The notes below the pieces were generated by a model that worked only from the letters and a program-made list of their open reading frames with translations, was not told where the DNA came from and ran no database searches. Below, piece by piece: positions 1-64,000 of a stretch of DNA of 64,000 bases (positions are counted from its first letter, which is position 1; each line of letters opens with the position of its first letter). The position numbers and the translations under genes were made by a program. This DNA is from Betaproteobacteria bacterium. Lineage in GTDB: Bacteria; Pseudomonadota; Gammaproteobacteria; Burkholderiales; Sulfuricellaceae. The DNA lies in contig JAJFTF010000017.1 of the NCBI GenBank assembly GCA_021373185.1, forward strand, positions 1 through 64,000, given 5' to 3'.

Positions 1-787
1 CCATGCGCAGCGGTTCCTGCAAATCGTGCGAGGCGACATAGGCGAATTGCTCCAGCTCGGCGTTGGAGCGCGCCAGATCTTCGGTCTTTCTGGTCAGCAC
101 CTGTTGCGCCTGCTTGCGTTCGCTGATGTCGTGGAAGGAAATAACAGCCCCGACGATCTCGCCGTTGCGGTGCATCGGATGGGACGACATGTCAGCCGGG
201 AAGCTGGTGCCGTCGGCGCGCCACAGCAACTGGTCTTCGATGGTGACGTTTTCCCCTTCGCGCAGGGTCGCCAGCGAGCGGCAGTTTTCCATGGGATTGG
301 GGTTGCCGTCGGCCAGGGTGTGGTGGATGGCCGTATGCATGTTCTTGCCGAGGAGGTCTTGTTCCGTGGTGTATCCCAGTATTTTAAGAGCGGCGTGGTT
401 GCAGAAGGTGCAGCGCGCTTCGCGATCGACGCCGTAGATGCCTTCGGCAGTAGAGTCGAGCAGCAGGCGTACCCGCGCTTCGCTTTCCTGCAGCCGGTCG
501 GCGATTGTTTTGAGTTCCTTGAAAATAGGCGTAATGCGTTCAATGCCGACAGCCATGAGTGCCGAAATCATCAGGGCGATCAGTTCGGCATTCATGTTCG
601 GCTGCTTTGCGTGACCGGACGTGAACATTTCAACCAGACTTATGCCGCGTCGGAGCGCCATAAGGATGATCGCTGTCGCGATGAGTCCCCAGGCCAGGCT
701 TTTACCGGTGACCTTGATCAGCCGGAGCGCGAAAAAAACCGCGACAAACTGCAGGATGAGAGAGGCGACCAGGACATAGGTCACCAT
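1..787 (-). CDS. PAS-domain sensor histidine kinase, N-terminal part (cut by window edge)
   Basis: Membrane sensor kinase read leftwards off the window; only about 262 residues are present. The frame opens at ATG 787 after a GGGAG Shine-Dalgarno. It starts with three hydrophobic helices (about residues 2-20, 30-46 and 72-90). A PAS domain with an associated C-terminal strand follows (about 100-230, ending in the typical HDISERK). A short coiled linker then leads into an H-box containing ASHDLQEP, so the phosphoacceptor histidine lies at the very end of the visible part. The ATPase domain is outside the window. The reading frame is hidden by a longer opposite-strand open frame, but the PAS and H-box conservation make the minus strand the coding one. 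Signal and partner regulator are not visible. Confidence 0.85.
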
Positions 788-978
788 TGCGAAGCCGCTC
801 CCGGCGAGGCGGCGATGGCGGGCATCCGGGCAATGGCCGCCAGCATCAGGTTGCAGTGCAACGGGGTGGCGCTATTGTGGGACAGGGGGCGGGTGTCCAT
901 GAAAATATTCCAGATACATGAATTCGGGAAGGCTCTCTACATATTAGCAAGCAGGACGAAAAAGATCACTGCACTGCG

Positions 979-2094
979 CTAGTCGCCCAGATTCGTGCCG
1001 ACATGGCGTGCGCTGAGTATCCACGGGTGATCGGGCGGCACCGTCTTGACCTTGCCGGCGACCTCTTCCAGTTTTACCGCCTTGGCGCCATCGCCTCTGG
1101 CCGCGACCATCACACCGTAGTGCCCTTGGTTAATCAGTTCGGTGCAGGCCGTTCCCAGGCGGGTGGCGAGCAGGCGATCCGCCGCAGAGGGGATGCCGCC
1201 GCGCTGCAGGTGGCCGAGAATGGTGATGCGGGTTTCCAGTCCGGTCAGCAGTTCAAGCTGCTTGGCGAGGCGCACGGTTTTTTCCGCGTATTGGGTTTCC
1301 GGGGCATCCTCGGCCTCCGCTTTCTTGCTTTCCTTGGCCTTGTTGGCGAGTTTTTCTTTCTTTGCGGCCTGCAGCTCTTCGTGTTCCTGCTGCGAAATCG
1401 CCCCTTCGGCCATGGCGACGATGCTGAAGGTTTTGCCACGGCGGCTGCGTTCGCGGATCGCTTCGGCCACGCTTTCCACTGCGTAGGGGATTTCCGGGAT
1501 CAGGATCACGTCCGCGCCGCCGGCGATGCCTGCCCCCAGCGCCAGCCAGCCGGCACGGTGGCCCATGATCTCCACCACGATGATGCGGTGATGGCTGTGC
1601 GCCGTGCTGTGCAGGCGGTCGATAGCGTCGGTTGCGATGCCGAGCGCGGTGTCGAAGCCGAACGTGATGTCGGTCATGGCGACGTCGTTGTCGATGGTTT
1701 TCGGCAGGGTGATGATGTTGAGGCCCTTGTCCTTCAGGCGCAGGGCGTTTTTCTGGGTGCCGCCGCCGCCCAGGCAGACCAGCACGTCGAGATGGTTGTC
1801 GTGGTAATTGCCGACGATCACATCGGTCATGTCGACCACCTTGCCGCCAACCGGCATGCGGTGCGGCTTGTCGCGGCTGGTGCCGAGGAGGGTGCCGCCG
1901 CGAGTCAGGATGTCCGACAGATTGCTGGCATCCAGCGCCATCGTGCGGTTTTCCATCAGGCCGCGAAAGCCGTCGCGAAAGCCGATGATCTGCATGCCGT
2001 AATGGTTCAGCGCCGCCTTGCCGACGCCGCGGATGGCTGCATTCAAGCCGGGGCTGTCGCCGCCGGAGGTAAGAATTCCAATGTATTTCGTCAT
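979..2094 (-). CDS. 6-phosphofructokinase family protein, atypical active site
   Basis: Phosphofructokinase-family enzyme (fructose 6-phosphate to fructose 1,6-bisphosphate). The N-terminal loop [11 protein letters not shown] and the catalytic TIDND segment (Asp135) are intact. Two positions that decide the phosphoryl donor are unusual. The normal GGDG loop reads GGGGT (109-113), and a lysine (Lys132) replaces the glycine just before TIDND. Lysine there is characteristic of pyrophosphate-dependent or mixed-substrate enzymes, so PPi use is possible and reversible action in a Calvin-cycle organism is plausible. A Lys/Glu-rich insertion of about 39 residues (234-272) makes it longer (371 aa) than the roughly 320-aa bacterial ATP enzymes. 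It is a single gene, divergent from the hydrolase on its right. The family is secure; the donor is inference. Confidence 0.9.
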
Positions 2095-2192
2095 GCGAGG
2101 TTTGCCCTTTGTACGAGTTGGAATATCATCGGCGATAAGCGTCTACCGGTCAATCCGTTGACTTTTTTGTTTTCCGGCTGAAAGGAAAATCC

Positions 2193-2951
2193 ATGCGTTT
2201 TTTTGCGATCATCTTGCTGTCGTTGTTTGCCCTGACCGCTTCCGCCGCCGATTATGTGCGGGAACAAAAATGGGCGGACGAAGTCGTGCCATCCATCGTG
2301 GTGGGCGACCCGGTTTATCTCGGGCCGGTAAACGGCCACAAATTTCTCGCGCTATATACTGAAGCCGCCAAGCCGAAAACGGCGGTGATAGTGGTTCACG
2401 GCCTGGGCGTGCATCCCGACTGGAACCTGATCGGCGTGCTGCGCAGCGGCTTGGCGGAGCAGGGCTACACCACGCTTTCCGTGCAGATGCCGGTGCTCGC
2501 TGCAGATGCCGCCGCAGCATCTTATTCGGCCACCTTCGACGAGGCTGCCGGGCGGCTCAAGGCCGCGGTCGAGTTTCTCCGGGGCAAAGGTTACCGCACC
2601 ATCGCCATCGTCTCGCACAGCATGGGCTCGCGCATGAGTCTGACCTACCTTGAACGGAATCCGGCTGCGCCAGTCAAAACTTGGGTGGCGATCGGCATGC
2701 CGACAAGCGGGGGGTATGGCAAGGTCGTGATCCCGGTGCTGGATCTGTATGGCGCAAACGACCTGCCGGCGGTGCTTAAGGGCGCCAGGCGGCGCGCGGA
2801 TTCTTTCAGGGTGAAAGGCTCGGAACAGATTGCCGTGCCGCAGACCGACCATTTCTTCAATCAGCGCGATGTCGAACTGGTGAAGACCGTGAAGGATTAT
2901 CTGGACAAGGTGTTGGCCGATTGCATGTCGTGCAAACCGGGAGGTGAATGA
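2193..2951 (+). CDS. Secreted alpha/beta-hydrolase-fold protein (DUF3530-like)
   Basis: 252-aa protein with a clear signal peptide (residues 1-18, cleavage near ASA-AD), so it probably acts in the periplasm. The fold is recognisable from the strand VIVVHGLG (about 66-73), the nucleophile elbow SHSMGS (serine near 141) and a late histidine in the QTDHFF segment. An acidic residue near GAND completes a plausible triad. The overall pattern resembles the DUF3530 group of uncharacterised hydrolases; the substrate is unknown. Its stop overlaps the start of the next gene (ATGA arrangement), so the two are probably translationally coupled. Confidence 0.8.
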   Translation: MRFFAIILLSLFALTASAADYVREQKWADEVVPSIVVGDPVYLGPVNGHKFLALYTEAAKPKTAVIVVHGLGVHPDWNLIGVLRSGLAEQGYTTLSVQMPVLAADAAAASYSATFDEAAGRLKAAVEFLRGKGYRTIAIVSHSMGSRMSLTYLERNPAAPVKTWVAIGMPTSGGYGKVVIPVLDLYGANDLPAVLKGARRRADSFRVKGSEQIAVPQTDHFFNQRDVELVKTVKDYLDKVLADCMSCKPGGE

Positions 2952-3394
2952 TGCAGATCAAGGCGCTTGGACATGCGGTGCTCAGGGTGCGCAACCTGGA
3001 GCGCTCGCTGGCGTTTTACCGGGATGTGCTCGGCATGCGCGAGGTTGCGCGTTACCGCGGCAAGATGGTGTTCTTTTCCCTCGGCGCCAACCACCATGAC
3101 CTGGGGCTGATGGAGATCGGCACGCAGGCGGTTGACGCCGATCCCGGCGCGGTGGGGCTTTACCATCTGGCGTTCAAGGTCGGCGATAGCCTGGACGAAT
3201 TGCGGGCGGTCAAGGCCGAGCTGGAAGCGAGCGGCGTGGAAATTCTCGGCATGTCCGACCATCGGGTCTCGCAGTCGCTTTATATTGTCGATCCCGATGG
3301 CATCGAGCTGGAGCTTTACGTCGATGCCGATCCGGCCTTGTGGCGCGCCGACCCGGCGGCGGTGGCCCACATCGGGCCGCTGAGTCTGGCGTAG
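2948..3394 (+). CDS. VOC (glyoxalase/dioxygenase superfamily) protein
   Basis: 148-aa vicinal-oxygen-chelate protein made of two beta-alpha-beta-beta-beta modules. The first metal-ligand candidate is the histidine in LGHAVLRV near the N-terminus. Others are the histidine in YHLAFKV (about 73) and the glutamate in DPDGIELELY (about 122), which match the usual H/H/E pattern. This resembles small catechol-dioxygenase-like or glyoxalase-like VOC proteins, but the reaction cannot be named. ATG 2948 overlaps the stop of the upstream hydrolase. It converges on cbbO with only 8 bp between the two genes. Confidence 0.85.
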   Translation: MMQIKALGHAVLRVRNLERSLAFYRDVLGMREVARYRGKMVFFSLGANHHDLGLMEIGTQAVDADPGAVGLYHLAFKVGDSLDELRAVKAELEASGVEILGMSDHRVSQSLYIVDPDGIELELYVDADPALWRADPAAVAHIGPLSLA

Positions 3395-3402
3395 GTCTAC
3401 GC

Positions 3403-5667
3403 CTATTTCGTCAGCGCCATGAACAGTTCCGGCAGGCGCTCCGGCAGGCGCTGGATGTTGTCGATGACAGTGTACTGCTTGCCGAAAATGTCGCTGACGT
3501 ATTCGTCCGCCTTCGGGTCGAGATTGATGCAGTAGGCATATATCCCCTGGCCGTCCAGTTCCTTCACCGCGCGGCGGGCGTCCTCGATCAGGACGCGGCC
3601 ATCCTTGGTATCCACGTCCGCCGGTTCGCCGTCGGTCAGGATCAGCATCAGTTTCTTGTCGGCCTTCTGGTTTTCGAGATAGTGCGCGGCGTGGCGCATC
3701 GCCGCGCCCATGCGGGTCGAATACTGCGCGTCCATCGCCGCCAGCCGGCCTTTCACCTGGTCGTCCCATTTCTCGCTGTAGCCCTTGATGTGCAGGTAGC
3801 GCACATCGTGGCGGGTATTCGAGTGGAAACCGCCGATGGCAAATGGATCGCCCAGTTTGTCCACCGCCCAGGCCAGCAGCGACACCGCTTCCTGGCTTAG
3901 TTCGAGGACGGTCTGCTCGGTGCCCGCGACTTTTTCGTTGAGCGATTCCGACAAGTCCAGCAGCAGCATCACCGCAATGTCGCGGCCACTGGTTTTGTGG
4001 CTCATGTTGATGCGCGGGTCGGGCATGGCGCCGCCCTTGAAGTCGATCAGCGAACGCAGCGCCACGTCGAGATCGAGTTCGCTGCCTTCTTCCTGATAGC
4101 GGATGCGTACTTTGTCCTGCGGCTTGAGCAAGTCGAGCAGGCGTTTCAGGCGCTTGGCCAGTGCGGCGTTCTTGGCCAGCAGTTGGTCGATGTCTGCCCC
4201 GTTGCCTTGCGGGTGCAAGGCTTCGTAAACGCTCACCCAGTCCGGGCGGTAAGTCTGGCTGGTGTAATCCCATTCCGGGTAGTGGCGCGGCGGCAGGCCC
4301 TTGAGTTCTTCGGTCAGCTCGACTTTGCTTTGTTGGTCGAAGGCCTCTTCCTCGTCGCCTTCCTCGATGAATTTCCACATCTGGCGATTGTCGTCGCGGT
4401 AATCCACCACGGTGTCCAGAAAATGGATGTTGGGCAACTGGTCGCTCTGCAGGCGGGTTTTTGCGCCGAAAGCGATCGCCAGATCGACCATTTGCTCGGT
4501 GCCGGACTCGCCCTGTTCCATCAGGGCATGGAAGCGCCGGGCGAACTCGACGATGTCGGGATTGAGGTAGGGGTGGCCCGGATCGAGAATGGCGCGGGAC
4601 AACATCGTCAGCCGGTGACGCAGGCAGGACGCCGTTTTCGGGTCGCAAGCATGTTCTTCCGGTACCGGGTGCAACGCCTGAAAGAGGCGGCGCAGGCCGG
4701 GATATTCGCGCATCGCCAGGCATTCCACGCGCGAGTCTTCGAGCAGCTCCACCGCCATGCGCTGGAACGGGCTCAGGTTGTCGGCGAAGACCGCCGTGGT
4801 CCAGCGCTTGTGGCCGACGATGTGCGCCAGCACGGCGCGGTAGCGATCCAGGCCGCTGACGCCGTGGGCATCGTCGTAAACATCCGGCAGGCGGATGCCG
4901 AGCTGGTCGTAGTAGGGAACCGGCTTGCGCAGTTCGTCGAAGTGCAGCGAATAGGGCACGAAATGGTCGCTATCCCGCCACAGCCCGCGCAGGTACAGGT
5001 CGAGCTTGCGCTCGTGGTCGACCAGCAGCGTGCCGCTCCGCTCGCGCTGGATGACAGCGCGGCTGTCGGACGATTGCAGGCGGAAATAATCTTCCTGCCG
5101 CTCGGGATGGTCGCCGTAATTGCGGATGCCGTAATCCACCCAGTTTTTCAGGCCGTGGATGGAAAGCTGGCCCAGCAAAAATGGAATCTGTTTGAAAAAT
5201 TCCGGCAGGCCGGGGCTGGGGAAAGTCTGGTGGATGCCGTGGATCGAACCGGTGGTGCGCGCCATGAAATCCAGCACCAGATCGAGGTAGCACTGCATCT
5301 GTTCGACCGAGCGCAGACGGCGCGCGGCGGCGGCCAAAGATTGCAGGAATGGCACGATAGCCTTGCCGTTGGGCGATTTGTACATCTTGCGGATGGCATC
5401 CATCACCGGCGCCAGCGCGGCTTCGCCTGCGGTTTCGGCCACCGCGGGCCACTCTTCGAGGAAGATCAGGATCGGCTCGGCGCCGTGCCCCATTTTGCCG
5501 AGGAAGCGCGCATTCTCCAGATAGGCATGCACGCCTTCCTTGGACAGCGCCGCCAACGCCTCGGCCATGCATTCCTCGAAGACCTGGCCGACTTGCTCGA
5601 AGCCGCAGTCGAGCTGTTGCCAGAACGCCTGGATTTGCGGGTGCTGCATGGTTTTAGCTTCGGCCAC
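3403..5667 (-). CDS. cbbO: RuBisCO activase subunit CbbO (VWA-domain protein)
   Basis: 754-aa partner of the AAA+ ATPase CbbQ. CbbO docks on inhibited RuBisCO and CbbQ remodels it to release tight-binding sugar phosphates. The N-terminal ~550 residues are the CbbO/NorD-type helical region. The C-terminal ~190 residues are a von Willebrand A domain with a MIDAS motif DLSES (about 571-575) and the later LTDGEPAD segment. The chosen start is GTG 5667, preceded by GAGG at good spacing; ATG 5649 is an alternative. It follows cbbQ by 11 bp in the same direction, so the two are co-transcribed. The presence of form II cbbM nearby fits the Q2O2 type of activase. Confidence 0.95.
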   Translation of the reverse strand: MAEAKTMQHPQIQAFWQQLDCGFEQVGQVFEECMAEALAALSKEGVHAYLENARFLGKMGHGAEPILIFLEEWPAVAETAGEAALAPVMDAIRKMYKSPNGKAIVPFLQSLAAAARRLRSVEQMQCYLDLVLDFMARTTGSIHGIHQTFPSPGLPEFFKQIPFLLGQLSIHGLKNWVDYGIRNYGDHPERQEDYFRLQSSDSRAVIQRERSGTLLVDHERKLDLYLRGLWRDSDHFVPYSLHFDELRKPVPYYDQLGIRLPDVYDDAHGVSGLDRYRAVLAHIVGHKRWTTAVFADNLSPFQRMAVELLEDSRVECLAMREYPGLRRLFQALHPVPEEHACDPKTASCLRHRLTMLSRAILDPGHPYLNPDIVEFARRFHALMEQGESGTEQMVDLAIAFGAKTRLQSDQLPNIHFLDTVVDYRDDNRQMWKFIEEGDEEEAFDQQSKVELTEELKGLPPRHYPEWDYTSQTYRPDWVSVYEALHPQGNGADIDQLLAKNAALAKRLKRLLDLLKPQDKVRIRYQEEGSELDLDVALRSLIDFKGGAMPDPRINMSHKTSGRDIAVMLLLDLSESLNEKVAGTEQTVLELSQEAVSLLAWAVDKLGDPFAIGGFHSNTRHDVRYLHIKGYSEKWDDQVKGRLAAMDAQYSTRMGAAMRHAAHYLENQKADKKLMLILTDGEPADVDTKDGRVLIEDARRAVKELDGQGIYAYCINLDPKADEYVSDIFGKQYTVIDNIQRLPERLPELFMALTK

Positions 5668-5678
5668 GTCGGGTCGCC

Positions 5679-6482
5679 TCAGGCAAACACGGCGTCGATG
5701 GCGTGATCTAGCGTATCGCGGATGTCCGCGTCGTCGGTGATGGGTCGCACCAGCGCCATGCGGCAGGCGTCGCGCGGCGCAACGCCGCCCTTGATCAGGG
5801 TGGCGGCATAGACCAGCAGGCGCGTCGAAATCCCTTCGTCGAGGCCGTGCCCCTTGAGGTTGCGCGCGGTCGTGCCGATTTTCACCAGCTTGGCCGCCAT
5901 GGCTTCATCCATGCCGGTTTCCCTGGCGACGATGCCGGTTTCCAGGGCAGCATCGGGATAATCGAACTCGAACGCGGTAAAGCGCTGCTTGGTGGATTGC
6001 TTCAAATCCTTCATCAGGTTCTGGTAGCCCGGATTGTAGGAAATCACCAGCTGGAAATCGGGATGCGCCTGGAGCAGCTCGCCTTTTTTGTCCAAGGGCA
6101 GGGTGCGGCGATGGTCGGTCAGTGGGTGGATCACCACCGTGGTGTCCTGGCGCGCTTCGACGATTTCATCCAGATAGCAGATCGCGCCGATGCGCGCGGC
6201 GGTGGTCAGCGGGCCGTCCAGCCAGCGCGTGCCGTTGGCGTCGAGCAGATAGCGCCCGACCAGGTCGGACGCCGTCATGTCCTCGTTGCAGGCCACGGTA
6301 ATCAGCGGCTTGTTGAGTTTCCACGCCATGTATTCGATAAAGCGCGACTTGCCGCAACCGGTCGGGCCTTTCACCATCACCGGCAGGCGCGCCGCGTAGG
6401 CCGCTTCGTAAAGCGCCACCTCGTTGCTTTGAACTTGATAGAACGGCTCTGTGTGAACCTTGTACTGGTCTTTATCGGTCAT
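5679..6482 (-). CDS. cbbQ: RuBisCO activase ATPase CbbQ (MoxR-type AAA+)
   Basis: About 267-aa AAA+ ATPase that works with CbbO to reactivate RuBisCO. Walker A is GPTGCGKS (about residues 39-46) and Walker B is CYLDEI (about 102-107). A sensor/arginine region follows, and the C-terminal helices are those of the MoxR/CbbQ/NorQ clade. The longest open frame begins at ATG 6503, but a GGAG sequence sits just before the double ATG at 6485/6482, and the CbbQ-like sequence begins there, so I place the start at 6482. It is immediately upstream of cbbO and downstream of the diguanylate cyclase gene (35 bp to that gene's stop). NorQ is the close alternative, but linkage to cbbM settles it. Confidence 0.95.
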
Positions 6483-6517
6483 CATTTTCTCCATACTCGT
6501 CATTTGCGTGCGTAGTG

Positions 6518-7447
6518 CTAACGGCAGACCACGCGGTTTCTGCCCGAATTCTTGGCTTCATACAGTGCCTCGTCCGCCCTCGCGATGACGGTCTCGGCAT
6601 CGTCGCCGTCGGCAGTCGTCGTCACGCCGACGCTGACAGTCACCGGAATGGGTGCTGTGCTGCGCTTGGTATGAATCTCCATTTCCGCGGTGATTTTTCT
6701 GATGCGCTCGGCGACTGGCTCGGCATCCTTCATGCCGGTCTCGGGTAGTATCATCGCGAACTCTTCCCCGCCGAAGCGGCCTACCTTGTCAGCGTCCCTC
6801 ATCATCGACTGGCATGCTGCCGCGAAGGATTTGAGCACCTCGTCGCCGGTCGGGTGGCCCCATTGGTCGTTGATTTTCTTGAAATGGTCAATGTCCATCA
6901 TCAGGAAAGACAGCGGGTGTTTGTAACGCTGTCCCCGCTTGATTTCCTCCTCCAGCGAATCAAGGATGGTGCGCCGGTTGTACAGGCCGGTCAGCGGATC
7001 TTCGCTGGATAGCTTCATCAGGCTGGCTTCCAGCGCCTTCCTTTTGGTGATGTCGGTGAATGTTCTGACAAACCCTTTTCCGGGCAACGGATTGTGGGTC
7101 AGCAGGCACCAGCGCGGCTCATTGTTGATTAGCTGGGGAAATTCAAATTCGAAAGTGGCCGGCTCGTCGAGTTGATAGATGGCGTAGTCCAGCATCTGCT
7201 GGTCTTGCCCGGTCGTGGCGGCCCATATTTTCAGGATATCCCGGAAGTCGACGCCCAGTTCGACTGTGCCGTGCGGCAGTTGAAACATCGCCTCGAAATG
7301 TCGGTTGAACGCCAATGTGCGATAGTCCGGCCCGACCACCACCATTCCCTGCGTGATGTGATCCAGAACAATATTCAGAACGTCCGCTGGCTGGGAAAAA
7401 TGGCTCTTGTCGAACGATTTCCTTTTTTCGCCAGATTCATCCGCCAT
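6518..7447 (-). CDS. PAS-GGDEF diguanylate cyclase in the RuBisCO cluster
   Basis: Makes cyclic-di-GMP from two GTP. A PAS domain (about residues 25-130) precedes a complete GGDEF domain. The A-site is GGEEF (226-230), and an intact RxxD inhibitory site lies five residues before it (217-220), so the enzyme should be active and product-inhibited. There is no membrane segment, so the signal is probably cytoplasmic. The start is taken at ATG 7447, which has an AAGGGA Shine-Dalgarno; an upstream TTG at 7477 and ATG 7462 are weaker. The gene lies between the cbbM terminator and cbbQ and is only 35 bp from cbbQ, which suggests joint transcription with cbbQO. Confidence 0.93.
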
Positions 7448-7601
7448 GATATTTCCCTTCATCTTTCCGGTTTCCAACGATCTTCCTTGAGCGGCCTTGC
7501 GTTTGCCGTCACCCGTTCATGAGCTTCGGCATTGGCGACAAGTGTAAATCGTATGCCAAAGACGTCTCCGCCAGTTGATGGCATTGGAAGGGGCTTCGCG
7601 G

Positions 7602-7629
7602 AAAAAAACGCCCCCAGCAAGTGGGGGCG
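7602..7629 (-). terminator. Intrinsic terminator after cbbM
   Basis: Perfect 7-bp GC stem (arms 7609-7615 and 7623-7629, cgccccc/gggggcg) with a 7-nt loop. On the minus strand it is followed by seven T (7608-7602). It lies 30 bp past the cbbM stop and separates cbbM from the downstream cyclase-cbbQ-cbbO genes, so RuBisCO can be made in excess of its activase. Confidence 0.9.
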
Positions 7630-7659
7630 CATTTCGCTGCTTTGCTGTGAAGCTCGTGC

Positions 7660-9039
7660 TTACTTGTGCACGCCCAGCTTTTCGCGCCAGCCGGGGAAAA
7701 TCTTGTCGGCATCTTTCGGGAACGACTCGAAAGCGCGGGCAAATTCCTTGTGCTCCTTGGCCCACTGGATCGGGTCGGCACCGGCCTTCCAGCAATCGTA
7801 AGCCTGGCGCAGCGAGATCGCGCCGGCAGCCGGGCTGTCGATGTGGCCGTAGGAGCCGCCGCCAGCGGTGTTGATCACGTTGCCGTGGCCGAGGTTCTCG
7901 AAGAAGCCTGGCAGGCGCAGCGCGTTCATGCCGCCGGAGATGATCGGGGTGGTGGGCTTCATGCCGAACCACTTCTGGAAGTAGACCGGGCCTTGGCACT
8001 CGTCGCGCTCGATCATGTAAGCGATGATCTTGTCGTCGCCTTCACCTTCCATCTTGCCGTAGCCCATGGTGCCGACGTGGATGCCGGAAGCACCTTGCAG
8101 ACGGGACATTTTCGCCAGGACAAACGCGGTGTAACCACGCTTGGCGGACGGCGAAGTCACCATGCCGTGGCCGGCGCGGTGGTAGTGCAGGTACTGGTTG
8201 GGGTACTGGCGACGAGCGGTGGTGACCATGCCGGGGCCGCCGACGAAACCGTCGACCAGGAAGGCCAGCTTGTCAGCATCAGGGCCGAAGGTTTCCAGCG
8301 CGAAATCGGCGCGGGCGCACATTTCGTAGTGGTCGTCGGCGGTGATGTTCATGGAGAACAGTTTGGCCTGGCCGGTTTCGTCCTGGGCGCGCTTCATCGA
8401 GTCATAGACCAGCGGCAGCACTTTCTTGATCGGGGCGAAAACCTGGTTGCCTTGCGGTTCGTCGTTCTTGATGAAGTCGCCGCCCAGCCAGAACTGGTAA
8501 GCCGCCTTGGCAAACGGCTCAGGACGCAAGCCCAGCTTCGGCTTGATGATGGTGCCGGAGATGTAGCCGCCGTTAACTACCGGGCGACCGAGGATGCGCC
8601 ACAGGTCGGAGATGTCCTTGGCCGGGCCGTCGAACATCTGAATGACGCGGTCGGGCATGTAGAAGTCGATCATCTTGGCGTGCTCGATGTCGCCCATGCC
8701 CTGGTTGTTGCCGATGACCAGGGTCAGGAAGGAAACCAGCATGAAGCGGCCGTCGGTGACGTTGCGGTCGAACAGGTCGATCGGGTAAGCGATCCGCATG
8801 TCTTCCTTGGCTTCGTCGATGTGATAGACCAGCGCGTCCACGCCCTTGGTGAAGTCATCGGTGGTGGATACTTCGACGTTGGTGCCGGTGGAGGATTCGG
8901 CGGCGAAGTGAGCGGCTGCTTCCAGGTAGCCGGTGCCGGCCTTGGGCTTCATCTTGTAAGCGACGAGGATGTGCTTGCCGCCCTTGATCAGGTCTTCTTC
9001 TTTCAGACTCAGATCGGCATAACGATTCGATTGATCCAT
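7660..9039 (-). CDS. cbbM: Ribulose-1,5-bisphosphate carboxylase/oxygenase, form II
   Basis: 459-aa form II RuBisCO, the CO2-fixing enzyme of the Calvin cycle, acting as a large-subunit-only oligomer. Numbering agrees exactly with the well-known Rhodospirillum enzyme: catalytic Lys166 in IIKPKLGLR, carbamylated Lys191 in [11 protein letters not shown], and loop-6 Lys329 in TMGYGKMEG. There is no small-subunit gene. A GAGAGGAAAC Shine-Dalgarno precedes ATG 9039. The gene has its own upstream operator and its own terminator. Form II enzymes have poor CO2/O2 discrimination, which fits a micro-oxic or CO2-rich habitat; no form I genes occur in this window. Confidence 0.98.
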
Positions 9040-9087
9040 CAGTGTTTCCTCTCAAAAAAACTGGTTAGTGAATTAGGTACTGGGTTA

Positions 9088-9154
9088 ACTATACGAATAT
9101 TTAATCATAAATAATATTAAATAATTATTATGATAACGATAAGCCATTGCTTAT
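9088..9154 (-). promoter_or_regulatory. cbbM promoter with LysR-type (CbbR) operator
   Basis: Reading the minus strand, an inverted repeat ATAAG-N6-CTTAT (9139-9154) lies about 46 bp before a -10-like TATAGT (9093-9088). The dyad would therefore be centred about 65 bp upstream of the transcription start, the classic recognition-site position for LysR-type activators. The same dyad with the same 6-bp spacer occurs in front of cbbR. The intervening DNA is very AT-rich. That CbbR is the binding protein is inferred. Confidence 0.6.
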
Positions 9155-9171
9155 GGTGTGCTGTGCGTTGC

Positions 9172-10053
9172 TTATCCGGCCAGCCGGGTCAGCGCCTCGC
9201 GGTATTTTTCCGCAGTTTTCGCCGCTACTTCGGCAGGCAGTTCCGGTGCGGGCGGCTTCTTGTTCCAGCCGACGCTTTCCAGCCAGTCGCGCACATACTG
9301 CTTGTCAAAGCTGGGCGGGTTGGAACCGGGCACATACTGGTCGGCGGGCCAGAAGCGGGAGGAGTCCGGCGTCAGCGCCTCGTCGATCAGGTAAAGCTTG
9401 CCCTGTGCGTCCTGGCCGAATTCGAACTTGGTGTCGGCGATGATGATGCCCTTGGTCAGCGCGTACGCCGCCGCCTCTTTGTACAGTGCAATGGCGGCAG
9501 CGCTCACTTCGGCGGCGAGCGCCTTGCCGAGCAGTTCCTCGGCCTTGGCGAAGCTGATATTTTCGTCGTGAGCGCCCACTTCCGCCTTGGTGGATGGGGT
9601 GAAGATCGGCTCTGGCAGCCGATCCGCTTCTTTCAGTCCGGCAGGTAGGGGGATGCCGCAGACGCTGCCTTGGCTCTTGTATTCCTTCCAGCCCGAGCCG
9701 ACCAGATAGCCGCGCACGATGGCTTCGATCGGCAGCGGCTTGAGGCGGCGCACCACGGTGGCACGGCCAGCCACTTGTTCGCGCTCGTCGTCGGCAACCA
9801 GCGATTCCGGCGCGATGCCGGTCAACTGGTTGGGCAGGATGTGGCCGAGCTTGGCGAACCAGAAATCGGAGATGCTGGTCAGTACCTTGCCCTTGTCCGG
9901 GATCGGCGTCGGCAGCACCACGTCGAAGGCCGACAGGCGGTCGGTGGTGACGATCAACAAGCGCTCGTCGTCGACCGCGTAAATGTCGCGCACCTTGCCA
10001 CGGTTGAGCAGGGTCAGGCTCTTGATGCTGGAATTGAATATGGGTGCGGTCAT
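9172..10053 (-). CDS. purC: SAICAR synthetase (purine biosynthesis)
   Basis: Phosphoribosylaminoimidazole-succinocarboxamide synthase, which joins CAIR and aspartate using ATP in purine biosynthesis. Recognisable segments are [14 protein letters not shown] at the N-terminus, [23 protein letters not shown] and EFGQDAQG, covering the whole SAICAR synthetase fold (about 293 aa). The start is placed at ATG 10053, which has AAGGAA upstream, rather than at the longer frame start 10107. The gene separates cbbM from its presumed regulator cbbR and is divergent from cbbR, so its promoter shares the operator region at 10119-10162. Confidence 0.95.
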
Positions 10054-10118
10054 GTCGGTTCCTTGAGATGAGAGTAAGCGCGAATCCGCAATTTTACTTG
10101 AAAACACCCCATGTTCTT

Positions 10119-10162
10119 TATAATGATTTAATTTTTAATGATAAGATTTTGCTTATCATTAA
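10119..10162 (+). promoter_or_regulatory. cbbR promoter and perfect palindromic operator
   Basis: A consensus TATAAT (10119-10124) with a TTGAAA-like -35 at 10098-10103 is followed by a perfect 11-bp inverted repeat with 6-bp spacer. The arms are 10135-10145 ttaatgataag and 10152-10162 cttatcattaa. The dyad lies just downstream of the predicted transcription start, as expected for negative autoregulation by a LysR-type protein. Its core ATAAG-N6-CTTAT is shared with the cbbM upstream site. It also lies about 80-110 bp before purC on the other strand. Confidence 0.65.
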
Positions 10163-10176
10163 TTCAGGATGAAGCC

Positions 10177-11085
10177 GTGTTGCACGTCACCTTTCGCCAG
10201 CTCAAAGTATTCGAGGCCGTCGCCCGTCAGCTCAGTTTTTCGCGTGCTGCCGAAGAATTGCACCTGACCCAGCCGGCGGTTTCGATGCAGATCAAGCAAT
10301 TGGAAGAAAGTGTGGGCTTACCTTTGTTCGAGCAGATCGGCAAAAAAATCTTCCTGACCGATGCCGGCAATGAAGTCTATCGCTGCAGCCGGAATATCGC
10401 CGAGCAACTGTCGGATGCCGAGGCGGTGCTGGGCGAGATGAAGGGCCTCAAGCGCGGCAAGCTGAACATTTCGGTGGTGAGCACCGCCAACTATTTCGCG
10501 CCGCAGTTGCTGGCCTCGTTCTGCCAGCGCCACGAGAACGTCACGCTGAGCCTCAAGGTGGTCAACCGCGAAATTCTGCTCAATCAGTTGGCCAACAACG
10601 AGATGGATCTGGCGGTCATGGGCTTGCCACCGGAAGGGCTGGACATCATCGCCGAACCTTTCCTGGCAAACCCGCTGGTGGTGATTGCGCCGCCTAGCCA
10701 CCCCCTAGCCGCCGAGCGCTCCATCCCGCTGACCCGGCTGGCGCAGGAAACTTTCATTGTGCGCGAGCAAGGATCTGGCACGCGCAGCGCGATGGAGCGC
10801 TTTTTCGCCCAGCACGGCCTGACGCTCTCCACCGGCATGGAGATGAGCACCGACGAGGCGATTAAGCAGGCGGTGCAGGCCGGCATGGGGCTGGGCGTTG
10901 TTTCCATGCTGACCCTGACGCTCGAACTGGAGACCAGGCGGCTGACGGTACTCGACGTGGAATCCTTCCCGATCCGGCGCAACTGGTTCGTGGTGCACCG
11001 CAAAGGCAAGCGGCTGTCGGCGGTGGCGCAGGCGTTCAAGGATTTCCTGCTGAAAGAGGCCGAACAGATGATCGTGCCGGATTGA
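10177..11085 (+). CDS. cbbR: LysR-type transcriptional regulator of the Calvin cycle, CbbR
   Basis: 302-aa LysR-family regulator. It has an N-terminal winged HTH (FRQLKVFEAVARQLSFS... AVSMQIKQLE) and a C-terminal two-lobe effector domain with the CbbR-like stretches STANYFAPQLLA and VREQGSGTR. CbbR proteins activate cbb genes in response to metabolites such as NADPH or phosphoenolpyruvate. The longest frame starts at ATG 10138, inside the palindromic operator. A Shine-Dalgarno AGGATGAAG instead points to GTG 10177 (or TTG 10180), where homology to CbbR begins. The gene is transcribed away from cbbM with purC in between. Confidence 0.9.
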   Translation: MLHVTFRQLKVFEAVARQLSFSRAAEELHLTQPAVSMQIKQLEESVGLPLFEQIGKKIFLTDAGNEVYRCSRNIAEQLSDAEAVLGEMKGLKRGKLNISVVSTANYFAPQLLASFCQRHENVTLSLKVVNREILLNQLANNEMDLAVMGLPPEGLDIIAEPFLANPLVVIAPPSHPLAAERSIPLTRLAQETFIVREQGSGTRSAMERFFAQHGLTLSTGMEMSTDEAIKQAVQAGMGLGVVSMLTLTLELETRRLTVLDVESFPIRRNWFVVHRKGKRLSAVAQAFKDFLLKEAEQMIVPD

Positions 11086-11100
11086 TCTTAAACACGGCTT

Positions 11101-11241
11101 TTAGCCACGGATACACACGGATTAACACTGATACCTAGGGGGCATAAGTAAAGCGTGTGGTTGAAATAACACGGTTTTTTCTCGGATGGTAAGGTGCAAC
11201 CATCTGATAATCCGTGAAAATCTGTGTTAATCCGTGGCTAA
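11101..11241. repeat. Intergenic inverted-repeat element, CCACGGAT family (141 bp)
   Basis: Bounded by perfect 12-bp terminal inverted repeats (ttagccacggat at 11101-11112, atccgtggctaa at 11230-11241). Inside are further short matches to the words GGATTAACAC and GTGTTAATCC. Two shorter relatives occur at 60985-61053 and 63541-63606. No coding potential; it fills the space between cbbR and cobO. A separate small hairpin (aattctt/aagaatt, 11240-11256) follows it. Confidence 0.8.
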
Positions 11242-11300
11242 TTCTTTTTAAGAATTGGGGCAAGACTTCGAGTACCCTGTAAAATTGAAAGTCAGAGAAT

Positions 11301-11930
11301 ATGAAACCACCCGTTCCTCCCGCTGAAGAATCCACTCCCGAAGCCCGCCATGCTGCGCGCATGCAACGCAAAAAGGCGCTGATCGATGAGAAAATAGAAG
11401 CCGCCGGGCAGGAGCGCGGCGTACTGGTGGTCAACACCGGCAACGGCAAAGGCAAGAGCAGCTCGGGTTTCGGCATGGTGGCGCGCGCCCTCGGCCACGG
11501 CATGAAAGTGGGCGTGGTGCAGTTCATCAAAGGCCACACCGAAACCGGCGAGGAAGCCTTCTTCCGCCGCTTTCCGGATGAAGTGTCGTTCCATGTGATG
11601 GGCGAGGGCTTTACCTGGGAGACTCAGGATCGGGCGCGAGATGTGGCTACCGCCGAGGCTGCCTGGCAACAGGCGCGCGCCTTGCTGCGCGACCCGGCCA
11701 TCGGCCTGGTGCTGCTCGACGAACTCAACATCGCCCTGAAGCAACGTTATCTCGACGTGCATACGGTACTCGCCGACATCGCCGCGCGTGCGCCCTATCA
11801 GCATGTGGTCGTCACCGGGCGCAGCGCGCCGCCAGAACTGATTGCGGCGGCGGATACCGTCACCGACATGACCCTGATCAAACACGCCTTCCAGGCCGGG
11901 ATAAAAGCCCAGCCCGGCGTCGAATTTTGA
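11301..11930 (+). CDS. cobO: Corrinoid adenosyltransferase
   Basis: 209-aa ATP:cob(I)alamin adenosyltransferase of the CobA/CobO/BtuR family, which adds the 5'-deoxyadenosyl group to cobalt during cobalamin synthesis or salvage. The P-loop is TGNGKGKSSS (about 46-55). The conserved segments VGVVQFIKG, LVLLDELNIAL and VVTGRSAP follow in the family order. The N-terminal basic helix is also typical. The cobyrinate diamide synthase gene follows after 10 bp, so both are one transcription unit. I looked for a cobalamin riboswitch in front of it and did not find one. Confidence 0.95.
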   Translation: MKPPVPPAEESTPEARHAARMQRKKALIDEKIEAAGQERGVLVVNTGNGKGKSSSGFGMVARALGHGMKVGVVQFIKGHTETGEEAFFRRFPDEVSFHVMGEGFTWETQDRARDVATAEAAWQQARALLRDPAIGLVLLDELNIALKQRYLDVHTVLADIAARAPYQHVVVTGRSAPPELIAAADTVTDMTLIKHAFQAGIKAQPGVEF

Positions 11931-11940
11931 GGATGCCATT

Positions 11941-13224
11941 CTGAGCTGCCCCGCACTGTTTATTTCCGCGCCGGCTTCCGGCCAAGGGAAGACCACCGTC
12001 ACCGCCGCCCTGGCACGCCTGCACTCGCGCCAAGGACGCCGGGTGCGAGTGTTCAAGAGCGGCCCGGACTTTCTCGATCCGCAGATCCTTGCTGTCGCCA
12101 GCGGTCATCCGGTTTACAACCTCGACCTCGGCATGTGCGGCGCGGACGATGGCGCGCGCCGCCTGGCGCAGGCGGCGCGCGAAGCCGACCTGATCCTGGT
12201 CGAAGGGGTGATGGGGCTGTATGACGGTGAACCTTCGGGGGCCGATATCGCCCGCCGCTTCGGCATCCCGGTGCTGGCGGTGATCGGCGCCCAAGCCATG
12301 GCCCAGACTTTTGGCGCTATCGCCCACGGCCTTGCGACCTACCAGCCGGGGCTGCCCTTTTCCGGGGCGTTCGCCAACGGCGTCGGCAGCCCGCACCATG
12401 CGCAGATATTGCAGGATAGCTTGCCGCCGGACATGAGATGGTATGGCGCGTTGGGGCGTGACGCCGAGATGATGTTGCCGGAGCGCCACCTCGGCCTGTT
12501 GCAGGCGGCGGAGATCGACGATCTGGAGGCGCGACTCGACCGCCTTGCCGACAAGCTGGCGGAAACCGGCGCTGCCGATTTGCCTGCGGCAGTGTCTTTT
12601 CCCGAACCGGCGTATGCGGCGCCGCCCCGGCTACTCAAAGGCAAAACCATCGCCATCGCCCGCGATGCCGCCTTCGGTTTCATCTACCCGGCCAACCTTG
12701 ATGCACTGCGTGAACTCGGCGCGGAACTGGTCTTTTTTTCGCCGGTTGCCGGCGATGCGTTGCCGCCTTGCGATGCAGTCTGGCTGCCGGGCGGCTACCC
12801 GGAATTGCACGCGGTGCAACTCGCTGCGCGGGGCGATCTGTGGCAGGCATTGCAGGCCCACGTGGCAGCGGGCAAGCCGCTGCTGGCGGAATGCGGCGGG
12901 ATGATGGCGCTGTTCCAGCAGTTGATCGACAAGGCCGGCGTTCGCTACCCGATGGCCGGTCTGCTGCCGGGCGAAACGGTCATGCAATCGCGTCTTGCCG
13001 CTCTTGGTATGCAGTCGGCAGAGCTGCCCGAAGGACGGCTCAACGGGCATACCTTCCATCACTCGAAATGCGATACGCCCCTTGTGCCGCTGATCCGCGC
13101 CCAAGACAGCGAAGGGCGTGAGGGTGAGGCAATCTACCGCGTTGGCCGCCTCACGGCCTCATACGTGCATTTCTACTTTCCCTCGAATCCGCAAGCGGCG
13201 GCGCGGATATTCCTCTCTATGTAG
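11941..13224 (+). CDS. cobB: Cobyrinate a,c-diamide synthase with non-ATG start
   Basis: ATP- and glutamine-dependent amidation of cobyrinic acid side chains a and c (CobB/CbiA). The N-terminal P-loop is SAPASGQGKTT (residues 9-19). The C-terminal class I glutamine amidotransferase domain has the catalytic cysteine in LLAECGGMM and a histidine in the TFHHSKCDT region. No in-frame ATG or GTG precedes the P-loop. The first in-frame GTG (12043) would delete it. Translation therefore probably begins at CTG 11941 or ATT 11938 behind GAGG 11929-11932. About 427 aa. The stop codon lies inside a REP-like hairpin. Confidence 0.88.
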   Translation: MSCPALFISAPASGQGKTTVTAALARLHSRQGRRVRVFKSGPDFLDPQILAVASGHPVYNLDLGMCGADDGARRLAQAAREADLILVEGVMGLYDGEPSGADIARRFGIPVLAVIGAQAMAQTFGAIAHGLATYQPGLPFSGAFANGVGSPHHAQILQDSLPPDMRWYGALGRDAEMMLPERHLGLLQAAEIDDLEARLDRLADKLAETGAADLPAAVSFPEPAYAAPPRLLKGKTIAIARDAAFGFIYPANLDALRELGAELVFFSPVAGDALPPCDAVWLPGGYPELHAVQLAARGDLWQALQAHVAAGKPLLAECGGMMALFQQLIDKAGVRYPMAGLLPGETVMQSRLAALGMQSAELPEGRLNGHTFHHSKCDTPLVPLIRAQDSEGREGEAIYRVGRLTASYVHFYFPSNPQAAARIFLSM

Positions 13225-13280
13225 GAGCGACTTCCTGGTCGCGATTTCGTTGGTTCGCGACCAAGAGGTCGCTCCTGCAT
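13220..13280. repeat. REP-like palindrome, GTAGGAGCGAC type
   Basis: Long imperfect hairpin: tgtaggagcgac at 13220-13231 pairs with gtcgctcctgca at 13269-13280, and an inner tggtcgcg/cgcgacca pair lies between. It begins within the last codons of cobB, supplying its TAG stop, and may act as its transcription end or mRNA stabiliser. It resembles the widespread proteobacterial REP-type sequences with this word. Confidence 0.75.
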
Positions 13281-13333
13281 CATGCAAATTCAATGTGACT
13301 GAATATTAACCTCAGCATGAAATTCAGGCGCCG

Positions 13334-13981
13334 TTACGCAGTCGCTGGATTGCTTTGCAAATACTGAATCAAAGCCTGGAATTGAGACTGGGCCTTCCCA
13401 GTCGGATCAACGATGGAGTGGCTGAAATATCTCTCGATATTTGCCACCGTAATTTCCGTGTTGATCGGGTCGTAGGTTGTGCCGTTGGCCCCGCCGGCCA
13501 CATGCCCCATCGTCCTGATGAGCGCGATCTGGCTCATGCCTGCGGCGGCGGCCTTATCGCCGCTGGCCACCATTTTGTCATACAGCGTTTTTTCCGCAGG
13601 GCTGAGCATCGCCATGGTATTGACGAACCCACCGGCCTTTTGCATGTAATCGAGATCATCTGCTGTAAGCGTGTCGGGGCCATTGCCCCCTTTCATCTTG
13701 TCGCGGATTGCAGCGAACCTGGCGTCGTGGGCGAGCACGTAATCCGTTTCTTCCTGCGTTCTGCTCAAGGCGTCTTTGGATTTTATTTCGGCGAGCCTGG
13801 CGTCGATTGAATTGGCGGAAGATGGCGATGATGCCGCCGCGAGGGCATTTCGTGCCGCTTGCGAAATACTTACTGTACCGGCGGTTTTTGCCGGTTCACC
13901 GGCAGAGGTTTGCCGCCGGGACGGCAAGGTTGTGCTTGTCGCAATCGCCGGCGAGGCTGCATAAGGCAGTGTCGTTATCAT
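13334..13981 (-). CDS. Hypothetical protein with SISQAAR motif behind a sigma-54 promoter
   Basis: 215-aa protein that I do not recognise. The first ~55 residues are Ser/Thr/Ala-rich and probably unstructured, ending in the short motif TVSISQAARNAL (about residues 37-48). The rest (about 60-215) looks like an alpha-helical globular domain. No signal peptide or membrane segment. A similar xxSIS/xxNIS-Ala motif occurs near the N-terminus of the protein encoded at 16566-17432; such motifs are also seen in flagellum-associated proteins such as FlgM, so a motility or export link is conceivable but unproven. The start is ATG 13981 behind GAGGA; the longer frame from 13999 lacks a good site. A near-consensus sigma-54 promoter lies 35 bp upstream. 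Confidence 0.8.
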   Translation of the reverse strand: MITTLPYAASPAIATSTTLPSRRQTSAGEPAKTAGTVSISQAARNALAAASSPSSANSIDARLAEIKSKDALSRTQEETDYVLAHDARFAAIRDKMKGGNGPDTLTADDLDYMQKAGGFVNTMAMLSPAEKTLYDKMVASGDKAAAAGMSQIALIRTMGHVAGGANGTTYDPINTEITVANIERYFSHSIVDPTGKAQSQFQALIQYLQSNPATA

Positions 13982-14016
13982 GGTGTCCTCGTTCATCAAC
14001 GCAACTGACCCAGGTT

Positions 14017-14033
14017 ATGCAAATTACATGCCA
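14017..14033 (-). promoter_or_regulatory. Sigma-54 (-24/-12) promoter
   Basis: Minus strand TGGCATG-TAAT-TTGCAT, with the required GG-N10-GC spacing, 35 bp before ATG 13981. It differs at one base from the site at 15896-15912 in front of the next member of this gene set. Confidence 0.8.
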
Positions 14034-14197
14034 GAGCTATCTGGCCTGGATGGCGCTCACTGCCGTGATGGCAGTATTTCACCCCTCGTTCCGAGGTTTC
14101 GCTAGCGTTTTAATGCGGCATCATGGATGATGGCATCATTCCAAATGAGTATTCGCATTATTTCCCCTCTACACTGAGCGAACAAAAAGGTGATTTC

Positions 14198-15013
14198 ATG
14201 TCTTTCCTTTCCGGCATCAGCACGCTATCCGTTTTCGTGGTCGAACCCTCCAACGTTCAGTCGCAGTTTATCGATGCGCACCTGAAAACCATTGGCGTCC
14301 TGTCATCCAAAGTGTTCAAGGATGGCGCGAGTGCGTTGAAGGCGATGGGCGGGGAGGGCCGCCCCGACGTCGTCATCAGTTCCATGCATTTGCCGGACAT
14401 GACGGGGGGCGATCTGGTGGGGCGCATGCGCGCCGATGGCGAGACCAGAAATATCGCCTTCATTCTGGTGTCGAGCGAATCCAATCCTCATTACCTGGAG
14501 CCGGTGCGCCAGAGCGGATCGAGCGCCATTCTCGGCAAGCCGTTCACGGCTGAACAGTTGAAGAAAGCGCTGTCTACCGCCCTGGATTACCTTAGCCCGG
14601 AGGCCGTCAAACTCGATGTGGACAGCGATGTCGATCTGGAGTCGATCAAGGTGCTGCTGGTGGACGATAGCCGTATGGCGCGGGCGTTCATGCGTCATGT
14701 TCTGGAAAATCTGGGCGTCAAGAATTTTACCGAGGCCGAGGACGGCAAGCAGGCGGTGGCGATTATCCAGGAGCATTATTTTGATCTGGTGGTCACCGAT
14801 TACAACATGCCGGAAATGGACGGCAGGGAGCTGACCGAATACATTCGCACCCAGAGCTGGCAAAGCTCGGTGCCGATCCTCATGGTGTCGAGCGAGAGTA
14901 ACGAGGGCCGTCTGGCGGCAGTGGCTCAGGCCGGCGTATCCGGGGTGTGCGACAAGCCGTTCGAGCCGGCGGTGGTCAAGGGGCTGCTCGAGAAAATGCT
15001 CAGCGGCAATTAG
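14198..15013 (+). CDS. Tandem receiver-domain response regulator, first receiver degenerate
   Basis: 271-aa protein consisting of two CheY-like receiver domains and no output domain. The second (about residues 151-271) is canonical: acidic pair DD 157-158, phosphoacceptor Asp202 in TDYNMPEMDG and lysine in CDKPF. The first (about 10-130) keeps the fold and the lysine (LGKPF) but has Ser62 where the phosphoacceptor Asp should be and lacks the acidic pair, so it cannot be phosphorylated normally. Such stand-alone receivers often serve chemotaxis-like or phosphorelay systems. ATG 14198 with an AAAAAGGTGA site is preferred over the frame start at 14123. No kinase is adjacent. Confidence 0.9.
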   Translation: MSFLSGISTLSVFVVEPSNVQSQFIDAHLKTIGVLSSKVFKDGASALKAMGGEGRPDVVISSMHLPDMTGGDLVGRMRADGETRNIAFILVSSESNPHYLEPVRQSGSSAILGKPFTAEQLKKALSTALDYLSPEAVKLDVDSDVDLESIKVLLVDDSRMARAFMRHVLENLGVKNFTEAEDGKQAVAIIQEHYFDLVVTDYNMPEMDGRELTEYIRTQSWQSSVPILMVSSESNEGRLAAVAQAGVSGVCDKPFEPAVVKGLLEKMLSGN

Positions 15014-15103
15014 TGGCGCGAGGCAGAGATTTGAACGTGACAACCATGCCGGGCATGGGCGGATTTCGGCAGGCTGGCTGGCAAAAAGCCAATTGTCCAA
15101 CCG

Positions 15104-15448
15104 CTAATCCGCCACCAGCGTGATCCCGGTTTCAGCCGTCTTCTTGTCGATATCCAGCAGCACTTCGCAATACTCGCTTTGCGCTTCGACCGGCGTAGGG
15201 TCGTCCGCGCAATTGCAGCCGGCGATGATCCCGCTATAAAAAATGCCGGCTTTGACCTGAATGAAATTTTCGCTCTCCGAAACCGCGATGATTATCGCCC
15301 TGATATTGTCGTCCAGCGCATGGCTGCTGGCCGTCAGGCCTTGTTGCAAGGGAAGCTGATCGACCTTCATCCGCGTGATTTCATTCTTCAGGACATCCTC
15401 GAAATCAGGCGTCCCCCAGGCGTCTAATGCTTTAGTCAGTCGGATCAT
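15104..15448 (-). CDS. Hypothetical protein, second gene of a two-gene unit
   Basis: 114-aa cytoplasmic protein that I do not recognise. Its middle part alternates hydrophobic strands (IRAIIIAVS, FIQVKAGIFYSG). It is followed by a cysteine cluster CNCADDP and a further cysteine in EYCEV, which could bind metal. It is separated by 9 bp from the stop of the upstream 108-aa gene, so they are almost certainly co-transcribed. Codon usage looks like that of neighbouring genes. No signal peptide or membrane helix. Confidence 0.7.
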   Translation of the reverse strand: MIRLTKALDAWGTPDFEDVLKNEITRMKVDQLPLQQGLTASSHALDDNIRAIIIAVSESENFIQVKAGIFYSGIIAGCNCADDPTPVEAQSEYCEVLLDIDKKTAETGITLVAD

Positions 15449-15457
15449 CGTCGCGAG

Positions 15458-15784
15458 TCATTCCAGCGGCAGATAGAAAAACACAAAGCGGCCCTGTTCG
15501 ATATCCACCATCAGCTTGGCGCCATGATTCAGGCCGTAGTCCACATAGCCGGGCACGGCGCTGGTCAGATGACACTCGCTGGCATGCTGGGGCGATTCGA
15601 AATCGCGGTCGCGGTCATACCAGGAAAGCAGCATGAAACTTTTCAGACGCGATGCGGCCTCGGCATCGGCCAGCTTCATCGCTTCCCGGTAGTCCTGGAG
15701 CGGCGGCAGGGGGGCGAGCTTCGCCACCGTTACCCCGGAATAATCGGGCGCGGTGCGCGGCATGCGGCTTGGATTTTCATTCAT
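15458..15784 (-). CDS. Hypothetical protein, first gene of a two-gene unit
   Basis: 108-aa soluble protein of unknown function. Visible features are a proline-rich N-terminal stretch (LAPLPPLQDY), a helix with AMKLADAEAASRLK, a conserved-looking core LLSWYDRDRDFESP followed by ASECH, and a C-terminal beta pair ending in GRFVFFYLPLE. The histidine and cysteine after DFESP might be metal ligands. It is transcribed together with the downstream 114-aa gene and divergently from the sigma-54-driven gene at 15952. Confidence 0.7.
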   Translation of the reverse strand: MNENPSRMPRTAPDYSGVTVAKLAPLPPLQDYREAMKLADAEAASRLKSFMLLSWYDRDRDFESPQHASECHLTSAVPGYVDYGLNHGAKLMVDIEQGRFVFFYLPLE

Positions 15785-15895
15785 GGCAGACTTTCGGGAG
15801 AACGGTTCGCCTCATGATAAATAACTGATCGAGGTTTGAACAGGGCTGGTTTTCGATGGACGGAGCGCCAACGGATTTTGACGGGCGGCAGACCC

Positions 15896-15912
15896 TGGCA
15901 TGTTATTTGCAT
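15896..15912 (+). promoter_or_regulatory. Sigma-54 (-24/-12) promoter
   Basis: TGGCATG-TTAT-TTGCAT, a near-consensus -24/-12 element with GG-N10-GC spacing, 39 bp before ATG 15952. It is almost identical to the minus-strand site at 14033-14017, and both are followed by the same AAC. Confidence 0.82.
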
Positions 15913-15951
15913 AACACTCTCTGCAAGGCTTCTATTCGACGGAGATGTGGC

Positions 15952-16569
15952 ATGAATATCGACTCAATACAGCAATCCCATGGCATATCGCGCATTTCAA
16001 AGGCGGCAAAAAATGCCTCTGGCGGCGATAATTTGCCGGTAGCGGCAAGCAACAACGGCACGGCGGACACCGCCCATTTGTCGGTGCAGGGAAAGTCCCT
16101 GTCCGAATTGCCGCCGCTGATGTTGCCGACGCGCGAGAACGTGCAGAAATTATCCGCGTCGCTTGCCGACGACCTGAAAAACCTGTTCGCCCAGGCCGGC
16201 ATCAACCCCAATCCCGCTGTCGAATTTGACGTGGATTCATATACGGGAAAGGTCAGCGTCAAGGGAGACCGACCGGACGCGCAGCAAATCACCGAGTTGA
16301 TCAAGAAAAATCCCGATGTCGAGATGAAAATACACAATGTCGCCGCGATAAGCAGCCATGTCGTCGCAATGGGCAAAGCCATGGAGGCCGACACAGCGTA
16401 CCGGGCGGCTCAAAGCCCGGCGGAAATAAACAATGTGATCGCCAAATATGCCTCCGTTTACAGCGGCCAGACAAAGGTCACCGATTTTTCGCTGGTATTT
16501 AATGGCGCGGATATCCAGGTCAATGCGGATGGCGCTGCGTGGTTGAATTCCAAAACGGAGCGATCATGA
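15952..16569 (+). CDS. Hypothetical protein, sigma-54-driven, MLP-motif family
   Basis: 205-aa soluble protein that I cannot name. The N-terminal ~50 residues are low-complexity and contain repeated short Ser/Ala words (ISRISKAAK, AHLSVQGKSL). Then comes PPLMLPTRENVQKL (about 54-67), which closely resembles GPMMLPLLPENQKL in the next gene. The C-terminal half (about 85-200) has alternating strands and helices including EFDVDSYTGKVSVKG. Start ATG 15952 follows GGAGATG. The stop overlaps the next start (ATGA), so both proteins are likely made together. Confidence 0.8.
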   Translation: MNIDSIQQSHGISRISKAAKNASGGDNLPVAASNNGTADTAHLSVQGKSLSELPPLMLPTRENVQKLSASLADDLKNLFAQAGINPNPAVEFDVDSYTGKVSVKGDRPDAQQITELIKKNPDVEMKIHNVAAISSHVVAMGKAMEADTAYRAAQSPAEINNVIAKYASVYSGQTKVTDFSLVFNGADIQVNADGAAWLNSKTERS

Positions 16570-17432
16570 TTTCCACATCCGCCGTTCCGCCCAATGGAAA
16601 CGTCTACAGCAATGCCGCAACGAAATCTCGCCAGAATCTCGTCGGCGCTGTATCGATCAGCAATACCGGCGCCCGTAGCGAGGTGAACATTTCCGCTGCG
16701 GCACAGGAGCTGGCAAAAAACGATCAGGGCGCGCAGCCCCGTTTCAAATTGGCGGACTTCGTAACCGGATGGTTCAATAAAGACTTTCCGCAAGACGTCA
16801 TGGACGAGGCGAAAGCAAGGCTGGCCGATATCAAGGCCAATGGCAGGGTTGGGGCTGATGGCCCCATGATGTTGCCGCTATTGCCGGAAAATCAGAAATT
16901 GCTGGACAGCTTTCAGCAGGAAATGAAAACCATCCGTGACGCCGGTTGGGCGAATGCGACTCCGGCGCAATCCGAGCGGGTTAATTTGCTCATGAATTTA
17001 AGCATGCGCTTGCGCTTGGTGGGTTGGGAGAAGCCCATGACAGAAGCGGACGTGCAGCGGAAACTCGATGTTTCCTTCGCCATGGCAAAATTATCCCCTA
17101 ACGATCCTGTCCCGGAACCTGACGGCGATTCGGACAATGCCGCAGGCAAGATGATCGCCGAGATGGAGTCAAAAGCCGTGCCATCTGTTTGGCGTCAGCG
17201 CTGGCAAAAAGAGGGTTTGACCATGCCGAAGGACGTTGTTTCGTCGCGTGATCGCTCCATATTGCTGGATGTGGCGGAAGCCGCCGGGATCGGCGAGGAT
17301 GAATTTCTCGCCAAGCTCAGGGAACTGGCCGGTAACTTGAAGGGCAATTCCTTGACTCACGCTATTGAGAGCTTTATCAGCGAGCGTTACGTAGCAATGA
17401 CTGCGTCGCAAGAGGCTGAAGCTGTCGCGTAA
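16566..17432 (+). CDS. Hypothetical protein, partner of the preceding gene
   Basis: 288-aa protein of unknown function, translationally coupled to the upstream gene through an ATGA overlap. The N-terminal ~50 residues are low-complexity with AVSISNTGARSEVNISAAAQ, echoing the SISQAAR motif of the protein at 13334-13981. Next come DFVTGWF and the shared MMLPLLPENQKL motif (about 99-110). A long helical region follows (about 110-280), with a Pro/Asp-rich break near 180-190. There is no signal peptide, so any export would need a non-Sec route. The start is ATG 16566; the longer frame from 16539 would overlap the upstream gene without its own ribosome site. Confidence 0.8.
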   Translation: MISTSAVPPNGNVYSNAATKSRQNLVGAVSISNTGARSEVNISAAAQELAKNDQGAQPRFKLADFVTGWFNKDFPQDVMDEAKARLADIKANGRVGADGPMMLPLLPENQKLLDSFQQEMKTIRDAGWANATPAQSERVNLLMNLSMRLRLVGWEKPMTEADVQRKLDVSFAMAKLSPNDPVPEPDGDSDNAAGKMIAEMESKAVPSVWRQRWQKEGLTMPKDVVSSRDRSILLDVAEAAGIGEDEFLAKLRELAGNLKGNSLTHAIESFISERYVAMTASQEAEAVA

Positions 17433-17497
17433 GCGCACAGGCTGGAGCAAGCCGGCAAACCCCGGCAAATCTTCAATCTAGAATGCGGTAGAGGAAT

Positions 17498-17531
17498 ATC
17501 GGGGGTTCCTTCGCCATCCTAACTTACGCAA
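17498..17531. repeat. Degenerate REP element
   Basis: Decayed copy of the GTTGGGGTTCCTTCGTCACCCCAACCTACG unit (compare 18988-19020): the ends and the TTCCTTCG core match, but the stem has several mismatches. It is the leftmost member of the REP cluster around the transposase gene. Confidence 0.5.
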
Positions 17532-17594
17532 CTTTACAAAGAGTGCGCAACCTATATAGTTGTGCTGATCCCAATTTGGGACTATTATGATTTT

Positions 17595-17897
17595 ATGCGA
17601 ATTATTGCACTGTCGACACTGAAGGCATTCTGGGAAACATTTCCTGAATATCTTGACGCAAAGGAACCGGCGCTGGCGTGGCATCGCCATGCGCTACAAG
17701 CGAATTGGGCTTCTCCCGCCGACATCAAGCGGGATTTTAGTTCTGCCAGCATCTTGCGGGATGGCCGCGCGGTATTCAATCTGGCGGGCAACAAATATCG
17801 TCTGGTGGTCTGGATCAACTATGCCTATCGGGTGGTATACATTCGCTTCATCGGCACCCACGCCCAGTATGATCGGATCGACGCGCAAACGATTTGA
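17595..17897 (+). CDS. higB: HigB-type toxin (mRNA interferase)
   Basis: 100-aa toxin of the HigB/RelE superfamily, which cleaves mRNA on the ribosome. Typical features are the basic N-terminal MRIIALSTLKAFW, the segment ADIKRDFSSASILRDGRAVFNLAGNKYRL split over two strands, and the C-terminal VVYIRFIGTHAQYDRID with the His-x-x-Tyr-Asp end. ATG 17595 is chosen because family members start with M-R-I/V-I; the open frame extends upstream to 17562. The antitoxin gene follows after 7 bp, the usual toxin-first order of higBA modules. Confidence 0.92.
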   Translation: MRIIALSTLKAFWETFPEYLDAKEPALAWHRHALQANWASPADIKRDFSSASILRDGRAVFNLAGNKYRLVVWINYAYRVVYIRFIGTHAQYDRIDAQTI

Positions 17898-17904
17898 AGG
17901 AAAC

Positions 17905-18282
17905 ATGATCATGGATATCAAACCGCTCAAGACCGAGGCCGACTATCGAGCCGTCCTCAAGGAAATCGAAACCCTCATGCACGCCAAAGCGGATACCCCG
18001 GAAGGCGACCGCCTGGACGTGCTGGTGACGCTGGTGGAAGCCTACGAAGCCAAACATTACCCGCTGGATTTGCCCGATCCGGTCGAGGCGATCAAGTTCA
18101 CCATGGAGCAGAAAGGGCTGACGGTGAAAGACTTGGAGCCGATGATCGGTCGTTCCAACCGTGTTTATGAAATACTGAATCACACGCGCCCGCTGACCCT
18201 GAAAATGATCTGGCGGCTGCATCAGGGGCTGGGGATACCGGCGGAGAGTCTGATTCGACAGGTGGAAGAAAGGCTGGCGTAG
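17905..18282 (+). CDS. higA: HigA-type antitoxin
   Basis: 125-aa antitoxin that neutralises HigB and probably represses the module. The N-terminal half (IKPLKTEADYRAVLKEIETLM) is the toxin-contacting region. The C-terminal half is an XRE-type HTH (MEQKGLTVKDLEPMIGRSNRVYEILNHTRPL in three helices). GAAGGA at 17896-17901 sets the start at ATG 17905; the long upstream extension of the frame is antisense noise over higB. The TAG stop is formed by the first bases of a REP element, so the original C-terminus may have been slightly different. Confidence 0.92.
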   Translation: MIMDIKPLKTEADYRAVLKEIETLMHAKADTPEGDRLDVLVTLVEAYEAKHYPLDLPDPVEAIKFTMEQKGLTVKDLEPMIGRSNRVYEILNHTRPLTLKMIWRLHQGLGIPAESLIRQVEERLA

Positions 18283-18310
18283 GTTGGGGTGAGCCCGCGA
18301 ACCCCAACGT
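18279..18310. repeat. REP element (left flank of the transposase gene)
   Basis: GTAGGTTGGGGTGAGC followed by CCGCGAACCCCAACGT; the stem gttggggt/accccaac is a perfect 8 bp (18283-18290, 18301-18308) with a 10-nt loop. It begins in the higA stop codon and ends 28 bp before the transposase start. Confidence 0.85.
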
Positions 18311-18338
18311 CACGGTGCCACCCCGGCGATAAAAGGCC

Positions 18339-18872
18339 ATGAGCCGCTACACACGCGCATTCACACCCGGTGGGGCATTCTTCTTTACCGTCAACCTGGC
18401 CGACAGATCGAAAAGCCTGCTTACCGATCACATCGACAAACTGCGCGAAACCCTGCGGCATGTCCGCGAACGGCACCCCTTCCATATCGACGCCATCGTT
18501 ATCCTGCCCGACCACCTTCACACCATCTGGACATTGCCGCCCGGCGATACCGATTACCCCACCCGCTGGGCATTGATCAAAGCCGGGTTCTCGCGCGGCT
18601 TGCCCAGGAACGAGCGCATCGGTTCAAGCCGAATTGCCAAGGGCGAACGGGGCATCTGGCAACGTCGCTACTGGGAACACCAAATCCGCGATGAAATCGA
18701 TTACGCCCGGCATGTCGATTACATCCATTACAATCCGGTCAAACACGGTCACGCGCAATCTCCAATTGATTGGCCTCATTCGTCGCTACATCGATATGTC
18801 CGGGATGGGATTCTCCCGGCGGATTGGGGTGCGAATTACGCTGGGGTGGAAATGGCGGGGTGGGGGGAATGA
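18339..18872 (+). CDS. REP-associated tyrosine transposase (RAYT, Y1_Tnp family)
   Basis: 177-aa single-strand DNA transposase of the IS200/IS605-like Y1 superfamily that is thought to mobilise REP sequences. The metal-binding HxH is in LPDHLHTIW (His59, His61). The catalytic tyrosine lies in YIHYNPVKHG (about 128-137). The N-terminal TPGGAFFFTVNLADR and the WQRRYWEHQIRDE stretch are diagnostic of the REP-associated clade. The gene is intact and is flanked closely by REP elements on both sides (18279-18310 and 18928-19020), the arrangement expected of an active or recently active REP locus. Confidence 0.93.
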   Translation: MSRYTRAFTPGGAFFFTVNLADRSKSLLTDHIDKLRETLRHVRERHPFHIDAIVILPDHLHTIWTLPPGDTDYPTRWALIKAGFSRGLPRNERIGSSRIAKGERGIWQRRYWEHQIRDEIDYARHVDYIHYNPVKHGHAQSPIDWPHSSLHRYVRDGILPADWGANYAGVEMAGWGE

Positions 18873-18927
18873 GCGGGTGGTTGCCGGGCGGATGCGCGAG
18901 AAATTGTTTACCCATGGCTTAGCCCCT

Positions 18928-19020
18928 GTAGGTTGGCGGTGAGCCCGCGAACCCCAACAAGCCATGGTTGAGAGATATGACAGGGGAAATGTTGGGGTTC
19001 CTTCGTCACCCCAACCTACG
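18928..19020. repeat. Inverted pair of REP elements (REPIN-like)
   Basis: A first REP (18928-18960, GTAGGTTGGCGGTGAGC... ending AACCCCAAC) is followed after about 27 bp by a REP in the opposite orientation (18988-19020, ending CACCCCAACCTACG). The outer ends are complementary. It lies between the transposase gene and the beta-propeller gene. Confidence 0.85.
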
Positions 19021-19078
19021 CAAATGGGCTTCGCTGAGAGATTAAACGGGCAAACGATGAAATGAGGAGAAAATCAAT

Positions 19079-20188
19079 ATGAAAAAGAATCGTACGTCCT
19101 TCATTGTTAGGCTGGCTTCTTTGATTTTTATTCTGATATTTCTATTGTGGTTTTTGGGATACCTGAAAATACCATTTACTTCGATAGCAAAAGAAGAATT
19201 CGCCGTAATGGGATTTTCTCCCGATAGCCAAAAGCTCTATCTGGAGTTTGCCGACACCTCCGGCGACATTAGGATCGGGTGGATGGATTTGGCTACCAAG
19301 CAGGTCAGTTTGTTTGCACCGCAGAATACGCAAGATCAGCTTGCATCTCCCAGCAGCTCTGCCGATGGCAAGCAACTGGCGATCGTGATCAAGTCGGCGG
19401 CAAGCAACTACGAGAAATCGCAAATTGGCGTACTCGACCTGGAAAGCAATACCTATCGGGCGATCACAAAGAGCGATTCGTACAAACAGTTTCCCTCATT
19501 TTCTCAGGACGGAAAAATAATAATTTACGCCCAGCCTGCCCACAAAAGAGAAAGCGGGAAGACGCGCTTCTCAGGGTGGGATATTTACGAAACCGAGGTG
19601 GTTACGGGTGTTGAGCGAAGGTTGACCGATTTCCATTTTTGGGGGGTAAGCCGGCCTTTTTACTATCTCGAAGACGGAAAGTCATTCATCTTTTCGGGCG
19701 AGGCGCCCAGGTATTCAAACAGCCAGCACAGTCATGGCGCACATGCAGAGGCATCTGAAGACTATAAGGATATTTCGCGCGTCAGAGATACTTACCGACA
19801 ACAATATCAAGACAATACAATTTTCATGATGTCGGATTCTGAAAAATCCCTGAAGCCGCTATTCCTAAACGGTAAGTATTCTTCTGCACCATTTGTAACA
19901 CGAGACGGCACAATTTTCTTTGTATCCATCACCAATAAGATGGATGGAATAAAGGAGGGTAATTTCAACTATGACATCTTTGTGTATAAGGACGGCGCTA
20001 TCAGGCGCTTAACCAATTTAAAAACTTTCTTGTCAGGGCTGGTGGTGTCGCCAATGGGGGATTTGGCGGCCTACAGAAGAAATAATGGCGATGAAGACTG
20101 GATGATGGACGTCAAAAATGGCACCCATAGCAAAATCAGCCTTGGAGATTCAAAATCGTTTCAAGTTATCAATGTGATTAACCAATAA
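19079..20188 (+). CDS. TolB-like beta-propeller protein with N-terminal membrane anchor
   Basis: 369-aa protein with one hydrophobic segment (about residues 10-28), so it is probably anchored in the inner membrane with a periplasmic domain. The rest contains several PD40/WD-like blades (FSPDSQKLYLEF, SSSADGKQLAIV, FSQDGKIIIYA, YYLEDGKSFIFS, SPMGDLAAYR), as in TolB-type propellers. A His/Ser-rich loop (SNSQHSHGAH) lies between blades. Function unknown. The DNA is visibly richer in A/T than all its neighbours and the gene is bordered by REP pairs, both signs of horizontal acquisition. An AATGAGGAG site precedes the start. Confidence 0.8.
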   Translation: MKKNRTSFIVRLASLIFILIFLLWFLGYLKIPFTSIAKEEFAVMGFSPDSQKLYLEFADTSGDIRIGWMDLATKQVSLFAPQNTQDQLASPSSSADGKQLAIVIKSAASNYEKSQIGVLDLESNTYRAITKSDSYKQFPSFSQDGKIIIYAQPAHKRESGKTRFSGWDIYETEVVTGVERRLTDFHFWGVSRPFYYLEDGKSFIFSGEAPRYSNSQHSHGAHAEASEDYKDISRVRDTYRQQYQDNTIFMMSDSEKSLKPLFLNGKYSSAPFVTRDGTIFFVSITNKMDGIKEGNFNYDIFVYKDGAIRRLTNLKTFLSGLVVSPMGDLAAYRRNNGDEDWMMDVKNGTHSKISLGDSKSFQVINVINQ

Positions 20189-20202
20189 AGGGTAGAAGAC
20201 AC

Positions 20203-20268
20203 ATGGGATACGCGCCAGGATATGGATATTGGGGTGGAGGCGGCGATTCAATGGGTAGGTTGGGGTGA
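20203..20268 (+). pseudogene. Possible start of a glycine-rich protein, truncated by a REP pair
   Basis: An ATG 14 bp after the beta-propeller gene opens a frame encoding MGYAPGYGYWGGGGDSMG, after which it runs into the REP unit at 20255 and stops at 20268. The Gly/Tyr-rich opening looks like a real protein N-terminus. Whether this is a gene broken by REP insertion or chance sequence cannot be decided from the window. Confidence 0.3.
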
Positions 20269-20348
20269 GCTTGCGAACCCCAACAACTCTTCGATGTAAA
20301 ACGCAGCGGAGGGAATGTTGGGGTTCGCTGCGCTCACCGCCAACCTAC
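20255..20348. repeat. Inverted pair of REP elements (REPIN-like)
   Basis: GTAGGTTGGGGTGAGC at 20255 opens the first unit. The second, in opposite orientation, runs from 20314 (aatgttgggg) to 20348 (ccaacctac). Unit sequences match those around the transposase gene. The pair lies between the beta-propeller gene and the end of recQ, 3 bp from the recQ stop. Confidence 0.85.
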
Positions 20349-20351
20349 CTG

Positions 20352-22193
20352 TTAGCCAGCGCTGTTCGCCTCATCCTCCAGCACCCCCAGAAACGCATCC
20401 CCGTATTTCGCCAGCTTGGCCTGGCCGACGCCGCTGATTTCGCCCAGTTCGGTCAGGCTGGCGGGGCGGCGGTTGAGGATTTCGAGCAGGGTGCTGTCGT
20501 GGAAAATGACGTAGGGCGGCACGCCTTGTTCCTTTGCGAGTGCAGTGCGCTTGGCCTTGAGGGCGAGCCACAGCGGGTTTTCGTTGGCGCCGGCGAAGGC
20601 TTCCCTGGCGCGGGAGGCGCGTTCGGCTTTGCTGATGTTGCTCTTTTTGACCGGTTCGGCGTCGCGCCGCAGCCACACTTCCCGTTCGCCGCGCAGCACC
20701 GGGCGGGCGTCGTCGGTGAGGCGCAGGCCGCCGTAGGCTTCCATTTCCACCGTCAATAATCCGGCGGCGACCAGTTGGCGGAAGACGCCGCTCCACTGCG
20801 CCTGGCTGAGTGCCTGGCCGATGCCGAAGGTGGAGAGTTGGTGGTGCTGGAATTTTTCCATCTGCGGGGTGGACTTGCCGAGCAGCACGTCGATCAGGTG
20901 GACGACGCCGAAGCGCTGGCCGGTGCGGTAGACGCAAGACAGCGCCATCTGCGCGGCTTGGGTGCCGTCCCAGGTGTCCACCGGTTCCAGGCAGTTGTCG
21001 CATTGGCTGCAATTGCCCGGATGTTCTTCGCCGAAGTAGCGCAGGATGGCCTGATGGCGGCAGGTCGTGGTTTCGCAGAAGCCCAGCAGCGCATCGAGTT
21101 TCTGCCGTTCCAGACGCTTGCGCTCTTCGGGGGCGTCGCCGGAATCCAGCAGGCGGCGCATGGAAACTACGTCGCCCAGGCCGAAAGTCATCCAGGCGTC
21201 GGCGGGCAGGCCGTCGCGCCCGGCGCGGCCGGTTTCCTGGTAATAACCTTCCATGCTTTTGGGCAGGTCGAGGTGGGCGACGAAGCGCACGTTGGGCTTG
21301 TCGATGCCCATGCCGAAGGCGACGGTGGCGACCATGATGACGCCTTCCTCGCGCAGGAAGCGGCGCTGGTTTTTGCTGCGCGTGGCGGCATCGAGCCCGG
21401 CGTGGTAGGGCAGGGCGTCCCAGCCTTTTTCCTTGAGCCACGCTGCGGTTTCTTCCACCTTCTTGCGCGACAGGCAATAAACGATGCCGGCATCGGCGGG
21501 GTGTTCGGTTTCGAGGAAGGATTGCAATTGATTGCGGGCGTTGGCCTTCTGCGTCACGCGGTAGCGGATGTTGGGGCGGTCGAAGCTGGCGACGAACTGG
21601 CGCGCCTGTTCCAGCGCCAGGCGTTCGACGATTTCGCGCCGGGTCGGGGCGTCCGCCGTGGCAGTGAGCGCGATGCGCGGCACTGCCGGGAAGCGTTCGT
21701 GCAGCACCGTCAGTTCGCGATATTCCGGGCGGAAATCATGGCCCCACTGCGACACGCAATGGGCTTCGTCGATGGCGAACAGCGCCAGTCCCGGCCCGTC
21801 TTGCACCTGTTCCAGCGTGGCGAGAAAGCCCGATGTCAGCAAGCGCTCCGGGGCGACGTAGAGAATATCCAGATCGCCGCGCCGCAAGCGCTCCAGCACC
21901 TCGCGCGCCGCGTCGGCGGCGAGACTGGAATTGAGGTAGGCGGCCTTGACGCCGAGCTGCCTGAGGGCTTCCACCTGATCCTGCATCAGCGCGATCAGCG
22001 GCGATATCACGATGCCGGTGCCGGGCCGCAGCAGGGCAGGGAGCTGGTAGCACATCGACTTGCCGCCGCCGGTCGGCATCAGCACCAAGGCATCGCCGCC
22101 TGCCGCCAAGTGTTCGACGACGGCCTGCTGCTCGCCGCGGAAGGTGGCGTAGCCGAAGGTGTCGTGGAGAATTTTATGGGCGGCGGAGGGCAT
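20352..22193 (-). CDS. recQ: ATP-dependent DNA helicase RecQ
   Basis: 613-aa RecQ helicase of recombination and replication-fork repair. Helicase domain 1 has Walker [14 protein letters not shown] and the DEAH box [18 protein letters not shown]. Domain 2 includes [17 protein letters not shown] and the arginine-finger stretch [12 protein letters not shown]. Then come the zinc-binding cysteines (CETTTCRHQ... CSQCDNC), the winged-helix RQC domain and a C-terminal HRDC domain (about 535-610). ATG 22193 is preferred to the TTG at 22211. The stop is almost touching a REP pair. Confidence 0.97.
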
Positions 22194-22269
22194 GGACGAG
22201 TGGGCGAGCAAAAGGCTATTTTACCTGTTTGGCGGCAAACATAACGCCGCAGTTAATCGTAACAAAGAG

Positions 22270-23157
22270 TTACTTTGGATTTTGGCTTTCGACAAGTGGC
22301 GCCGCCCCAGCAGCACGCTCTTCGGCGGCAAGCTCCCGCAGGCCATCCAGCGCGCTGACCAGAATGTCCTCCTGCCGCGACAATGGATACACCATGTAGG
22401 CGGAAAGTGTGAAGGTCGGGCTGTCTTTCACCAGCCACAACTGCCCCTGCTCGATCAGTTCTCTCGTCATGCGCGCCGGGAAATAGCCTGAACCGCCGCA
22501 GTGGAGGATCTGCTGCATCACCAGCCAGCCGATGTTGGCCGTGATCGCGGGCGGCTCCATTTCGGGAAAGCGGGTGGTGAACTGGGCATGAAATTCCGGC
22601 CCCCAGTCCATGTGGATGTAGCCCTTGTCCGGCCATGGCCGGTTCGGCTCCGAGGCCACCAGCACCAGCACTTCCTCGAACAGGCGCTCAATGCCCAAGC
22701 CCGGACGGCTCTCCGGCGTATACATCACGCCGACATCCACCGTGCCCTGCACCAGACCCTGCATGATGCCCTCTTCGAAGCCGACTTCCAGCCGCAGGGA
22801 AATGTCGGCATGGGTCTGTCTCATGCGCGCCACCCATCGGGGCAGGAAGCCGTCCCACAACGCGATGCGCCCGCTCAAGGTGAGGCTGCCGCGAAACCCG
22901 GCGGGAAGACCGACGTCGTGTTTGGCTTGTACCAGAGTTTGCACCAAGGTCTTGGCGTGGCGCAGAAAGCGGCGGCCAGCCGGGGTGAGTTCCGCGCCGC
23001 CCCGGCCGCGCCGGAACAGAATCGCCCCAAGCTGGTTTTCCAGCGCTTGAATGCGGGCGCTTACGGTGGACTGGGTGACATGCATGCGCTGGGCTGCGCC
23101 GACGAAATTTCCTGCCGCTGCGACGGCGAGAAAGGTGCGTGCAAATTCGATGTCCAT
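22270..23157 (-). CDS. LysR-family transcriptional regulator
   Basis: 295-aa LysR-type regulator. The N-terminal winged HTH reads FARTFLAVAAAGNFVGAAQRMHVTQSTVSARIQ (split helices, residues 5-37) and the C-terminal domain is of the LysR substrate-binding type. It is divergent from the HPP-family membrane protein gene, with a 111-bp shared spacer containing a perfect 25-bp palindrome that overlaps its ribosome-binding site. It probably controls the HPP gene and itself. The effector is unknown. Confidence 0.9.
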   Translation of the reverse strand: MDIEFARTFLAVAAAGNFVGAAQRMHVTQSTVSARIQALENQLGAILFRRGRGGAELTPAGRRFLRHAKTLVQTLVQAKHDVGLPAGFRGSLTLSGRIALWDGFLPRWVARMRQTHADISLRLEVGFEEGIMQGLVQGTVDVGVMYTPESRPGLGIERLFEEVLVLVASEPNRPWPDKGYIHMDWGPEFHAQFTTRFPEMEPPAITANIGWLVMQQILHCGGSGYFPARMTRELIEQGQLWLVKDSPTFTLSAYMVYPLSRQEDILVSALDGLRELAAEERAAGAAPLVESQNPK

Positions 23158-23165
23158 ATCGCTTC

Positions 23166-23190
23166 CTTATATCGGATTATCCGATATAAG
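23166..23190. promoter_or_regulatory. Perfect 25-bp palindrome, candidate LysR operator
   Basis: Two 12-bp arms (cttatatcggat / atccgatataag) around a single T, 8 bp before the LysR start and 78 bp before the HPP gene. The AAGGA ribosome site of the LysR gene overlaps the palindrome edge, so binding or RNA folding could block expression. Confidence 0.7.
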
Positions 23191-23268
23191 ACGCCGAAAA
23201 ATATCGTTAGTCAAATAATAGCTGGCGCTCTATTCTACGTTCAACGTCATTACTGGACTGGACAAAAC

Positions 23269-23982
23269 ATGCGATTACTTGCTGTCATGCGCCGTTTTCG
23301 GGAATCGTTCCGCCATCAAGACCCCCATCCAGCGAGCCATGCCGAGAAGCTGATCTCGACGGCAGGCGGGTTCGTCGGTGTTTTGCTGGTACTGCTGGTT
23401 AGCAGTCAGGTGCTCGATTTTCATGGCGCCGCTCTGGTGGTGGCCTCCATGGGTGCTTCCGCCGTATTGCTGTTCGCCACGCCCCACAGCTCCTTGTCCC
23501 AACCCTGGCCGTTGCTGGGCGGACAGTTGATCTCAGCCGCGATTGGCGTTACTTGCGCGCAGTGGATGCACAACCCGTTTTATGCCGGGGCGCTGGCCGT
23601 GGCCTTGTCGATCGGCGCCATGCATTACCTGCGCTGTCTCCATCCGCCCGGCGGCGCTACGGCGCTGGTCGCCGTACTCGGCGGCGAGCCGGTGCGCGCC
23701 CTGGGCTATGGTTTTCTGGTAACGCCGGTGCTGATTAACGTGACCATCATCCTGATTGTGGCGGTGGCGGCCAACTACGCCTTTCCCTGGCGTCGTTATC
23801 CGCACTGGCTGTCGGAGCCGCAGGGCGGCCAGGACGAGAAATGCGTGATCGCTCACAGCGACCTGGTTTATGCGCTGTCGGAAATCGATTCCTTCATTGA
23901 TGTCAGCGAAGAGGATTTGCTGCGGATCTATCAGATGGCCGTGGGCCATACCCAGAAGCCGGCCAGAGTGGATATCGCTTGA
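23269..23982 (+). CDS. HPP-family membrane protein
   Basis: 237-aa inner-membrane protein of the HPP family, named for the conserved His-Pro-Pro found here in CLHPPGGATAL. Four to five hydrophobic helices are visible (about residues 34-50, 56-70, 80-97, 100-113, 140-165). A cytoplasmic C-terminal tail follows. Family members have been linked to nitrite transport in chloroplasts; the bacterial role is unsettled. ATG 23269 begins the homologous part; the frame extends upstream only as antisense of the LysR gene. Transcribed divergently from that regulator. Confidence 0.85.
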   Translation: MRLLAVMRRFRESFRHQDPHPASHAEKLISTAGGFVGVLLVLLVSSQVLDFHGAALVVASMGASAVLLFATPHSSLSQPWPLLGGQLISAAIGVTCAQWMHNPFYAGALAVALSIGAMHYLRCLHPPGGATALVAVLGGEPVRALGYGFLVTPVLINVTIILIVAVAANYAFPWRRYPHWLSEPQGGQDEKCVIAHSDLVYALSEIDSFIDVSEEDLLRIYQMAVGHTQKPARVDIA

Positions 23983-23985
23983 AAG

Positions 23986-24555
23986 TTACAGGTTAGGCAA
24001 CTTGGGCGAGCAGCCGGGCTGTGCCTGAAACTCCGGGTTGTCGATGCCGCTGACGGCAATCCGGGATTCCCAGGGGGAAACCGTAAGGCTGACCAAGCGC
24101 TTGCCGTCCTTGACCCCAAAAGCATAGGTACTTGTCTGTTCCATGCCGTAACGGGCAGCAATCTTTTGCTGGAGTTCCTTGACGTCATTCGCCGATAGAA
24201 ACGGGTCGAATTTCACCGTGATGCTGCTGATGCGAAAATACTTCTCGATCTGGGTATTCGGATTGCCGGGGTCGGCCAGCAGGTAGACGACACCTTGCGT
24301 GCCGTTTTTAAATTTCACGTCGCGCAAATATACCAAGGCATCCGAGCCGTTGCAGATGGGAATCTTCTTGTAGCGGGCCGCTTTCTTCAATGTTGCGCCG
24401 ATTTTCAAATCGGGGTGATCGGCATCCGCTTCGCCCAGGCAAACATCGCCCAGGCAGTATTTTTTCGACAAGCCGAAACCCAGCGGTTCTGCTGCCAGAG
24501 CGGCGCTTGCCCAGCCAAGGGCGGCAACGATAATGAGGGTTTCAAGCGGTTTCAT
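23986..24555 (-). CDS. Hypothetical secreted protein
   Basis: 189-aa protein with a signal peptide (about residues 1-22, cleavage after ALAA), so periplasmic or secreted. The mature part has four cysteines (KYCLGDVCLGEAD, PICNGSD, PGCSPK), probably two disulfides. It shows a mixed alpha/beta pattern with a likely helix LSANDVKELQQKIAARYG. I do not recognise the family. It converges on the HPP gene with a 3-bp gap. Confidence 0.75.
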   Translation of the reverse strand: MKPLETLIIVAALGWASAALAAEPLGFGLSKKYCLGDVCLGEADADHPDLKIGATLKKAARYKKIPICNGSDALVYLRDVKFKNGTQGVVYLLADPGNPNTQIEKYFRISSITVKFDPFLSANDVKELQQKIAARYGMEQTSTYAFGVKDGKRLVSLTVSPWESRIAVSGIDNPEFQAQPGCSPKLPNL

Positions 24556-24597
24556 ATTTTAGAATTTACCGGTATGCCCTGATTTTTACAAACAGAT

Positions 24598-25071
24598 TCA
24601 AGTCCTATGACGAAGCGCGAGGCCTTTCAGAAAATTCCGCAGCAGTTGGTCGCCGCATGTCCGATAGTTCTTGTGGCCTTTCTTCCTGAATAACGCGCTC
24701 AGTTCAGGTTTGGACACCTGAAACCCCGCAAGTTCGAGAATGCCATGCAAATCTTCTTCTTTCAATTCGAAGGCAATCCTCAGCTTTTTTAATATTATGT
24801 TATTGGTCAATCGCGTGCCGGATTTCTTTTCCGGCTCCGGCGCTTGCTTGGGCTCGATCTTGCCTCTGCGAGAGGTAATCAGGCCGTCCAGAAACAACTC
24901 AAGGAGTTCGTCGCTGCACTCGACAAAACCCTCTTCATCTTCTTTCTTCAGGAAACTGGCGATAACGGAGGGTTCAACTTCATGCTCCGCCAGTTTGATT
25001 ATGGCCGCCATCTTCGCGTCACTCAGATCCAGGGTGTATCGAATGCTGCGCAACACATCGTTATTGATCAT
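24598..25071 (-). CDS. yehS: YehS-like DUF1456 protein
   Basis: 157-aa cytoplasmic protein made of two related repeats, NDVLRSIRYTLDLSDAKM... and NNIILKKLRIAFELKEEDL..., each followed by a segment ending near FLKKEDEEGF or FRKKGHKNYR. This duplicated DUF1456 architecture is that of E. coli YehS, whose function is not established. A charged linker (about 70-88) joins the halves. It is a single gene downstream of the fba terminator. Confidence 0.88.
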   Translation of the reverse strand: MINNDVLRSIRYTLDLSDAKMAAIIKLAEHEVEPSVIASFLKKEDEEGFVECSDELLELFLDGLITSRRGKIEPKQAPEPEKKSGTRLTNNIILKKLRIAFELKEEDLHGILELAGFQVSKPELSALFRKKGHKNYRTCGDQLLRNFLKGLALRHRT

Positions 25072-25128
25072 GGCAATTCCAATTCATTTGTTATTGAGGG
25101 CCCGGGCGACCGGAAGAGCCCGGTAATG

Positions 25129-25155
25129 AAAAAGGCGGCCTTAAGCCGCCTTTTT
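25129..25155 (-). terminator. Intrinsic terminator after fba
   Basis: ggcggc (25134-25139) and gccgcc (25145-25150) form a stem with a 5-nt loop, flanked by five A on one side and five T on the other, so it can work in both directions. It lies 21 bp past the fba stop and ends the Calvin operon. Confidence 0.9.
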
Positions 25156-25176
25156 CTCGCAAAGCCGCAAGCAGGT

Positions 25177-26241
25177 TTACTTGACGATGGCTTTCAGTTC
25201 GCCCTTGGTGTACATGGTGGCGATGCGGTCGAGCATGATCGGCTTGATCTTGCCGGCCTGGCCTGCGGAGCCGAAGGCTTCGAAGCGCGCTTTGCAGATG
25301 CCCTTCATCGCAGCGGTGGCGGCGGCGAGGAATTTGCGCGGGTCGAAATCCTTGGTGTTTTCGGCCAGGTACTTGCGAACCGCGCCGGTGGAAGCCATGC
25401 GCAGGTCGGTGTCGATGTTCACCTTGCGCACGCCATACTTGATGCCTTCGACGATTTCTTCGACCGGCACGCCATAGGTCTGGGGCATGGTGCCGCCGAA
25501 ATCATTGATGATCTTGAGCCATTCCTGCGGCACGGAAGAGGAACCGTGCATCACCAGATGGGTGTTGGGGATCTTGGCATTGATTTCCTTGATGCGCGAG
25601 ATCGCCAGCACTTCGCCTGTGGGCGGACGGGTGAACTTGTAAGCGCCGTGGCTGGTGCCGATGGCGATGGCGAGAGCGTCAACGCCGGTCGCCTTGACGA
25701 ACTCGGCGGCTTCGGTCGGGTCGGTCAGCAGTTGGTCGTGGGTCAGTTGGCCTTCGGCACCGTGGCCGTCTTCCTTCTCGCCCTGGCCGGATTCGAGTGA
25801 ACCCAGGCAGCCCAGTTCGCCTTCGACAGAAACGCCGACAGCATGGGACATTTCCACCACTTTGCGCGTGACGTCAACGTTGTATTCGAAGCTGGACGGG
25901 GTCTTGCCGTCTTCTTTCAGGGAGCCGTCCATCATCACGCTGGAGAAGCCGGAACGGATGGCGTTGATGCACACAGCCGGGGAGGCGCCGTGATCCTGGT
26001 GCATGACCACCGGGATGTGCGGGTAGGCTTCGATGGCGGCTTCGATCAGGTGGCGCAGGAACGCTTCGCCGGCATATTTGCGCGCGCCAGCCGAGCCTTG
26101 CATGATGACCGGGCTGTTGCATTCGTCGGCGGCCTGCATGATCGCCATGATCTGTTCCAGGTTGTTGACGTTGAACGCCGGCAGACCGTAGCTATTTTCT
26201 GCGGCGTGATCGAGAAGTTGACGCATGGATACTAAAGCCAT
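25177..26241 (-). CDS. fba: Fructose-bisphosphate aldolase, class II
   Basis: 354-aa zinc aldolase (also called cbbA in this setting). It condenses dihydroxyacetone phosphate with glyceraldehyde 3-phosphate, and with erythrose 4-phosphate for sedoheptulose bisphosphate. Metal and substrate segments are [10 protein letters not shown] (zinc histidines, about 76-85), a middle [18 protein letters not shown], and [10 protein letters not shown] with the final zinc histidine. Length and motifs match the long Calvin-cycle-type class II enzymes. It is the last gene of the tkt-gap-pgk-pyk-fba operon, 45 bp after pyk, followed by a strong terminator. Confidence 0.97.
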
Positions 26242-26286
26242 AATTCCTCCTGCTGATGATGTAAATGCTGCTGGTTTATCGATACG

Positions 26287-27729
26287 TTACTGTTTGGTTA
26301 TTCCTCGGCTTTCGCCCACCTTGATGATCTTCATGGTGTTGGTGCCGCCTGATTTGCCGATCGGTTCGCCGATGGTGAAGATGATCAGGTCACCTTCCCT
26401 GACCACGCCGCGCCGGCGCAATTCATCTTCGGCTTCGAGCAGAACCGCTTCGATTTCCGATGTGCCGGGCTTGAAATTGACCGGGTAGACGCCGCGGAAC
26501 AAGGTGAGTTTCCTGCGCGTATCCACTCGCGGGCTGAGTGCGTAGATCGGCAAATCCGGGTTGATTCTCGACATCCACAAGGCGGTCGAGCCGGATTCGG
26601 TCAGGGCGGCAATGGCCTTTGCCTTCAGGTGGCGGGCGATATACATGGTCGCCATCGCGACAGATTCATCCACCCGTTCGAATGTCATCGACATGCGCTG
26701 TTTTCTGAAGGCGGTTTCTTCCTGCTTTTCCGCTTCCAGGCACACCCGATCCATCGCCGCCACGGCTTCCACCGGGTATTGCCCGGCGGCGGTTTCGGCA
26801 GACAGCATGACTGCGTCGGTGCCATCGATCACCGCATTGGCCACGTCGGAAACTTCGGCGCGGGTGGGGATCGGGCTGGTGATCATGGATTCCATCATCT
26901 GCGTGGCGGTGATCGCCAGCCGGTTCTTTTCACGCGCCATGCGGATCATGCGTTTTTGCAGGCCCGGCACAGCGGCATCGCCGACTTCCACGCCGAGGTC
27001 GCCGCGCGCCACCATGATGGCATCGGAGAAGTCGAGAATTTCGTCGAGGTTGGTAATCGCTTCGGCGCGCTCGATTTTTGCCACCAGCATGCTTTTGCCG
27101 CCGGCTTCCTGCATCAACTGGCGCGCCAGTTGCATGTCGGCGCCATCGCGCGGGAAGGAAACCGCCAGATAGTCGGCTTTCAACGCTGCGGCGGTCTTGA
27201 TGTCTTCCTTGTCTTTCTCGGTCAGCGCAGCGGCTGACAAACCGCCGCCCTGGCGGTTGATGCCCTTGTTGTTGGAGAGCGTGCCGCCCTGTTTCACCGT
27301 GCAGTGAATCGCGTTGCCGTGAACTTCTTCCACCCACATCACGATGCGGCCATCGTCCAGCAGCAGGGTGGTGCCGCGTTTGACGTCGCGCGGCAATTCC
27401 TTGTAGTCGAGCCCGACGCACTCCTGGCTGCCCAGTTCGCAGTCGCTGTCGAGGATGAAGCTGTCGCCGTTCTTCAGGGTGATTTTGCCGTGCTCGAACT
27501 TGCCGATGCGGATCTTCGGCCCTTGCAGGTCAACCAGTACGCCGACTGTCTTGCCGCGCGCGCGCGCCATGGCGCGCACCGTTTCCGCGAGCTGGATGTG
27601 ATCTTCGGGTTTGCCATGCGAAAAATTGAGTCGGACGACATCCACACCTGCCTGCAGCATCTGGTTCAGTACTTCCGGGTCGGTGGAAGCCGGGCCGAGC
27701 GTGGCGACGATCTTGGTTTTACGTTGCAT
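26287..27729 (-). CDS. pyk: Pyruvate kinase
   Basis: 480-aa pyruvate kinase, phosphoenolpyruvate plus ADP to pyruvate plus ATP. Conserved parts are KIVATLGPAS at the N-terminus, LNFSHG, the lysine-containing MLVAKIERAEAI, the metal-site IMVARGDLGVEV and ATQMMESMI. The C-terminal domain ends in GGTNTMKI, as usual for type II bacterial enzymes. It is embedded between pgk and fba, which links carbon fixation directly to the exit towards pyruvate. A strong hairpin of unknown role occupies the gap to pgk. Confidence 0.97.
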   Translation of the reverse strand: MQRKTKIVATLGPASTDPEVLNQMLQAGVDVVRLNFSHGKPEDHIQLAETVRAMARARGKTVGVLVDLQGPKIRIGKFEHGKITLKNGDSFILDSDCELGSQECVGLDYKELPRDVKRGTTLLLDDGRIVMWVEEVHGNAIHCTVKQGGTLSNNKGINRQGGGLSAAALTEKDKEDIKTAAALKADYLAVSFPRDGADMQLARQLMQEAGGKSMLVAKIERAEAITNLDEILDFSDAIMVARGDLGVEVGDAAVPGLQKRMIRMAREKNRLAITATQMMESMITSPIPTRAEVSDVANAVIDGTDAVMLSAETAAGQYPVEAVAAMDRVCLEAEKQEETAFRKQRMSMTFERVDESVAMATMYIARHLKAKAIAALTESGSTALWMSRINPDLPIYALSPRVDTRRKLTLFRGVYPVNFKPGTSEIEAVLLEAEDELRRRGVVREGDLIIFTIGEPIGKSGGTNTMKIIKVGESRGITKQ

Positions 27730-27757
27730 AGGGTTCTGTCTGGTTCCTAAATCGGTT

Positions 27758-27789
27758 GGCGGGTCATGGGGCTCTGCCCCTGGCCCGCC
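27758..27789. repeat. Large hairpin between pgk and pyk
   Basis: Arms 27758-27772 and 27776-27789 (ggcgggtcatggggc / gcccctggcccgcc) pair over 14 positions with one bulge and one mismatch around a 3-nt loop. There is no following T-run on the minus strand, so it is not a standard terminator; an mRNA-stability or attenuating element is more likely. Confidence 0.75.
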
Positions 27790-27800
27790 ACTACATGGTT

Positions 27801-28982
27801 TTATTTGGAAGCGCGTTGTTCAAGGATTTCCACTGCAGGCAGGATCTTGCCTTCGAGGAATTCGAGGAAGGCGCCGCCGGCGGTGGAGATGTAGGACACC
27901 TTGTCGTAGATGTCGTACTTCTGGATTGCGGCGATGGTGTCGCCGCCGCCTGCCAGGGTGAATGCCTTGGTATTGGCGATGGCTTCGGCGATCTGCTTGG
28001 TGCCGGCGCCGAACTGGTCGAACTCGAACACGCCGACCGGGCCGTTCCATACCACGGTGCCGGCCTTCATGATGATGTCCACGAGCTCTTGTGCGGATTT
28101 TGGGCCGATATCGAAAATCATGTCGTCGTCGCTCACGGCGCCGGCATCCTTCAGGACGGCGGGTTCGTTGGCATCGAATTTCTTGCCGCAGACTACATCG
28201 ACGGCGATGGGGATGGTGGCGCCGCGGGCAGTCATCTTTTTCATCAGCGCCTGGGCGGTGGGCACCAGGTCATCTTCGCACAGCGACTTGCCGACATTCT
28301 TGCCGGTGGCCTTGAGGAAGGTGTTGGCGATGCCGCCGCCGACCACCATCTGGTCGACTTTTTCGGACAGGGCTTCGAGCACGGTCAGCTTGGTCGATAC
28401 CTTGGAGCCGCCGACGATGGCGACCATCGGGCGAGCCGGGTTGAGCAGGGCCTTGGTCAGCGCTTCCAGTTCGCCGGTGAGCAGGATGCCGGCGCAGGCC
28501 ACCGGGGCGTACTTGGCGACGCCATGGGTGGAGCCTTGTGCACGGTGGGCGGTGCCGAAAGCATCCATGACGAATACATCGCACAGCTTGGCGTATTTTT
28601 GCGCGGTTTCGTCGACGTTCTTTTTCTCGCCGGTGTTGAAGCGCACGTTTTCCAGCAGCACCAGTTCGCCATCGGCCACGTCGAAGCCGCCATCCACCCA
28701 GTCCTTGATCAGGCGTACCGGCTTGCCCAGTTTTTTGGACAGGTCGTCGGCGACCGGCTTGAGCGAATTTTCTTCCGAATATTCGCCTTCGATCGGGCGA
28801 CCGAGGTGCGACATCACCATGACCTTGGCGCCTGCCTTGAGGCAGAACTCGAAGGTTTTCATCGATGCGGTGATGCGGGCGTCGGAAGTGACTTTGCCAT
28901 CCTTGACGGGCACATTGAGGTCGGAACGGATCAGGACGCGCTTGCCCTTGAGATCCAGATCGGTAACGCGAATTACGGACAT
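27801..28982 (-). CDS. pgk: Phosphoglycerate kinase
   Basis: 393-aa phosphoglycerate kinase; in the Calvin direction it phosphorylates 3-phosphoglycerate made by RuBisCO. Signature segments are [13 protein letters not shown] (residues 14-26), MSHLGRP, the hinge region [23 protein letters not shown] and the C-terminal GGGDTIAAI. Length is normal. It lies between gap and pyk in the same operon. The gaps on both sides carry palindromes. The gene is cbbK in Calvin nomenclature. Confidence 0.97.
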
Positions 28983-29007
28983 GGTTTTGTTCTCCAGATA
29001 AAATTAA

Positions 29008-29138
29008 GGTGTAAGGGATAGGTTGGCCTATGCCTTACACCTCACGGTATTTACAAGTGAGGCGTAGGAGTGAGGGGTGAGGAGTAAAAGCGCGAGTGAG
29101 GTTTGCTCCTCACTCCTATCCCCTTACCCCTCACTCAT
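29008..29138. repeat. Two palindromes in the gap-pgk spacer
   Basis: First, a 15-bp near-perfect hairpin (29008-29022 / 29027-29041, one mismatch, loop ttgg). Second, an imperfect purine/pyrimidine palindrome (about 29057-29138) built from GTGAGGAGTGAGGGG-like words on one arm and the complementary CTCCTCACTCC-like words on the other. No coding potential. Confidence 0.75.
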
Positions 29139-29143
29139 TCCAA

Positions 29144-30154
<1,011 letters not shown>

Positions 30155-30178
30155 TTAAAGATTAAATGAAAATTTTGA

Positions 30179-30235
30179 ACCGCAGAGGGGCAGAAGCGCG
30201 GAGAAGATGCTCGATCTTCCCCGCGCCTCCGCGGT
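30179..30235. repeat. Palindromic repeat in the tkt-gap spacer (ACCGCAGAGG type)
   Basis: accgcagagg at the left end and cctccgcggt at the right end pair, with an inner gaagat/atcttc pair, giving an imperfect hairpin that fills most of the 100-bp spacer. It resembles the widespread bacterial intergenic repeat built on CCGCAGAGGCGCAGAG. Confidence 0.75.
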
Positions 30236-30242
30236 AAATCCT

Positions 30243-32225
30243 TTACAGAATGCCTTTGGCGGTATTGACCACGTTCTCGACGGTGAAGCCGAACAGCTTG
30301 AACAGCTCGCCAGCCGGAGCGGATTCGCCGAAGCGATCCAGACCGATCACGGCGCCTTCGCCGACATACTTGTACCAGCCGTCGGTAACGCCGGCTTCAA
30401 TCGACACGCGCTTGACGCCCTTGGGCAGCACGCTGTCCTTGTAGGCCTTGTCCTGCTTGTCGAATACGTTGGTGGAAGGCATCGATACCACGCGAGTCGG
30501 AATGCCCTGCTCGTCCAGCACCTTCTTGGCGTCCATCGCCAGGGCGACTTCGGAGCCGGTGGCGATCAGCACCAGTTTCGGTTTGACGGCATCGGCCAGC
30601 ACGTAAGCACCCTTGGCGATGTTGGCGATGGTCGCCGCGTCGCGCTTCTGGAAGTTCAGGTTCTGGCGGCTGAAAATCAGGCTGCTCGGGCCATCGTTGC
30701 GTTCCGCTGCGGCAACCCAGGCGACGGCGGATTCAACCGTGTCGCATGGACGCCATACCTGCATGTTGGGGATCATGCGCAGGGTGGCGGTCTGCTCGAC
30801 CGGCTGGTGAGTCGGGCCGTCTTCGCCCAGACCGATGGAGTCGTGGGTGAATACATAGATCACGCGCTGCTTCATCAGTGCCGACATGCGCAAGGCATTG
30901 CGGGCATATTCCGAGAACATCAGGAAAGTGCCGCCGAAAGGCATCAGGCCGCCATGCAGCGCCATGCCGTTCATGATGTGCGACATGCCGAACTCACGCA
31001 CGCCGTAGCTGATGTAGTTGCCGGTGCTCTTGCCCTTGACGTGGTGGCAGCCTGTCCAGTTGGTCAGGTTGGAACCGGTCAGGTCGGCGGAGCCGCCGAG
31101 GAACTCGGGCAGCGCCGGAGCCAGGCCGTTGATACAGTTTTGCGAGGCTTTGCGGGTGGCGATGGTCTCGGCTTTTTCATTGGTTTTGGCAATGAATTCG
31201 GCAGCGTGCTTTTTCCAGTCGGCAGGCAGTTCGCTCAGCATGCGGCGCTTGAATTCAGCCGCTTCTTTCGGGAAAGCCTTGGTGTATTCGGCAAACTTGT
31301 TGTTCCACAAGGTTTCCAGGCCTTGACCCTTGGTGCGGCAGTCCCAGCCTTCGTACACGTCCTTGGGAATTTCGAACGGGCCATGAGTCCAACCGAGGTT
31401 GGCGCGGGTCGCGGCGATTTCCGCATCGCCCAGCGCGGCGCCGTGCACGTCGTGAGTGCCTTCCTTGTTGGGCGAACCCTTGCCGATGATCGTTTTGCAG
31501 CAGATCAGGGTGGGCTTGTCGGTGCTCTTCTTGGCCTGCTCTACAGCGGCGTCGATGGCAACCGAATCGTGGCCGTCAACGCCGGCGATCACGTTCCAGC
31601 CGTAAGCTTCGAAACGCTTGGCGGTGTCGTCGGTGTACCAGCCTTCGATGTGGCCGTCGATGGAAATGCCGTTATCGTCCCAGAACGCGATCAGCTTGCC
31701 CAGGCCCCAGGTGCCGGCCAGTGCGCAGGCTTCGTGGGAGATGCCTTCCATCATGCAACCGTCGCCCATGAAGACATAGGTGTGGTGATTGACGATTTCA
31801 TGGCCGGGCTTGTTGAACTCGGCTGCCAGCAGCTTCTCCGCCATGGCCATGCCGACGGCGTTGGTGATGCCTTGGCCGAGCGGGCCGGTGGTGGTTTCAA
31901 CGCCGACCGTGTAGCCGTACTCGGGGTGGCCCGGAGTCTTGGAATGAAGCTGGCGGAATTTCTTGATCTCGTCCATCGGCAGGTCGTAGCCGGTCAGATG
32001 GAGCAGGGAATAAATCAGCATCGAGCCGTGGCCGTTGGACTGCACGAAGCGGTCGCGGTCGAACCACTTGGGGTTGGCCGGATTGTGGCGCAGATGGTGG
32101 TTCCATACCACTTCGGCGATTTCCGCCATGCCCATGGGCGCACCGGGGTGGCCAGAATTGGCTTTCTGCACGGCATCCATGGAGAGGACGCGGATCGCGT
32201 TCGCGAGTTCTTTACGAGTTGCCAT
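30243..32225 (-). CDS. tkt: Transketolase
   Basis: 660-aa thiamine-diphosphate transketolase (cbbT), which moves two-carbon units in the regenerative part of the Calvin cycle. Conserved elements are the N-terminal [19 protein letters not shown] (split), [14 protein letters not shown], the ThDP motif [13 protein letters not shown] (GDG to about 30 residues on), and the pyrimidine-domain [15 protein letters not shown]. It is the first gene of the minus-strand operon with gap, pgk, pyk and fba; the region upstream holds a TTGACA -35 and a CTTAT/ATAAG dyad. Confidence 0.98.
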
Positions 32226-32327
32226 ACTTTAATTTCCTTTTTCAGCTTAAGGGCTATTTAAACGTGTGATTATCACTCACTCGCCAGATTAAGGGCAATA
32301 ATAGATTTTTATTGTTACAGGAATTTT

Positions 32328-32365
32328 TCTTATAGATAAAAGATATAAGACCTGATGAATGTCAA
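32328..32365 (-). promoter_or_regulatory. Candidate promoter/operator of the tkt operon
   Basis: On the minus strand a consensus -35 TTGACA (32365-32360) is followed by a palindrome with 7-bp perfect arms (tcttata 32328-32334, tataaga 32344-32350; 9-bp spacer) covering the expected -10 region. The arms contain the same CTTAT/ATAAG words as the cbbM and cbbR operators, but facing the other way. The -10 itself is not clear. The regulator is inferred. Confidence 0.4.
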
Positions 32366-32378
32366 TTTAAGCAGGTGC

Positions 32379-33161
32379 TTATTGGTGGCGGCGAACCCAG
32401 TTTTTCCATGCGTCGAACAGTTTCGGATCGAGCGCGGCGATGACCGGACGCTTCCATAAGTCGTCCGCCCAGAAGTCGTCCTCGCTCAGGGTGCACATCG
32501 AGCCGCCGGCTTCGGCCAGGATCAGCGATCCGGCTGCGTAGTCCCACAATTTCTGCCCGCCGTGCAGATAAAGGCTGAAACGGCCTGCCGCAACGTAGCA
32601 CCATTCCAGCGTGCTGGCGCCGAAATTGCGTTGCGAGGCAAACGGCGGCGTAGCCACCAGTTGCTGCGCCAGGCTTGGCTTGAGGCGTTTGAAATCGATG
32701 GCCGCCATGGCGCGGTTGAAATCCGGCGCTTGTTTTCTGATTGGCAGCCGCACGCCGTCGAGCCAGGCGCCCTTGCCCTGTTCCGCATAGAACATTTCTT
32801 TCGCCACCGGATCGAAAACCACGCCCAGCACGCTGCGACCGCCGCGCATCAGGGCGACAGAAACGGCGAAATAAGGCAGGCCGTTGACAAAGTTGGAGGT
32901 GCCGTCGATCGGGTCGATGCACCACAGGCCTTCGTGGCCGGCGCGCCACAGCGCTTCATGCTGCTCGGTGGACATCTCCTCGCCCAGCACCGGGCAGTCG
33001 CAAATGGCTTTCAGTGCCGAGATCAGCGCGGCCTGCGCGGCGATGTCGGCCTCGGTGAACACGCTGCCATCGGTCTTGCGCTGATGTGCGACCTTCAGAT
33101 AACGCGGCATGATTTCCTGCTGCGCGACGGTTCTGACTGCCTCGATGACGGAATTAAGCAT
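32379..33161 (-). CDS. Inositol-monophosphatase-family phosphatase
   Basis: 260-aa lithium-sensitive-type phosphatase. The metal sites are GEEMS (about 80-84), WCIDPIDGTSNFVNG (about 100-114) and the late WDYAAGSLILAEAGG (about 204-218). These define the inositol monophosphatase superfamily (SuhB, histidinol-phosphatase HisN and some sugar bisphosphatases). The location just upstream of tkt, in the same direction, allows a role in sugar-phosphate metabolism, but the substrate cannot be read from sequence. It is followed upstream by a perfect palindromic repeat. Confidence 0.88.
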   Translation of the reverse strand: MLNSVIEAVRTVAQQEIMPRYLKVAHQRKTDGSVFTEADIAAQAALISALKAICDCPVLGEEMSTEQHEALWRAGHEGLWCIDPIDGTSNFVNGLPYFAVSVALMRGGRSVLGVVFDPVAKEMFYAEQGKGAWLDGVRLPIRKQAPDFNRAMAAIDFKRLKPSLAQQLVATPPFASQRNFGASTLEWCYVAAGRFSLYLHGGQKLWDYAAGSLILAEAGGSMCTLSEDDFWADDLWKRPVIAALDPKLFDAWKNWVRRHQ

Positions 33162-33168
33162 TTTTTAA

Positions 33169-33243
33169 TTAACCGCCGATAAACGCGGATAGACGCCGAT
33201 TGAATCGATTTGTCCGCGTTAATCTGCGTTTATCGGCGGTTAA
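33169..33243. repeat. 75-bp palindromic repeat with perfect 18-bp arms
   Basis: Arms 33169-33186 and 33226-33243 (ttaaccgccgataaacgc and its exact complement), with partly repeated inner words gcggata/gacgccgatt. Its right arm includes the TAA stop of the thioredoxin-like gene (33240-33242), and its left arm starts 8 bp before the phosphatase start. Confidence 0.85.
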
Positions 33244-33800
33244 CATTCGTCTTTCCATTTAATCGAGCAGCCCATGCTCGGAATTTGTTCGACCGGCCCG
33301 TTGCCGGTCAGCGCCACTTCCTTCATCGCCTCGAACAGGTCGCGGCGCGCATCGGCAGGCGCGGCTTCCTTGCGCGAAGCGTCAAGCCGGCCACGGTACT
33401 GCAGTTCCATGTCGGCGTTGAAGCCGAAGAAATCCGGCGTGCATACCGCGCCATAGTTTTTCGCCGCGGCCTGGGTTTCATCCCAGACATAAGGGAACGG
33501 AAAGTCGAATTCCTGCGCGATCTTTTTCATGTTGTCGAACGAGTCTTCAGGATAGTCCGCCGGATCGTTCGACATGATGGCGATACTGTTGATGCCCAAT
33601 TGCTTGAGCTCGGCGCAGTCGCGCGCCAGGCGGTCGCGGATGGCCTTCACATAAGGGCAATGGTTGCAGATGAACATCACCAGCAAGCCCTTCGGCCCCG
33701 CCGCATCGGCAAGGCGGTAGCGCTTGCCGTCCACGCCCGGCAAATCAAAGTTGGGCGCCTTCCAGCCAAAATCGCAGACCGGCGTTTGCAAACTGACCAT
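33240..33800 (-). CDS. Thioredoxin-fold (AhpC/TSA-like) protein
   Basis: 186-aa soluble thioredoxin-like protein. The redox motif is CNHCPYV (Cys45 and Cys48 region), preceded by the strand LLVMFI and followed by the helix VKAIRDRLARDCAEL; the cis-proline segment is in AVCTPDFFGF. This matches the TlpA/peroxiredoxin-like family often called thioredoxin family protein; the partner is unknown. The stop codon is contributed by a palindromic repeat, suggesting the repeat inserted at the gene end. Confidence 0.88.
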   Translation of the reverse strand: MVSLQTPVCDFGWKAPNFDLPGVDGKRYRLADAAGPKGLLVMFICNHCPYVKAIRDRLARDCAELKQLGINSIAIMSNDPADYPEDSFDNMKKIAQEFDFPFPYVWDETQAAAKNYGAVCTPDFFGFNADMELQYRGRLDASRKEAAPADARRDLFEAMKEVALTGNGPVEQIPSMGCSIKWKDEC

Positions 33801-33884
33801 AGTACAAATCCTTTTCAGCTAGATTCAGTGCCAATTAAATTAGTTTATCATGAGCGTACTTTATATGAAGTTTGGAAGAAGCAG

Positions 33885-34616
33885 ATGGCTGCACCGCGTT
33901 TTTATTGCCCGGAAATCCTTGCCCATAGCGGCATGGCAGAACTGCCTGAGCAGGCCGCCCACCATGCGGCGAGAGTATTGCGCCTGAAAGTGGGTGATGC
34001 CGTGACATTGTTCAATGGCCAAGGCGGCGAAGGCGCGGCGCGCATCACGGCTATCGGTAAGAACAATACCAGCGTGGAAATAACCGGCTGGCATGCGATC
34101 GAGTGCGAATCGCCTCTGCAAGTGAATCTGGCGCAAGCGATTTCCGCCGGCGAAAAAATGGATTACACCTTGCAAAAAGCGGTGGAGCTGGGTATCGGTG
34201 CTATTCAGCCGCTTGCCAGCGAGCGCAGTGTAGTGCGGCTCTCTGGCGAGCGGGCAGACAAGCGCGTAGCCCATTGGCAGGGCGTGGTAATCGCCGCCTG
34301 CGAGCAAAGCGGACGCAACCAAGTGCCGGAAGTCGCTCCGATCCGCCCGCTGCTCGACTGGCTGCCGCAGGGCGGCGCGGCTAGTCTGCGCCTGATGCTG
34401 GCGCCCGGCGCGGAATGCGGCTTGCGCGATCTGGCAAAACCTGACGGCGAAGTCACCCTGCTGATCGGCCCGGAAGGCGGCCTGTCGCCGACCGAAGCCG
34501 AGGCGGCAATGCGCGTCGGCTTTACCCCGGTGCGGCTCGGCGCGCGCGTTTTGCGTACCGAAACGGCTGCGCTGGCGGCACTGGCGGCGATGCAGACCTT
34601 GTGGGGCGACTTCTAG
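33885..34616 (+). CDS. rsmE: 16S rRNA m3U1498 methyltransferase RsmE
   Basis: 243-aa SPOUT-class methyltransferase that methylates N3 of U1498 in 16S rRNA. Family segments: RFYCPEILA at the N-terminus, HHAARVLRLKVGD, the middle KMDYTLQKAVELGIGAIQP, and the knotted SAM site LLIGPEGGLSPTE then RLGARVLRTETA. The start is ATG 33885 with a GGAAGAAG site; the open frame begins far upstream only because it runs antisense to the thioredoxin-like gene. argA follows 92 bp on. Confidence 0.95.
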   Translation: MAAPRFYCPEILAHSGMAELPEQAAHHAARVLRLKVGDAVTLFNGQGGEGAARITAIGKNNTSVEITGWHAIECESPLQVNLAQAISAGEKMDYTLQKAVELGIGAIQPLASERSVVRLSGERADKRVAHWQGVVIAACEQSGRNQVPEVAPIRPLLDWLPQGGAASLRLMLAPGAECGLRDLAKPDGEVTLLIGPEGGLSPTEAEAAMRVGFTPVRLGARVLRTETAALAALAAMQTLWGDF

Positions 34617-34708
34617 TTTTTGGCGCGGCAGGAACGGATTGGGATACACTTGCACCTGTGATGGAATGCCCTGATTCGACAGGGATTTGATTGAGGGATT
34701 GATTTAAG

Positions 34709-36043
34709 ATGCCACGCAAAATTCAACAACCGGCTCCCGGCACCGAGTTTGTCGACTGGTTCCGCTCCGCCGCGCCCTATATTCACGCCTTTCGCGGCAA
34801 GACCTTTGTTGTCGCTTTTGGCGGCGAGGTGGTGAGCGAAGGACAGTTCATCGCCTTGGCGCATGACCTGAACCTGCTCAACAGTCTTGGTGTGCGGCTG
34901 GTGCTGGTGCATGGCGCACGGCCGCAGATCGAGGAGGAATTGACCGAGCGCGGCGCGGCGATTCGCTACGCCGGCGGGATGCGTGTCACCGATGACGACG
35001 CGCTGAAATGCGTCAAGGAAGCGGCGGGTACGGTGCGGGTGGAGATCGAGGCGCTGCTGTCGATGGGGCTGGCGAATTCGCCGATGGCGGGTGCGGATAT
35101 CCGCGTCGCCAGCGGCAATTTCGTCACCGCCATGCCGATGGGGGTGCTCGGCGGCGTGGATTTGATGCACACCGGCGAAGTGCGCAAAATCGACGTGGTT
35201 GGTATCCAGCGTCGGCTCGATGCCAACGAAATCGTGCTGCTTTCGCCGCTCGGCTATTCACCCACCGGCGAAGTGTTCAACCTGTCGCTGGAAGACGTGG
35301 CGACCTCGGCGGCGATTGCGCTGGACGCCGACAAGCTGGTGTTCCTGATGGATACAGTCGGCGTTGTTGGCGATGACGGCGAGCTGCTGCGCGAACTGAC
35401 CACAGCGGCTGCGCAAGTGGTTCTTGATTCGAAAATGGCGCTGTCGCCGGACGTGGGTTATTACCTGCCTTGTGCGGTGCGCGCCTGCCGCAAGGGCGTG
35501 GCGCGGGTTCACCTGATCAGCCGCCATGCCGACGGGGCGTTGCTGCAGGAGCTGTTCACCCGCGAGGGTATCGGCAGCATGGTCAGCGAAGACCCGCTGG
35601 AGACTTTGCGCAACGCTACTATCGATGACGTTGGCGGGATTCTTTCGCTGATCGAGCCGCTGGAAGGTGTCGGCGTTCTCGTGCGGCGCTCGCGCGAATT
35701 GCTGGAAATGGAAATCGACCGCTTCTCGGTGCTGGAATACGACGGTCTGATTATCGGCTGCGCCGCGCTCTACCCGTTCCCGAAAGAGAAGGCCGCCGAG
35801 CTGGCGTGTATGGCGGTGCATGCTGATTATCGCGGTTCCGGGCGGGGCGAGGCGCTGCTCGAATACATGCAGGCCAAGGCGCTAAAAAAAGGCTTCAAGC
35901 AGTTGTTCGTGCTCACTACGCGCACGGCGCACTGGTTTCTCGAGCGCGGCTTTATCGAAACCGGCGTGGACAAGCTGCCCAAGGTCAAGCAGGGCCTTTA
36001 CAACTACCAGCGGCGATCCAAGGTGTTTGTGAAAAAGCTTTAA
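34709..36043 (+). CDS. argA: N-acetylglutamate synthase ArgA
   Basis: 444-aa amino-acid N-acetyltransferase, first step of arginine synthesis (glutamate to N-acetylglutamate). The N-terminal amino-acid-kinase domain (about 1-290) includes KTFVVAFGGEVVSEGQF and LVLVHGARPQIEE. The C-terminal GNAT domain (about 300-440) includes CMAVHADYRGSGRGEALLEY and the conserved LTTRTAHWFLERGF. Both domains are full length, as in the classic E. coli-type enzyme. A single gene convergent with the sensor kinase at 36069. Confidence 0.96.
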   Translation: MPRKIQQPAPGTEFVDWFRSAAPYIHAFRGKTFVVAFGGEVVSEGQFIALAHDLNLLNSLGVRLVLVHGARPQIEEELTERGAAIRYAGGMRVTDDDALKCVKEAAGTVRVEIEALLSMGLANSPMAGADIRVASGNFVTAMPMGVLGGVDLMHTGEVRKIDVVGIQRRLDANEIVLLSPLGYSPTGEVFNLSLEDVATSAAIALDADKLVFLMDTVGVVGDDGELLRELTTAAAQVVLDSKMALSPDVGYYLPCAVRACRKGVARVHLISRHADGALLQELFTREGIGSMVSEDPLETLRNATIDDVGGILSLIEPLEGVGVLVRRSRELLEMEIDRFSVLEYDGLIIGCAALYPFPKEKAAELACMAVHADYRGSGRGEALLEYMQAKALKKGFKQLFVLTTRTAHWFLERGFIETGVDKLPKVKQGLYNYQRRSKVFVKKL

Positions 36044-36068
36044 AGCTGAGCTTCACTGCAGGCTGCTG

Positions 36069-37424
36069 TTACGCAGCCAGTCGCGGAAATGCCACCCTGA
36101 CGCATAGCCCTTGGCCGTTTTTCGGCGCCCCCAGCGTTAGTTCGGCGTGATGCAGGTCGGCTATTCGCTGCACGATCGACAATCCCAACCCACTGCCATT
36201 TTCCTCGCTGCCGGCGATGCGGTGAAAGCGCTCCAGCACTTTGGCGCGCTCATCTGCCGGAATGCCGGGGCCGCTGTCGCATACTTCCAGCACGGTTCGG
36301 CTGCCATCGTCGCCGACCGCAACCCGGACAGCGCCGCCCGGCGGCGTGTAGCGCAGGGCATTGTCCACCAGATTGCGCACCAGCACGCTGAGCATGGCCG
36401 GATCGCCGCCGATGTGTCCGCACCCTTCGGCCAGCGATAATTCGATGTTTTTGCCGGCGGCCATGGCGGCCATCTGAGTCAGGCATTCCGCCGCCACTGC
36501 GTGCAATTCTGCGGGCGTTTCCGGCGGTGCTGCGGCATGGTCGAGGCGGGCGAGCGTGAGCAATTGATCGACCAGATGCGCGGCGCGATTCGATCCTTCG
36601 ATCACCTGCCGCAGCGCGTGCCGGCGCTGTTCCTCCTCTTCCGTTTGCATTGCCACTTGCGCCTGGATTTTCAGGGCGGCCAGCGGGGTGCGCAGTTCGT
36701 GGGAAGCGTCGGCGGTGAAGCGTCGCTCGTTTTCCAGCGTGTACGCCAGCCGTTCCAGCAGGGTATTGAGCGCATCGGCCAGCGGCTGGATTTCCAGCGG
36801 AATCTGCGTGTCGTCGATCCGAGCCAGATCGTCGGGGGCGCGCCGCATCACCTCGCGGGTGAAGCGGCGCAGCGGCGACAGGCTGCGCCCGACGCCGAAC
36901 CAGATCAGCAAGGCCAATACCGGCAGGGCGAAAATCAGCGGGTAGGCCAGCCGCAGGGCGACATCCGCCGCCAGTTCGTTGCGCATGTCGTGGCGTTCGC
37001 CGGTCTGGATCAGCAGGCCGCGATCGTTGCTCAAGCTGAAAATGCGCCATTGCTCGCCATCGATATATTCGTCGCTATAGCCGGAAGTGCGCGATGAAAG
37101 GCGCGTTGCCGGGGCGCTGGCGGAGCGCAGCAGCAGCTTGCCGTCCTTGTCGAAAATCTGGAAGGCGATTCTCTGTTCGTATTTGTGTTCGCCTTTCCCC
37201 GCGTCGATCTCGACTTCTTCGCCTTCATGGCGCTCATGTTTGAGCGCGTGGCTGGATTGGGCCAGCATGACTCTTGCCGATTGCGCCAGTTGGGCGTCGA
37301 ACAGTTCGTCGATTTCATGGTGCGCGTCGAAGAAGGCGAATATCGCGGTGGCTAGCCACACCAGCATGGTTGCGCCGAGCAGCAGGGTCAGCAGCCGACG
37401 CCGCATGGAGGGCAGGTTAGCCAT
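36069..37424 (-). CDS. Sensor histidine kinase (QseC-like)
   Basis: 451-aa membrane kinase. TM1 is about residues 10-29 and TM2 about 160-180, enclosing a periplasmic sensor part with a strongly charged stretch (KHERHEGEEVEIDAGKG). A HAMP-like region, the H-box DASHELRTPLAAL (about 240-252) and an ATPase domain with N-box, DSGPGIP and GSGLGLSIV follow. The N-terminus resembles QseC/PmrB-type sensors. Its start overlaps the stop of the response-regulator gene by 8 bp, so they form a pair. It is the last gene of the cytochrome operon. Confidence 0.93.
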   Translation of the reverse strand: MANLPSMRRRLLTLLLGATMLVWLATAIFAFFDAHHEIDELFDAQLAQSARVMLAQSSHALKHERHEGEEVEIDAGKGEHKYEQRIAFQIFDKDGKLLLRSASAPATRLSSRTSGYSDEYIDGEQWRIFSLSNDRGLLIQTGERHDMRNELAADVALRLAYPLIFALPVLALLIWFGVGRSLSPLRRFTREVMRRAPDDLARIDDTQIPLEIQPLADALNTLLERLAYTLENERRFTADASHELRTPLAALKIQAQVAMQTEEEEQRRHALRQVIEGSNRAAHLVDQLLTLARLDHAAAPPETPAELHAVAAECLTQMAAMAAGKNIELSLAEGCGHIGGDPAMLSVLVRNLVDNALRYTPPGGAVRVAVGDDGSRTVLEVCDSGPGIPADERAKVLERFHRIAGSEENGSGLGLSIVQRIADLHHAELTLGAPKNGQGLCVRVAFPRLAA

Positions 37425-38079
37425 GTTTGTCGATCATGTAGCCGACGCCGCGCACGGTGCGGATTAGCTCCGTGCCGAGCTTCTTGCGCAAATGATGGAT
37501 GTGGACTTCGACGGCGTTGCTTTCGACTTCCTCGTTCCAGCCATACAGGCTTTGTTCCAGTTGTTCGCGGGAGAGCGTGCGGCCGGCGCTTTCCATCAGT
37601 CGTTGCAGGATGGCGAATTCGCGCGGGGATAGTTCCACCGCCTGGCCGTTGCGGGTGGTGCGGTGCGCCGCCGGATCGAGCGTGATCTCGCCATGCGTCA
37701 GCAGCGGCGAAGCGCGCCCGCTGCTGCGGCGCAACAGCGAGCGGACGCGCGCCGCCAGTTCTTCCAGGTCGAAAGGCTTGACCAGGTAATCGTCGGCGCC
37801 GCTGTCCAGTCCTTTCACCCGGTCGGCCACCGTGTCGCGGGCGGTCAGGATCAGCACCGGCAGGGTTTCGCCGGACTGGCGCAGCCAGCGCAGCAATTCC
37901 AGGCCGGACAGGCGGGGCAGTCCGAGATCGAGCACGACCAGGCTGTATTCTTCCGCTTCCAGCGCCAGTTGCGCCGCGACGCCGTCCTTGACCCAGTCCA
38001 CGGTATGGCCGGCCAGGCGCAGCCCGGCGCGAATGCCGTCGCCGAGCAGGGAGTCGTCTTCAACCAGGAGCAGCCGCAT
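37417..38079 (-). CDS. OmpR-family response regulator (QseB-like)
   Basis: 220-aa regulator with a receiver domain (acidic pair EDD 7-9, phospho-Asp51 in VVLDLGLPR, lysine in LVKPFDLEE). A winged-helix DNA-binding domain follows (about 125-218, with SPREFAILQRLMESAGRTLSR and the recognition helix HIHHLRKKLG). The best functional match is QseB/PmrA-type regulators. The cognate kinase gene overlaps its 3' end and an HD-GYP gene lies 14 bp upstream, so the signalling genes are one transcription unit with the cytochromes. Confidence 0.94.
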   Translation of the reverse strand: MRLLLVEDDSLLGDGIRAGLRLAGHTVDWVKDGVAAQLALEAEEYSLVVLDLGLPRLSGLELLRWLRQSGETLPVLILTARDTVADRVKGLDSGADDYLVKPFDLEELAARVRSLLRRSSGRASPLLTHGEITLDPAAHRTTRNGQAVELSPREFAILQRLMESAGRTLSREQLEQSLYGWNEEVESNAVEVHIHHLRKKLGTELIRTVRGVGYMIDKHG

Positions 38080-38093
38080 TTCGATGTTTCCGG

Positions 38094-39344
38094 TCAGGTG
38101 TTGAAGAAGTATTTTTTGACCCGCTCGGCGAGCATCGCCTCGATGGCTTTTTCGCCGGTCTGGCCGATTTCCCGGAACAGTTCAGGCGCGATGTCGCTGA
38201 AAACGTCAAGCAGCGCTGGATCGAAATGACGGCCCCGGTCGCGTTGCAGGATCGCTATGGTCTCCTCGAAACCAAAGGGCTCTTTGTAAGGGCGCTTTGA
38301 GGTGAGGGCGTCGAACACATCGACGATGGCGAAAATCCGGGCATTCAGCGGAATGTCTTCGCCTTTCAGCCCTTTCATGTAGCCGCTACCGTCATATTTT
38401 TCGTGGTGGAATTCCACTACATCCTGAGCAGACTGCAGCCAGTTGGATTTGCCGATAATGTCTTCACCCAGCAGGACGTGGGTGCGCATCACGGCGAATT
38501 CCTCGTCGGTCAGTTTTCCCGGCTTGAGCAGGATGTTGTCGCTGATGCCGATTTTGCCCACGTCGTGGAGGAATGCGCCGGTGATCAGGTTGCGGATTTG
38601 TTCCTTGCCGAGCGCCAATGCCTCGGCGAGGCGGATGGCGTAAATGGTGACGCGGTAGTTGTGGAGGTTGGTGTCGGAATCGCGCTTGGCAATGGCGCTG
38701 CCCAGCACCTCCATCAATTCGATGTTGCCCTTGAGCAGATCGGTGGAGAGTTTTATCAGGCCCTTGTTGAGGGAGATGATGATCGGGTAAAGCATCACCG
38801 TGGTTACCAGGATGCTTGCCAGCACCAGGATCAGGGTATGGATCACGTCGCTTTGAACGTTGTCCACCGTGGTGGAATCCACTTCGTACACGCCTTCGAA
38901 GTAGCCGGTTATTTTGTCGCTCTTTCCGTGGAGCGGCAGCAATACCTGCAGATACACTTTTTGCTCGATCCAGAACTTGTTGTAATACACCGACTGGGCC
39001 ATCGGGAAAGTGTGTTTGTATTGCTTGAGCTTGTCCTCGATCGCTTCTTTGCTCGGGTCGGTGACCTCGATGATTTTTTGTTTAGCTGCGTCGTAGAGTT
39101 CCACAACTACGAAATGGCTCTTGATGAGTTCCGCGCTCTGCTGTTTCAATTTCGCCAGTTGTGCCGGGTCGGCAGGGTCGAAATCGGCAGTGAACGGTTG
39201 GGATTCTTTCACTGCCAGGTCAAGCACGAAATCGTCCACTTTCTCCATTTCGAGATAGAACACGATGCCGCCGATCAGCAGCGACAGGATCAGCCAGCTC
39301 AGCAACAGGCGTCTGAATACGGTTTTGTGGGTATTCTGCTGCAT
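38094..39344 (-). CDS. Membrane HD-GYP-domain protein with periplasmic sensor
   Basis: 416-aa predicted cyclic-di-GMP phosphodiesterase. TM1 is residues 13-30 and TM2 about 169-191, with a periplasmic sensor domain of about 135 residues between them. The HD-GYP domain (about 205-410) has HDVGKIG (His260-Asp261) and HHEKYDGSG. However, the signature GYP reads GYM (321-323), a deviation that may change activity or partner binding. It lies between the diheme cytochrome gene and the response regulator with short gaps (30 and 14 bp), suggesting that the cytochrome system and c-di-GMP turnover respond to the same signal. Confidence 0.9.
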   Translation of the reverse strand: MQQNTHKTVFRRLLLSWLILSLLIGGIVFYLEMEKVDDFVLDLAVKESQPFTADFDPADPAQLAKLKQQSAELIKSHFVVVELYDAAKQKIIEVTDPSKEAIEDKLKQYKHTFPMAQSVYYNKFWIEQKVYLQVLLPLHGKSDKITGYFEGVYEVDSTTVDNVQSDVIHTLILVLASILVTTVMLYPIIISLNKGLIKLSTDLLKGNIELMEVLGSAIAKRDSDTNLHNYRVTIYAIRLAEALALGKEQIRNLITGAFLHDVGKIGISDNILLKPGKLTDEEFAVMRTHVLLGEDIIGKSNWLQSAQDVVEFHHEKYDGSGYMKGLKGEDIPLNARIFAIVDVFDALTSKRPYKEPFGFEETIAILQRDRGRHFDPALLDVFSDIAPELFREIGQTGEKAIEAMLAERVKKYFFNT

Positions 39345-39374
39345 GGCGTCTTTCTTTCGCTTGAAGTTCTAATT

Positions 39375-39890
39375 CTAGCGCGGAATCTTGATTCGCGCCT
39401 CGGCAAAGTCCCCTTTGTCGGCACCGTTGTGGCAGGCCGTGCAGTTTGCCGGACTGCCGATTTTTGGCCGTTTCCAGACGTCGTTACGGACTTCGTCGTG
39501 CTTGCGCACAAACCACGGTGTTTCGCTGATGCGCAGTGGCGTCGATTGGGCAGGGGTGGATTGAGCAATTTTGGCGGAACGGCGATTTTGGGCATGATCG
39601 GCGCTGTTGGCGACGAGAAATTCGGCAATCTCTTTCTGGGCGAGCGGATCGAGGCCGGCGTTCTCGCCGAAATGCCGATCCAGGCCGGACATGATCTTGC
39701 TCCACGAGCGTTCCGGCAACAGGCCGGGGTGGTAGAGCGTATGGCAACTGCTGCATTCTGCGGCCCATTTGGCATTGCTGACCTGCGGCAGAGATTTGCT
39801 TTCGCCATGTTTGTGACTGTCGGCCAGTAGCCAACCGGTGGCGGTGACCGAGCCGATCAATACGGCCATCTGGAGGATTTTGCGTGTCAT
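39375..39890 (-). CDS. Diheme cytochrome c (DHC type)
   Basis: 171-aa periplasmic cytochrome with a signal peptide (about residues 1-22) and two heme sites, CSSCH (about 49-53) and CTACH near the C-terminus. The arrangement and the linkage to an SHP-like cytochrome and a b561-type cytochrome match the known DHC/SHP electron-transfer set. In that set DHC donates electrons to SHP. ATG 39890 follows GGAGATCACC. It lies 10 bp after the SHP-like gene. Confidence 0.88.
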   Translation of the reverse strand: MTRKILQMAVLIGSVTATGWLLADSHKHGESKSLPQVSNAKWAAECSSCHTLYHPGLLPERSWSKIMSGLDRHFGENAGLDPLAQKEIAEFLVANSADHAQNRRSAKIAQSTPAQSTPLRISETPWFVRKHDEVRNDVWKRPKIGSPANCTACHNGADKGDFAEARIKIPR

Positions 39891-39900
39891 GGTGATCTCC

Positions 39901-40320
39901 TTATTTGATCGAAAGCAGATAGGCGATGAAGTCGCCCTTTTCCTGGGCGCTGCAGGCGCGTTCCAGCACATCCTGGCAATTGCGCGAGAACCATTTCTCG
40001 ATCTTGGCGGCATCGGTCAGGCGCTGCGGATTGGCGCTCGGCGCCATCGGTTCGATTTGCTTGTGGGCGCGGGTTTGTCCGGCGTTTTTCGGGTTGTCGG
40101 TATGGCAGGCGGCACAGGAAACTTTCGCACCTTTGCTGTGGGTGCGTTCGGCTTGGTAAAGCGCCTCGCCGCGCTGGGCTGAAAATTCCTTGAATGCGGG
40201 ATTTTCTTTCCGGGCCGTCGCCGCATAATCTTTCAGCACATCGACCGGCGCTGCGGCGATGGCATTCGTTCCGGCCAGTGCCAGCAACAGCGCGAGGCTA
40301 CTTGTTGTCATTTTGTTCAT
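39901..40320 (-). CDS. Monoheme cytochrome, SHP-like (DUF1924)
   Basis: 139-aa periplasmic cytochrome c with signal peptide (about 1-24, cleavage after AIAA) and one heme motif CAACH. The C-terminal part contains WFSRNCQDVLERAC; in SHP proteins an asparagine is the labile sixth heme ligand and the nearby cysteines form a disulfide, which agrees with Asn and the two Cys seen here. SHP binds small ligands such as oxygen or NO when reduced. ATG 40320 is chosen over the frame start 40398; it still overlaps the b561 gene end by 23 bp. Confidence 0.85.
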   Translation of the reverse strand: MNKMTTSSLALLLALAGTNAIAAAPVDVLKDYAATARKENPAFKEFSAQRGEALYQAERTHSKGAKVSCAACHTDNPKNAGQTRAHKQIEPMAPSANPQRLTDAAKIEKWFSRNCQDVLERACSAQEKGDFIAYLLSIK

Positions 40321-40936
40321 CGGATTCTCCTTGTGCAATGCGGTACTGGAAGCCGCTGACCATGCTTTGGGCCAGCGGGGTTTTTTCCACGGTCTCATGC
40401 CAGATCAGCGCGGCAATGTGGATGACGACGAAGCCGATCAGCAGCGAATAAATCACTTCATGCGGTCCCTTGAAAATCTCCTTGAGCCAGACGCTATCCC
40501 CCAGCAGAGTTACCAGCGGCCCGGTGTTGTGCTCGATGGCCGCGAGCCCCAGGCCGGTTACGGCCATGGTTAGCAACATCCCGTAAACGGCCAGGTAGGC
40601 GGCGCTGGCCAATGGATGGTGACCAAAGCGCGCGGCGGTCTTGAGTTTTAAAGTGCGCAGTGCGCTCCACCATGCCGACGGATGCCACATGTCGGAAAAT
40701 CGCGCGTGCGCCGGGCCGACCAGGCCCCAGGCGATGCGCGCGGCCAGCCCTACCAGCAGCCCATAGCCGAACAGGATATGGATTTGCCACAGGGCTTTTT
40801 CGCTGGCGCCATGCTCGAACAGTTCGGACACCGCGCCGGTCAGGATCAGGCTGGTTACGGCAAGCGCATTCCAGGCATGGATCAGGCGCAACATGCCGTC
40901 ATAGACTTTTTGCCGTTCATAACAGATGGGTGACAT
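40298..40936 (-). CDS. Cytochrome b561-type membrane protein
   Basis: 212-aa integral membrane di-heme cytochrome b with four helices and histidines at the expected places (LRLIHAWNAL, QIHILFGYGLL, GPHEVIYSLL, VVIHIAALIWHE). It probably carries electrons from the quinone pool to the periplasmic SHP/DHC pair. A GGAGGTT site stands before ATG 40936. It is the first gene of the six-gene operon; the following SHP-like gene overlaps its end. Confidence 0.92.
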   Translation of the reverse strand: MSPICYERQKVYDGMLRLIHAWNALAVTSLILTGAVSELFEHGASEKALWQIHILFGYGLLVGLAARIAWGLVGPAHARFSDMWHPSAWWSALRTLKLKTAARFGHHPLASAAYLAVYGMLLTMAVTGLGLAAIEHNTGPLVTLLGDSVWLKEIFKGPHEVIYSLLIGFVVIHIAALIWHETVEKTPLAQSMVSGFQYRIAQGESDEQNDNK

Positions 40937-41042
40937 GGGAACCTCCTTGTGGAAACACTATGGGCTGCACTGTAACGATTGTTTCTTAAAGGATGCTTAA
41001 GCGTTATCATGCAATTTTTCGGTTAAGCACGGAGACAAGACC

Positions 41043-41315
41043 ATGGCAAGAACAGTGAAATGCGTGAAGCTCGGACGTGAAGCGGATGGGATGGATTTTC
41101 CGCCCTATCCCGGCGAGCTCGGCAAACGGATTTATGAATGCGTTTCCAAGGAAGCATGGGCGGCCTGGCTCAAGCATCAGACCATGTTGATCAACGAAAA
41201 TCGCCTGAACATGGCCGATCCGAGCGCACGCAAGTATCTGGCGGAGCAGGTCGAGTCCTACTTTTTTGGCGGCGGAGCCGACAATGTGTCGGGCTATGTG
41301 CCGCCGAAGCATTAA
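41043..41315 (+). CDS. yggX: Probable Fe(II)-trafficking protein YggX
   Basis: 90-aa YggX-family protein, implicated in protecting iron-sulfur clusters and in iron handling under oxidative stress. It starts with [25 protein letters not shown] (in pieces: the conserved [17 protein letters not shown]), with the single conserved cysteine near residue 7, and ends with the family's [16 protein letters not shown]. Normal length, with a GGAGACAAGACC ribosome site. Confidence 0.96.
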
Positions 41316-41388
41316 GGGCGCAAAACACCACAAAGGCACACCGGTTTCCCCTCCGCCTTAGCGCGAATTGTCATTTCCAGGATTCACC

Positions 41389-43455
41389 ATGACCAGCCAT
41401 GCCCCGGAATACTTCATCAATCGTGAACTCGGCCAACTGGCCTTTAACCGGCGCGTGTTGGCGCAGGCGGCGGATCGCAGCAATCCGCTGCTGGAACGGC
41501 TGAAATTCCTGTGCATCGTCAGCAGCAACCTGGATGAATTTTTTGAAGTCCGGGTTGCCGGCCTGAAAGAGCAGATTGCGCTGAACGCCACGGCAACCGG
41601 ACCGGATGGCATGTCGGCGCGGCAGGTGTTCCGGCAGGTGACCGAACAGGCGCATCAGTTGGTGGACGAGCAATATCAATTGTTGAACGAAGTGATCCTG
41701 CCCGAACTGGCGCGTCATGACATCCGTTTCTTGCGGCGCACTCACTGGCACGAGGCGCAAGCCGAGTGGATACGGAACTTCTTTTTTGATGAATTGATGC
41801 CGGTGCTTTCGCCGATCGGGCTCGATCCTTCGCATCCCTTCCCGCGTGTATTGAACAAGAGTTTGAATTTCGCCGTCGAGCTGGAAGGCAAGGATGCTTT
41901 CGGTCGTGCTTCCGGCGCTGCCATCGTCCAGGCTCCGCGCTCCCTGCCGCGCGTGATCAGGATGCCGTCCGAGATCGCCGGCTGCGAATACGGCTTTGTG
42001 TTTCTGTCGTCGATCATCCATGCCCACGTCGGCGAACTGTTTTCCGGCATGCACGTGAAAGGCTGTTACCAATTTCGGGTGACGCGCAATTCGGATCTTT
42101 TCGTCGATGAAGAGGAAGTCAAGAATTTGCGCGAGGCGTTGCAGGGGGAGCTGCCGCAACGCAACTTCGGCAATGCCGTCCGCCTGGAAGTGGCAGACAA
42201 CTGTTCGCCGGAAATGACCGGCTTTCTGATGGGGCAGTTCGGCCTTGACCAGAAAGACCTGTATCAGGTCAACGGCCCGGTCAATCTGGTGCGCTTGATG
42301 CAGATTCCCGACGGCGTCGATCGCCCCGACCTGAAATATCCGCCCTTCATTCCCGGTATTCCGCCCGCAGTGTCAAAACAGCCCGACATGTTTCAGGCGA
42401 TCAGGAACGGCGACATTCTGCTGCATCATCCTTACCAGTCATTTAACCCGGTGGTTGATTTCATCCAGCAGGCGGCAATGGACCCCAGCGTGCTGGCGAT
42501 CAAACAGACCATCTACCGCACCGGCACCGATTCCGCTTTGATGGCGGCGCTGATCAAGGCGGTGCAGAGCGGCAAGGAAGTCACCGTGGTGCTGGAACTG
42601 CTGGCGCGCTTTGACGAGGAAGCCAACATCAACTGGGCGGAGCGCCTGGAAAATGCCGGTGCCCACGTGGTATACGGCGTGGTCGGTTACAAGACCCATG
42701 CCAAAATGCTGCTGGTGGTGCGGCGTGAGGAGGACGGGCTGCGGCGCTATGTTCATCTCGGCACCGGCAATTACCATCCGCGTACCGCCAAGCTGTATAC
42801 CGATTTCGGCCTGTTCACCTGCGACGAGAAAATCGGCAGCGACGTCAACGATGTGTTTCTGCAGCTCACCGGCATGGGCAAGGCGGGCAAGCTGACTCAC
42901 TTGCTGCAGTCGCCGTTCACCCTGCACAGCAAGATGATGGCGGCGATCCAAACCGAGGCGGCCAATGCGCGCGCCGGAAAAAAGGCTTTCATCGTCGCCA
43001 AGATGAACGCCCTGCTCGAACCGCAGATCATCAGCGAGCTTTACGAGGCCTCCATGGCCGGGGTCAAGATCGATTTGATCGTGCGCGGAGTTTGCGCATT
43101 GCGACCGGGTATTGCCGGGGTATCCGAAAATATTCGGGTGCGCTCGGTTATCGGGCGCTTTCTTGAACATTCGCGCATTTTCCATTTCTGCAACGACGGT
43201 GCGCCCACCGTCTATTTGTCCAGTGCGGACTGGATGCAGCGCAACTTCTTCCGCCGCGTCGAGGTCTGTTTCCCGGTGCTGGATGCGAAGCTGAAAAAAC
43301 GGGTCATCCGTGAAGGGCTGGCGCCGTATCTCAAAGACAACAGCCATGCATGGGAAATGGATTCCGAAGGCGACTTCCTTCGCAAAAAGCCGCGCGGCAA
43401 AGCGACCTCGGCCCAGTTGCAGCTCTTGCAGGAGCTGTCGCTACCGCTGAAATAG
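41389..43455 (+). CDS. ppk1: Polyphosphate kinase 1
   Basis: 688-aa polyphosphate kinase, which reversibly builds polyphosphate from ATP at the membrane. The N-terminal domain starts YFINRELGQLAFNRRV. The catalytic core has the autophosphorylated histidine in GYKTHAKMLLV and the second phospholipase-D-like histidine motif in the C-terminal half (HSRIFHF). LGTGNYHPRTAKLYTDFGL is diagnostic. ATG 41389 with CCAGGA is the start; the frame from 41368 lacks a site. A candidate Pho box stands between it and the next gene, and phoU is 5.5 kb away. Confidence 0.97.
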   Translation: MTSHAPEYFINRELGQLAFNRRVLAQAADRSNPLLERLKFLCIVSSNLDEFFEVRVAGLKEQIALNATATGPDGMSARQVFRQVTEQAHQLVDEQYQLLNEVILPELARHDIRFLRRTHWHEAQAEWIRNFFFDELMPVLSPIGLDPSHPFPRVLNKSLNFAVELEGKDAFGRASGAAIVQAPRSLPRVIRMPSEIAGCEYGFVFLSSIIHAHVGELFSGMHVKGCYQFRVTRNSDLFVDEEEVKNLREALQGELPQRNFGNAVRLEVADNCSPEMTGFLMGQFGLDQKDLYQVNGPVNLVRLMQIPDGVDRPDLKYPPFIPGIPPAVSKQPDMFQAIRNGDILLHHPYQSFNPVVDFIQQAAMDPSVLAIKQTIYRTGTDSALMAALIKAVQSGKEVTVVLELLARFDEEANINWAERLENAGAHVVYGVVGYKTHAKMLLVVRREEDGLRRYVHLGTGNYHPRTAKLYTDFGLFTCDEKIGSDVNDVFLQLTGMGKAGKLTHLLQSPFTLHSKMMAAIQTEAANARAGKKAFIVAKMNALLEPQIISELYEASMAGVKIDLIVRGVCALRPGIAGVSENIRVRSVIGRFLEHSRIFHFCNDGAPTVYLSSADWMQRNFFRRVEVCFPVLDAKLKKRVIREGLAPYLKDNSHAWEMDSEGDFLRKKPRGKATSAQLQLLQELSLPLK

Positions 43456-43478
43456 GGCCGCCGTTCGGGTTTCTTGTA

Positions 43479-43496
43479 GCGTCATATTGCTGTCAC
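43479..43496 (+). promoter_or_regulatory. Candidate Pho box
   Basis: GCGTCAT-ATTG-CTGTCAC: two heptamers spaced 11 bp apart, agreeing at about 14 of 18 positions with the PhoB consensus (CTGTCAT repeats). It lies 56 bp before the EAL-CBS-GGDEF gene and 24 bp after ppk1. No experimental evidence; a single weak site can arise by chance. Confidence 0.4.
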
Positions 43497-43551
43497 AAAA
43501 CGGGCTTAGCATCTCTCGCTTACATGTATCAAAGTAAAGCGAGGAACGCCA

Positions 43552-45519
43552 ATGCAATCACCACCCAATACCCATTCAGGATTTTCCGGCGGCTCTCCGG
43601 GGAGCATGAAATTCCAGACCAAGGCGGCCAGTCATATGTCATCGACTTCCGTCATGCCGCAAATGCAGGACGCCGCGTATGGGGCCGAATCGGCTACCTG
43701 GGACGAAAATAAAACGCAGTCGCGCCTATGGTTGCAGGAAATTATCGAACAGCGCCGGTTGACCGCTTTGTTCCAGCCTGTTATTTCCATGGGGGGTGGC
43801 GAGATAGCCGGTTACGAGGGGTTGATTCGCGGCCCTTCGGATAGCCCCTTGCATGCGCCGATCAATCTGTTTCGAGCCGCCAGCGAACAGGGTTTGGCGA
43901 TTGAAGTGGAGCTGTTGTGCCGCCAAGTGGTGCTGGAGAGCTTTGCCCAGCTCGACCTGCCCGGAAAGCTGTTCCTCAATGTCAGCCCGGAATGTTTGCT
44001 GCTGCGCAATGCCAAGCATGGCGAGACGCTGGGTTACATCCACAATCTGGGTATCAAGCCCGATCGGGTCATCATCGAGCTGACGGAAAACCAGCGCACG
44101 CTTGACTATAATTTGTTGCGCGAAGCCGCCCGGCATTATCGCGCCATGGGATTCGAAATTGCCATCGACGACCTAGGGGAAGGTTTTGCCAGCCTGCGGC
44201 TCTGGTCGGAATTGCGTCCAGAATACGTCAAGATAGACATGCACTTTATTCAGGGCATTGATCAGGATCCCGTGAAACGGCAATTTGTCAGCTCGATTCA
44301 GCAGATCGCAGAAAAATCCGGCACAAAAGTGGTCGCCGAGGGCATCGAAACCGAGGCGGAGCTTAAGGTGATCAAGGATTTGGGTATTGCCTGCGGCCAA
44401 GGCTATCATATCGCCCGTCCCAGCAGCCAGCCAGCCACGGCGCTTCCTGTCGAAGTTGCCCAGGCCTTGGCGAATAAGACTGTTCCGGGCTATACCCAGA
44501 ATGGCCGGGTCAGCCCAAAAACAGTCACCGTACTCAAGCTGCTGCACGAATGCCTGTCCGTGATGTCCGATGTCTCCAACGATTCGGTCTACGAGATGTT
44601 CATGAGCGACCCGGAATTGCAAGCGTTGCCGGTTGTAGATAACGGCGCGCCGGTTGGCCTGATTACCCGTAACGCACTGATCGACCGCTTTGCCCGCCCT
44701 TATCGGCGCGAGCTGCTGGGCAAGAAACCCTGCGCTCTTTTGATGGACCCCGCTCCGCTGGTGGTGGAGAGGGACATGAGCCTGCAGGAATTGAGCCATA
44801 CCATCGTGGCAGCGGATCGACATCATCTGTCGAACGGTTTTATCATCGCCGATCATGGGCGATATCTGGGCATGGGGACGGGCCACGATCTGGTGCGGGA
44901 AATCACCCAAATGCAAATCCAGGCCGCGCGCTATGCCAATCCGCTGACCCTGCTGCCGGGCAATGAGCCGATCAACGAGCAGATCGCGCTGCTGTTGCAG
45001 GGCGATGTGGAGTTTCATGCCTGCTATTGCGATCTGGACCATTTCAAGCCGTTCAATGACGTTTATGGCTATCATAGCGGCGACGAGGTGATCCAGATGA
45101 CCGGGAAAATCCTCTCCGAAGTGTGCGACCCGGATCGTGATTTTATCGGCCATATTGGCGGCGACGACTTTATCATCCTGTTCCAAAGTACGGACTGGGA
45201 GGCGCGCTGCCGGACGGCGCTGGATCGTTTTGCAGCAGCTATCCTGGAATTTTTCAATGCGGAAGATCGGGTGCGGCAAGGTTATGTCGCCAGAGACCGT
45301 CGCGGCCACGAAGTATTTTATCCGCTGACCAGTCTTTCTATCGGCGCGGTGCCGGTCGAGCCCTGCATGCAGGCTTCGCACCATAAAATTTCGGCTGCCG
45401 CCGCCGAAGCAAAGAAGCAGGCCAAGGGGATTCCCGGCAACAGCCTGTTTGTCGAGCGTCGGGCTGCATGCGCCGAACCGCGCGTGCCCATGGATTTTTC
45501 GCTGGAGGGTGTCATTTAA
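43552..45519 (+). CDS. EAL-CBS-GGDEF cyclic-di-GMP enzyme
   Basis: 655-aa cytoplasmic protein. The EAL phosphodiesterase domain (about 60-305) keeps the metal and catalytic residues: Glu89 in YEGLIRG, Asn in NVSPE, ELTEN, IDDLGEG, Lys in YVKID and AEGIET. A CBS pair follows (about 320-455), with DPELQALPVVDNG. The C-terminal GGDEF domain (about 475-630) has GGDDF, which is one step from the consensus and may be weak or GTP-binding only. CBS domains suggest nucleotide sensing. A GAGG site precedes ATG 43552. The EAL-CBS-GGDEF order is known in proteobacteria, usually as a phosphodiesterase. Confidence 0.93.
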   Translation: MQSPPNTHSGFSGGSPGSMKFQTKAASHMSSTSVMPQMQDAAYGAESATWDENKTQSRLWLQEIIEQRRLTALFQPVISMGGGEIAGYEGLIRGPSDSPLHAPINLFRAASEQGLAIEVELLCRQVVLESFAQLDLPGKLFLNVSPECLLLRNAKHGETLGYIHNLGIKPDRVIIELTENQRTLDYNLLREAARHYRAMGFEIAIDDLGEGFASLRLWSELRPEYVKIDMHFIQGIDQDPVKRQFVSSIQQIAEKSGTKVVAEGIETEAELKVIKDLGIACGQGYHIARPSSQPATALPVEVAQALANKTVPGYTQNGRVSPKTVTVLKLLHECLSVMSDVSNDSVYEMFMSDPELQALPVVDNGAPVGLITRNALIDRFARPYRRELLGKKPCALLMDPAPLVVERDMSLQELSHTIVAADRHHLSNGFIIADHGRYLGMGTGHDLVREITQMQIQAARYANPLTLLPGNEPINEQIALLLQGDVEFHACYCDLDHFKPFNDVYGYHSGDEVIQMTGKILSEVCDPDRDFIGHIGGDDFIILFQSTDWEARCRTALDRFAAAILEFFNAEDRVRQGYVARDRRGHEVFYPLTSLSIGAVPVEPCMQASHHKISAAAAEAKKQAKGIPGNSLFVERRAACAEPRVPMDFSLEGVI

Positions 45520-45557
45520 TGACGCAGTGATAAAATGAAATTTTCTCTGCTATCGAT

Positions 45558-46271
45558 ATGATGACCAAGAAACAGACAAGACTTCCGAAGCCGGTCGATT
45601 CTGCACCGGATGCGACGGTTGATGATGATCAGAACATGCGTGTCCTGCATGAGGCGATTGTCGGCGCATTTGGCCTGCCGCAAGGCAAGCTGTTTGTCAG
45701 CGTCAAGGGCGACCCCAGCTTGCGCGAAACCGTGGCGCTGCGCCCGCGCCAGGAAAGCCGCATGGATGCGGAGGCCGGCAAGGTGCTGGAAACCTGCGAA
45801 TGGCTGTTGCGCAAAACCGGTTGCCACGGGATTTACATCGGCTTCAATTCGAGCGAGGTGCGCACCGAATCGGTGTTCAACCCATTCAATTATGAAATCC
45901 ACGACGCCATCGCATTGATCCAGCCGGGCTATGTGGAACGCCATTTTGTGCGCGTGCCATACCAGAAAAAGATGGAGATCATCAGCCGGGTGCGCAACAT
46001 GGTTCAGACCGGCCCGATGCGCGAATACCTGCCGCCGCACTGGTGTGAGTTGATGGATGAGCAGCGCGAGAACTGGAAGCCGATGGCGAAAAAAGACATC
46101 AAGCAGGTCGCCCAGTCGCTCAACCGTCTGCGCGGCATCGAGGGGTTCTACCTGCGCAACGCGGCAATTTCCCTGAGCCAGGGCATCGTGCGCGCTTCCT
46201 TCAATTGCGACGGCACTTACATTGTCGCGGCAGATTATTTTCCGCAGTTCGTGGAAGAAAATACGCCCTGA
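45558..46271 (+). CDS. Hypothetical protein after the EAL-GGDEF gene
   Basis: 237-aa soluble protein that I do not recognise. It has a polar N-terminus (about 1-25) and then mixed helices and strands with HEAIVGAFGLPQGKLFVSVKGD, KTGCHGIYIGFNSSEV and HWCELMDEQRENWKPMAKKD. A C-terminal strand-rich part (ISLSQGIVRASFNCDG) follows. No signal peptide or membrane segment. The gap to the upstream c-di-GMP gene is 38 bp, so co-expression is likely, and a role in its output is a reasonable guess only. The ribosome site is weak. Confidence 0.75.
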   Translation: MMTKKQTRLPKPVDSAPDATVDDDQNMRVLHEAIVGAFGLPQGKLFVSVKGDPSLRETVALRPRQESRMDAEAGKVLETCEWLLRKTGCHGIYIGFNSSEVRTESVFNPFNYEIHDAIALIQPGYVERHFVRVPYQKKMEIISRVRNMVQTGPMREYLPPHWCELMDEQRENWKPMAKKDIKQVAQSLNRLRGIEGFYLRNAAISLSQGIVRASFNCDGTYIVAADYFPQFVEENTP

Positions 46272-46338
46272 CTACTTTCGCGGCCAGGGCGTCAAGCCTG
46301 AGGAAGGCTAAACCGAGATTGATTTTTTCGCTACGGAT

Positions 46339-47052
46339 TCAGCAGCGATCTTTTACTGCGGAATATTCGGTCAGCAGCACCACAGCCGCGGTGTCTGCTA
46401 CTTCCTGTTTGGCAACGCCAGGGCCGTATTCTTCCATTAATTCCTTCTTGTAGGCTTTGAAGAAATCGTTAAACCGCTCTGTGCCATAGACGCCTTTTGC
46501 ATAAAGCTCATCGGTGGCAGGATCGTATTCCAGCCGGATTGCAGCCATTGGCTGTGTTGCCTTTTTGTTGGTGGCGATCATCTTTCCGCCCTGCGCCGGG
46601 TCGTAAACCCGGTCATGTTCACAGCATACGATGACACCAATCTTGCCGGCATCCTCGCTTTTCTCGGTGGCATAGTAGCTGATCGGGGTGCCGTCCTTCT
46701 TCGGATAAGAGAGCTGATGAGAGCAAATGGCGGTAAAGGCGACCACGGTGCCGTCTGCTCCAGCGCCTCCCTCCCAGTTGTATTCTCCGTTGCTTCCTTC
46801 CAGTTTGTCGCCTCCCGGCGGTTTGGCCGGCAGGTTGATCAGGAAGCACGGGGTACTGACATAAGGATAATTGAAGACGTATGCATCCTTGGTGGTCAGA
46901 TCTTTTGCCTTGATGGGTTGGCCTTTGCCGTCGACCAGCTTGACCCGGTTATATTCCTTCAGTTCTGCTGCATTAAGTGCGGGGTATCCCGCCTGGAATC
47001 CGGCGAGAGCCGTTGTGATACCACAAAATTTGATGAAATTCCGCCGATCCAT
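46339..47052 (-). CDS. Rieske iron-sulfur protein with twin-arginine-like signal
   Basis: 237-aa exported protein. The N-terminus MDRRNFIKFCG is a Tat-type signal followed by a hydrophobic stretch. The Rieske [2Fe-2S] ligands are Cys110-x-His112 and Cys143-x-x-His146, separated by 30 residues, longer than in respiratory-complex Rieske proteins. The segment after it reads DRVYDPAQGG. It follows fccB with a terminator in between, and the pair is seen in sulfur oxidisers, so an electron-transfer role beside sulfide oxidation is likely. The exact partner is unknown. GGGAGAGG precedes ATG 47052. Confidence 0.85.
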   Translation of the reverse strand: MDRRNFIKFCGITTALAGFQAGYPALNAAELKEYNRVKLVDGKGQPIKAKDLTTKDAYVFNYPYVSTPCFLINLPAKPPGGDKLEGSNGEYNWEGGAGADGTVVAFTAICSHQLSYPKKDGTPISYYATEKSEDAGKIGVIVCCEHDRVYDPAQGGKMIATNKKATQPMAAIRLEYDPATDELYAKGVYGTERFNDFFKAYKKELMEEYGPGVAKQEVADTAAVVLLTEYSAVKDRC

Positions 47053-47077
47053 TTCCTCTCCCGGCTATCTGTGAAAT

Positions 47078-47107
47078 AAAAAAGAGACGGGGGTCGAAAC
47101 CCCCGTC
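47078..47107 (-). terminator. Terminator between fccB and the Rieske gene
   Basis: Perfect 9-bp stem (47086-47094 / 47099-47107, gacgggggt and its complement) with a tetraloop that reads TTCG on the minus strand, followed by TCTTTTTT. It lies 15 bp past the fccB stop, inside the 70-bp fccB-Rieske spacer, so only read-through reaches the Rieske gene. Confidence 0.9.
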
Positions 47108-47122
47108 AATGAGGAAGCCGGA

Positions 47123-48478
47123 TTAGGAGAACATGTCCCGGTACATGCCCTTGGCCCACGACAGTGTGCCGCGGCCCTTGGATGCATCGCGATCTTCGAA
47201 CATCTTGGTGTCTTTGGAGAAGGCGAACGACTTGGTCTTGGCGTCGTAAGAGTAGGTTGCATCCACCGAGATGCCTTCCAGTGGACTGGCGTTCACCAGT
47301 GAGTAGCAGATGGTCTCGGGGCTGTACCACTCGATATCTTTGCCCTGGGCGCGCGCAGCCAGCACCTTGGCCACGTATTTGGCTTCGGTGTTGGCGGTGT
47401 TGGCGCTCTTGGAATAAGGATGTGGGCGGGAGTCGCCGGTGACATAAACCCGGTCATCGCCGATCACGTTGTATTTGAGCGTATCGATCAGCGCTTCTCT
47501 TTGCGGATTCTTCGCATCCATCACGCCAAGCTTTTCCAGCAGCGTCGAACCGCGCACACCGGGATAGATCGCGCCGTCGTCGAAGGTAATGCTGTCGAAC
47601 TCGGTTTTGATGGTTCTCTTCTCTACGTCCACGCTCTTGATCTCCATCGAAGGCTTGTATTCGATGTAGTCCTTGTACAGTTCGCTGAAGGCGGCATGGA
47701 ACCCTTTTGCCTTGATGGTGATGTCGGGGTTATGGTCGATCAGCAGCACCTTGGCCTTGATCTTGCTCTTCTTGAAGTACGAAGCGATCATGCAGGCCCG
47801 CTCATATGGCGCCGGGAGACAGCGGTAGTTGCCGCCGGGAGTGTTCAGCAGGAACACGCCGCCTTCGAATCCCTGGACTTTCTGCTTGATGGTCACATGT
47901 TCGGTCGGGTTGACGTAGCCGCCCGGATAGGTCATGCGCAGCGCAGTTTCGGTTTCTGCATCTTTTACGCCGATACGGGAGTAGTCGTAGCTGATTCCCG
48001 GTGCCAGCACGAGGTAATCGTAGTCGATCTCGCCCTCAGTGGTGAGAAGCTTGCGCGATGTCCGGTCGAGTCCGGTGACGGTGGCGTTGAAGAAGGTGTA
48101 TTTGTTGTTTTTTGCGGCATCGAGGAAGCTGTGATCGGCCAGGAATTCCAGGTTGATTACCCCGGCATACCACAGGTTGCTGGAAAAGCAGGACGAGTAC
48201 ATATCCCGCTTTTCGACCAGCACTACGTCGAAGTTGGGGTATTCTTTTTTCGCATACTTGGCGATGGTCAGGCCGGAAGATCCGCCGCCGACCACGACCA
48301 GGCGCGGCCCTTTCGCCTTGGGCAATTTCGCCTTGGCGCCAGTACCCAGCATCCGCATTTTCGAATCGGCAGCTTGCGCTGTCGATGAAGCCAAACCCCC
48401 TGTCGCCAAGGTTGCTGCAGCCGCGCCGCCCAACTTGATGAAACTGCGCCGCGATATTTCATTCTTGTCTTTATCCAC
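47123..48478 (-). CDS. fccB: Flavocytochrome c sulfide dehydrogenase-type flavoprotein
   Basis: 451-aa periplasmic FAD protein of the FccB/SoxF family, which oxidises sulfide. The Tat signal is RRSFIKLGG at residues 10-18. The FAD-binding glycine motif VVVGGGSSG is at 61-69. Redox cysteine candidates are Cys220 (CLPAPYERAC) and Cys391 (ICYSLVN), corresponding to the FccB active-site pair; Cys97 lies near the flavin-attachment region. Length and domain order match FccB. No cytochrome subunit gene (fccA) is adjacent, so the electron acceptor may be a separate cytochrome or the neighbouring Rieske protein. The long spacer upstream presumably holds its promoter. Confidence 0.92.
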   Translation of the reverse strand: MDKDKNEISRRSFIKLGGAAAATLATGGLASSTAQAADSKMRMLGTGAKAKLPKAKGPRLVVVGGGSSGLTIAKYAKKEYPNFDVVLVEKRDMYSSCFSSNLWYAGVINLEFLADHSFLDAAKNNKYTFFNATVTGLDRTSRKLLTTEGEIDYDYLVLAPGISYDYSRIGVKDAETETALRMTYPGGYVNPTEHVTIKQKVQGFEGGVFLLNTPGGNYRCLPAPYERACMIASYFKKSKIKAKVLLIDHNPDITIKAKGFHAAFSELYKDYIEYKPSMEIKSVDVEKRTIKTEFDSITFDDGAIYPGVRGSTLLEKLGVMDAKNPQREALIDTLKYNVIGDDRVYVTGDSRPHPYSKSANTANTEAKYVAKVLAARAQGKDIEWYSPETICYSLVNASPLEGISVDATYSYDAKTKSFAFSKDTKMFEDRDASKGRGTLSWAKGMYRDMFS

Positions 48479-48972
48479 GTGCCACCCCCAATGTTTTGAT
48501 TATTTGAACAAAACTGCTTCATGTCCGCCGGAATGCATGTCGGGATTGCCGCTTAAAAAATAACCCTACCTGCATCAAGCGAAATTTATTCTAGCACCGG
48601 CGTTGATAAAAGCAACATCATTGTTACGTATTGCAACGAATTCCATGTTTTTGCCGTTTTTGTGGCAGACGTACGTGGACGATTTTTGTTGTTTTCGAGC
48701 AGAAGGTTCGAGAAAAAGGCTAACCATGCGGGATGCGGCAGATACGCAGAGTGAGGCCAATCACGGCAGGGAGGGGCTGTGGCTACAAGGGGGATAGATT
48801 GTTAACGGCACCGTTCAGGTGCGGGAGATAAAGTTACGCGCGTCGGGCCGAGGCGGATTTTGCCCGGCGCGTGTGGTTTTCAAGGGATTAGCGAATGTAG
48901 CAGGGACCATGCGACCTGCGGTTGAAAGCGGCGGGCCACCAGAATTGATTGCCGCGACGGCGGCATGCGGCT
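48479..48972. other. 494-bp region without a convincing gene
   Basis: It lies between fccB (which reads leftwards) and the phoU stop. Only short frames of 60-70 codons occur, with poor codon use and no recognisable motifs. Visible structure: a GC-rich hairpin (48839-48848 / 48862-48871, 10 bp with one mismatch) and a short hairpin gcacc/ggtgc near 48808-48822 followed by a GGGAGATAAAG word. The left part is presumably the fccB promoter region; the right part could hold an untranslated RNA or a decayed gene. Confidence 0.5.
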
Positions 48973-49674
48973 TTATTCCACTTCGCGCTCGATTTCCTCG
49001 ACCGTGGTGTGGCGCACATCCTTGCCCTTGACCATGTAGACCACATATTCGGACATGTTCTTGGCATGGTCGCCGATGCGCTCCACCGCCTTGGCGGCGA
49101 ACAGCACTTCGAGCGAGGTCGAGATGGTGCGCGGGTCTTCCATCATGAAGGTGATCAGGTGGCGCATGCAGGAGCGGAATGCTTCGTCCACTTCGATATC
49201 CTGGCGCGGCACCTGGACGGCGGTAGCAATGTCCAGCCGGGCAAAAGCGTCGAGCGATTTGCGCAGCATGTCCAGCACGATTCCGCTCATCACCTTGATT
49301 TCCGCAAAGCGCGGGGAGGAAAGACGATCCGCTTGGTAAATCAGCTTGCTCATGCGCGCGATTTTTTCCGCTTCGTCGCCGATGCGCTCCAGGTCGGTGA
49401 TGGTCTTGATCACGGTCATCACCATGCGCAGGTCGCCGGCGGTAGGCTGGCGGCGCGCAATGATGTGGGCGCAGACCTCGTCGATCTCCACCTCCATGGC
49501 GTTGACTTCCGGGTCTCTGGAGATGACTTCGTCGGCCAGTTCGAGCCGACTGTTGATCAGCGCCTCGACGGCGTTGACGATCTGTTCTTCGACTAGCCCG
49601 CCCATTTGCAGCACGCGCGCACGCACCGTTTCCAGTTCGGTATCGAATTGCTTGGAAATGTGTTCATGCTGCAT
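48973..49674 (-). CDS. phoU: Phosphate signalling regulator PhoU
   Basis: 233-aa all-helical protein of the PhoU family, which links the Pst transporter to the PhoR/PhoB system. Two three-helix repeats each carry the metal-coordinating E/DxxxD-type motif (ITDLERIGDEAEKIA and KAVERIGDHAKNMSEY). It begins HEHISKQFDTELETVR, as in proteobacterial PhoU. No pst or phoBR genes are adjacent in this window, which is unusual compared with the common pstSCAB-phoU arrangement. A single gene downstream of rpiA in the same direction. Confidence 0.96.
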   Translation of the reverse strand: MQHEHISKQFDTELETVRARVLQMGGLVEEQIVNAVEALINSRLELADEVISRDPEVNAMEVEIDEVCAHIIARRQPTAGDLRMVMTVIKTITDLERIGDEAEKIARMSKLIYQADRLSSPRFAEIKVMSGIVLDMLRKSLDAFARLDIATAVQVPRQDIEVDEAFRSCMRHLITFMMEDPRTISTSLEVLFAAKAVERIGDHAKNMSEYVVYMVKGKDVRHTTVEEIEREVE

Positions 49675-49745
49675 GGCGATTCTCCTTAATCATTCGGCTT
49701 GTTCAGTATACGCGGCGATTGTGACAAATTTGTTGCTGCGGGCAA

Positions 49746-50402
49746 TTATGCTGTCAGTGTCTTGACTCCGTCGCTGGTGCCGAGCAGCAGGACGTCCGCC
49801 GCACGTCGGGCAAACAAGCCGTTGGTTACCACGCCGGTGATCTGGTTGATCTGGGTTTCCAGTTCTACCGGGTTCATGATTTTCAGGCCGCGCACATCCA
49901 GGATGATATTGCCGTTGTCGGTGGTGAAGCCCTGGCGCAGCACTGGCTGGCCGCCGAGCTTGACCAGTTCGCGGGCGACATAGCTTTGCGCCATCGGGAC
50001 GACTTCCACCGGCAGGGGGAAATTGCCGAGCATGTCGACCAGCTTGCTGCCATCGGCAATGCAAACGAATTTTCGGCTGCATGCGGCGACAATTTTTTCG
50101 CGCGTCAACGCGCCGCCGCCGCCCTTGATCATGTGCATGTGTTGGGTGATCTCGTCGGCGCCATCGACGTAAACCGCCAGTTCGCCGGCGCTGTTCAGGT
50201 CGAGCACCGGGATGCCGTGGCTCTTCAGGCGCTGCGCGGTCGCTTCCGAGCTGGCGACGGCACCATCGATCCGGCCTTTGATCCTGGCCAGTTCGTCGAT
50301 AAAATAATTGGCAGTGGAGCCGGTGCCCACGCCGATAATGCCGGCTGGTACATATTCAATGGCGGCGCGCGCCGTGGCTTGCTTCAGTTCGTCCTGCGTC
50401 AT
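49746..50402 (-). CDS. rpiA: Ribose-5-phosphate isomerase A
   Basis: 218-aa RpiA, interconverting ribose 5-phosphate and ribulose 5-phosphate; it supplies the substrate for phosphoribulokinase in the Calvin cycle. Motifs: the phosphate-binding [15 protein letters not shown] (about 21-35), the DGADEIT segment, [14 protein letters not shown] with catalytic glutamate and lysine, and the C-terminal [16 protein letters not shown]. Divergent from ilvA, with a shared 147-bp spacer that contains a small palindrome. Confidence 0.97.
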
Positions 50403-50503
50403 GGAGCCTATCCTCGCGAATTTTGATTTTTTGGTTTATGTCTAATTATTGCAGGATTTGGCCTATTAAGAAATACGCAGTTAGCCGCAAACCTTCTGAT
50501 TTC

Positions 50504-50521
50504 GGTTAATTCCTGTTAACC
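50504..50521. promoter_or_regulatory. Small palindrome in the rpiA-ilvA spacer
   Basis: GGTTAA-TTCCTG-TTAACC: perfect 6-bp arms with a 6-bp spacer, 28 bp before the ilvA start. It could be an operator for either divergent gene; no regulator is suggested by the window. Confidence 0.35.
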
Positions 50522-50549
50522 TTGAAATTATTAAATTAATCGAAATATC

Positions 50550-52061
50550 ATGCAAAACGACTACCTGGAAAAAATACTGACTGCCCGCGTCTACGATGTG
50601 GCGATCGAGAGTCCGCTGGAGCATGCGCCGAACCTGTCGCGCCGCATCCACAACACCGTCATGCTCAAGCGCGAGGATTTGCAGCCGGTGTTCTCGTTCA
50701 AATTGCGCGGCGCTTACAACAAGATGGTGCAGCTTCCCCCCGCCGTGCTCAAGCGCGGCGTGATCGCCGCCTCTGCCGGCAACCATGCCCAGGGTGTGGC
50801 GCTTTCCGCCCAGCGCCTGAACTGTACGGCGATCATCGTGATGCCCGCGACCACGCCGCAGATCAAGGTGGACGCGGTGCAAAGCCGTGGCGCCGAGGTG
50901 GTGCTGCATGGCGATTCCTACAGCGATGCCTATGTTCACGCCATGGCGCTGGCGAAGAAAAAAAAGCTGGCCTTTATACACCCTTACGATGACCCGGAAG
51001 TCATCGCCGGGCAGGGCACCATCGCCATGGAAATCCTGCGCCAGCATCCGGGGCCGATCCATGCCATTTTCGTGCCGGTCGGCGGCGGCGGCCTGATTGC
51101 CGGCATCGCCGCCTACGTCAAGCGCCTCAAGCCGGAAATCAGGATTATCGGCGTCGAGCCGGTCGATGCCGATGCCATGTACCAGTCGCTGCGCAAAAAA
51201 ACGCGCGTTACCCTGGCGCAGGTCGGTATTTTCGCCGATGGCGTGGCGGTGAAGCAGGTGGGCGAGGAAACCTTCCGCCTGTGCCGCGAGCTGGTGGACG
51301 AGGTGATCCTGGTGGACACCGATGCGATTTGCGCCGCGATCAAGGACGTGTTCGAGGACACCCGCTCCATCCTCGAGCCCGCCGGTGCGTTGTCCATCGC
51401 CGGCGCGAAAATTTATGCCGCGCGCGAAAAGCTCAAGAACAAGACGCTGGTGACCATTGCCTCCGGCGCCAACATGAATTTCGACCGCTTGCGCCATGTC
51501 GCCGAGCGCGCCGAGCTGGGCGAAAGGCGCGAAGCCGTGCTGTCCGTCACCATCCCGGAAAAACCCGGCAGCTTCAAGGCTTTCTGCGCCTTGCTGGGAA
51601 CGCGCAGCATCACCGAATTCAATTACCGTTATTCCGGTTCCAGTGAAGCTCACGTGTTCGTCGGCGTCCAGGTGGGCAATCGCAGCGAAACCGAGAAGCT
51701 GCTGGCGCTGCTGGCGCGCAAGGGGTTGAACCCGGTGGACATGAGCGACAACGAAATGGCCAAGCTGCATGTCCGCCACATGGTTGGCGGTCATGCCCCG
51801 CAGGCGAAGGACGAAATTCTCTACCGCTTCGAATTCCCGGAGCGGCCTGGTGCGCTGATGAAGTTCCTCGAAAGCGTCGGACAAAGCTGGAACATCAGTC
51901 TGTTCCATTACCGCAACCACGGTGCCGACTATGGCCGGGTGCTGGTGGGGGTGCAGGTGCCAGCGAAGGAAAGGCCCGCCTTCAAGGAGTTTCTTGATCG
52001 TCTGGGCTACCCTTATCTGGACGAGAGCAAAAACCCGGCCTACAAATTATTCCTCGGGTAA
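50550..52061 (+). CDS. ilvA: Threonine ammonia-lyase, biosynthetic
   Basis: 503-aa pyridoxal-phosphate threonine deaminase, first step of isoleucine synthesis. The cofactor lysine is in VFSFKLRGAYNKM (about 53). The phosphate loop is in PVGGGGLIAGIAA. The C-terminal ~180 residues contain two ACT-like regulatory subdomains (starting EAVLSVTIPEKPGSFK and EILYRFEFPERPGALMK), as in the isoleucine-feedback-regulated long form. Normal length; convergent with the Sel1 protein gene. Confidence 0.97.
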   Translation: MQNDYLEKILTARVYDVAIESPLEHAPNLSRRIHNTVMLKREDLQPVFSFKLRGAYNKMVQLPPAVLKRGVIAASAGNHAQGVALSAQRLNCTAIIVMPATTPQIKVDAVQSRGAEVVLHGDSYSDAYVHAMALAKKKKLAFIHPYDDPEVIAGQGTIAMEILRQHPGPIHAIFVPVGGGGLIAGIAAYVKRLKPEIRIIGVEPVDADAMYQSLRKKTRVTLAQVGIFADGVAVKQVGEETFRLCRELVDEVILVDTDAICAAIKDVFEDTRSILEPAGALSIAGAKIYAAREKLKNKTLVTIASGANMNFDRLRHVAERAELGERREAVLSVTIPEKPGSFKAFCALLGTRSITEFNYRYSGSSEAHVFVGVQVGNRSETEKLLALLARKGLNPVDMSDNEMAKLHVRHMVGGHAPQAKDEILYRFEFPERPGALMKFLESVGQSWNISLFHYRNHGADYGRVLVGVQVPAKERPAFKEFLDRLGYPYLDESKNPAYKLFLG

Positions 52062-52084
52062 TACGGCACAAGCAGTCGGCCAGT

Positions 52085-52690
52085 TCATTGCGCCGCTCGC
52101 TGGTTCAGCGCCAATGCTGTCGCGCCGGCTTGCGGCAGGCCGGCACGGGTGCGCAGATCGGCGAGCACCTTGTCGCCTTCGCGGCGGGAAACTTCATATG
52201 CGGCACGGCGTTCGGTCTCGCCCAGTAGCGCCGCCGCCTGTTTCACCCATTCCCGATATTGCGCGCTGTGATGATGGTGCATATGCTCCGCGCGATTCAA
52301 GGTGAACCAGCGATGCGCTTCTTTTTCGTCTTTGGCGACGCCTTCGCCGTTGAGATACATCGAGCCGAGGTTGAGTTGCGATTCCTTGTCGCCCTGCTTC
52401 GCCGCCTTGCGGTACCATTTGAGCGCCTCGGCATAATCTTGCGCCACCCCGTCGCCGTGACGATACATTTGGCCGAGGTTGAACTGGGCATTCACCGAAC
52501 CTTTTTCGGCGAGCGGGCGCCACAGCCTGGCGGCGGCCTGATAGTCGCCCTGGCGATGGGCCGTGGCGGCGCGCCCGAAATCCTGGTCGTCGTCGGCCAA
52601 CGCATTGGCGGCGGCCATCGACAGCCCCAGCGTGCACACTGCCAGTAAGCCGATCAGACGGGAAGACAAAGTAACGGAATGGTTTTTCAT
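52085..52690 (-). CDS. Secreted Sel1-repeat protein
   Basis: 201-aa protein with a signal peptide (about 1-30, cleavage after NALA). At least two Sel1/TPR-like repeats follow (AQFNLGQMYRHGDGVAQDYAEALKWYRKAA in pieces, then SQLNLGSMYLNGEGVAKDEKEAHRWF). A His run (HMHHHH) follows the repeats and could bind metal. Such proteins serve as periplasmic scaffolds; the partner is unknown. ATG 52690 with GGAGATTTCC is the start; the open frame extends to 52849 without a site. A 293-bp spacer upstream holds only the terminator of the aldehyde dehydrogenase gene. Confidence 0.85.
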   Translation of the reverse strand: MKNHSVTLSSRLIGLLAVCTLGLSMAAANALADDDQDFGRAATAHRQGDYQAAARLWRPLAEKGSVNAQFNLGQMYRHGDGVAQDYAEALKWYRKAAKQGDKESQLNLGSMYLNGEGVAKDEKEAHRWFTLNRAEHMHHHHSAQYREWVKQAAALLGETERRAAYEVSRREGDKVLADLRTRAGLPQAGATALALNQRAAQ

Positions 52691-52915
52691 GGAAATCTCC
52701 TTATTTGGTGGATAAATGTCAACCATTTGGGTTACAGCAAAAGCGATGCCAGACGTTGACCGGTAATTTAAAAATGCCGCAACACAAGGTAGCCGAAGGA
52801 TTTCAGGGATTTTCAGCAAAAGCGGCCAACGAAAAATCACCCGCACCATCTGCGCGGTCTGGCGCGAAGCGTGTCATTGCGCACACTTCACAGTGGCTTT
52901 GTGGCGGGCAAGATG

Positions 52916-52941
52916 AAAAAAGCCCATCGCAGGGATGGGCT
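52916..52941 (-). terminator. Intrinsic terminator after the aldehyde dehydrogenase gene
   Basis: agcccatc (52921-52928) and gatgggct (52934-52941) form an 8-bp stem with a 5-nt loop. On the minus strand it is followed by a run of six T. It lies 43 bp past the stop at 52984. Confidence 0.88.
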
Positions 52942-52983
52942 GAAAAACAGAAAGCGAAAATGAGATTATTTGAGAGGCGTACT

Positions 52984-54450
52984 TTAGTTTGATGTGGGTT
53001 TTCTTGCCGCCCTGCTTTTTCGTGGTCGGCAAATTGGCGTCTGACGACTTCTGGGCGACCGAGGTTGCGGGCAGGGGGATGAAAGCTGCTTCACCCATAC
53101 TGTCTTGATGTTCACGAATTCGTGGATGCCGTGATAGGACAGTTCACGACCGAAGCCGGAATCCTTGATGCCGCCGAAAGGCAGGCGCGGGTCGGATTTC
53201 ACCATGCCGTTGATGAAGCAGCCGCCCGCTTCGATCTGGCGCGACAGTTTTTCTGCGCGCACTGCATCGCGGCTCCACAAGCTTGAGCCCAGGCCAAAGC
53301 GGCTGTCATTGGCGATCTTTATCGCGTCCCGTTCGTTTTTTGCCCTGATAATGAGGGCCACCGGGCCAAACAGCTCTTCACGGTAGGCGCAGGTTTTCGG
53401 CGTGACATGATCGAGAATGGAGGGTAGGTAATAAGCGCCTTTGCCGGTTGCCGGTCCGCATCCCAGAATGGGCCGTGCGCCCTGGGCGATGGAATCGGCT
53501 ACCTGGCGGTGCAGCTCGTCGCGCAAATCGAGTCTCGCCATCGGCCCGACCCGCGTGGTTTTTTTCATCGGGTCACCAAGCTTCAGGGCGGCAACCTTCT
53601 GTTTCAGCAAAAACACGAATTCATCGGCGATTTCCGGGGTCAGGATAAAGCGCTTGGCGGCGATACAGGATTGGCCCGCGTTGAGATAACGCGAATTGAC
53701 GGCCTGGGTGCTGGCATCGTCGAGGTCGGCATCGCGCAGCACGATAAAGGGATCCGATCCGCCGAGTTCCAGCACGCATTTTTTCAGGTTTCGCCCCGCC
53801 TCGGCGGCAACCAGACGTCCGGCGGGTTCGGAGCCGGTGAAAGTGACGGCACGCACGCGCGGATCGGCGATGACTGCTGCGACTTGATCGGCGTCGATCA
53901 TCAAGGTGGCGAAGAGGTGATCCGGCAGGCCTGCTGCGCGGAAAATTTCCTCAATCGCCAGCGCGCAACGCGGTACGTTGGAAGCGTGTTTCAATACCAT
54001 TGCATTGCCGGCCATCAAGGCCGGCGCGGCGGCGCGAAACACTTGCCAGAACGGGAAGTTCCACGGCATGACGGCGAGGATGGTGCCAAGCGGTTGATAG
54101 GTGACGTAACTTCGGGTGGCGTCTGTTTCGATCGGTTCGTCCGTGAGAAAATCCTTGCCATGGCGGGCATAGTAGTCACATGCCACGGCGCATTTTGCCA
54201 CTTCGGCATGCGCTTCCCGCAACGGCTTGCCCATTTCCTGTGTGATCAGCGTGGCGTAATCGTCGCGGTTGGTCAGCAAGCGCTCAGTTACGCGGCACAT
54301 TGCTTCAGCGCGTTGGGCGAAGTCGATCGCGGACCATGCCTCCTGGGCGTGACGCGCATTCTCCAGAGCAACATTCAACTGTCGCTCATTCCATGATGAG
54401 AATTCTTGTATCACCTTGCCGGTGGCGGGATTCAGGCTGACGTAAGGCAT
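52984..54450 (-). CDS. NAD(P)-dependent aldehyde (succinate-semialdehyde) dehydrogenase
   Basis: 488-aa aldehyde dehydrogenase, closest in pattern to the succinate-semialdehyde dehydrogenase group. Motifs: PWNFPFWQVFRAAAPALMAGN (in pieces), the nucleotide-binding FTGSEPAGRLVA, the general-base glutamate in LELGGSDPF, and the catalytic cysteine in NAGQSCIAAKRF. Near the end comes PFGGIKDSGFGRELS. Homologues usually end near VNIKTVWV; here about 35 extra residues rich in Pro, Arg and Ser follow, suggesting loss of the original stop. A terminator lies just beyond. Confidence 0.93.
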   Translation of the reverse strand: MPYVSLNPATGKVIQEFSSWNERQLNVALENARHAQEAWSAIDFAQRAEAMCRVTERLLTNRDDYATLITQEMGKPLREAHAEVAKCAVACDYYARHGKDFLTDEPIETDATRSYVTYQPLGTILAVMPWNFPFWQVFRAAAPALMAGNAMVLKHASNVPRCALAIEEIFRAAGLPDHLFATLMIDADQVAAVIADPRVRAVTFTGSEPAGRLVAAEAGRNLKKCVLELGGSDPFIVLRDADLDDASTQAVNSRYLNAGQSCIAAKRFILTPEIADEFVFLLKQKVAALKLGDPMKKTTRVGPMARLDLRDELHRQVADSIAQGARPILGCGPATGKGAYYLPSILDHVTPKTCAYREELFGPVALIIRAKNERDAIKIANDSRFGLGSSLWSRDAVRAEKLSRQIEAGGCFINGMVKSDPRLPFGGIKDSGFGRELSYHGIHEFVNIKTVWVKQLSSPCPQPRSPRSRQTPICRPRKSRAARKPTSN

Positions 54451-54493
54451 CGTGTGCTATCTTTTAAGGGCGTCAGGTTTTACTATAGCAGCT

Positions 54494-56452
54494 ATGAATC
54501 GTTTTTTTGTTACAGGTATTTTTCTCGCGGGAAGTGTGTTTTGGGGACTCGGCAATGCCGCTGCCGCCAACCACGAAGCTGATTTCTATGCCGCGCGCGA
54601 GGCTTTCCGTTCCGGCGATATCGCCCGCTTCAAAACCATGTCTGCCCGTTTGCAAGGCCATCTGCTGGAGCCTTTTGTCGGTTACATGCAGCTCATGTTA
54701 CGGCTCAGGGATGCGAGCCCGGACGAGATCAGGGGTTACATCCAGCGTAACGGCGACAGCTACCTGGCCGATAAGCTGCGTGGCGACTGGCTGCGGCTAT
54801 TGGCGAAAGATCAGCGCTGGGATCTGTTCATGGGCGAATATCCGGCGCTGATCAACAAGGACAATGAACTGGTCTGTTATTCCTTGCAGGCGCGGATTGG
54901 GCAGGGAGAGGCAGGCGTATTGCCGGAGGCGAAACCGTACTGGTTCAGCGCGGAAGAACAGCCGGCGAGTTGCCAGCCGTTGTTCGATGCATTGGCGATC
55001 AGCGGCCTGCTGACGGTGGACGATGTCTGGGCGCGTTTGCGTCTGACGCTGGAGGCGGGCAATGTCAGCGTGGCGAAGCGGGTTGCCCAGTATTTTCCCG
55101 GCCATCAGGAAATTCCCCTGCGCGAACTTGAGCGCGCGGCAGACAACCCGCTCGGGTTTCTCGATAAAATACCGGTGGACCTGAACACCCGCGCCGGACG
55201 GGAACTGACTATTTTTGCGCTAACCCGTGCGGCGCGCAGCCAGCCGCAGCAGGCGCTGCCCTACTGGCATGCGCTGCGGTCGCATTTCAGTGCGGAAGAG
55301 CAGGCTTACACCTGGGGCTGGCTGGCTTTTCATGCTGCGCGCAAGCATGACCCGGAAGCGCTCTCCTGGTTTGGCAAGGCCGGGAACCGCCTTTCCGACC
55401 TGCAGTTGTCCTGGAAGGTGCGCGCCGCGCTACGCGAACAGCGCTGGTCGGAAGTGCAGTCTGCCATCGATGCCATGTCGGAGGCGGAACAAAATCAAAG
55501 CGCTTGGCGCTACTGGAAGGCGCGCGCGCTCAAGGCACAGGGCAGGGCGGCACAGGGGAATGCGATTCTGGCGCCGCTGTCCCGGGAGTTTAATTATTAC
55601 GGCCAGCTTGCCGCTGGAGACTTGGGTATCGTGGCGGGTTCGCCCGGCGAGAATTTCAAGCCTGGCGAAGACGAAATCAAGGCCATGGAGAAGCTGCCGG
55701 CGATCAAGCGCGCACTGGCGTTGCACGAAATGGATCTGCGCGCCGAGTCCAATCGGGAGTGGATCTGGGCGGTCAGGGAGTTCGACGACCGGCGCCTGCT
55801 GGCTGCTGCAGAAGTGGCGCAGCGTCATGGCTGGTATGAGCGGGCGATCAATACGGCGGACAAGACCCGGCAATTGCACGATTTCAGCCTGCGTTTTCCC
55901 GCACCGCACCGCGACGTGATGCAGGAACAGGCGCGTCTGGTGGGCTTGGATGAGGCCTGGGTGTACGGCCTGATCCGTCAGGAAAGCCGTTTTGTGCAGC
56001 AGGCGAGTTCCGGTGTCGGCGCTTCCGGGCTGATGCAACTGATGCCGAAAACCGCGAGCTGGATAGCGAAGCGCCTTGGGCTGAAGAATTACCGGCAGTC
56101 CATGATTAACCAACTGGACACCAATGTGGCGTTTGGCACTTATTATCTCAAATACGTGCTCGACAAGCTCGACGGCCAGCCGTTGCTGGCGACTGCCGCT
56201 TACAATGCCGGCCCGCGCCGCGCCATCCGCTGGCGTAGCGAATTGCCGATGGAGGGCGCGATCTATGCCGAAACCATCCCGTTTTCAGAAACTCGCGGTT
56301 ACGTGCAGAAGGTCATGAGCAACGCGGTTTATTATGGCAATCGCTTCGGTCAGCAGTTGCAATCGTTGAAGCAGCGGCTGGGCATGGTTACCCCGGCAAA
56401 AGGGAAAGCCGAATGCGGCGGTGGCGATGAACGCGCGCCGGCATGTGAGTGA
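54494..56452 (+). CDS. slt: Soluble lytic murein transglycosylase
   Basis: 652-aa periplasmic enzyme that cleaves peptidoglycan glycan strands to 1,6-anhydro ends. Signal peptide about 1-23; a long superhelical U-type alpha domain (about 30-440); then the lysozyme-like catalytic domain with the glutamate in YGLIRQESRFV and the typical GASGLMQLMP, followed by TAAYNAGPRRAIRWR. ATG 54494 begins the signal peptide; the frame start at 54452 overlaps the divergent aldehyde dehydrogenase start and is unlikely. Confidence 0.95.
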   Translation: MNRFFVTGIFLAGSVFWGLGNAAAANHEADFYAAREAFRSGDIARFKTMSARLQGHLLEPFVGYMQLMLRLRDASPDEIRGYIQRNGDSYLADKLRGDWLRLLAKDQRWDLFMGEYPALINKDNELVCYSLQARIGQGEAGVLPEAKPYWFSAEEQPASCQPLFDALAISGLLTVDDVWARLRLTLEAGNVSVAKRVAQYFPGHQEIPLRELERAADNPLGFLDKIPVDLNTRAGRELTIFALTRAARSQPQQALPYWHALRSHFSAEEQAYTWGWLAFHAARKHDPEALSWFGKAGNRLSDLQLSWKVRAALREQRWSEVQSAIDAMSEAEQNQSAWRYWKARALKAQGRAAQGNAILAPLSREFNYYGQLAAGDLGIVAGSPGENFKPGEDEIKAMEKLPAIKRALALHEMDLRAESNREWIWAVREFDDRRLLAAAEVAQRHGWYERAINTADKTRQLHDFSLRFPAPHRDVMQEQARLVGLDEAWVYGLIRQESRFVQQASSGVGASGLMQLMPKTASWIAKRLGLKNYRQSMINQLDTNVAFGTYYLKYVLDKLDGQPLLATAAYNAGPRRAIRWRSELPMEGAIYAETIPFSETRGYVQKVMSNAVYYGNRFGQQLQSLKQRLGMVTPAKGKAECGGGDERAPACE

Positions 56453-56480
56453 AGATCCTGCCGAAAGGAATGGCGCTATC

Positions 56481-57629
56481 ATGAACGATAAAGCTCGCAT
56501 CCGCACAGGACAGTCGTGCGCCACAGACCCGGCCATTGCGGTGAGCGAATTTTTTGCCGCCATCAGTCAGCCGGACATGGCTTTGGTCGTGTTTTTCTGC
56601 TCGAGTGAATACGACCTGGCGGTCGTGGCGGCGGAGATGAACCGCCTTTTCGCCGGCACCGTCGTGATTGGCTGCACCTCAGCGGGTGAAATCGGCCCCG
56701 CCGGTTACCGCGATCATAGCCTGGCGGGTTTCAGCCTTCCCGGCGGAGCCTGTGCCGCAGTGACGGGACGAGTCGACAAACTCCAGAATTTCGATAGCAC
56801 CGTTGGACAAACCCTGGCGCATGACTTGGCGCTGCAGCTCGACAAACACGCGAGCGATCTCGATCAGCGCTTCGGCTTTCTGCTGATCGACGGCCTTTCC
56901 GTGCGCGAAGAACCGGTGGCGCAAGCTTTCCAGTCAGGCCTCGGCCCGATCTCCCTGTTTGGCGGTTCCGCCGGCGACGATCTGCACTTTGCGCGCACCT
57001 GGATATTCCACGACGGCGCTTTCCGCAACGATGCCGCGATACTGGCGCTCGTCGCCACCCGCTTTCCGCTCAAGACATTCAAGACCCAGCATTTCGTCTG
57101 CGATGAGGAGCGGCTGGTGGTTACCGAAGCCGACCCGGCGACCCGCACTGTCAAGGAGATCAACGGCCTGCCGGCGGTAGAGGAATATGCGCGACTGGTC
57201 GGCATGAAAGTCGAAAACCTCACTTCAGCAGCCTTCGCCGCTACGCCGGTGGTCGTGGTTATTGACGGCATGGACTACGTGCGCGCGATCCAGAAGGCCA
57301 ATACGGACGGTAGCCTGACCTTTTTCAGCGCCATTGAAGAAGGTCTGGTGCTGCGCATTGCCCATGGCGTCGGGCTGGTCGATAACCTGGAAAAAGCATT
57401 CATCGGACTGCGCGCCGAAATCGGCTCGCCACAGCTCGTTATCTCGTGCGACTGCATTCTGCGCAACCTGGAAGCGACCAACAACAAGCAGAAGAGCGAG
57501 GTCGGCGACATCTTTCGGGCCAACCATGCGGTGGGATTCAGCACCTATGGCGAGCAGTATCAAGGGGTGCATGTCAATCAAACCCTGACTGGGGTCGCCA
57601 TCGGCGGCGGGGAGCCGAACGATGCCTGA
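56481..57629 (+). CDS. FIST-domain sensory protein
   Basis: 382-aa soluble protein with an N-terminal FIST domain (about 20-215, with VVFFCSSEYDLAVV and VIGCTSAGEIGP) and a C-terminal FIST_C domain (about 215-375). FIST domains are thought to sense small ligands, possibly amino acids, for signal transduction. The downstream histidine kinase gene overlaps its end by 8 bp, so this protein is probably the detached sensor of that kinase. ATG 56481 is chosen; an ATG at 56427 or GTG-type upstream starts inside slt are possible but less likely. Confidence 0.88.
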   Translation: MNDKARIRTGQSCATDPAIAVSEFFAAISQPDMALVVFFCSSEYDLAVVAAEMNRLFAGTVVIGCTSAGEIGPAGYRDHSLAGFSLPGGACAAVTGRVDKLQNFDSTVGQTLAHDLALQLDKHASDLDQRFGFLLIDGLSVREEPVAQAFQSGLGPISLFGGSAGDDLHFARTWIFHDGAFRNDAAILALVATRFPLKTFKTQHFVCDEERLVVTEADPATRTVKEINGLPAVEEYARLVGMKVENLTSAAFAATPVVVVIDGMDYVRAIQKANTDGSLTFFSAIEEGLVLRIAHGVGLVDNLEKAFIGLRAEIGSPQLVISCDCILRNLEATNNKQKSEVGDIFRANHAVGFSTYGEQYQGVHVNQTLTGVAIGGGEPNDA

Positions 57630-58713
57630 TATATCTGCGTCGCCTCCCGGCGTCGGTGAACGGTCGTCACAGGTCGAAATCGCCCGTCTCAATAAAATAA
57701 TCAAGGTTCTCATCGCGCGCGCCGAGCGCGTCATGGGTGCGCAGAGCTCGGACTTCAGCCGTTTCCAGGCGACCATCCTGCTTGAGGAAAAGGTGCGTAG
57801 CCGCACGCAGGCGTTGCGGACAGCCCTGGCCGAAAATGAGACGATCACCCACGACCTGCAACGCGAAAGGGGGGAGCAGATCATCCTCATCAACAAACTG
57901 GAGCAGGCGCAAAACCAACTGCTGCAATCGGAGAAGATGGCTTCCCTCGGCCAGTTGGCAGCCGGCGTCGCCCATGAGATCAACAACCCGATCGGTTTCG
58001 TCAATTCCAACCTCGGCACGTTGAAGAATTATATCGAGCGCCTGCTCGGCGTCCTCAATGCCTACGAGGCCTGCGAAGCAGAGACGGCGGTTCATTCCGA
58101 GTCGTTGATCGCCGCCAAACAGGCTGCCGACCTCGACTTCCTGCGCGAGGACATTGTCGCCTTGTTCAGCGAGTCGCGCGATGGCCTTGAACGCGTCAAG
58201 AAAATCGTCCAGGACCTGAAAGACTTCTCCCATATCGACGGGGTCGAATGGCAATGGGTCGATTTGCATAAAGGTCTCGACTCGACGCTCAACGTCGTCA
58301 ACAACGAGATCAAGTACAAGGCCGAAGTAGTCAAGGAGTACGGCGAGCTGCCCGAAATCGAATGCCTGCCAGGCCAGCTCAACCAGGTATTCATGAACCT
58401 GCTGGTCAATGCCGCCCATGCGATTCGTGAGCGTGGCACAATAACGATCCGTACCGGCACCGAGGGCAGCAACGTCTGGGTCGAAGTCGCCGATACCGGT
58501 AGCGGTATCGCACCGGAGAACCTGCCGCGCGTCTTCGATCCTTTCTTTACGACCAAACCGGCTGGCAAGGGCACAGGGCTAGGGTTGTCATTGTCTTACG
58601 GCATCGTCAAGAAGCACGGTGGCCGTATCGATGTGAAGAGCGAATTAGGCAGCGGCACAACGTTCCGTGTCACGTTGCCGGTTGAGCCCGGTTCGTTGAA
58701 AGAGGGCGGCTGA
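57622..58713 (+). CDS. Soluble histidine kinase paired with the FIST protein
   Basis: 363-aa cytoplasmic kinase without membrane segments. The N-terminal ~110 residues are a coiled coil (NKIIKVLIARAERVM, EKVRSRTQALRTALAE, QLLQSEKMASLGQ). The H-box is GVAHEINNPIGFVNSN (histidine near 117), followed by a large helical dimerisation region. The ATPase domain has the N-box (NQVFMNLLVNAAHAI), DTGSGIAPE, FFTTKPAGKGTGLGLSLSYGI and a final GTTFRVTLP. No receiver domain, and no response-regulator gene is adjacent. Its start overlaps the FIST gene stop, so the two act together. The output partner must be elsewhere. Confidence 0.92.
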   Translation: MPDISASPPGVGERSSQVEIARLNKIIKVLIARAERVMGAQSSDFSRFQATILLEEKVRSRTQALRTALAENETITHDLQRERGEQIILINKLEQAQNQLLQSEKMASLGQLAAGVAHEINNPIGFVNSNLGTLKNYIERLLGVLNAYEACEAETAVHSESLIAAKQAADLDFLREDIVALFSESRDGLERVKKIVQDLKDFSHIDGVEWQWVDLHKGLDSTLNVVNNEIKYKAEVVKEYGELPEIECLPGQLNQVFMNLLVNAAHAIRERGTITIRTGTEGSNVWVEVADTGSGIAPENLPRVFDPFFTTKPAGKGTGLGLSLSYGIVKKHGGRIDVKSELGSGTTFRVTLPVEPGSLKEGG

Positions 58714-58805
58714 CTGCGGCCAACTCTCGCCCGGTCGCGATTTCAGTCTGGTGATGAGGGCAACTCTGTGGCAGAACTTGCCATTGAATTAACGAGGAGG
58801 TTGGC

Positions 58806-59756
58806 GTGGAAATAAAAAAAGTCTGTGTGCTCGGGGGAAGCGGTTTTGTCGGGCAGCATGTGGTTAGCCGGTTGTACGAGCAGGGCTGCGAGGTGCGCGT
58901 GCCTTACCGCAACATCAACCGGGCCAAGCACCTTACCGTGATGCCGTCAGTGTCGCTGGTCGAGGCCGATGTTCATGACCCGGGTGCGCTCAACAAACTG
59001 CTGGAAGGGATGGATGCGGTGATCAATCTGGTCGGCATTCTCCACGAAAGAAAGCGCGGCGATTTCCAGCGCGCGCATGTGGAATTGCCGCGCAAGGTAG
59101 TGGATGCCTGTCGGGCGACAGGGGTGAAGCGGCTGCTGCATATGAGCGCCCTTGGCGCCAGCCAGGAAGGATTGAGCCGCTACCAGCGCAGCAAGGGCGA
59201 GGGCGAGGCGCTGGTGCTGGCAGCCCATGGCGAAGACTTGGCGGTGACGACGTTCCGCCCTTCGGTGATCTTCGGCCCGGAGGACTCTTTTCTCAATCTG
59301 TTCGCCGGCTTGCTCAGGTGGACGCCGGTATTTCCGCTCGGCAGCCCTCATGCCAAATTTCAGCCGGTCCATGTCGGCGATGTGGCCCAGGCGTATGCCG
59401 CCAGCCTGAATAATTCTGCGACCTTCGGCCAGAGCTATGAATTGTGCGGGCCGAAAGTTTATGCCCTGCAACAGTTGGTCGAATTTGTTGCCAGGGTGAA
59501 AGGAATGGAGCGCATGATCTGGCCGCTCGACGACGAAATGTCCTCGCTGCAGGCGATGTTTTTCGGTTTGCTGCCGGTGAAACTGCTGACCCATGATAAT
59601 TACCTGACCCTGAAGACCGACGCGGTGTGCGCCTGCCCCTTCCCGGAAGTGTTCGGCATCCGGCCTGCCGCACTGGAGGCGGAAGCGCCCGCGTATCTGG
59701 CTGGAGTCAAGCCGCAGCGCTTTGAGCGGTTCATCGACGAATCCCGGGACAGATGA
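58806..59756 (+). CDS. NAD(P)-binding SDR protein, complex I NDUFA9-like
   Basis: 316-aa extended short-chain dehydrogenase-like protein of the atypical group related to the complex I accessory subunit NDUFA9. The Rossmann motif is CVLGGSGFVGQHVV (about 7-20), with the later INLVGILHERKRGDF and LRWTPVFPLGSP segments characteristic of the group. The usual YxxxK catalytic pair is reduced to YQRSKGEGE, so it may bind NAD(P)H structurally or act on quinones or lipids; the reaction is unknown. Its end overlaps the start of cca by 4 bp (ATGA). Confidence 0.88.
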   Translation: MEIKKVCVLGGSGFVGQHVVSRLYEQGCEVRVPYRNINRAKHLTVMPSVSLVEADVHDPGALNKLLEGMDAVINLVGILHERKRGDFQRAHVELPRKVVDACRATGVKRLLHMSALGASQEGLSRYQRSKGEGEALVLAAHGEDLAVTTFRPSVIFGPEDSFLNLFAGLLRWTPVFPLGSPHAKFQPVHVGDVAQAYAASLNNSATFGQSYELCGPKVYALQQLVEFVARVKGMERMIWPLDDEMSSLQAMFFGLLPVKLLTHDNYLTLKTDAVCACPFPEVFGIRPAALEAEAPAYLAGVKPQRFERFIDESRDR

Positions 59757-60970
59757 AAATCTGCACGGTCGGCGGTGCGGTGCGCGACGAGCTGCTCGGC
59801 TTGCCGGTCGCCGATCGCGATTACGTGGTGGTCGGCGCGACCCCCGAGGAAATGGTGGCGCAGGGTTACAAGCCGGTAGGCAAGGATTTTCCGGTATTTC
59901 TCCATCCAAAAACTCATGAAGAGTATGCGCTGGCTCGCACCGAGCGCAAGACTGCGCGCGGCTACAAGGGCTTTCAGGTGTTTGCCTCGCCCGAGGTGAC
60001 GCTGGAAGAGGATCTGGCGCGGCGCGACCTGACTATCAACGCCATTGCCAAGGACGAGGCCGGCTTGATCGTCGATCCGTACAACGGCGTCGCCGATCTC
60101 AAGGCGGGCATCCTGCGTCATGTCAGCCCGGCCTTTGTCGAAGACCCGGTGCGGGTGTTGCGGGTGGCGCGCTTCGCGGCGCGCTTCGGTTTTTCCATCG
60201 CGCCGGAAACCCTGGCTCTGATGCGGGAGATGGCCGCCAACGGCGAAGTGGATGCGCTGGTGCCGGAGCGGGTGTGGCAGGAGCTGTCGCGCGGCCTGAT
60301 GGAGAAAGTGCCTTCGCGGATGTTTCACGCCCTGCGCGAGAGCGGCGCGCTGGTTCGCATCCTGCCCGAACTGGATGCTCTGTTCGGCGTGCCGCAGACA
60401 GCGGAATACCACCCGGAAATCGATACCGGCGTGCATGTGATGATGGCGCTGGACTATGCCGCCGCGCAAAATTACAGCTTGCCGGTGCGCTTCGCCGTAC
60501 TCACCCACGACCTCGGCAAGGGCACGACCGCGCACGAAATGTTGCCGCGCCATATCGACCACGAATCGCGCAGCTTTGCGCTGCTCAAGCCGCTATGCCA
60601 GCGCCTGCGCGTGCCCAACGATTGCCGCGAACTGGCGCTGGTGGTGGCGCGCTTTCATGGTAAACCGCTACGCGCCTTCGACTTGCGACCGAAAACCATG
60701 CTCGATCTGTTGCTGGAAACCGATGCGATTCGCCAGCCGCAGCGCTTCGAAGAATTTTTGCTGGCCTGCACCGCCGATTTTTGCGGTCGTCTGGGTTATC
60801 GGGATGCAGCGTTTATCCAGGCTGATTTGCTGCGCCGGGCGCATCAGGCGGTGCAGGCCGTGGATGTCGGTGCAGTGGCCAAGCAGTGCAGCGATCCGGC
60901 GACGATCCGCGACCGGGTTTATCAGGCGCGTCTGGAGACGCTTGAGGCATGGCTGGTTGCTAATCGTTAG
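59753..60970 (+). CDS. cca: CCA-adding tRNA nucleotidyltransferase
   Basis: 405-aa enzyme that adds or repairs the CCA end of tRNA. It opens with CTVGGAVRDELLGLPVADRDYVVVG (split: GGAVRDELLG and the catalytic D-x-D in ADRDYV), typical of class II bacterial enzymes. RRDLTINAIA follows, then an HD-type C-terminal domain with LTHDLGKG and DFCGRLGYRD, giving the multifunctional E. coli-like form. Translational coupling to the upstream dehydrogenase through ATGA. A CCACGGAT-type repeat follows 14 bp on. Confidence 0.97.
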   Translation: MKICTVGGAVRDELLGLPVADRDYVVVGATPEEMVAQGYKPVGKDFPVFLHPKTHEEYALARTERKTARGYKGFQVFASPEVTLEEDLARRDLTINAIAKDEAGLIVDPYNGVADLKAGILRHVSPAFVEDPVRVLRVARFAARFGFSIAPETLALMREMAANGEVDALVPERVWQELSRGLMEKVPSRMFHALRESGALVRILPELDALFGVPQTAEYHPEIDTGVHVMMALDYAAAQNYSLPVRFAVLTHDLGKGTTAHEMLPRHIDHESRSFALLKPLCQRLRVPNDCRELALVVARFHGKPLRAFDLRPKTMLDLLLETDAIRQPQRFEEFLLACTADFCGRLGYRDAAFIQADLLRRAHQAVQAVDVGAVAKQCSDPATIRDRVYQARLETLEAWLVANR

Positions 60971-60984
60971 TCCTTATAAAGCCG

Positions 60985-61053
60985 TTAGTCACGGATTAAC
61001 ACAGATGCGCACGGATAAAACCCTTGCACCAATCCGTGAAAATCGGTGTTAAT
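60985..61053. repeat. Intergenic inverted repeat, CCACGGAT family (69 bp)
   Basis: Outer arms ttagtcacggattaacac (60985-61002) and gtgttaatccgtggctaa (61036-61053) pair with one mismatch. Inner gcacggat/aatccgtg words pair as well. A relative of the elements at 11101-11241 and 63541-63606. Confidence 0.85.
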
Positions 61054-61124
61054 CCGTGGCTAAAAGCTGTTTCAACAATGATCCGGTCAACCCCGATTTT
61101 TTTGATATTGCAGGAGCAGAACCA

Positions 61125-61598
61125 ATGACAGTCAAAGCCAAACTCTTATTTCTGTGTTTATTGTTCTTGAGCCCAGCGGTTTTTGCGGCGGACGATTACC
61201 GCATCACCCATGTCGTCAGCGGAAAATTCGAGGATGTGCGCGACAGCGTGGTCGACGCCATCGCCATGCAGGGTCTGGTCATCAACAACGTTTCCCACAT
61301 GAGCGAGATGCTCGACCGCACCGGTCAGGATCTGGGCGATACCACCCAGGTTTTTCTACGTGCGGAAATTCTGGAGTTTTGCAGCGCCGCGGTATCGCGC
61401 GCGAGCATGAAGATCGACCCTCATTCCATCGTGCTCTGCCCTTATGGCATCGCGGTCTACGTGCTGCCAGCCGAGCCCGGCAAGGTTTATCTGTCTTACC
61501 GCAAGCCGGTCGCGATGGGAAAGCAGCAGGATAAGAAATCGTTGCGCACGCTGGAAAAATTGATGCACGACATCGTGCATGACGCGATCCAGAAATAA
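61125..61598 (+). CDS. Secreted DUF302-like protein
   Basis: 157-aa periplasmic protein. Signal peptide about 1-21 (LLFLCLLFLSPAVFA), start ATG 61125 with an AGGAG site. The mature part (about 22-155) has the small alpha/beta pattern of DUF302: GKFEDVRDSVVDAIAMQGLVI, EILEFCSAAVSRASM, CPYGIAVYVLPAEPGKVYLSYRKP in separated strands. Two cysteines may form a disulfide. Function unknown. It converges on the methyltransferase gene with 3 bp between stops. Confidence 0.85.
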   Translation: MTVKAKLLFLCLLFLSPAVFAADDYRITHVVSGKFEDVRDSVVDAIAMQGLVINNVSHMSEMLDRTGQDLGDTTQVFLRAEILEFCSAAVSRASMKIDPHSIVLCPYGIAVYVLPAEPGKVYLSYRKPVAMGKQQDKKSLRTLEKLMHDIVHDAIQK

Positions 61599-61601
61599 GC
61601 T

Positions 61602-62741
61602 TTAAAGCATGCGGCTTTTGTCGCCTTGCCGGAAGCCGACCAGGGGCGCATCCATTCCTTTGCCCAGTGCGATGGCCTTGAACAATTCGCCCATTTCCGC
61701 CGGGCTGAGCAGTTTTTGCGCCTGCGCGGCAACGGGCAGGTAAGCGCTGGCTTTCTCCGGTGAGGCCAGAGCAAGCAGGTCGGTAATGCCGCAGTTGAGC
61801 AGGAAATGCGCCTGGCTGGTGTAGCCCAGCAGATCGAGGCCGTGGCTCAGGCCGGCCTCGGCGATGGCAGTGAAATCCACATGGGCGGTGATGTCCTGCA
61901 GCCCCGGCAAAATTAACGGATCGTCGTGGGCGTAATGGCGGTAATGACACATCAGGGTGCCTGTCGCGCGCTGGGGATGGTAGTACTCACTCTGGCCGAA
62001 GCCGTAATCCAGCATCAGGATCGCGCCTTTCTTCAGCATCCCGGCCAGGCTGGCAATGAAGCCCCGCGCCGCCAGGCCGATTTCGCTGACCGTTCCTGGC
62101 GGTAGCGCCAGTTTGTTGGCGCAGTCGAACAATTGGCCGGACGCGAGTTTCTGTTCGCGCCACTGGAATGCATCATTTTCCCAACCGACGCCGCGCTCGT
62201 AAATGCCGTCCTCGCGCCATGCGACGAGGTGAACCGGCATCGCGTCCAGCACCTCGTTACCGAGAATCAGGCCGGAGAATGAATCAGGTAGCGCGTCCAG
62301 CCATTCCACGCGCGGTGCGAACGGAGCCAGCAACTGTTGCTGGCGTTCGCGCAAGTCGGCGCTTACTTCGAGAATGAAATAGCGGCGCGGCAACTGGCCG
62401 AGTTGCGCCAGTTCGGCGAGCATGTCGAAAGCCAGGCGGCCCGATCCGGCGCCGGCTTCGAGGATATCGCCCTGGGTTTCCGCCAGCACTTGCGCAGCCT
62501 GGCGCGCCAGGCTGCGACCGAACAGAGCGGAGATTTCCGGGGCGGTGACGAAATCGCCGCGTTCGCCGAATTTGTGCATGCCGGCGCTGTAATAGCCGAG
62601 GCCGGGCGCGTACAGCGCCAGTTCCATGAAACGGCTGAACGGCATCCAGCCGTCGCTGGCTTCAATCTCGCGCTGGATCAGGTCGGCGGTTTTTTTGCTG
62701 TGTTGTTGCGCAGCGAGGTCTGGTGCGGGTAGTGGGGGCAT
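61602..62741 (-). CDS. SAM-dependent methyltransferase, MidA/NDUFAF7-like
   Basis: 379-aa class I methyltransferase of the DUF185 family, whose eukaryotic member NDUFAF7 (MidA) methylates an arginine of complex I. Conserved pieces: MPFSRFMELALYAPGLGYYSAG (split), FGERGDFVTAPEISALFG, the SAM-binding ILEAGAGSGRLAFDML, and GNEVLDAMPVHLV. The bacterial substrate is unsettled. ATG 62741 is the start; the upstream part of the frame is antisense to the pteridine reductase gene, from which it is divergent. Confidence 0.92.
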   Translation of the reverse strand: MPPLPAPDLAAQQHSKKTADLIQREIEASDGWMPFSRFMELALYAPGLGYYSAGMHKFGERGDFVTAPEISALFGRSLARQAAQVLAETQGDILEAGAGSGRLAFDMLAELAQLGQLPRRYFILEVSADLRERQQQLLAPFAPRVEWLDALPDSFSGLILGNEVLDAMPVHLVAWREDGIYERGVGWENDAFQWREQKLASGQLFDCANKLALPPGTVSEIGLAARGFIASLAGMLKKGAILMLDYGFGQSEYYHPQRATGTLMCHYRHYAHDDPLILPGLQDITAHVDFTAIAEAGLSHGLDLLGYTSQAHFLLNCGITDLLALASPEKASAYLPVAAQAQKLLSPAEMGELFKAIALGKGMDAPLVGFRQGDKSRML

Positions 62742-62789
62742 GGCAAGTGTGATAAATTCAGTGTGCAAATCCAGTTTAATGGAGAAACC

Positions 62790-63530
62790 ATGCAAGGCAA
62801 AGTCATATTGATTACCGGTGGAGCCAAACGCGTCGGCGCAGCAATCTGTCGCCGCCTGCACGGCGAGGGTGCGAACCTGATGATTCACTATCGCTCTTCG
62901 GCGGCGGAAGCGGAGGCGCTGTGCGACGAACTGAACCGTAGCCGCCCGGATTCCGCCGCGCTGGTGCAGGGTGATTTGCATGACATCGACCGCATGCCGC
63001 AACTAGTCGATGCGGCGCTTCAGCGCTTCGGCCGGCTCGACGTGCTGATCAACAACGCCTCCAGTTTTTATCCGACGGCAGTGGGCGAGATCGTGGAAAA
63101 AGACTGGCACGACCTGCTCGGCACCAACCTCAAGGCGCCGCTGTTCCTGGCGCAGGCTGCGGCGCAGGCGTTGCGCCACAGCCACGGCTGCATCGTCAAC
63201 ATCGCCGACATCCATGCCGAGCGGCCAATGAAAAGCTATGTGGTCTACAGCATCGCCAAGGCCGGCCTGGTGGCGTTGACCAAGTCGCTGGCCCACGAGC
63301 TCGGGCCGGAAGTGCGGGTCAACGCGGTCGCGCCGGGGCCGATCATGTGGCCGGAAGGCGACCGGACATTCGACGACCAGGAGCGCCGCCGCATCGTCGC
63401 CCATACCCTGCTGAAGCGCGAAGGCACGCCGGACGACATCGCCCGTGCAGTGTCCTACCTGATCAAGGATGCGCCCTATGTCACCGGCACGATATTGCCG
63501 GTGGACGGCGGGCGCAGCGCGAGCTTGTGA
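62790..63530 (+). CDS. Pteridine reductase (SDR family)
   Basis: 246-aa short-chain dehydrogenase. The cofactor motif is TGGAKRVGAAI (TGx3RxG, about 8-18), the variant seen in pteridine reductases such as PTR1 and FolM. The structural NNASSFYPT follows, then the catalytic region with YSIAKAGLVALTKSLA (Tyr and Lys four apart) and the C-terminal PYVTGTILPVDGGRS. It probably reduces dihydropterins or folates. Start ATG 62790 with GGAG; the frame start at 62763 has no site. ttcA follows after a repeat. Confidence 0.92.
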   Translation: MQGKVILITGGAKRVGAAICRRLHGEGANLMIHYRSSAAEAEALCDELNRSRPDSAALVQGDLHDIDRMPQLVDAALQRFGRLDVLINNASSFYPTAVGEIVEKDWHDLLGTNLKAPLFLAQAAAQALRHSHGCIVNIADIHAERPMKSYVVYSIAKAGLVALTKSLAHELGPEVRVNAVAPGPIMWPEGDRTFDDQERRRIVAHTLLKREGTPDDIARAVSYLIKDAPYVTGTILPVDGGRSASL

Positions 63531-63540
63531 TAAAAAACCA

Positions 63541-63606
63541 TTCATCCACGGATTAACACGGATGCACACAGATAGAATCGCTACCTAATCTGTGTATCCG
63601 TGGCTA
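63541..63606. repeat. Intergenic inverted repeat, CCACGGAT family (66 bp)
   Basis: ccacggat (63546-63553) pairs with atccgtgg near 63596-63603, and inner cacagat/atctgtg words pair. The right end abuts the ttcA start, leaving ttcA without a classical ribosome site. Third copy in the window. Confidence 0.8.
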
Positions 63607-63611
63607 AAAAC

Positions 63612-64000
63612 ATGATCGAACCAATCACTCCTCCCAGATCGTTGATGACCGCCGCCGGGCGCGCCATCGGCGACTTTTCCATGATCCGCGACGGCGACCG
63701 GGTGCTGCTCGGCTTGTCCGGCGGCAAGGATTCGCTGTCCCTGCTGCACGTGCTGCTCGCCTTGCAGAAAAAGGCGCCAATCAAATTCGAGCTGGCAGCG
63801 GCGACGGTCGATCCGCAGTCGCCCGATTTCGATCCGTCGCCGCTCAAGGCGTACATGGCGGAACTGGGCGTGCCGTATTTCTACGAAAGCCAGCCGATTG
63901 TCGAGCAGGCGGAAAAATCCATGCAGGGCGATTCCTTCTGTGCGTTTTGCTCGCGTTTGCGGCGCGGCATTCTTTACCGCGCGGCGCGGGAAAACAACTA
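63612..64000 (+). CDS. ttcA: tRNA 2-thiocytidine biosynthesis protein TtcA (cut by window edge)
   Basis: The first ~129 residues of TtcA, an iron-sulfur PP-loop enzyme that thiolates C32 of tRNA. The PP-loop is LLGLSGGKDSLSLLH (about 32-46). The first cluster-binding cysteines appear in SFCAFCSRLRRG (about 109-120); the second CxxC pair lies beyond the window. ATG 63612 directly follows a CCACGGAT repeat and lacks a clear Shine-Dalgarno; ATG 63645 is an alternative start. Confidence 0.94.
   Translation, partial: MIEPITPPRSLMTAAGRAIGDFSMIRDGDRVLLGLSGGKDSLSLLHVLLALQKKAPIKFELAAATVDPQSPDFDPSPLKAYMAELGVPYFYESQPIVEQAEKSMQGDSFCAFCSRLRRGILYRAARENN

Follow-up and report, generated by a model that had tools for sequence, protein, structure and literature searches.

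Two nearly identical sigma-54 promoters precede three genes for uncharacterised proteins, ORF1 to ORF3 (Table 1), in the window, i.e. the whole stretch of 64,000 nucleotides of betaproteobacterial DNA that was analysed. This raises the question of which role these genes could share. A motility-, biofilm- or export-related role had been proposed in the preliminary description, which our analysis would narrow to the flagellar regulon with probable flagellar export. We consider it somewhat probable that ORF1 to ORF3 are transcribed with the flagellar rod and hook genes and that their products are exported by the flagellar type III gate, as predicted from the sequences. At the sequence level, the genes exhibit a conserved promoter site, a shared N-terminal module, a natural chimera combining promoter and module, and a scarcity of cysteine.

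Table 1. Positions of the three genes, their N-terminal modules and their promoter sites in the window.
Feature	Position	Strand	Observation
Sigma-54 promoter site of ORF1 (TGGCATG-N4-TTGCAT)	14017..14033	-	exact match, kept before homologues
Sigma-54 promoter site of the ORF2-ORF3 pair	15896..15912	+	exact match
ORF1, 215 aa, no cysteine	13334..13981	-	family of 502 proteins at E <= 0.001
ORF1 N-terminal module, about residues 1-46, VSISQAAR	13844..13981	-	profile alignment
ORF2, 205 aa, no cysteine	15952..16569	+	24 proteins found
ORF2 N-terminal module, about residues 1-50, TAHLSVQGK	15952..16101	+	profile alignment
ORF3, 288 aa, no cysteine	16566..17432	+	100 proteins found
ORF3 N-terminal module, about residues 1-53, VNISAAAQ	16566..16724	+	profile alignment

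With regard to the promoters, both sites are present exactly as described (TGGCATGTAATTTGCAT for ORF1, read from 14033 to 14017, and TGGCATGTTATTTGCAT for the ORF2-ORF3 pair), and the distances of 35 bp (ORF1) and 39 bp (ORF2) from the end of the 17-mer to the ATG were reproduced. The GG-to-GC spacing is 10 nt in both, and the sigma-54 consensus has its GG and GC doublets 10 nt apart. A scan of the window with at most two mismatches gave six matches versus 2.93 expected; as 7 of 100 shuffles also reach six, the window alone does not settle the matter. Across the whole genome, five copies of TGGCAYGNNNNTTGCWT are found and the reversed pattern is absent, while TGGCAN6TTGCW occurs 27 times versus three for its reverse; when the same words are spaced one base wider as a control, these counts are 19 versus 10. 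The same site type is found 39 bp upstream of fliK and 80 bp upstream of fliE, names which, like the FlrB/FlrC-like ones below, were assigned from sequence and gene order. Further family members near RpoN sites had been envisaged, and none was seen by eye behind the 27 sites of this genome.

The promoter was then scored before homologous genes, the criterion being a score of at least 20 (of 22) located 25-60 bp before an in-frame start. It is present before 25 of 31 ORF1 genes, 10 of 12 ORF3 genes, the single ORF2 gene scored (the window's own copy) and all five module genes with other bodies. In the background, this score is reached at 138 of 670036 positions and before 4 of 269 other ORFs, and about 0.6% per start is expected by chance (31-position window). 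The sites before the ORF1 and ORF3 genes are not due to chance. Within a TGGCA...TTGC context, they have GG and GC separated by 10 nt, and they precede the start at a fixed distance; in 27 aligned sites, picked for having a site, GG and TGC are kept in all. Among the six ORF1 genes scoring below 20, two have apparently weakened sites (L011 and L028) and four have none (L019, L031, L037 and the plasmid locus L099). Of the ORF3 homologues, L100 has a weak site, and in L040 the only site lies 166-172 bp upstream. Sites are also kept on one plasmid. By eye, the 70 bp preceding the aligned promoters showed no conserved activator site. One locus, L035, was left out because its contig begins within the gene, and duplicates were dropped (L007 and L040 are one gene; L105-L109 repeat L100, L041, L103, L101 and L102). 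Homologues lacking the promoter would have spoken against a regulon; as the promoter is kept in other genomes with differing neighbours, this test did not refute it. The proposal of a co-regulated RpoN set is thus strongly supported as regards a sigma-54 gene set, but not as a fixed co-occurring trio, since ORF3 is present in only 3 of 30 ORF1 carriers.

With regard to the proteins, the coupling of ORF2 and ORF3 was borne out by a 4-bp overlap of their frames, and the motifs SISQAAR, LSVQGKS and NISAAAQ are present as quoted. The three products had been called similar-looking, which holds for the Ser/Ala-rich N-terminal module, where the likeness ends. In profile comparisons only the N-termini align, between ORF1 and ORF3 (E 6e-7, probability 92%), more weakly between ORF2 and ORF3 (E 3e-4, probability 40%) and between ORF1 and ORF2 (E 0.022, probability 2%); a body common to the three was not found. 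An MLP...EN.QKL likeness claimed for two of the proteins is visible in both sequences, but lies outside the ORF2-ORF3 profile alignment, which stops at LPT. No significant family was found for ORF1 to ORF3 in Pfam and NCBIfam, including any axial-protein domain, and an identity as flagellar axial protein (flagellin, FliD, hook) was rejected. Searches of the PDB by sequence with the three family alignments gave no match at E <= 1, and Foldseek with the ORF1 model gave none at E <= 0.001 (best E 1.0). In the AlphaFold models, residues 1-35 of ORF1, which are likely disordered, and residues 1-58 of ORF3 have low confidence; the body of ORF1 is helical. Cysteines number 7 in 25906 residues for the ORF1 homologues listed (120 of the 502 proteins, which also applies to the motif and profile counts below), 9 in 4793 for ORF2 and 10 in 28541 for ORF3, compared with 26 in 3463 residues for 11 window proteins.

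A profile search with the module revealed two further body types, comprising five genes. As far as can be read from the sequences, five dissimilar bodies carry a single promoter type and a single kind of N-terminal module. In one genome, a natural chimera (L113) has an ORF3 body preceded by about 34 codons of ORF1 together with the ORF1 leader and promoter. The 30 loci of this search, typed with the promoter outcome in view, comprise 11 of ORF3 type, five with other bodies, eight of a promoter-less motif type and six not recognisable (L121, L126, L127, L129, L130 and L131), which have no site of at least 20 and are outside the promoter count. Six of the 30 are seeds (L104-L109), and a promoter is present in 10 of the 24 non-seed loci. 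A strict version of the module motif fits 97 of 120 ORF1, 15 of 24 ORF2 and 94 of 100 ORF3 family members, and 3 of 30 FlgM sequences, several of which are shortened by the start rule used.

The module shares with FlgM, the anti-sigma-28 factor, a Ser/Ala-rich N-terminus followed by a V-x-L/I-S stretch, whereas the bodies and length of ORF1 to ORF3 differ and no FlgM domain exceeds the Pfam cut-off. The Pfam FlgM model matched the N-terminus of one ORF1 homologue with E 9.8e-4, below the curated cut-off; the window's ORF1 to ORF3 had no match, and membership of FlgM (PF04316) was rejected. A composition-corrected FlgM N-terminal profile was built from 12 of these 30 FlgM sequences, namely those in which the N-terminus is visible, after removal of near-identical ones. 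At least 8 bits are reached by 19 of 120 ORF1, 11 of 24 ORF2 and 27 of 100 ORF3 proteins; the likeness is partial, as most family members remain below 8 bits. The same threshold is reached by 1 of 565 decoys, at an ORF1-homologue place, a control that is conservative because the decoys retain ORF1 homologues (the top two are at such places). This partial likeness and the low-confidence N-termini would fit an unstructured export signal, as predicted for the module. The flagellar gate has been reported to export proteins that carry an N-terminal signal, e.g. that of FlgM, as a fusion (PMC7911332, in the part available).

FliG is found in 28 of 30 ORF1 carriers versus 202 of 300 genomes of the order, six of which are ORF1 carriers themselves (Fisher p 0.0013, relatedness ignored); as FliG is common in the order, this co-occurrence is weak support. 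FlgM is found in 33 of 36 genomes, comprising the 30 carriers and six picked from module or ORF3 hits. In one carrier (G321) neither was detected, yet the promoter is kept (L016); FliG was not detected in G332, nor FlgM in G319 and G374, the completeness of these four genomes being unstated. The distribution of ORF1 is patchy (6 of 300 genomes of the order).

The flagellar cluster of the window's genome includes an FlrB/FlrC-like pair. The promoters could nevertheless serve another sigma-54 circuit (pili, exopolysaccharide or nitrogen) via another enhancer-binding protein, the flagellar link then being incidental. This genome has 11 Sigma54_activat matches, several of them strong, and its sigma-54-like sites also precede nif-like genes and a pilin gene, which would fit such a circuit; outside the epsilonproteobacterial carriers, the five genomes searched, the window's included, have several strong activators each. 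However, the two epsilonproteobacterial carriers (2 of 2 searched) have one strong NtrC-type activator each, with FlgR as best NCBIfam match (E 1.1e-187 and 7.8e-191, below the model cut-off), and their ORF1 homologues keep the site, so we regard another circuit as improbable. It is also quite unlikely that the genes belong to the flagellar regulon while their products stay inside the cell, e.g. to compete for the export gate or to act as regulators in the manner of FlgM. The FlgM-like N-terminus and the flagellar link would suit this, but the remainder of FlgM is not recognised (the Pfam match covers model positions 1-36 of 55) and the bodies are varied and cysteine-poor.

The N-terminal motif might, on the other hand, be a generic disordered segment with another partner, the proteins leaving by another route or not at all. 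The eight promoter-less proteins with a similar motif, most of them directly behind an apparent RND-type pump gene, indicate that the motif alone is not specific; sigma-28 sites before them were unconvincing (best 9 of 12 letters of the consensus). Moreover, much of the uncorrected likeness to FlgM stems from composition, as 104 of 244 shuffled N-termini reach 8 bits without correction. With correction, however, none of the 244 does, and promoter and module occur together in the ORF1 to ORF3 set, the chimera included, which makes a generic segment very unlikely.

If the genes are flagellar and their products exported, sigma-54 RNA polymerase and a flagellar two-component activator of the FlrBC/FlgSR type would open the promoters once basal body and export gate are assembled. 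The FlgM-like module would then serve as export signal, and the differing bodies would be accessory cargo acting on the flagellum or outside the cell. This would provide a recognisable export tag for flagellar cargo of unknown nature; cargo could be predicted from sequence data by means of such a recurrent module and its linked promoter, and the bodies, being dissimilar, provide several new protein families to test. More tentatively, the set may be a portable cassette for flagellar cargo, in which recombination places promoter, leader and an export signal of about 35 codons before unrelated bodies, such genes being spread by conjugative IncP plasmids. Any flagellated host with sigma-54 could then feed new cargo to the export gate of its flagellum, and environmental Proteobacteria and epsilonproteobacteria would possess a class of accessory proteins that is defined by sequence and delivered by the flagellum.

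Proteins other than flagellar ones can be exported by flagella. In Campylobacter jejuni, the Feds (flagellar co-expressed determinants), Cia proteins and FlaC/FspA are non-structural proteins reported to be secreted via the flagellum (PMC5223770, in the part available). Compared by description, ORF1 to ORF3 resemble them in their predicted export. In contrast, the Feds are sigma-28-dependent according to the same part of that source, while the sites of ORF1 to ORF3 are of sigma-54 type; it also notes that the C. jejuni proteins had not been found to share a conserved sequence, whereas a shared module is recognisable here. The members named for the sigma-54 regulons of FlgSR, FlrBC and FleSR are rod, hook and flagellin genes (PMC7064773, in the part available). 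ORF1 to ORF3 share with these regulons the sigma-54 sites, a genome-encoded activator resembling FlrBC or FlgR and the site type of fliK, but differ as unlinked accessory genes of patchy distribution. A listing-level search of the open-access literature found no description of this set of promoter and module genes.

With regard to the neighbourhoods, 20 flagellar-cluster queries (flg, flh and fliD not among them) found no flagellar structural gene near module genes, only genes of regulator type. A conserved neighbourhood was discarded as a clue, since any given neighbour is shared by at most 4 of the 25 loci compared. The genes were called by a rough longest-frame method, with which ORF1 was recovered at 20 of these loci. 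A phage origin was likewise rejected: the ORF1 alignment has no relative in viral_contigs, nor the plasmid ORF1 homologue in phages. No ORF3 was found on plasmids. The sole flagellar structural neighbour seen for a module gene is on plasmid pTE_T100_2, where the ORF1 homologue adjoins a FliD_C protein (mini-FliD). No role was found for the tandem-receiver gene between the two promoters; in a genome of the same genus (L033), a receiver-like frame adjoins the ORF1 homologue.

The preliminary description had regarded ORF1, ORF2 and ORF3 as similar-looking proteins, which holds for their N-termini only, as profile comparisons align nothing beyond them. The N-termini alone align between ORF1 and ORF3 (E 6e-7, probability 92%), between ORF2 and ORF3 (E 3e-4, 40%) and between ORF1 and ORF2 (E 0.022, 2%), and BLAST among the three proteins gave no match better than E 0.1. 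This N-terminal module is enriched in Ser, Ala and Thr and terminates in V-x-I/L-S, followed by a short Ala-rich stretch; structure-prediction confidence is low at residues 1-35 of ORF1 and 1-58 of ORF3. A profile built from the ORF3-type module only, run against 395 genomes from the same family as an Azonexus MAG, matched ORF3-type genes and genes with two further body types, L104/L128 and L115/L116/L122. These types are coherent internally (L104-L128, E 1e-10; L115-L122, 2e-9; L115-L116, 1e-5), and BLAST of their bodies against ORF1-3 gave no match better than E 0.1. The best cross-body hint, from another tool, was L116 against an ORF1 homologue (E 0.014).

Coordinates of the features discussed in the text
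Feature	Location	Strand	Remarks
ORF1	window 13981-13334	minus	215 aa
ORF2	window 15952-16569	plus	205 aa
ORF3	window 16566-17432	plus	288 aa; overlaps ORF2 by 4 bp
Sigma-54-type site	window 14033-14017	minus	35 bp before ORF1
Sigma-54-type site	window 15896-15912	plus	39 bp before ORF2
Two-receiver protein	window 14198-15013		between ORF1 and ORF2
DUF5619 protein	window 15458-15784	minus	E 9.9e-26; between the two promoters
Sigma-54-like site TGGCATCGCTTTTGCT	window 52736-52751	minus	45 bp upstream of a gene
ORF1 homologue with promoter site	L098, around 5899-6594		pALTS33, IncP-1 plasmid
Small FliD_C protein	L099:6564-7277		pTE_T100_2; Pfam E 3.6e-6; between trfA and a Tn3-family transposase

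Both TGGCATG-N4-TTGCAT sites lie exactly where they had been placed. In the whole 2.77 Mb genome to which the window belongs, this strict pattern occurs five times, versus none for its reversed form, and one of the other three sites is 39 bp before the fliK ATG. The wider pattern TGGCAN6TTGCW occurs 27 times, versus three for the reverse; several intragenic occurrences are apparently coincidental, while others mark plausible sigma-54 genes (nifH-, nifB- and nifV-like, a pilin and fliK, named by reading translations).

Whether the sites are promoters was judged by their conservation upstream of homologues, of which 502 proteins were retrieved for ORF1, 24 for ORF2 and 100 for ORF3. The scored loci (24 from named genomes, plus further genomes and two plasmids) come from Sulfuricella, Zoogloea, Thauera, Azonexus, Marinobacterium, Sulfurimonas and others, with variable neighbour genes. 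Within 25-60 bp before each in-frame start, a score of at least 20 of 22 was reached at 25 of 31 ORF1 genes and at the single ORF2 gene, the window's own. It was also reached at 10 of 12 ORF3 genes, at 5/5 genes of the two further body types and at 0/8 genes of similar-motif proteins, mostly adjoining RND-type pump genes, the promoter result having been known when the module-profile loci were assigned to types. The background at this score is 138 of 670036 positions, or about 0.6% per 31-position window, and 4/269 among other ORFs; gene-by-gene scoring took 36 distances and every in-frame start, with a 1.5% chance assumed per gene. The alignment consensus is TGGCATG-N4-TTGCAT, with GG and TGC in 27/27 sites, these 27 having been picked for having a site. 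In sequence tests, the sites act like promoters, and the sigma-54 sites proposed upstream of ORF1 and of ORF2-ORF3 withstood the comparison with homologues that might have lacked them. A recognisably weakened site is present in two (L011, L028) of the six ORF1 genes under the threshold; in L011 the promoter has apparently decayed, with the -12 TTGC altered and the -24 GG retained. The module-like motif also exists without the promoter, as the pump-adjoining group shows: L117, L119, L120, L123, L124, L125, L132 and L133 encode small V-x-I/L-S proteins without a sigma-54 site, most of them directly 3' of an apparent RND permease end.

The three genes, previously proposed to be co-regulated, do not form a fixed set: ORF3 is present in 3/30 ORF1 carriers and in 2/41 genomes of the nearest relatives, and ORF1 in 6/300 genomes of the order. 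Each family seems to be an independent cargo of a single regulon rather than part of a complex. In locus L113 (genome G563), whose protein is identical in reading to P0179, which represents two contigs, DNA similarity to ORF1 genes starts immediately upstream of the promoter and extends to about codon 34 (74% at best, over 179 nt), and the remainder resembles ORF3 genes (70%, 212 nt). Judging from these matches, L113 is a natural chimera, with an ORF1 promoter and N-terminus on an ORF3 body. Promoter, leader and module have therefore apparently been swapped as a single unit in nature, one case having been seen.

A flagellar regulon is probably the circuit served by these promoters, and is the best supported one. 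FliG is present in 28/30 ORF1 carriers versus 202/300 genomes of the order, a comparison in which FliG is frequent throughout and the carriers, several being Zoogloea, are non-independent. Against a flagellar link, FliG was not found in G332, FlgM was not found in G319 and G374, and neither was found in the ORF1 carrier G321. In the window's genome, fliK has the same type of site as ORF1-3, and an apparent FlrB/FlrC pair, identified by reading, adjoins fliE. In the epsilonproteobacterial carriers L027 and L029, the sole strong NtrC-type activator most resembles FlgR, described as a two-component regulator that acts together with sigma-54 at genes for the rod and hook (PMC7064773). On the plasmid pTE_T100_2 (IncP), an ORF1 homologue adjoins a FliD_C protein.

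Export of the proteins through the flagellar gate is predicted with slightly better than even confidence. Two further features bear on the flagellar link. A composition-corrected FlgM N-terminal profile favoured ORF1-3-type N-termini over decoys and shuffles, with most sequences under 8 bits. Part of the FlgM likeness is due to composition, since 104/244 shuffles reach 8 bits with the uncorrected profile. The strict module motif fits 3/30 FlgM sequences, and the Pfam FlgM model matched the N-terminus of one ORF1 homologue, below cut-off. A low cysteine content is typical of flagellar axial proteins, and this residue is rare among the homologues listed (ORF1, 7/25906 residues; ORF2, 9/4793; ORF3, 10/28541). 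Flagellum-linked accessory proteins are already known; the present ones would combine a sigma-54 promoter with a recognisable, exchangeable N-terminal module.

For the two-receiver protein, the best NCBIfam match is CheY, to the second receiver and below cut-off; a receiver-like frame also adjoins the ORF1 homologue in one same-genus genome (L033). In the ORF1 homologue of pALTS33, a longer frame begins upstream of the annotated start. The gene downstream of the site at 52736-52751 encodes an apparent signal-peptide protein with Sel1/TPR-like repeats, as judged by eye.
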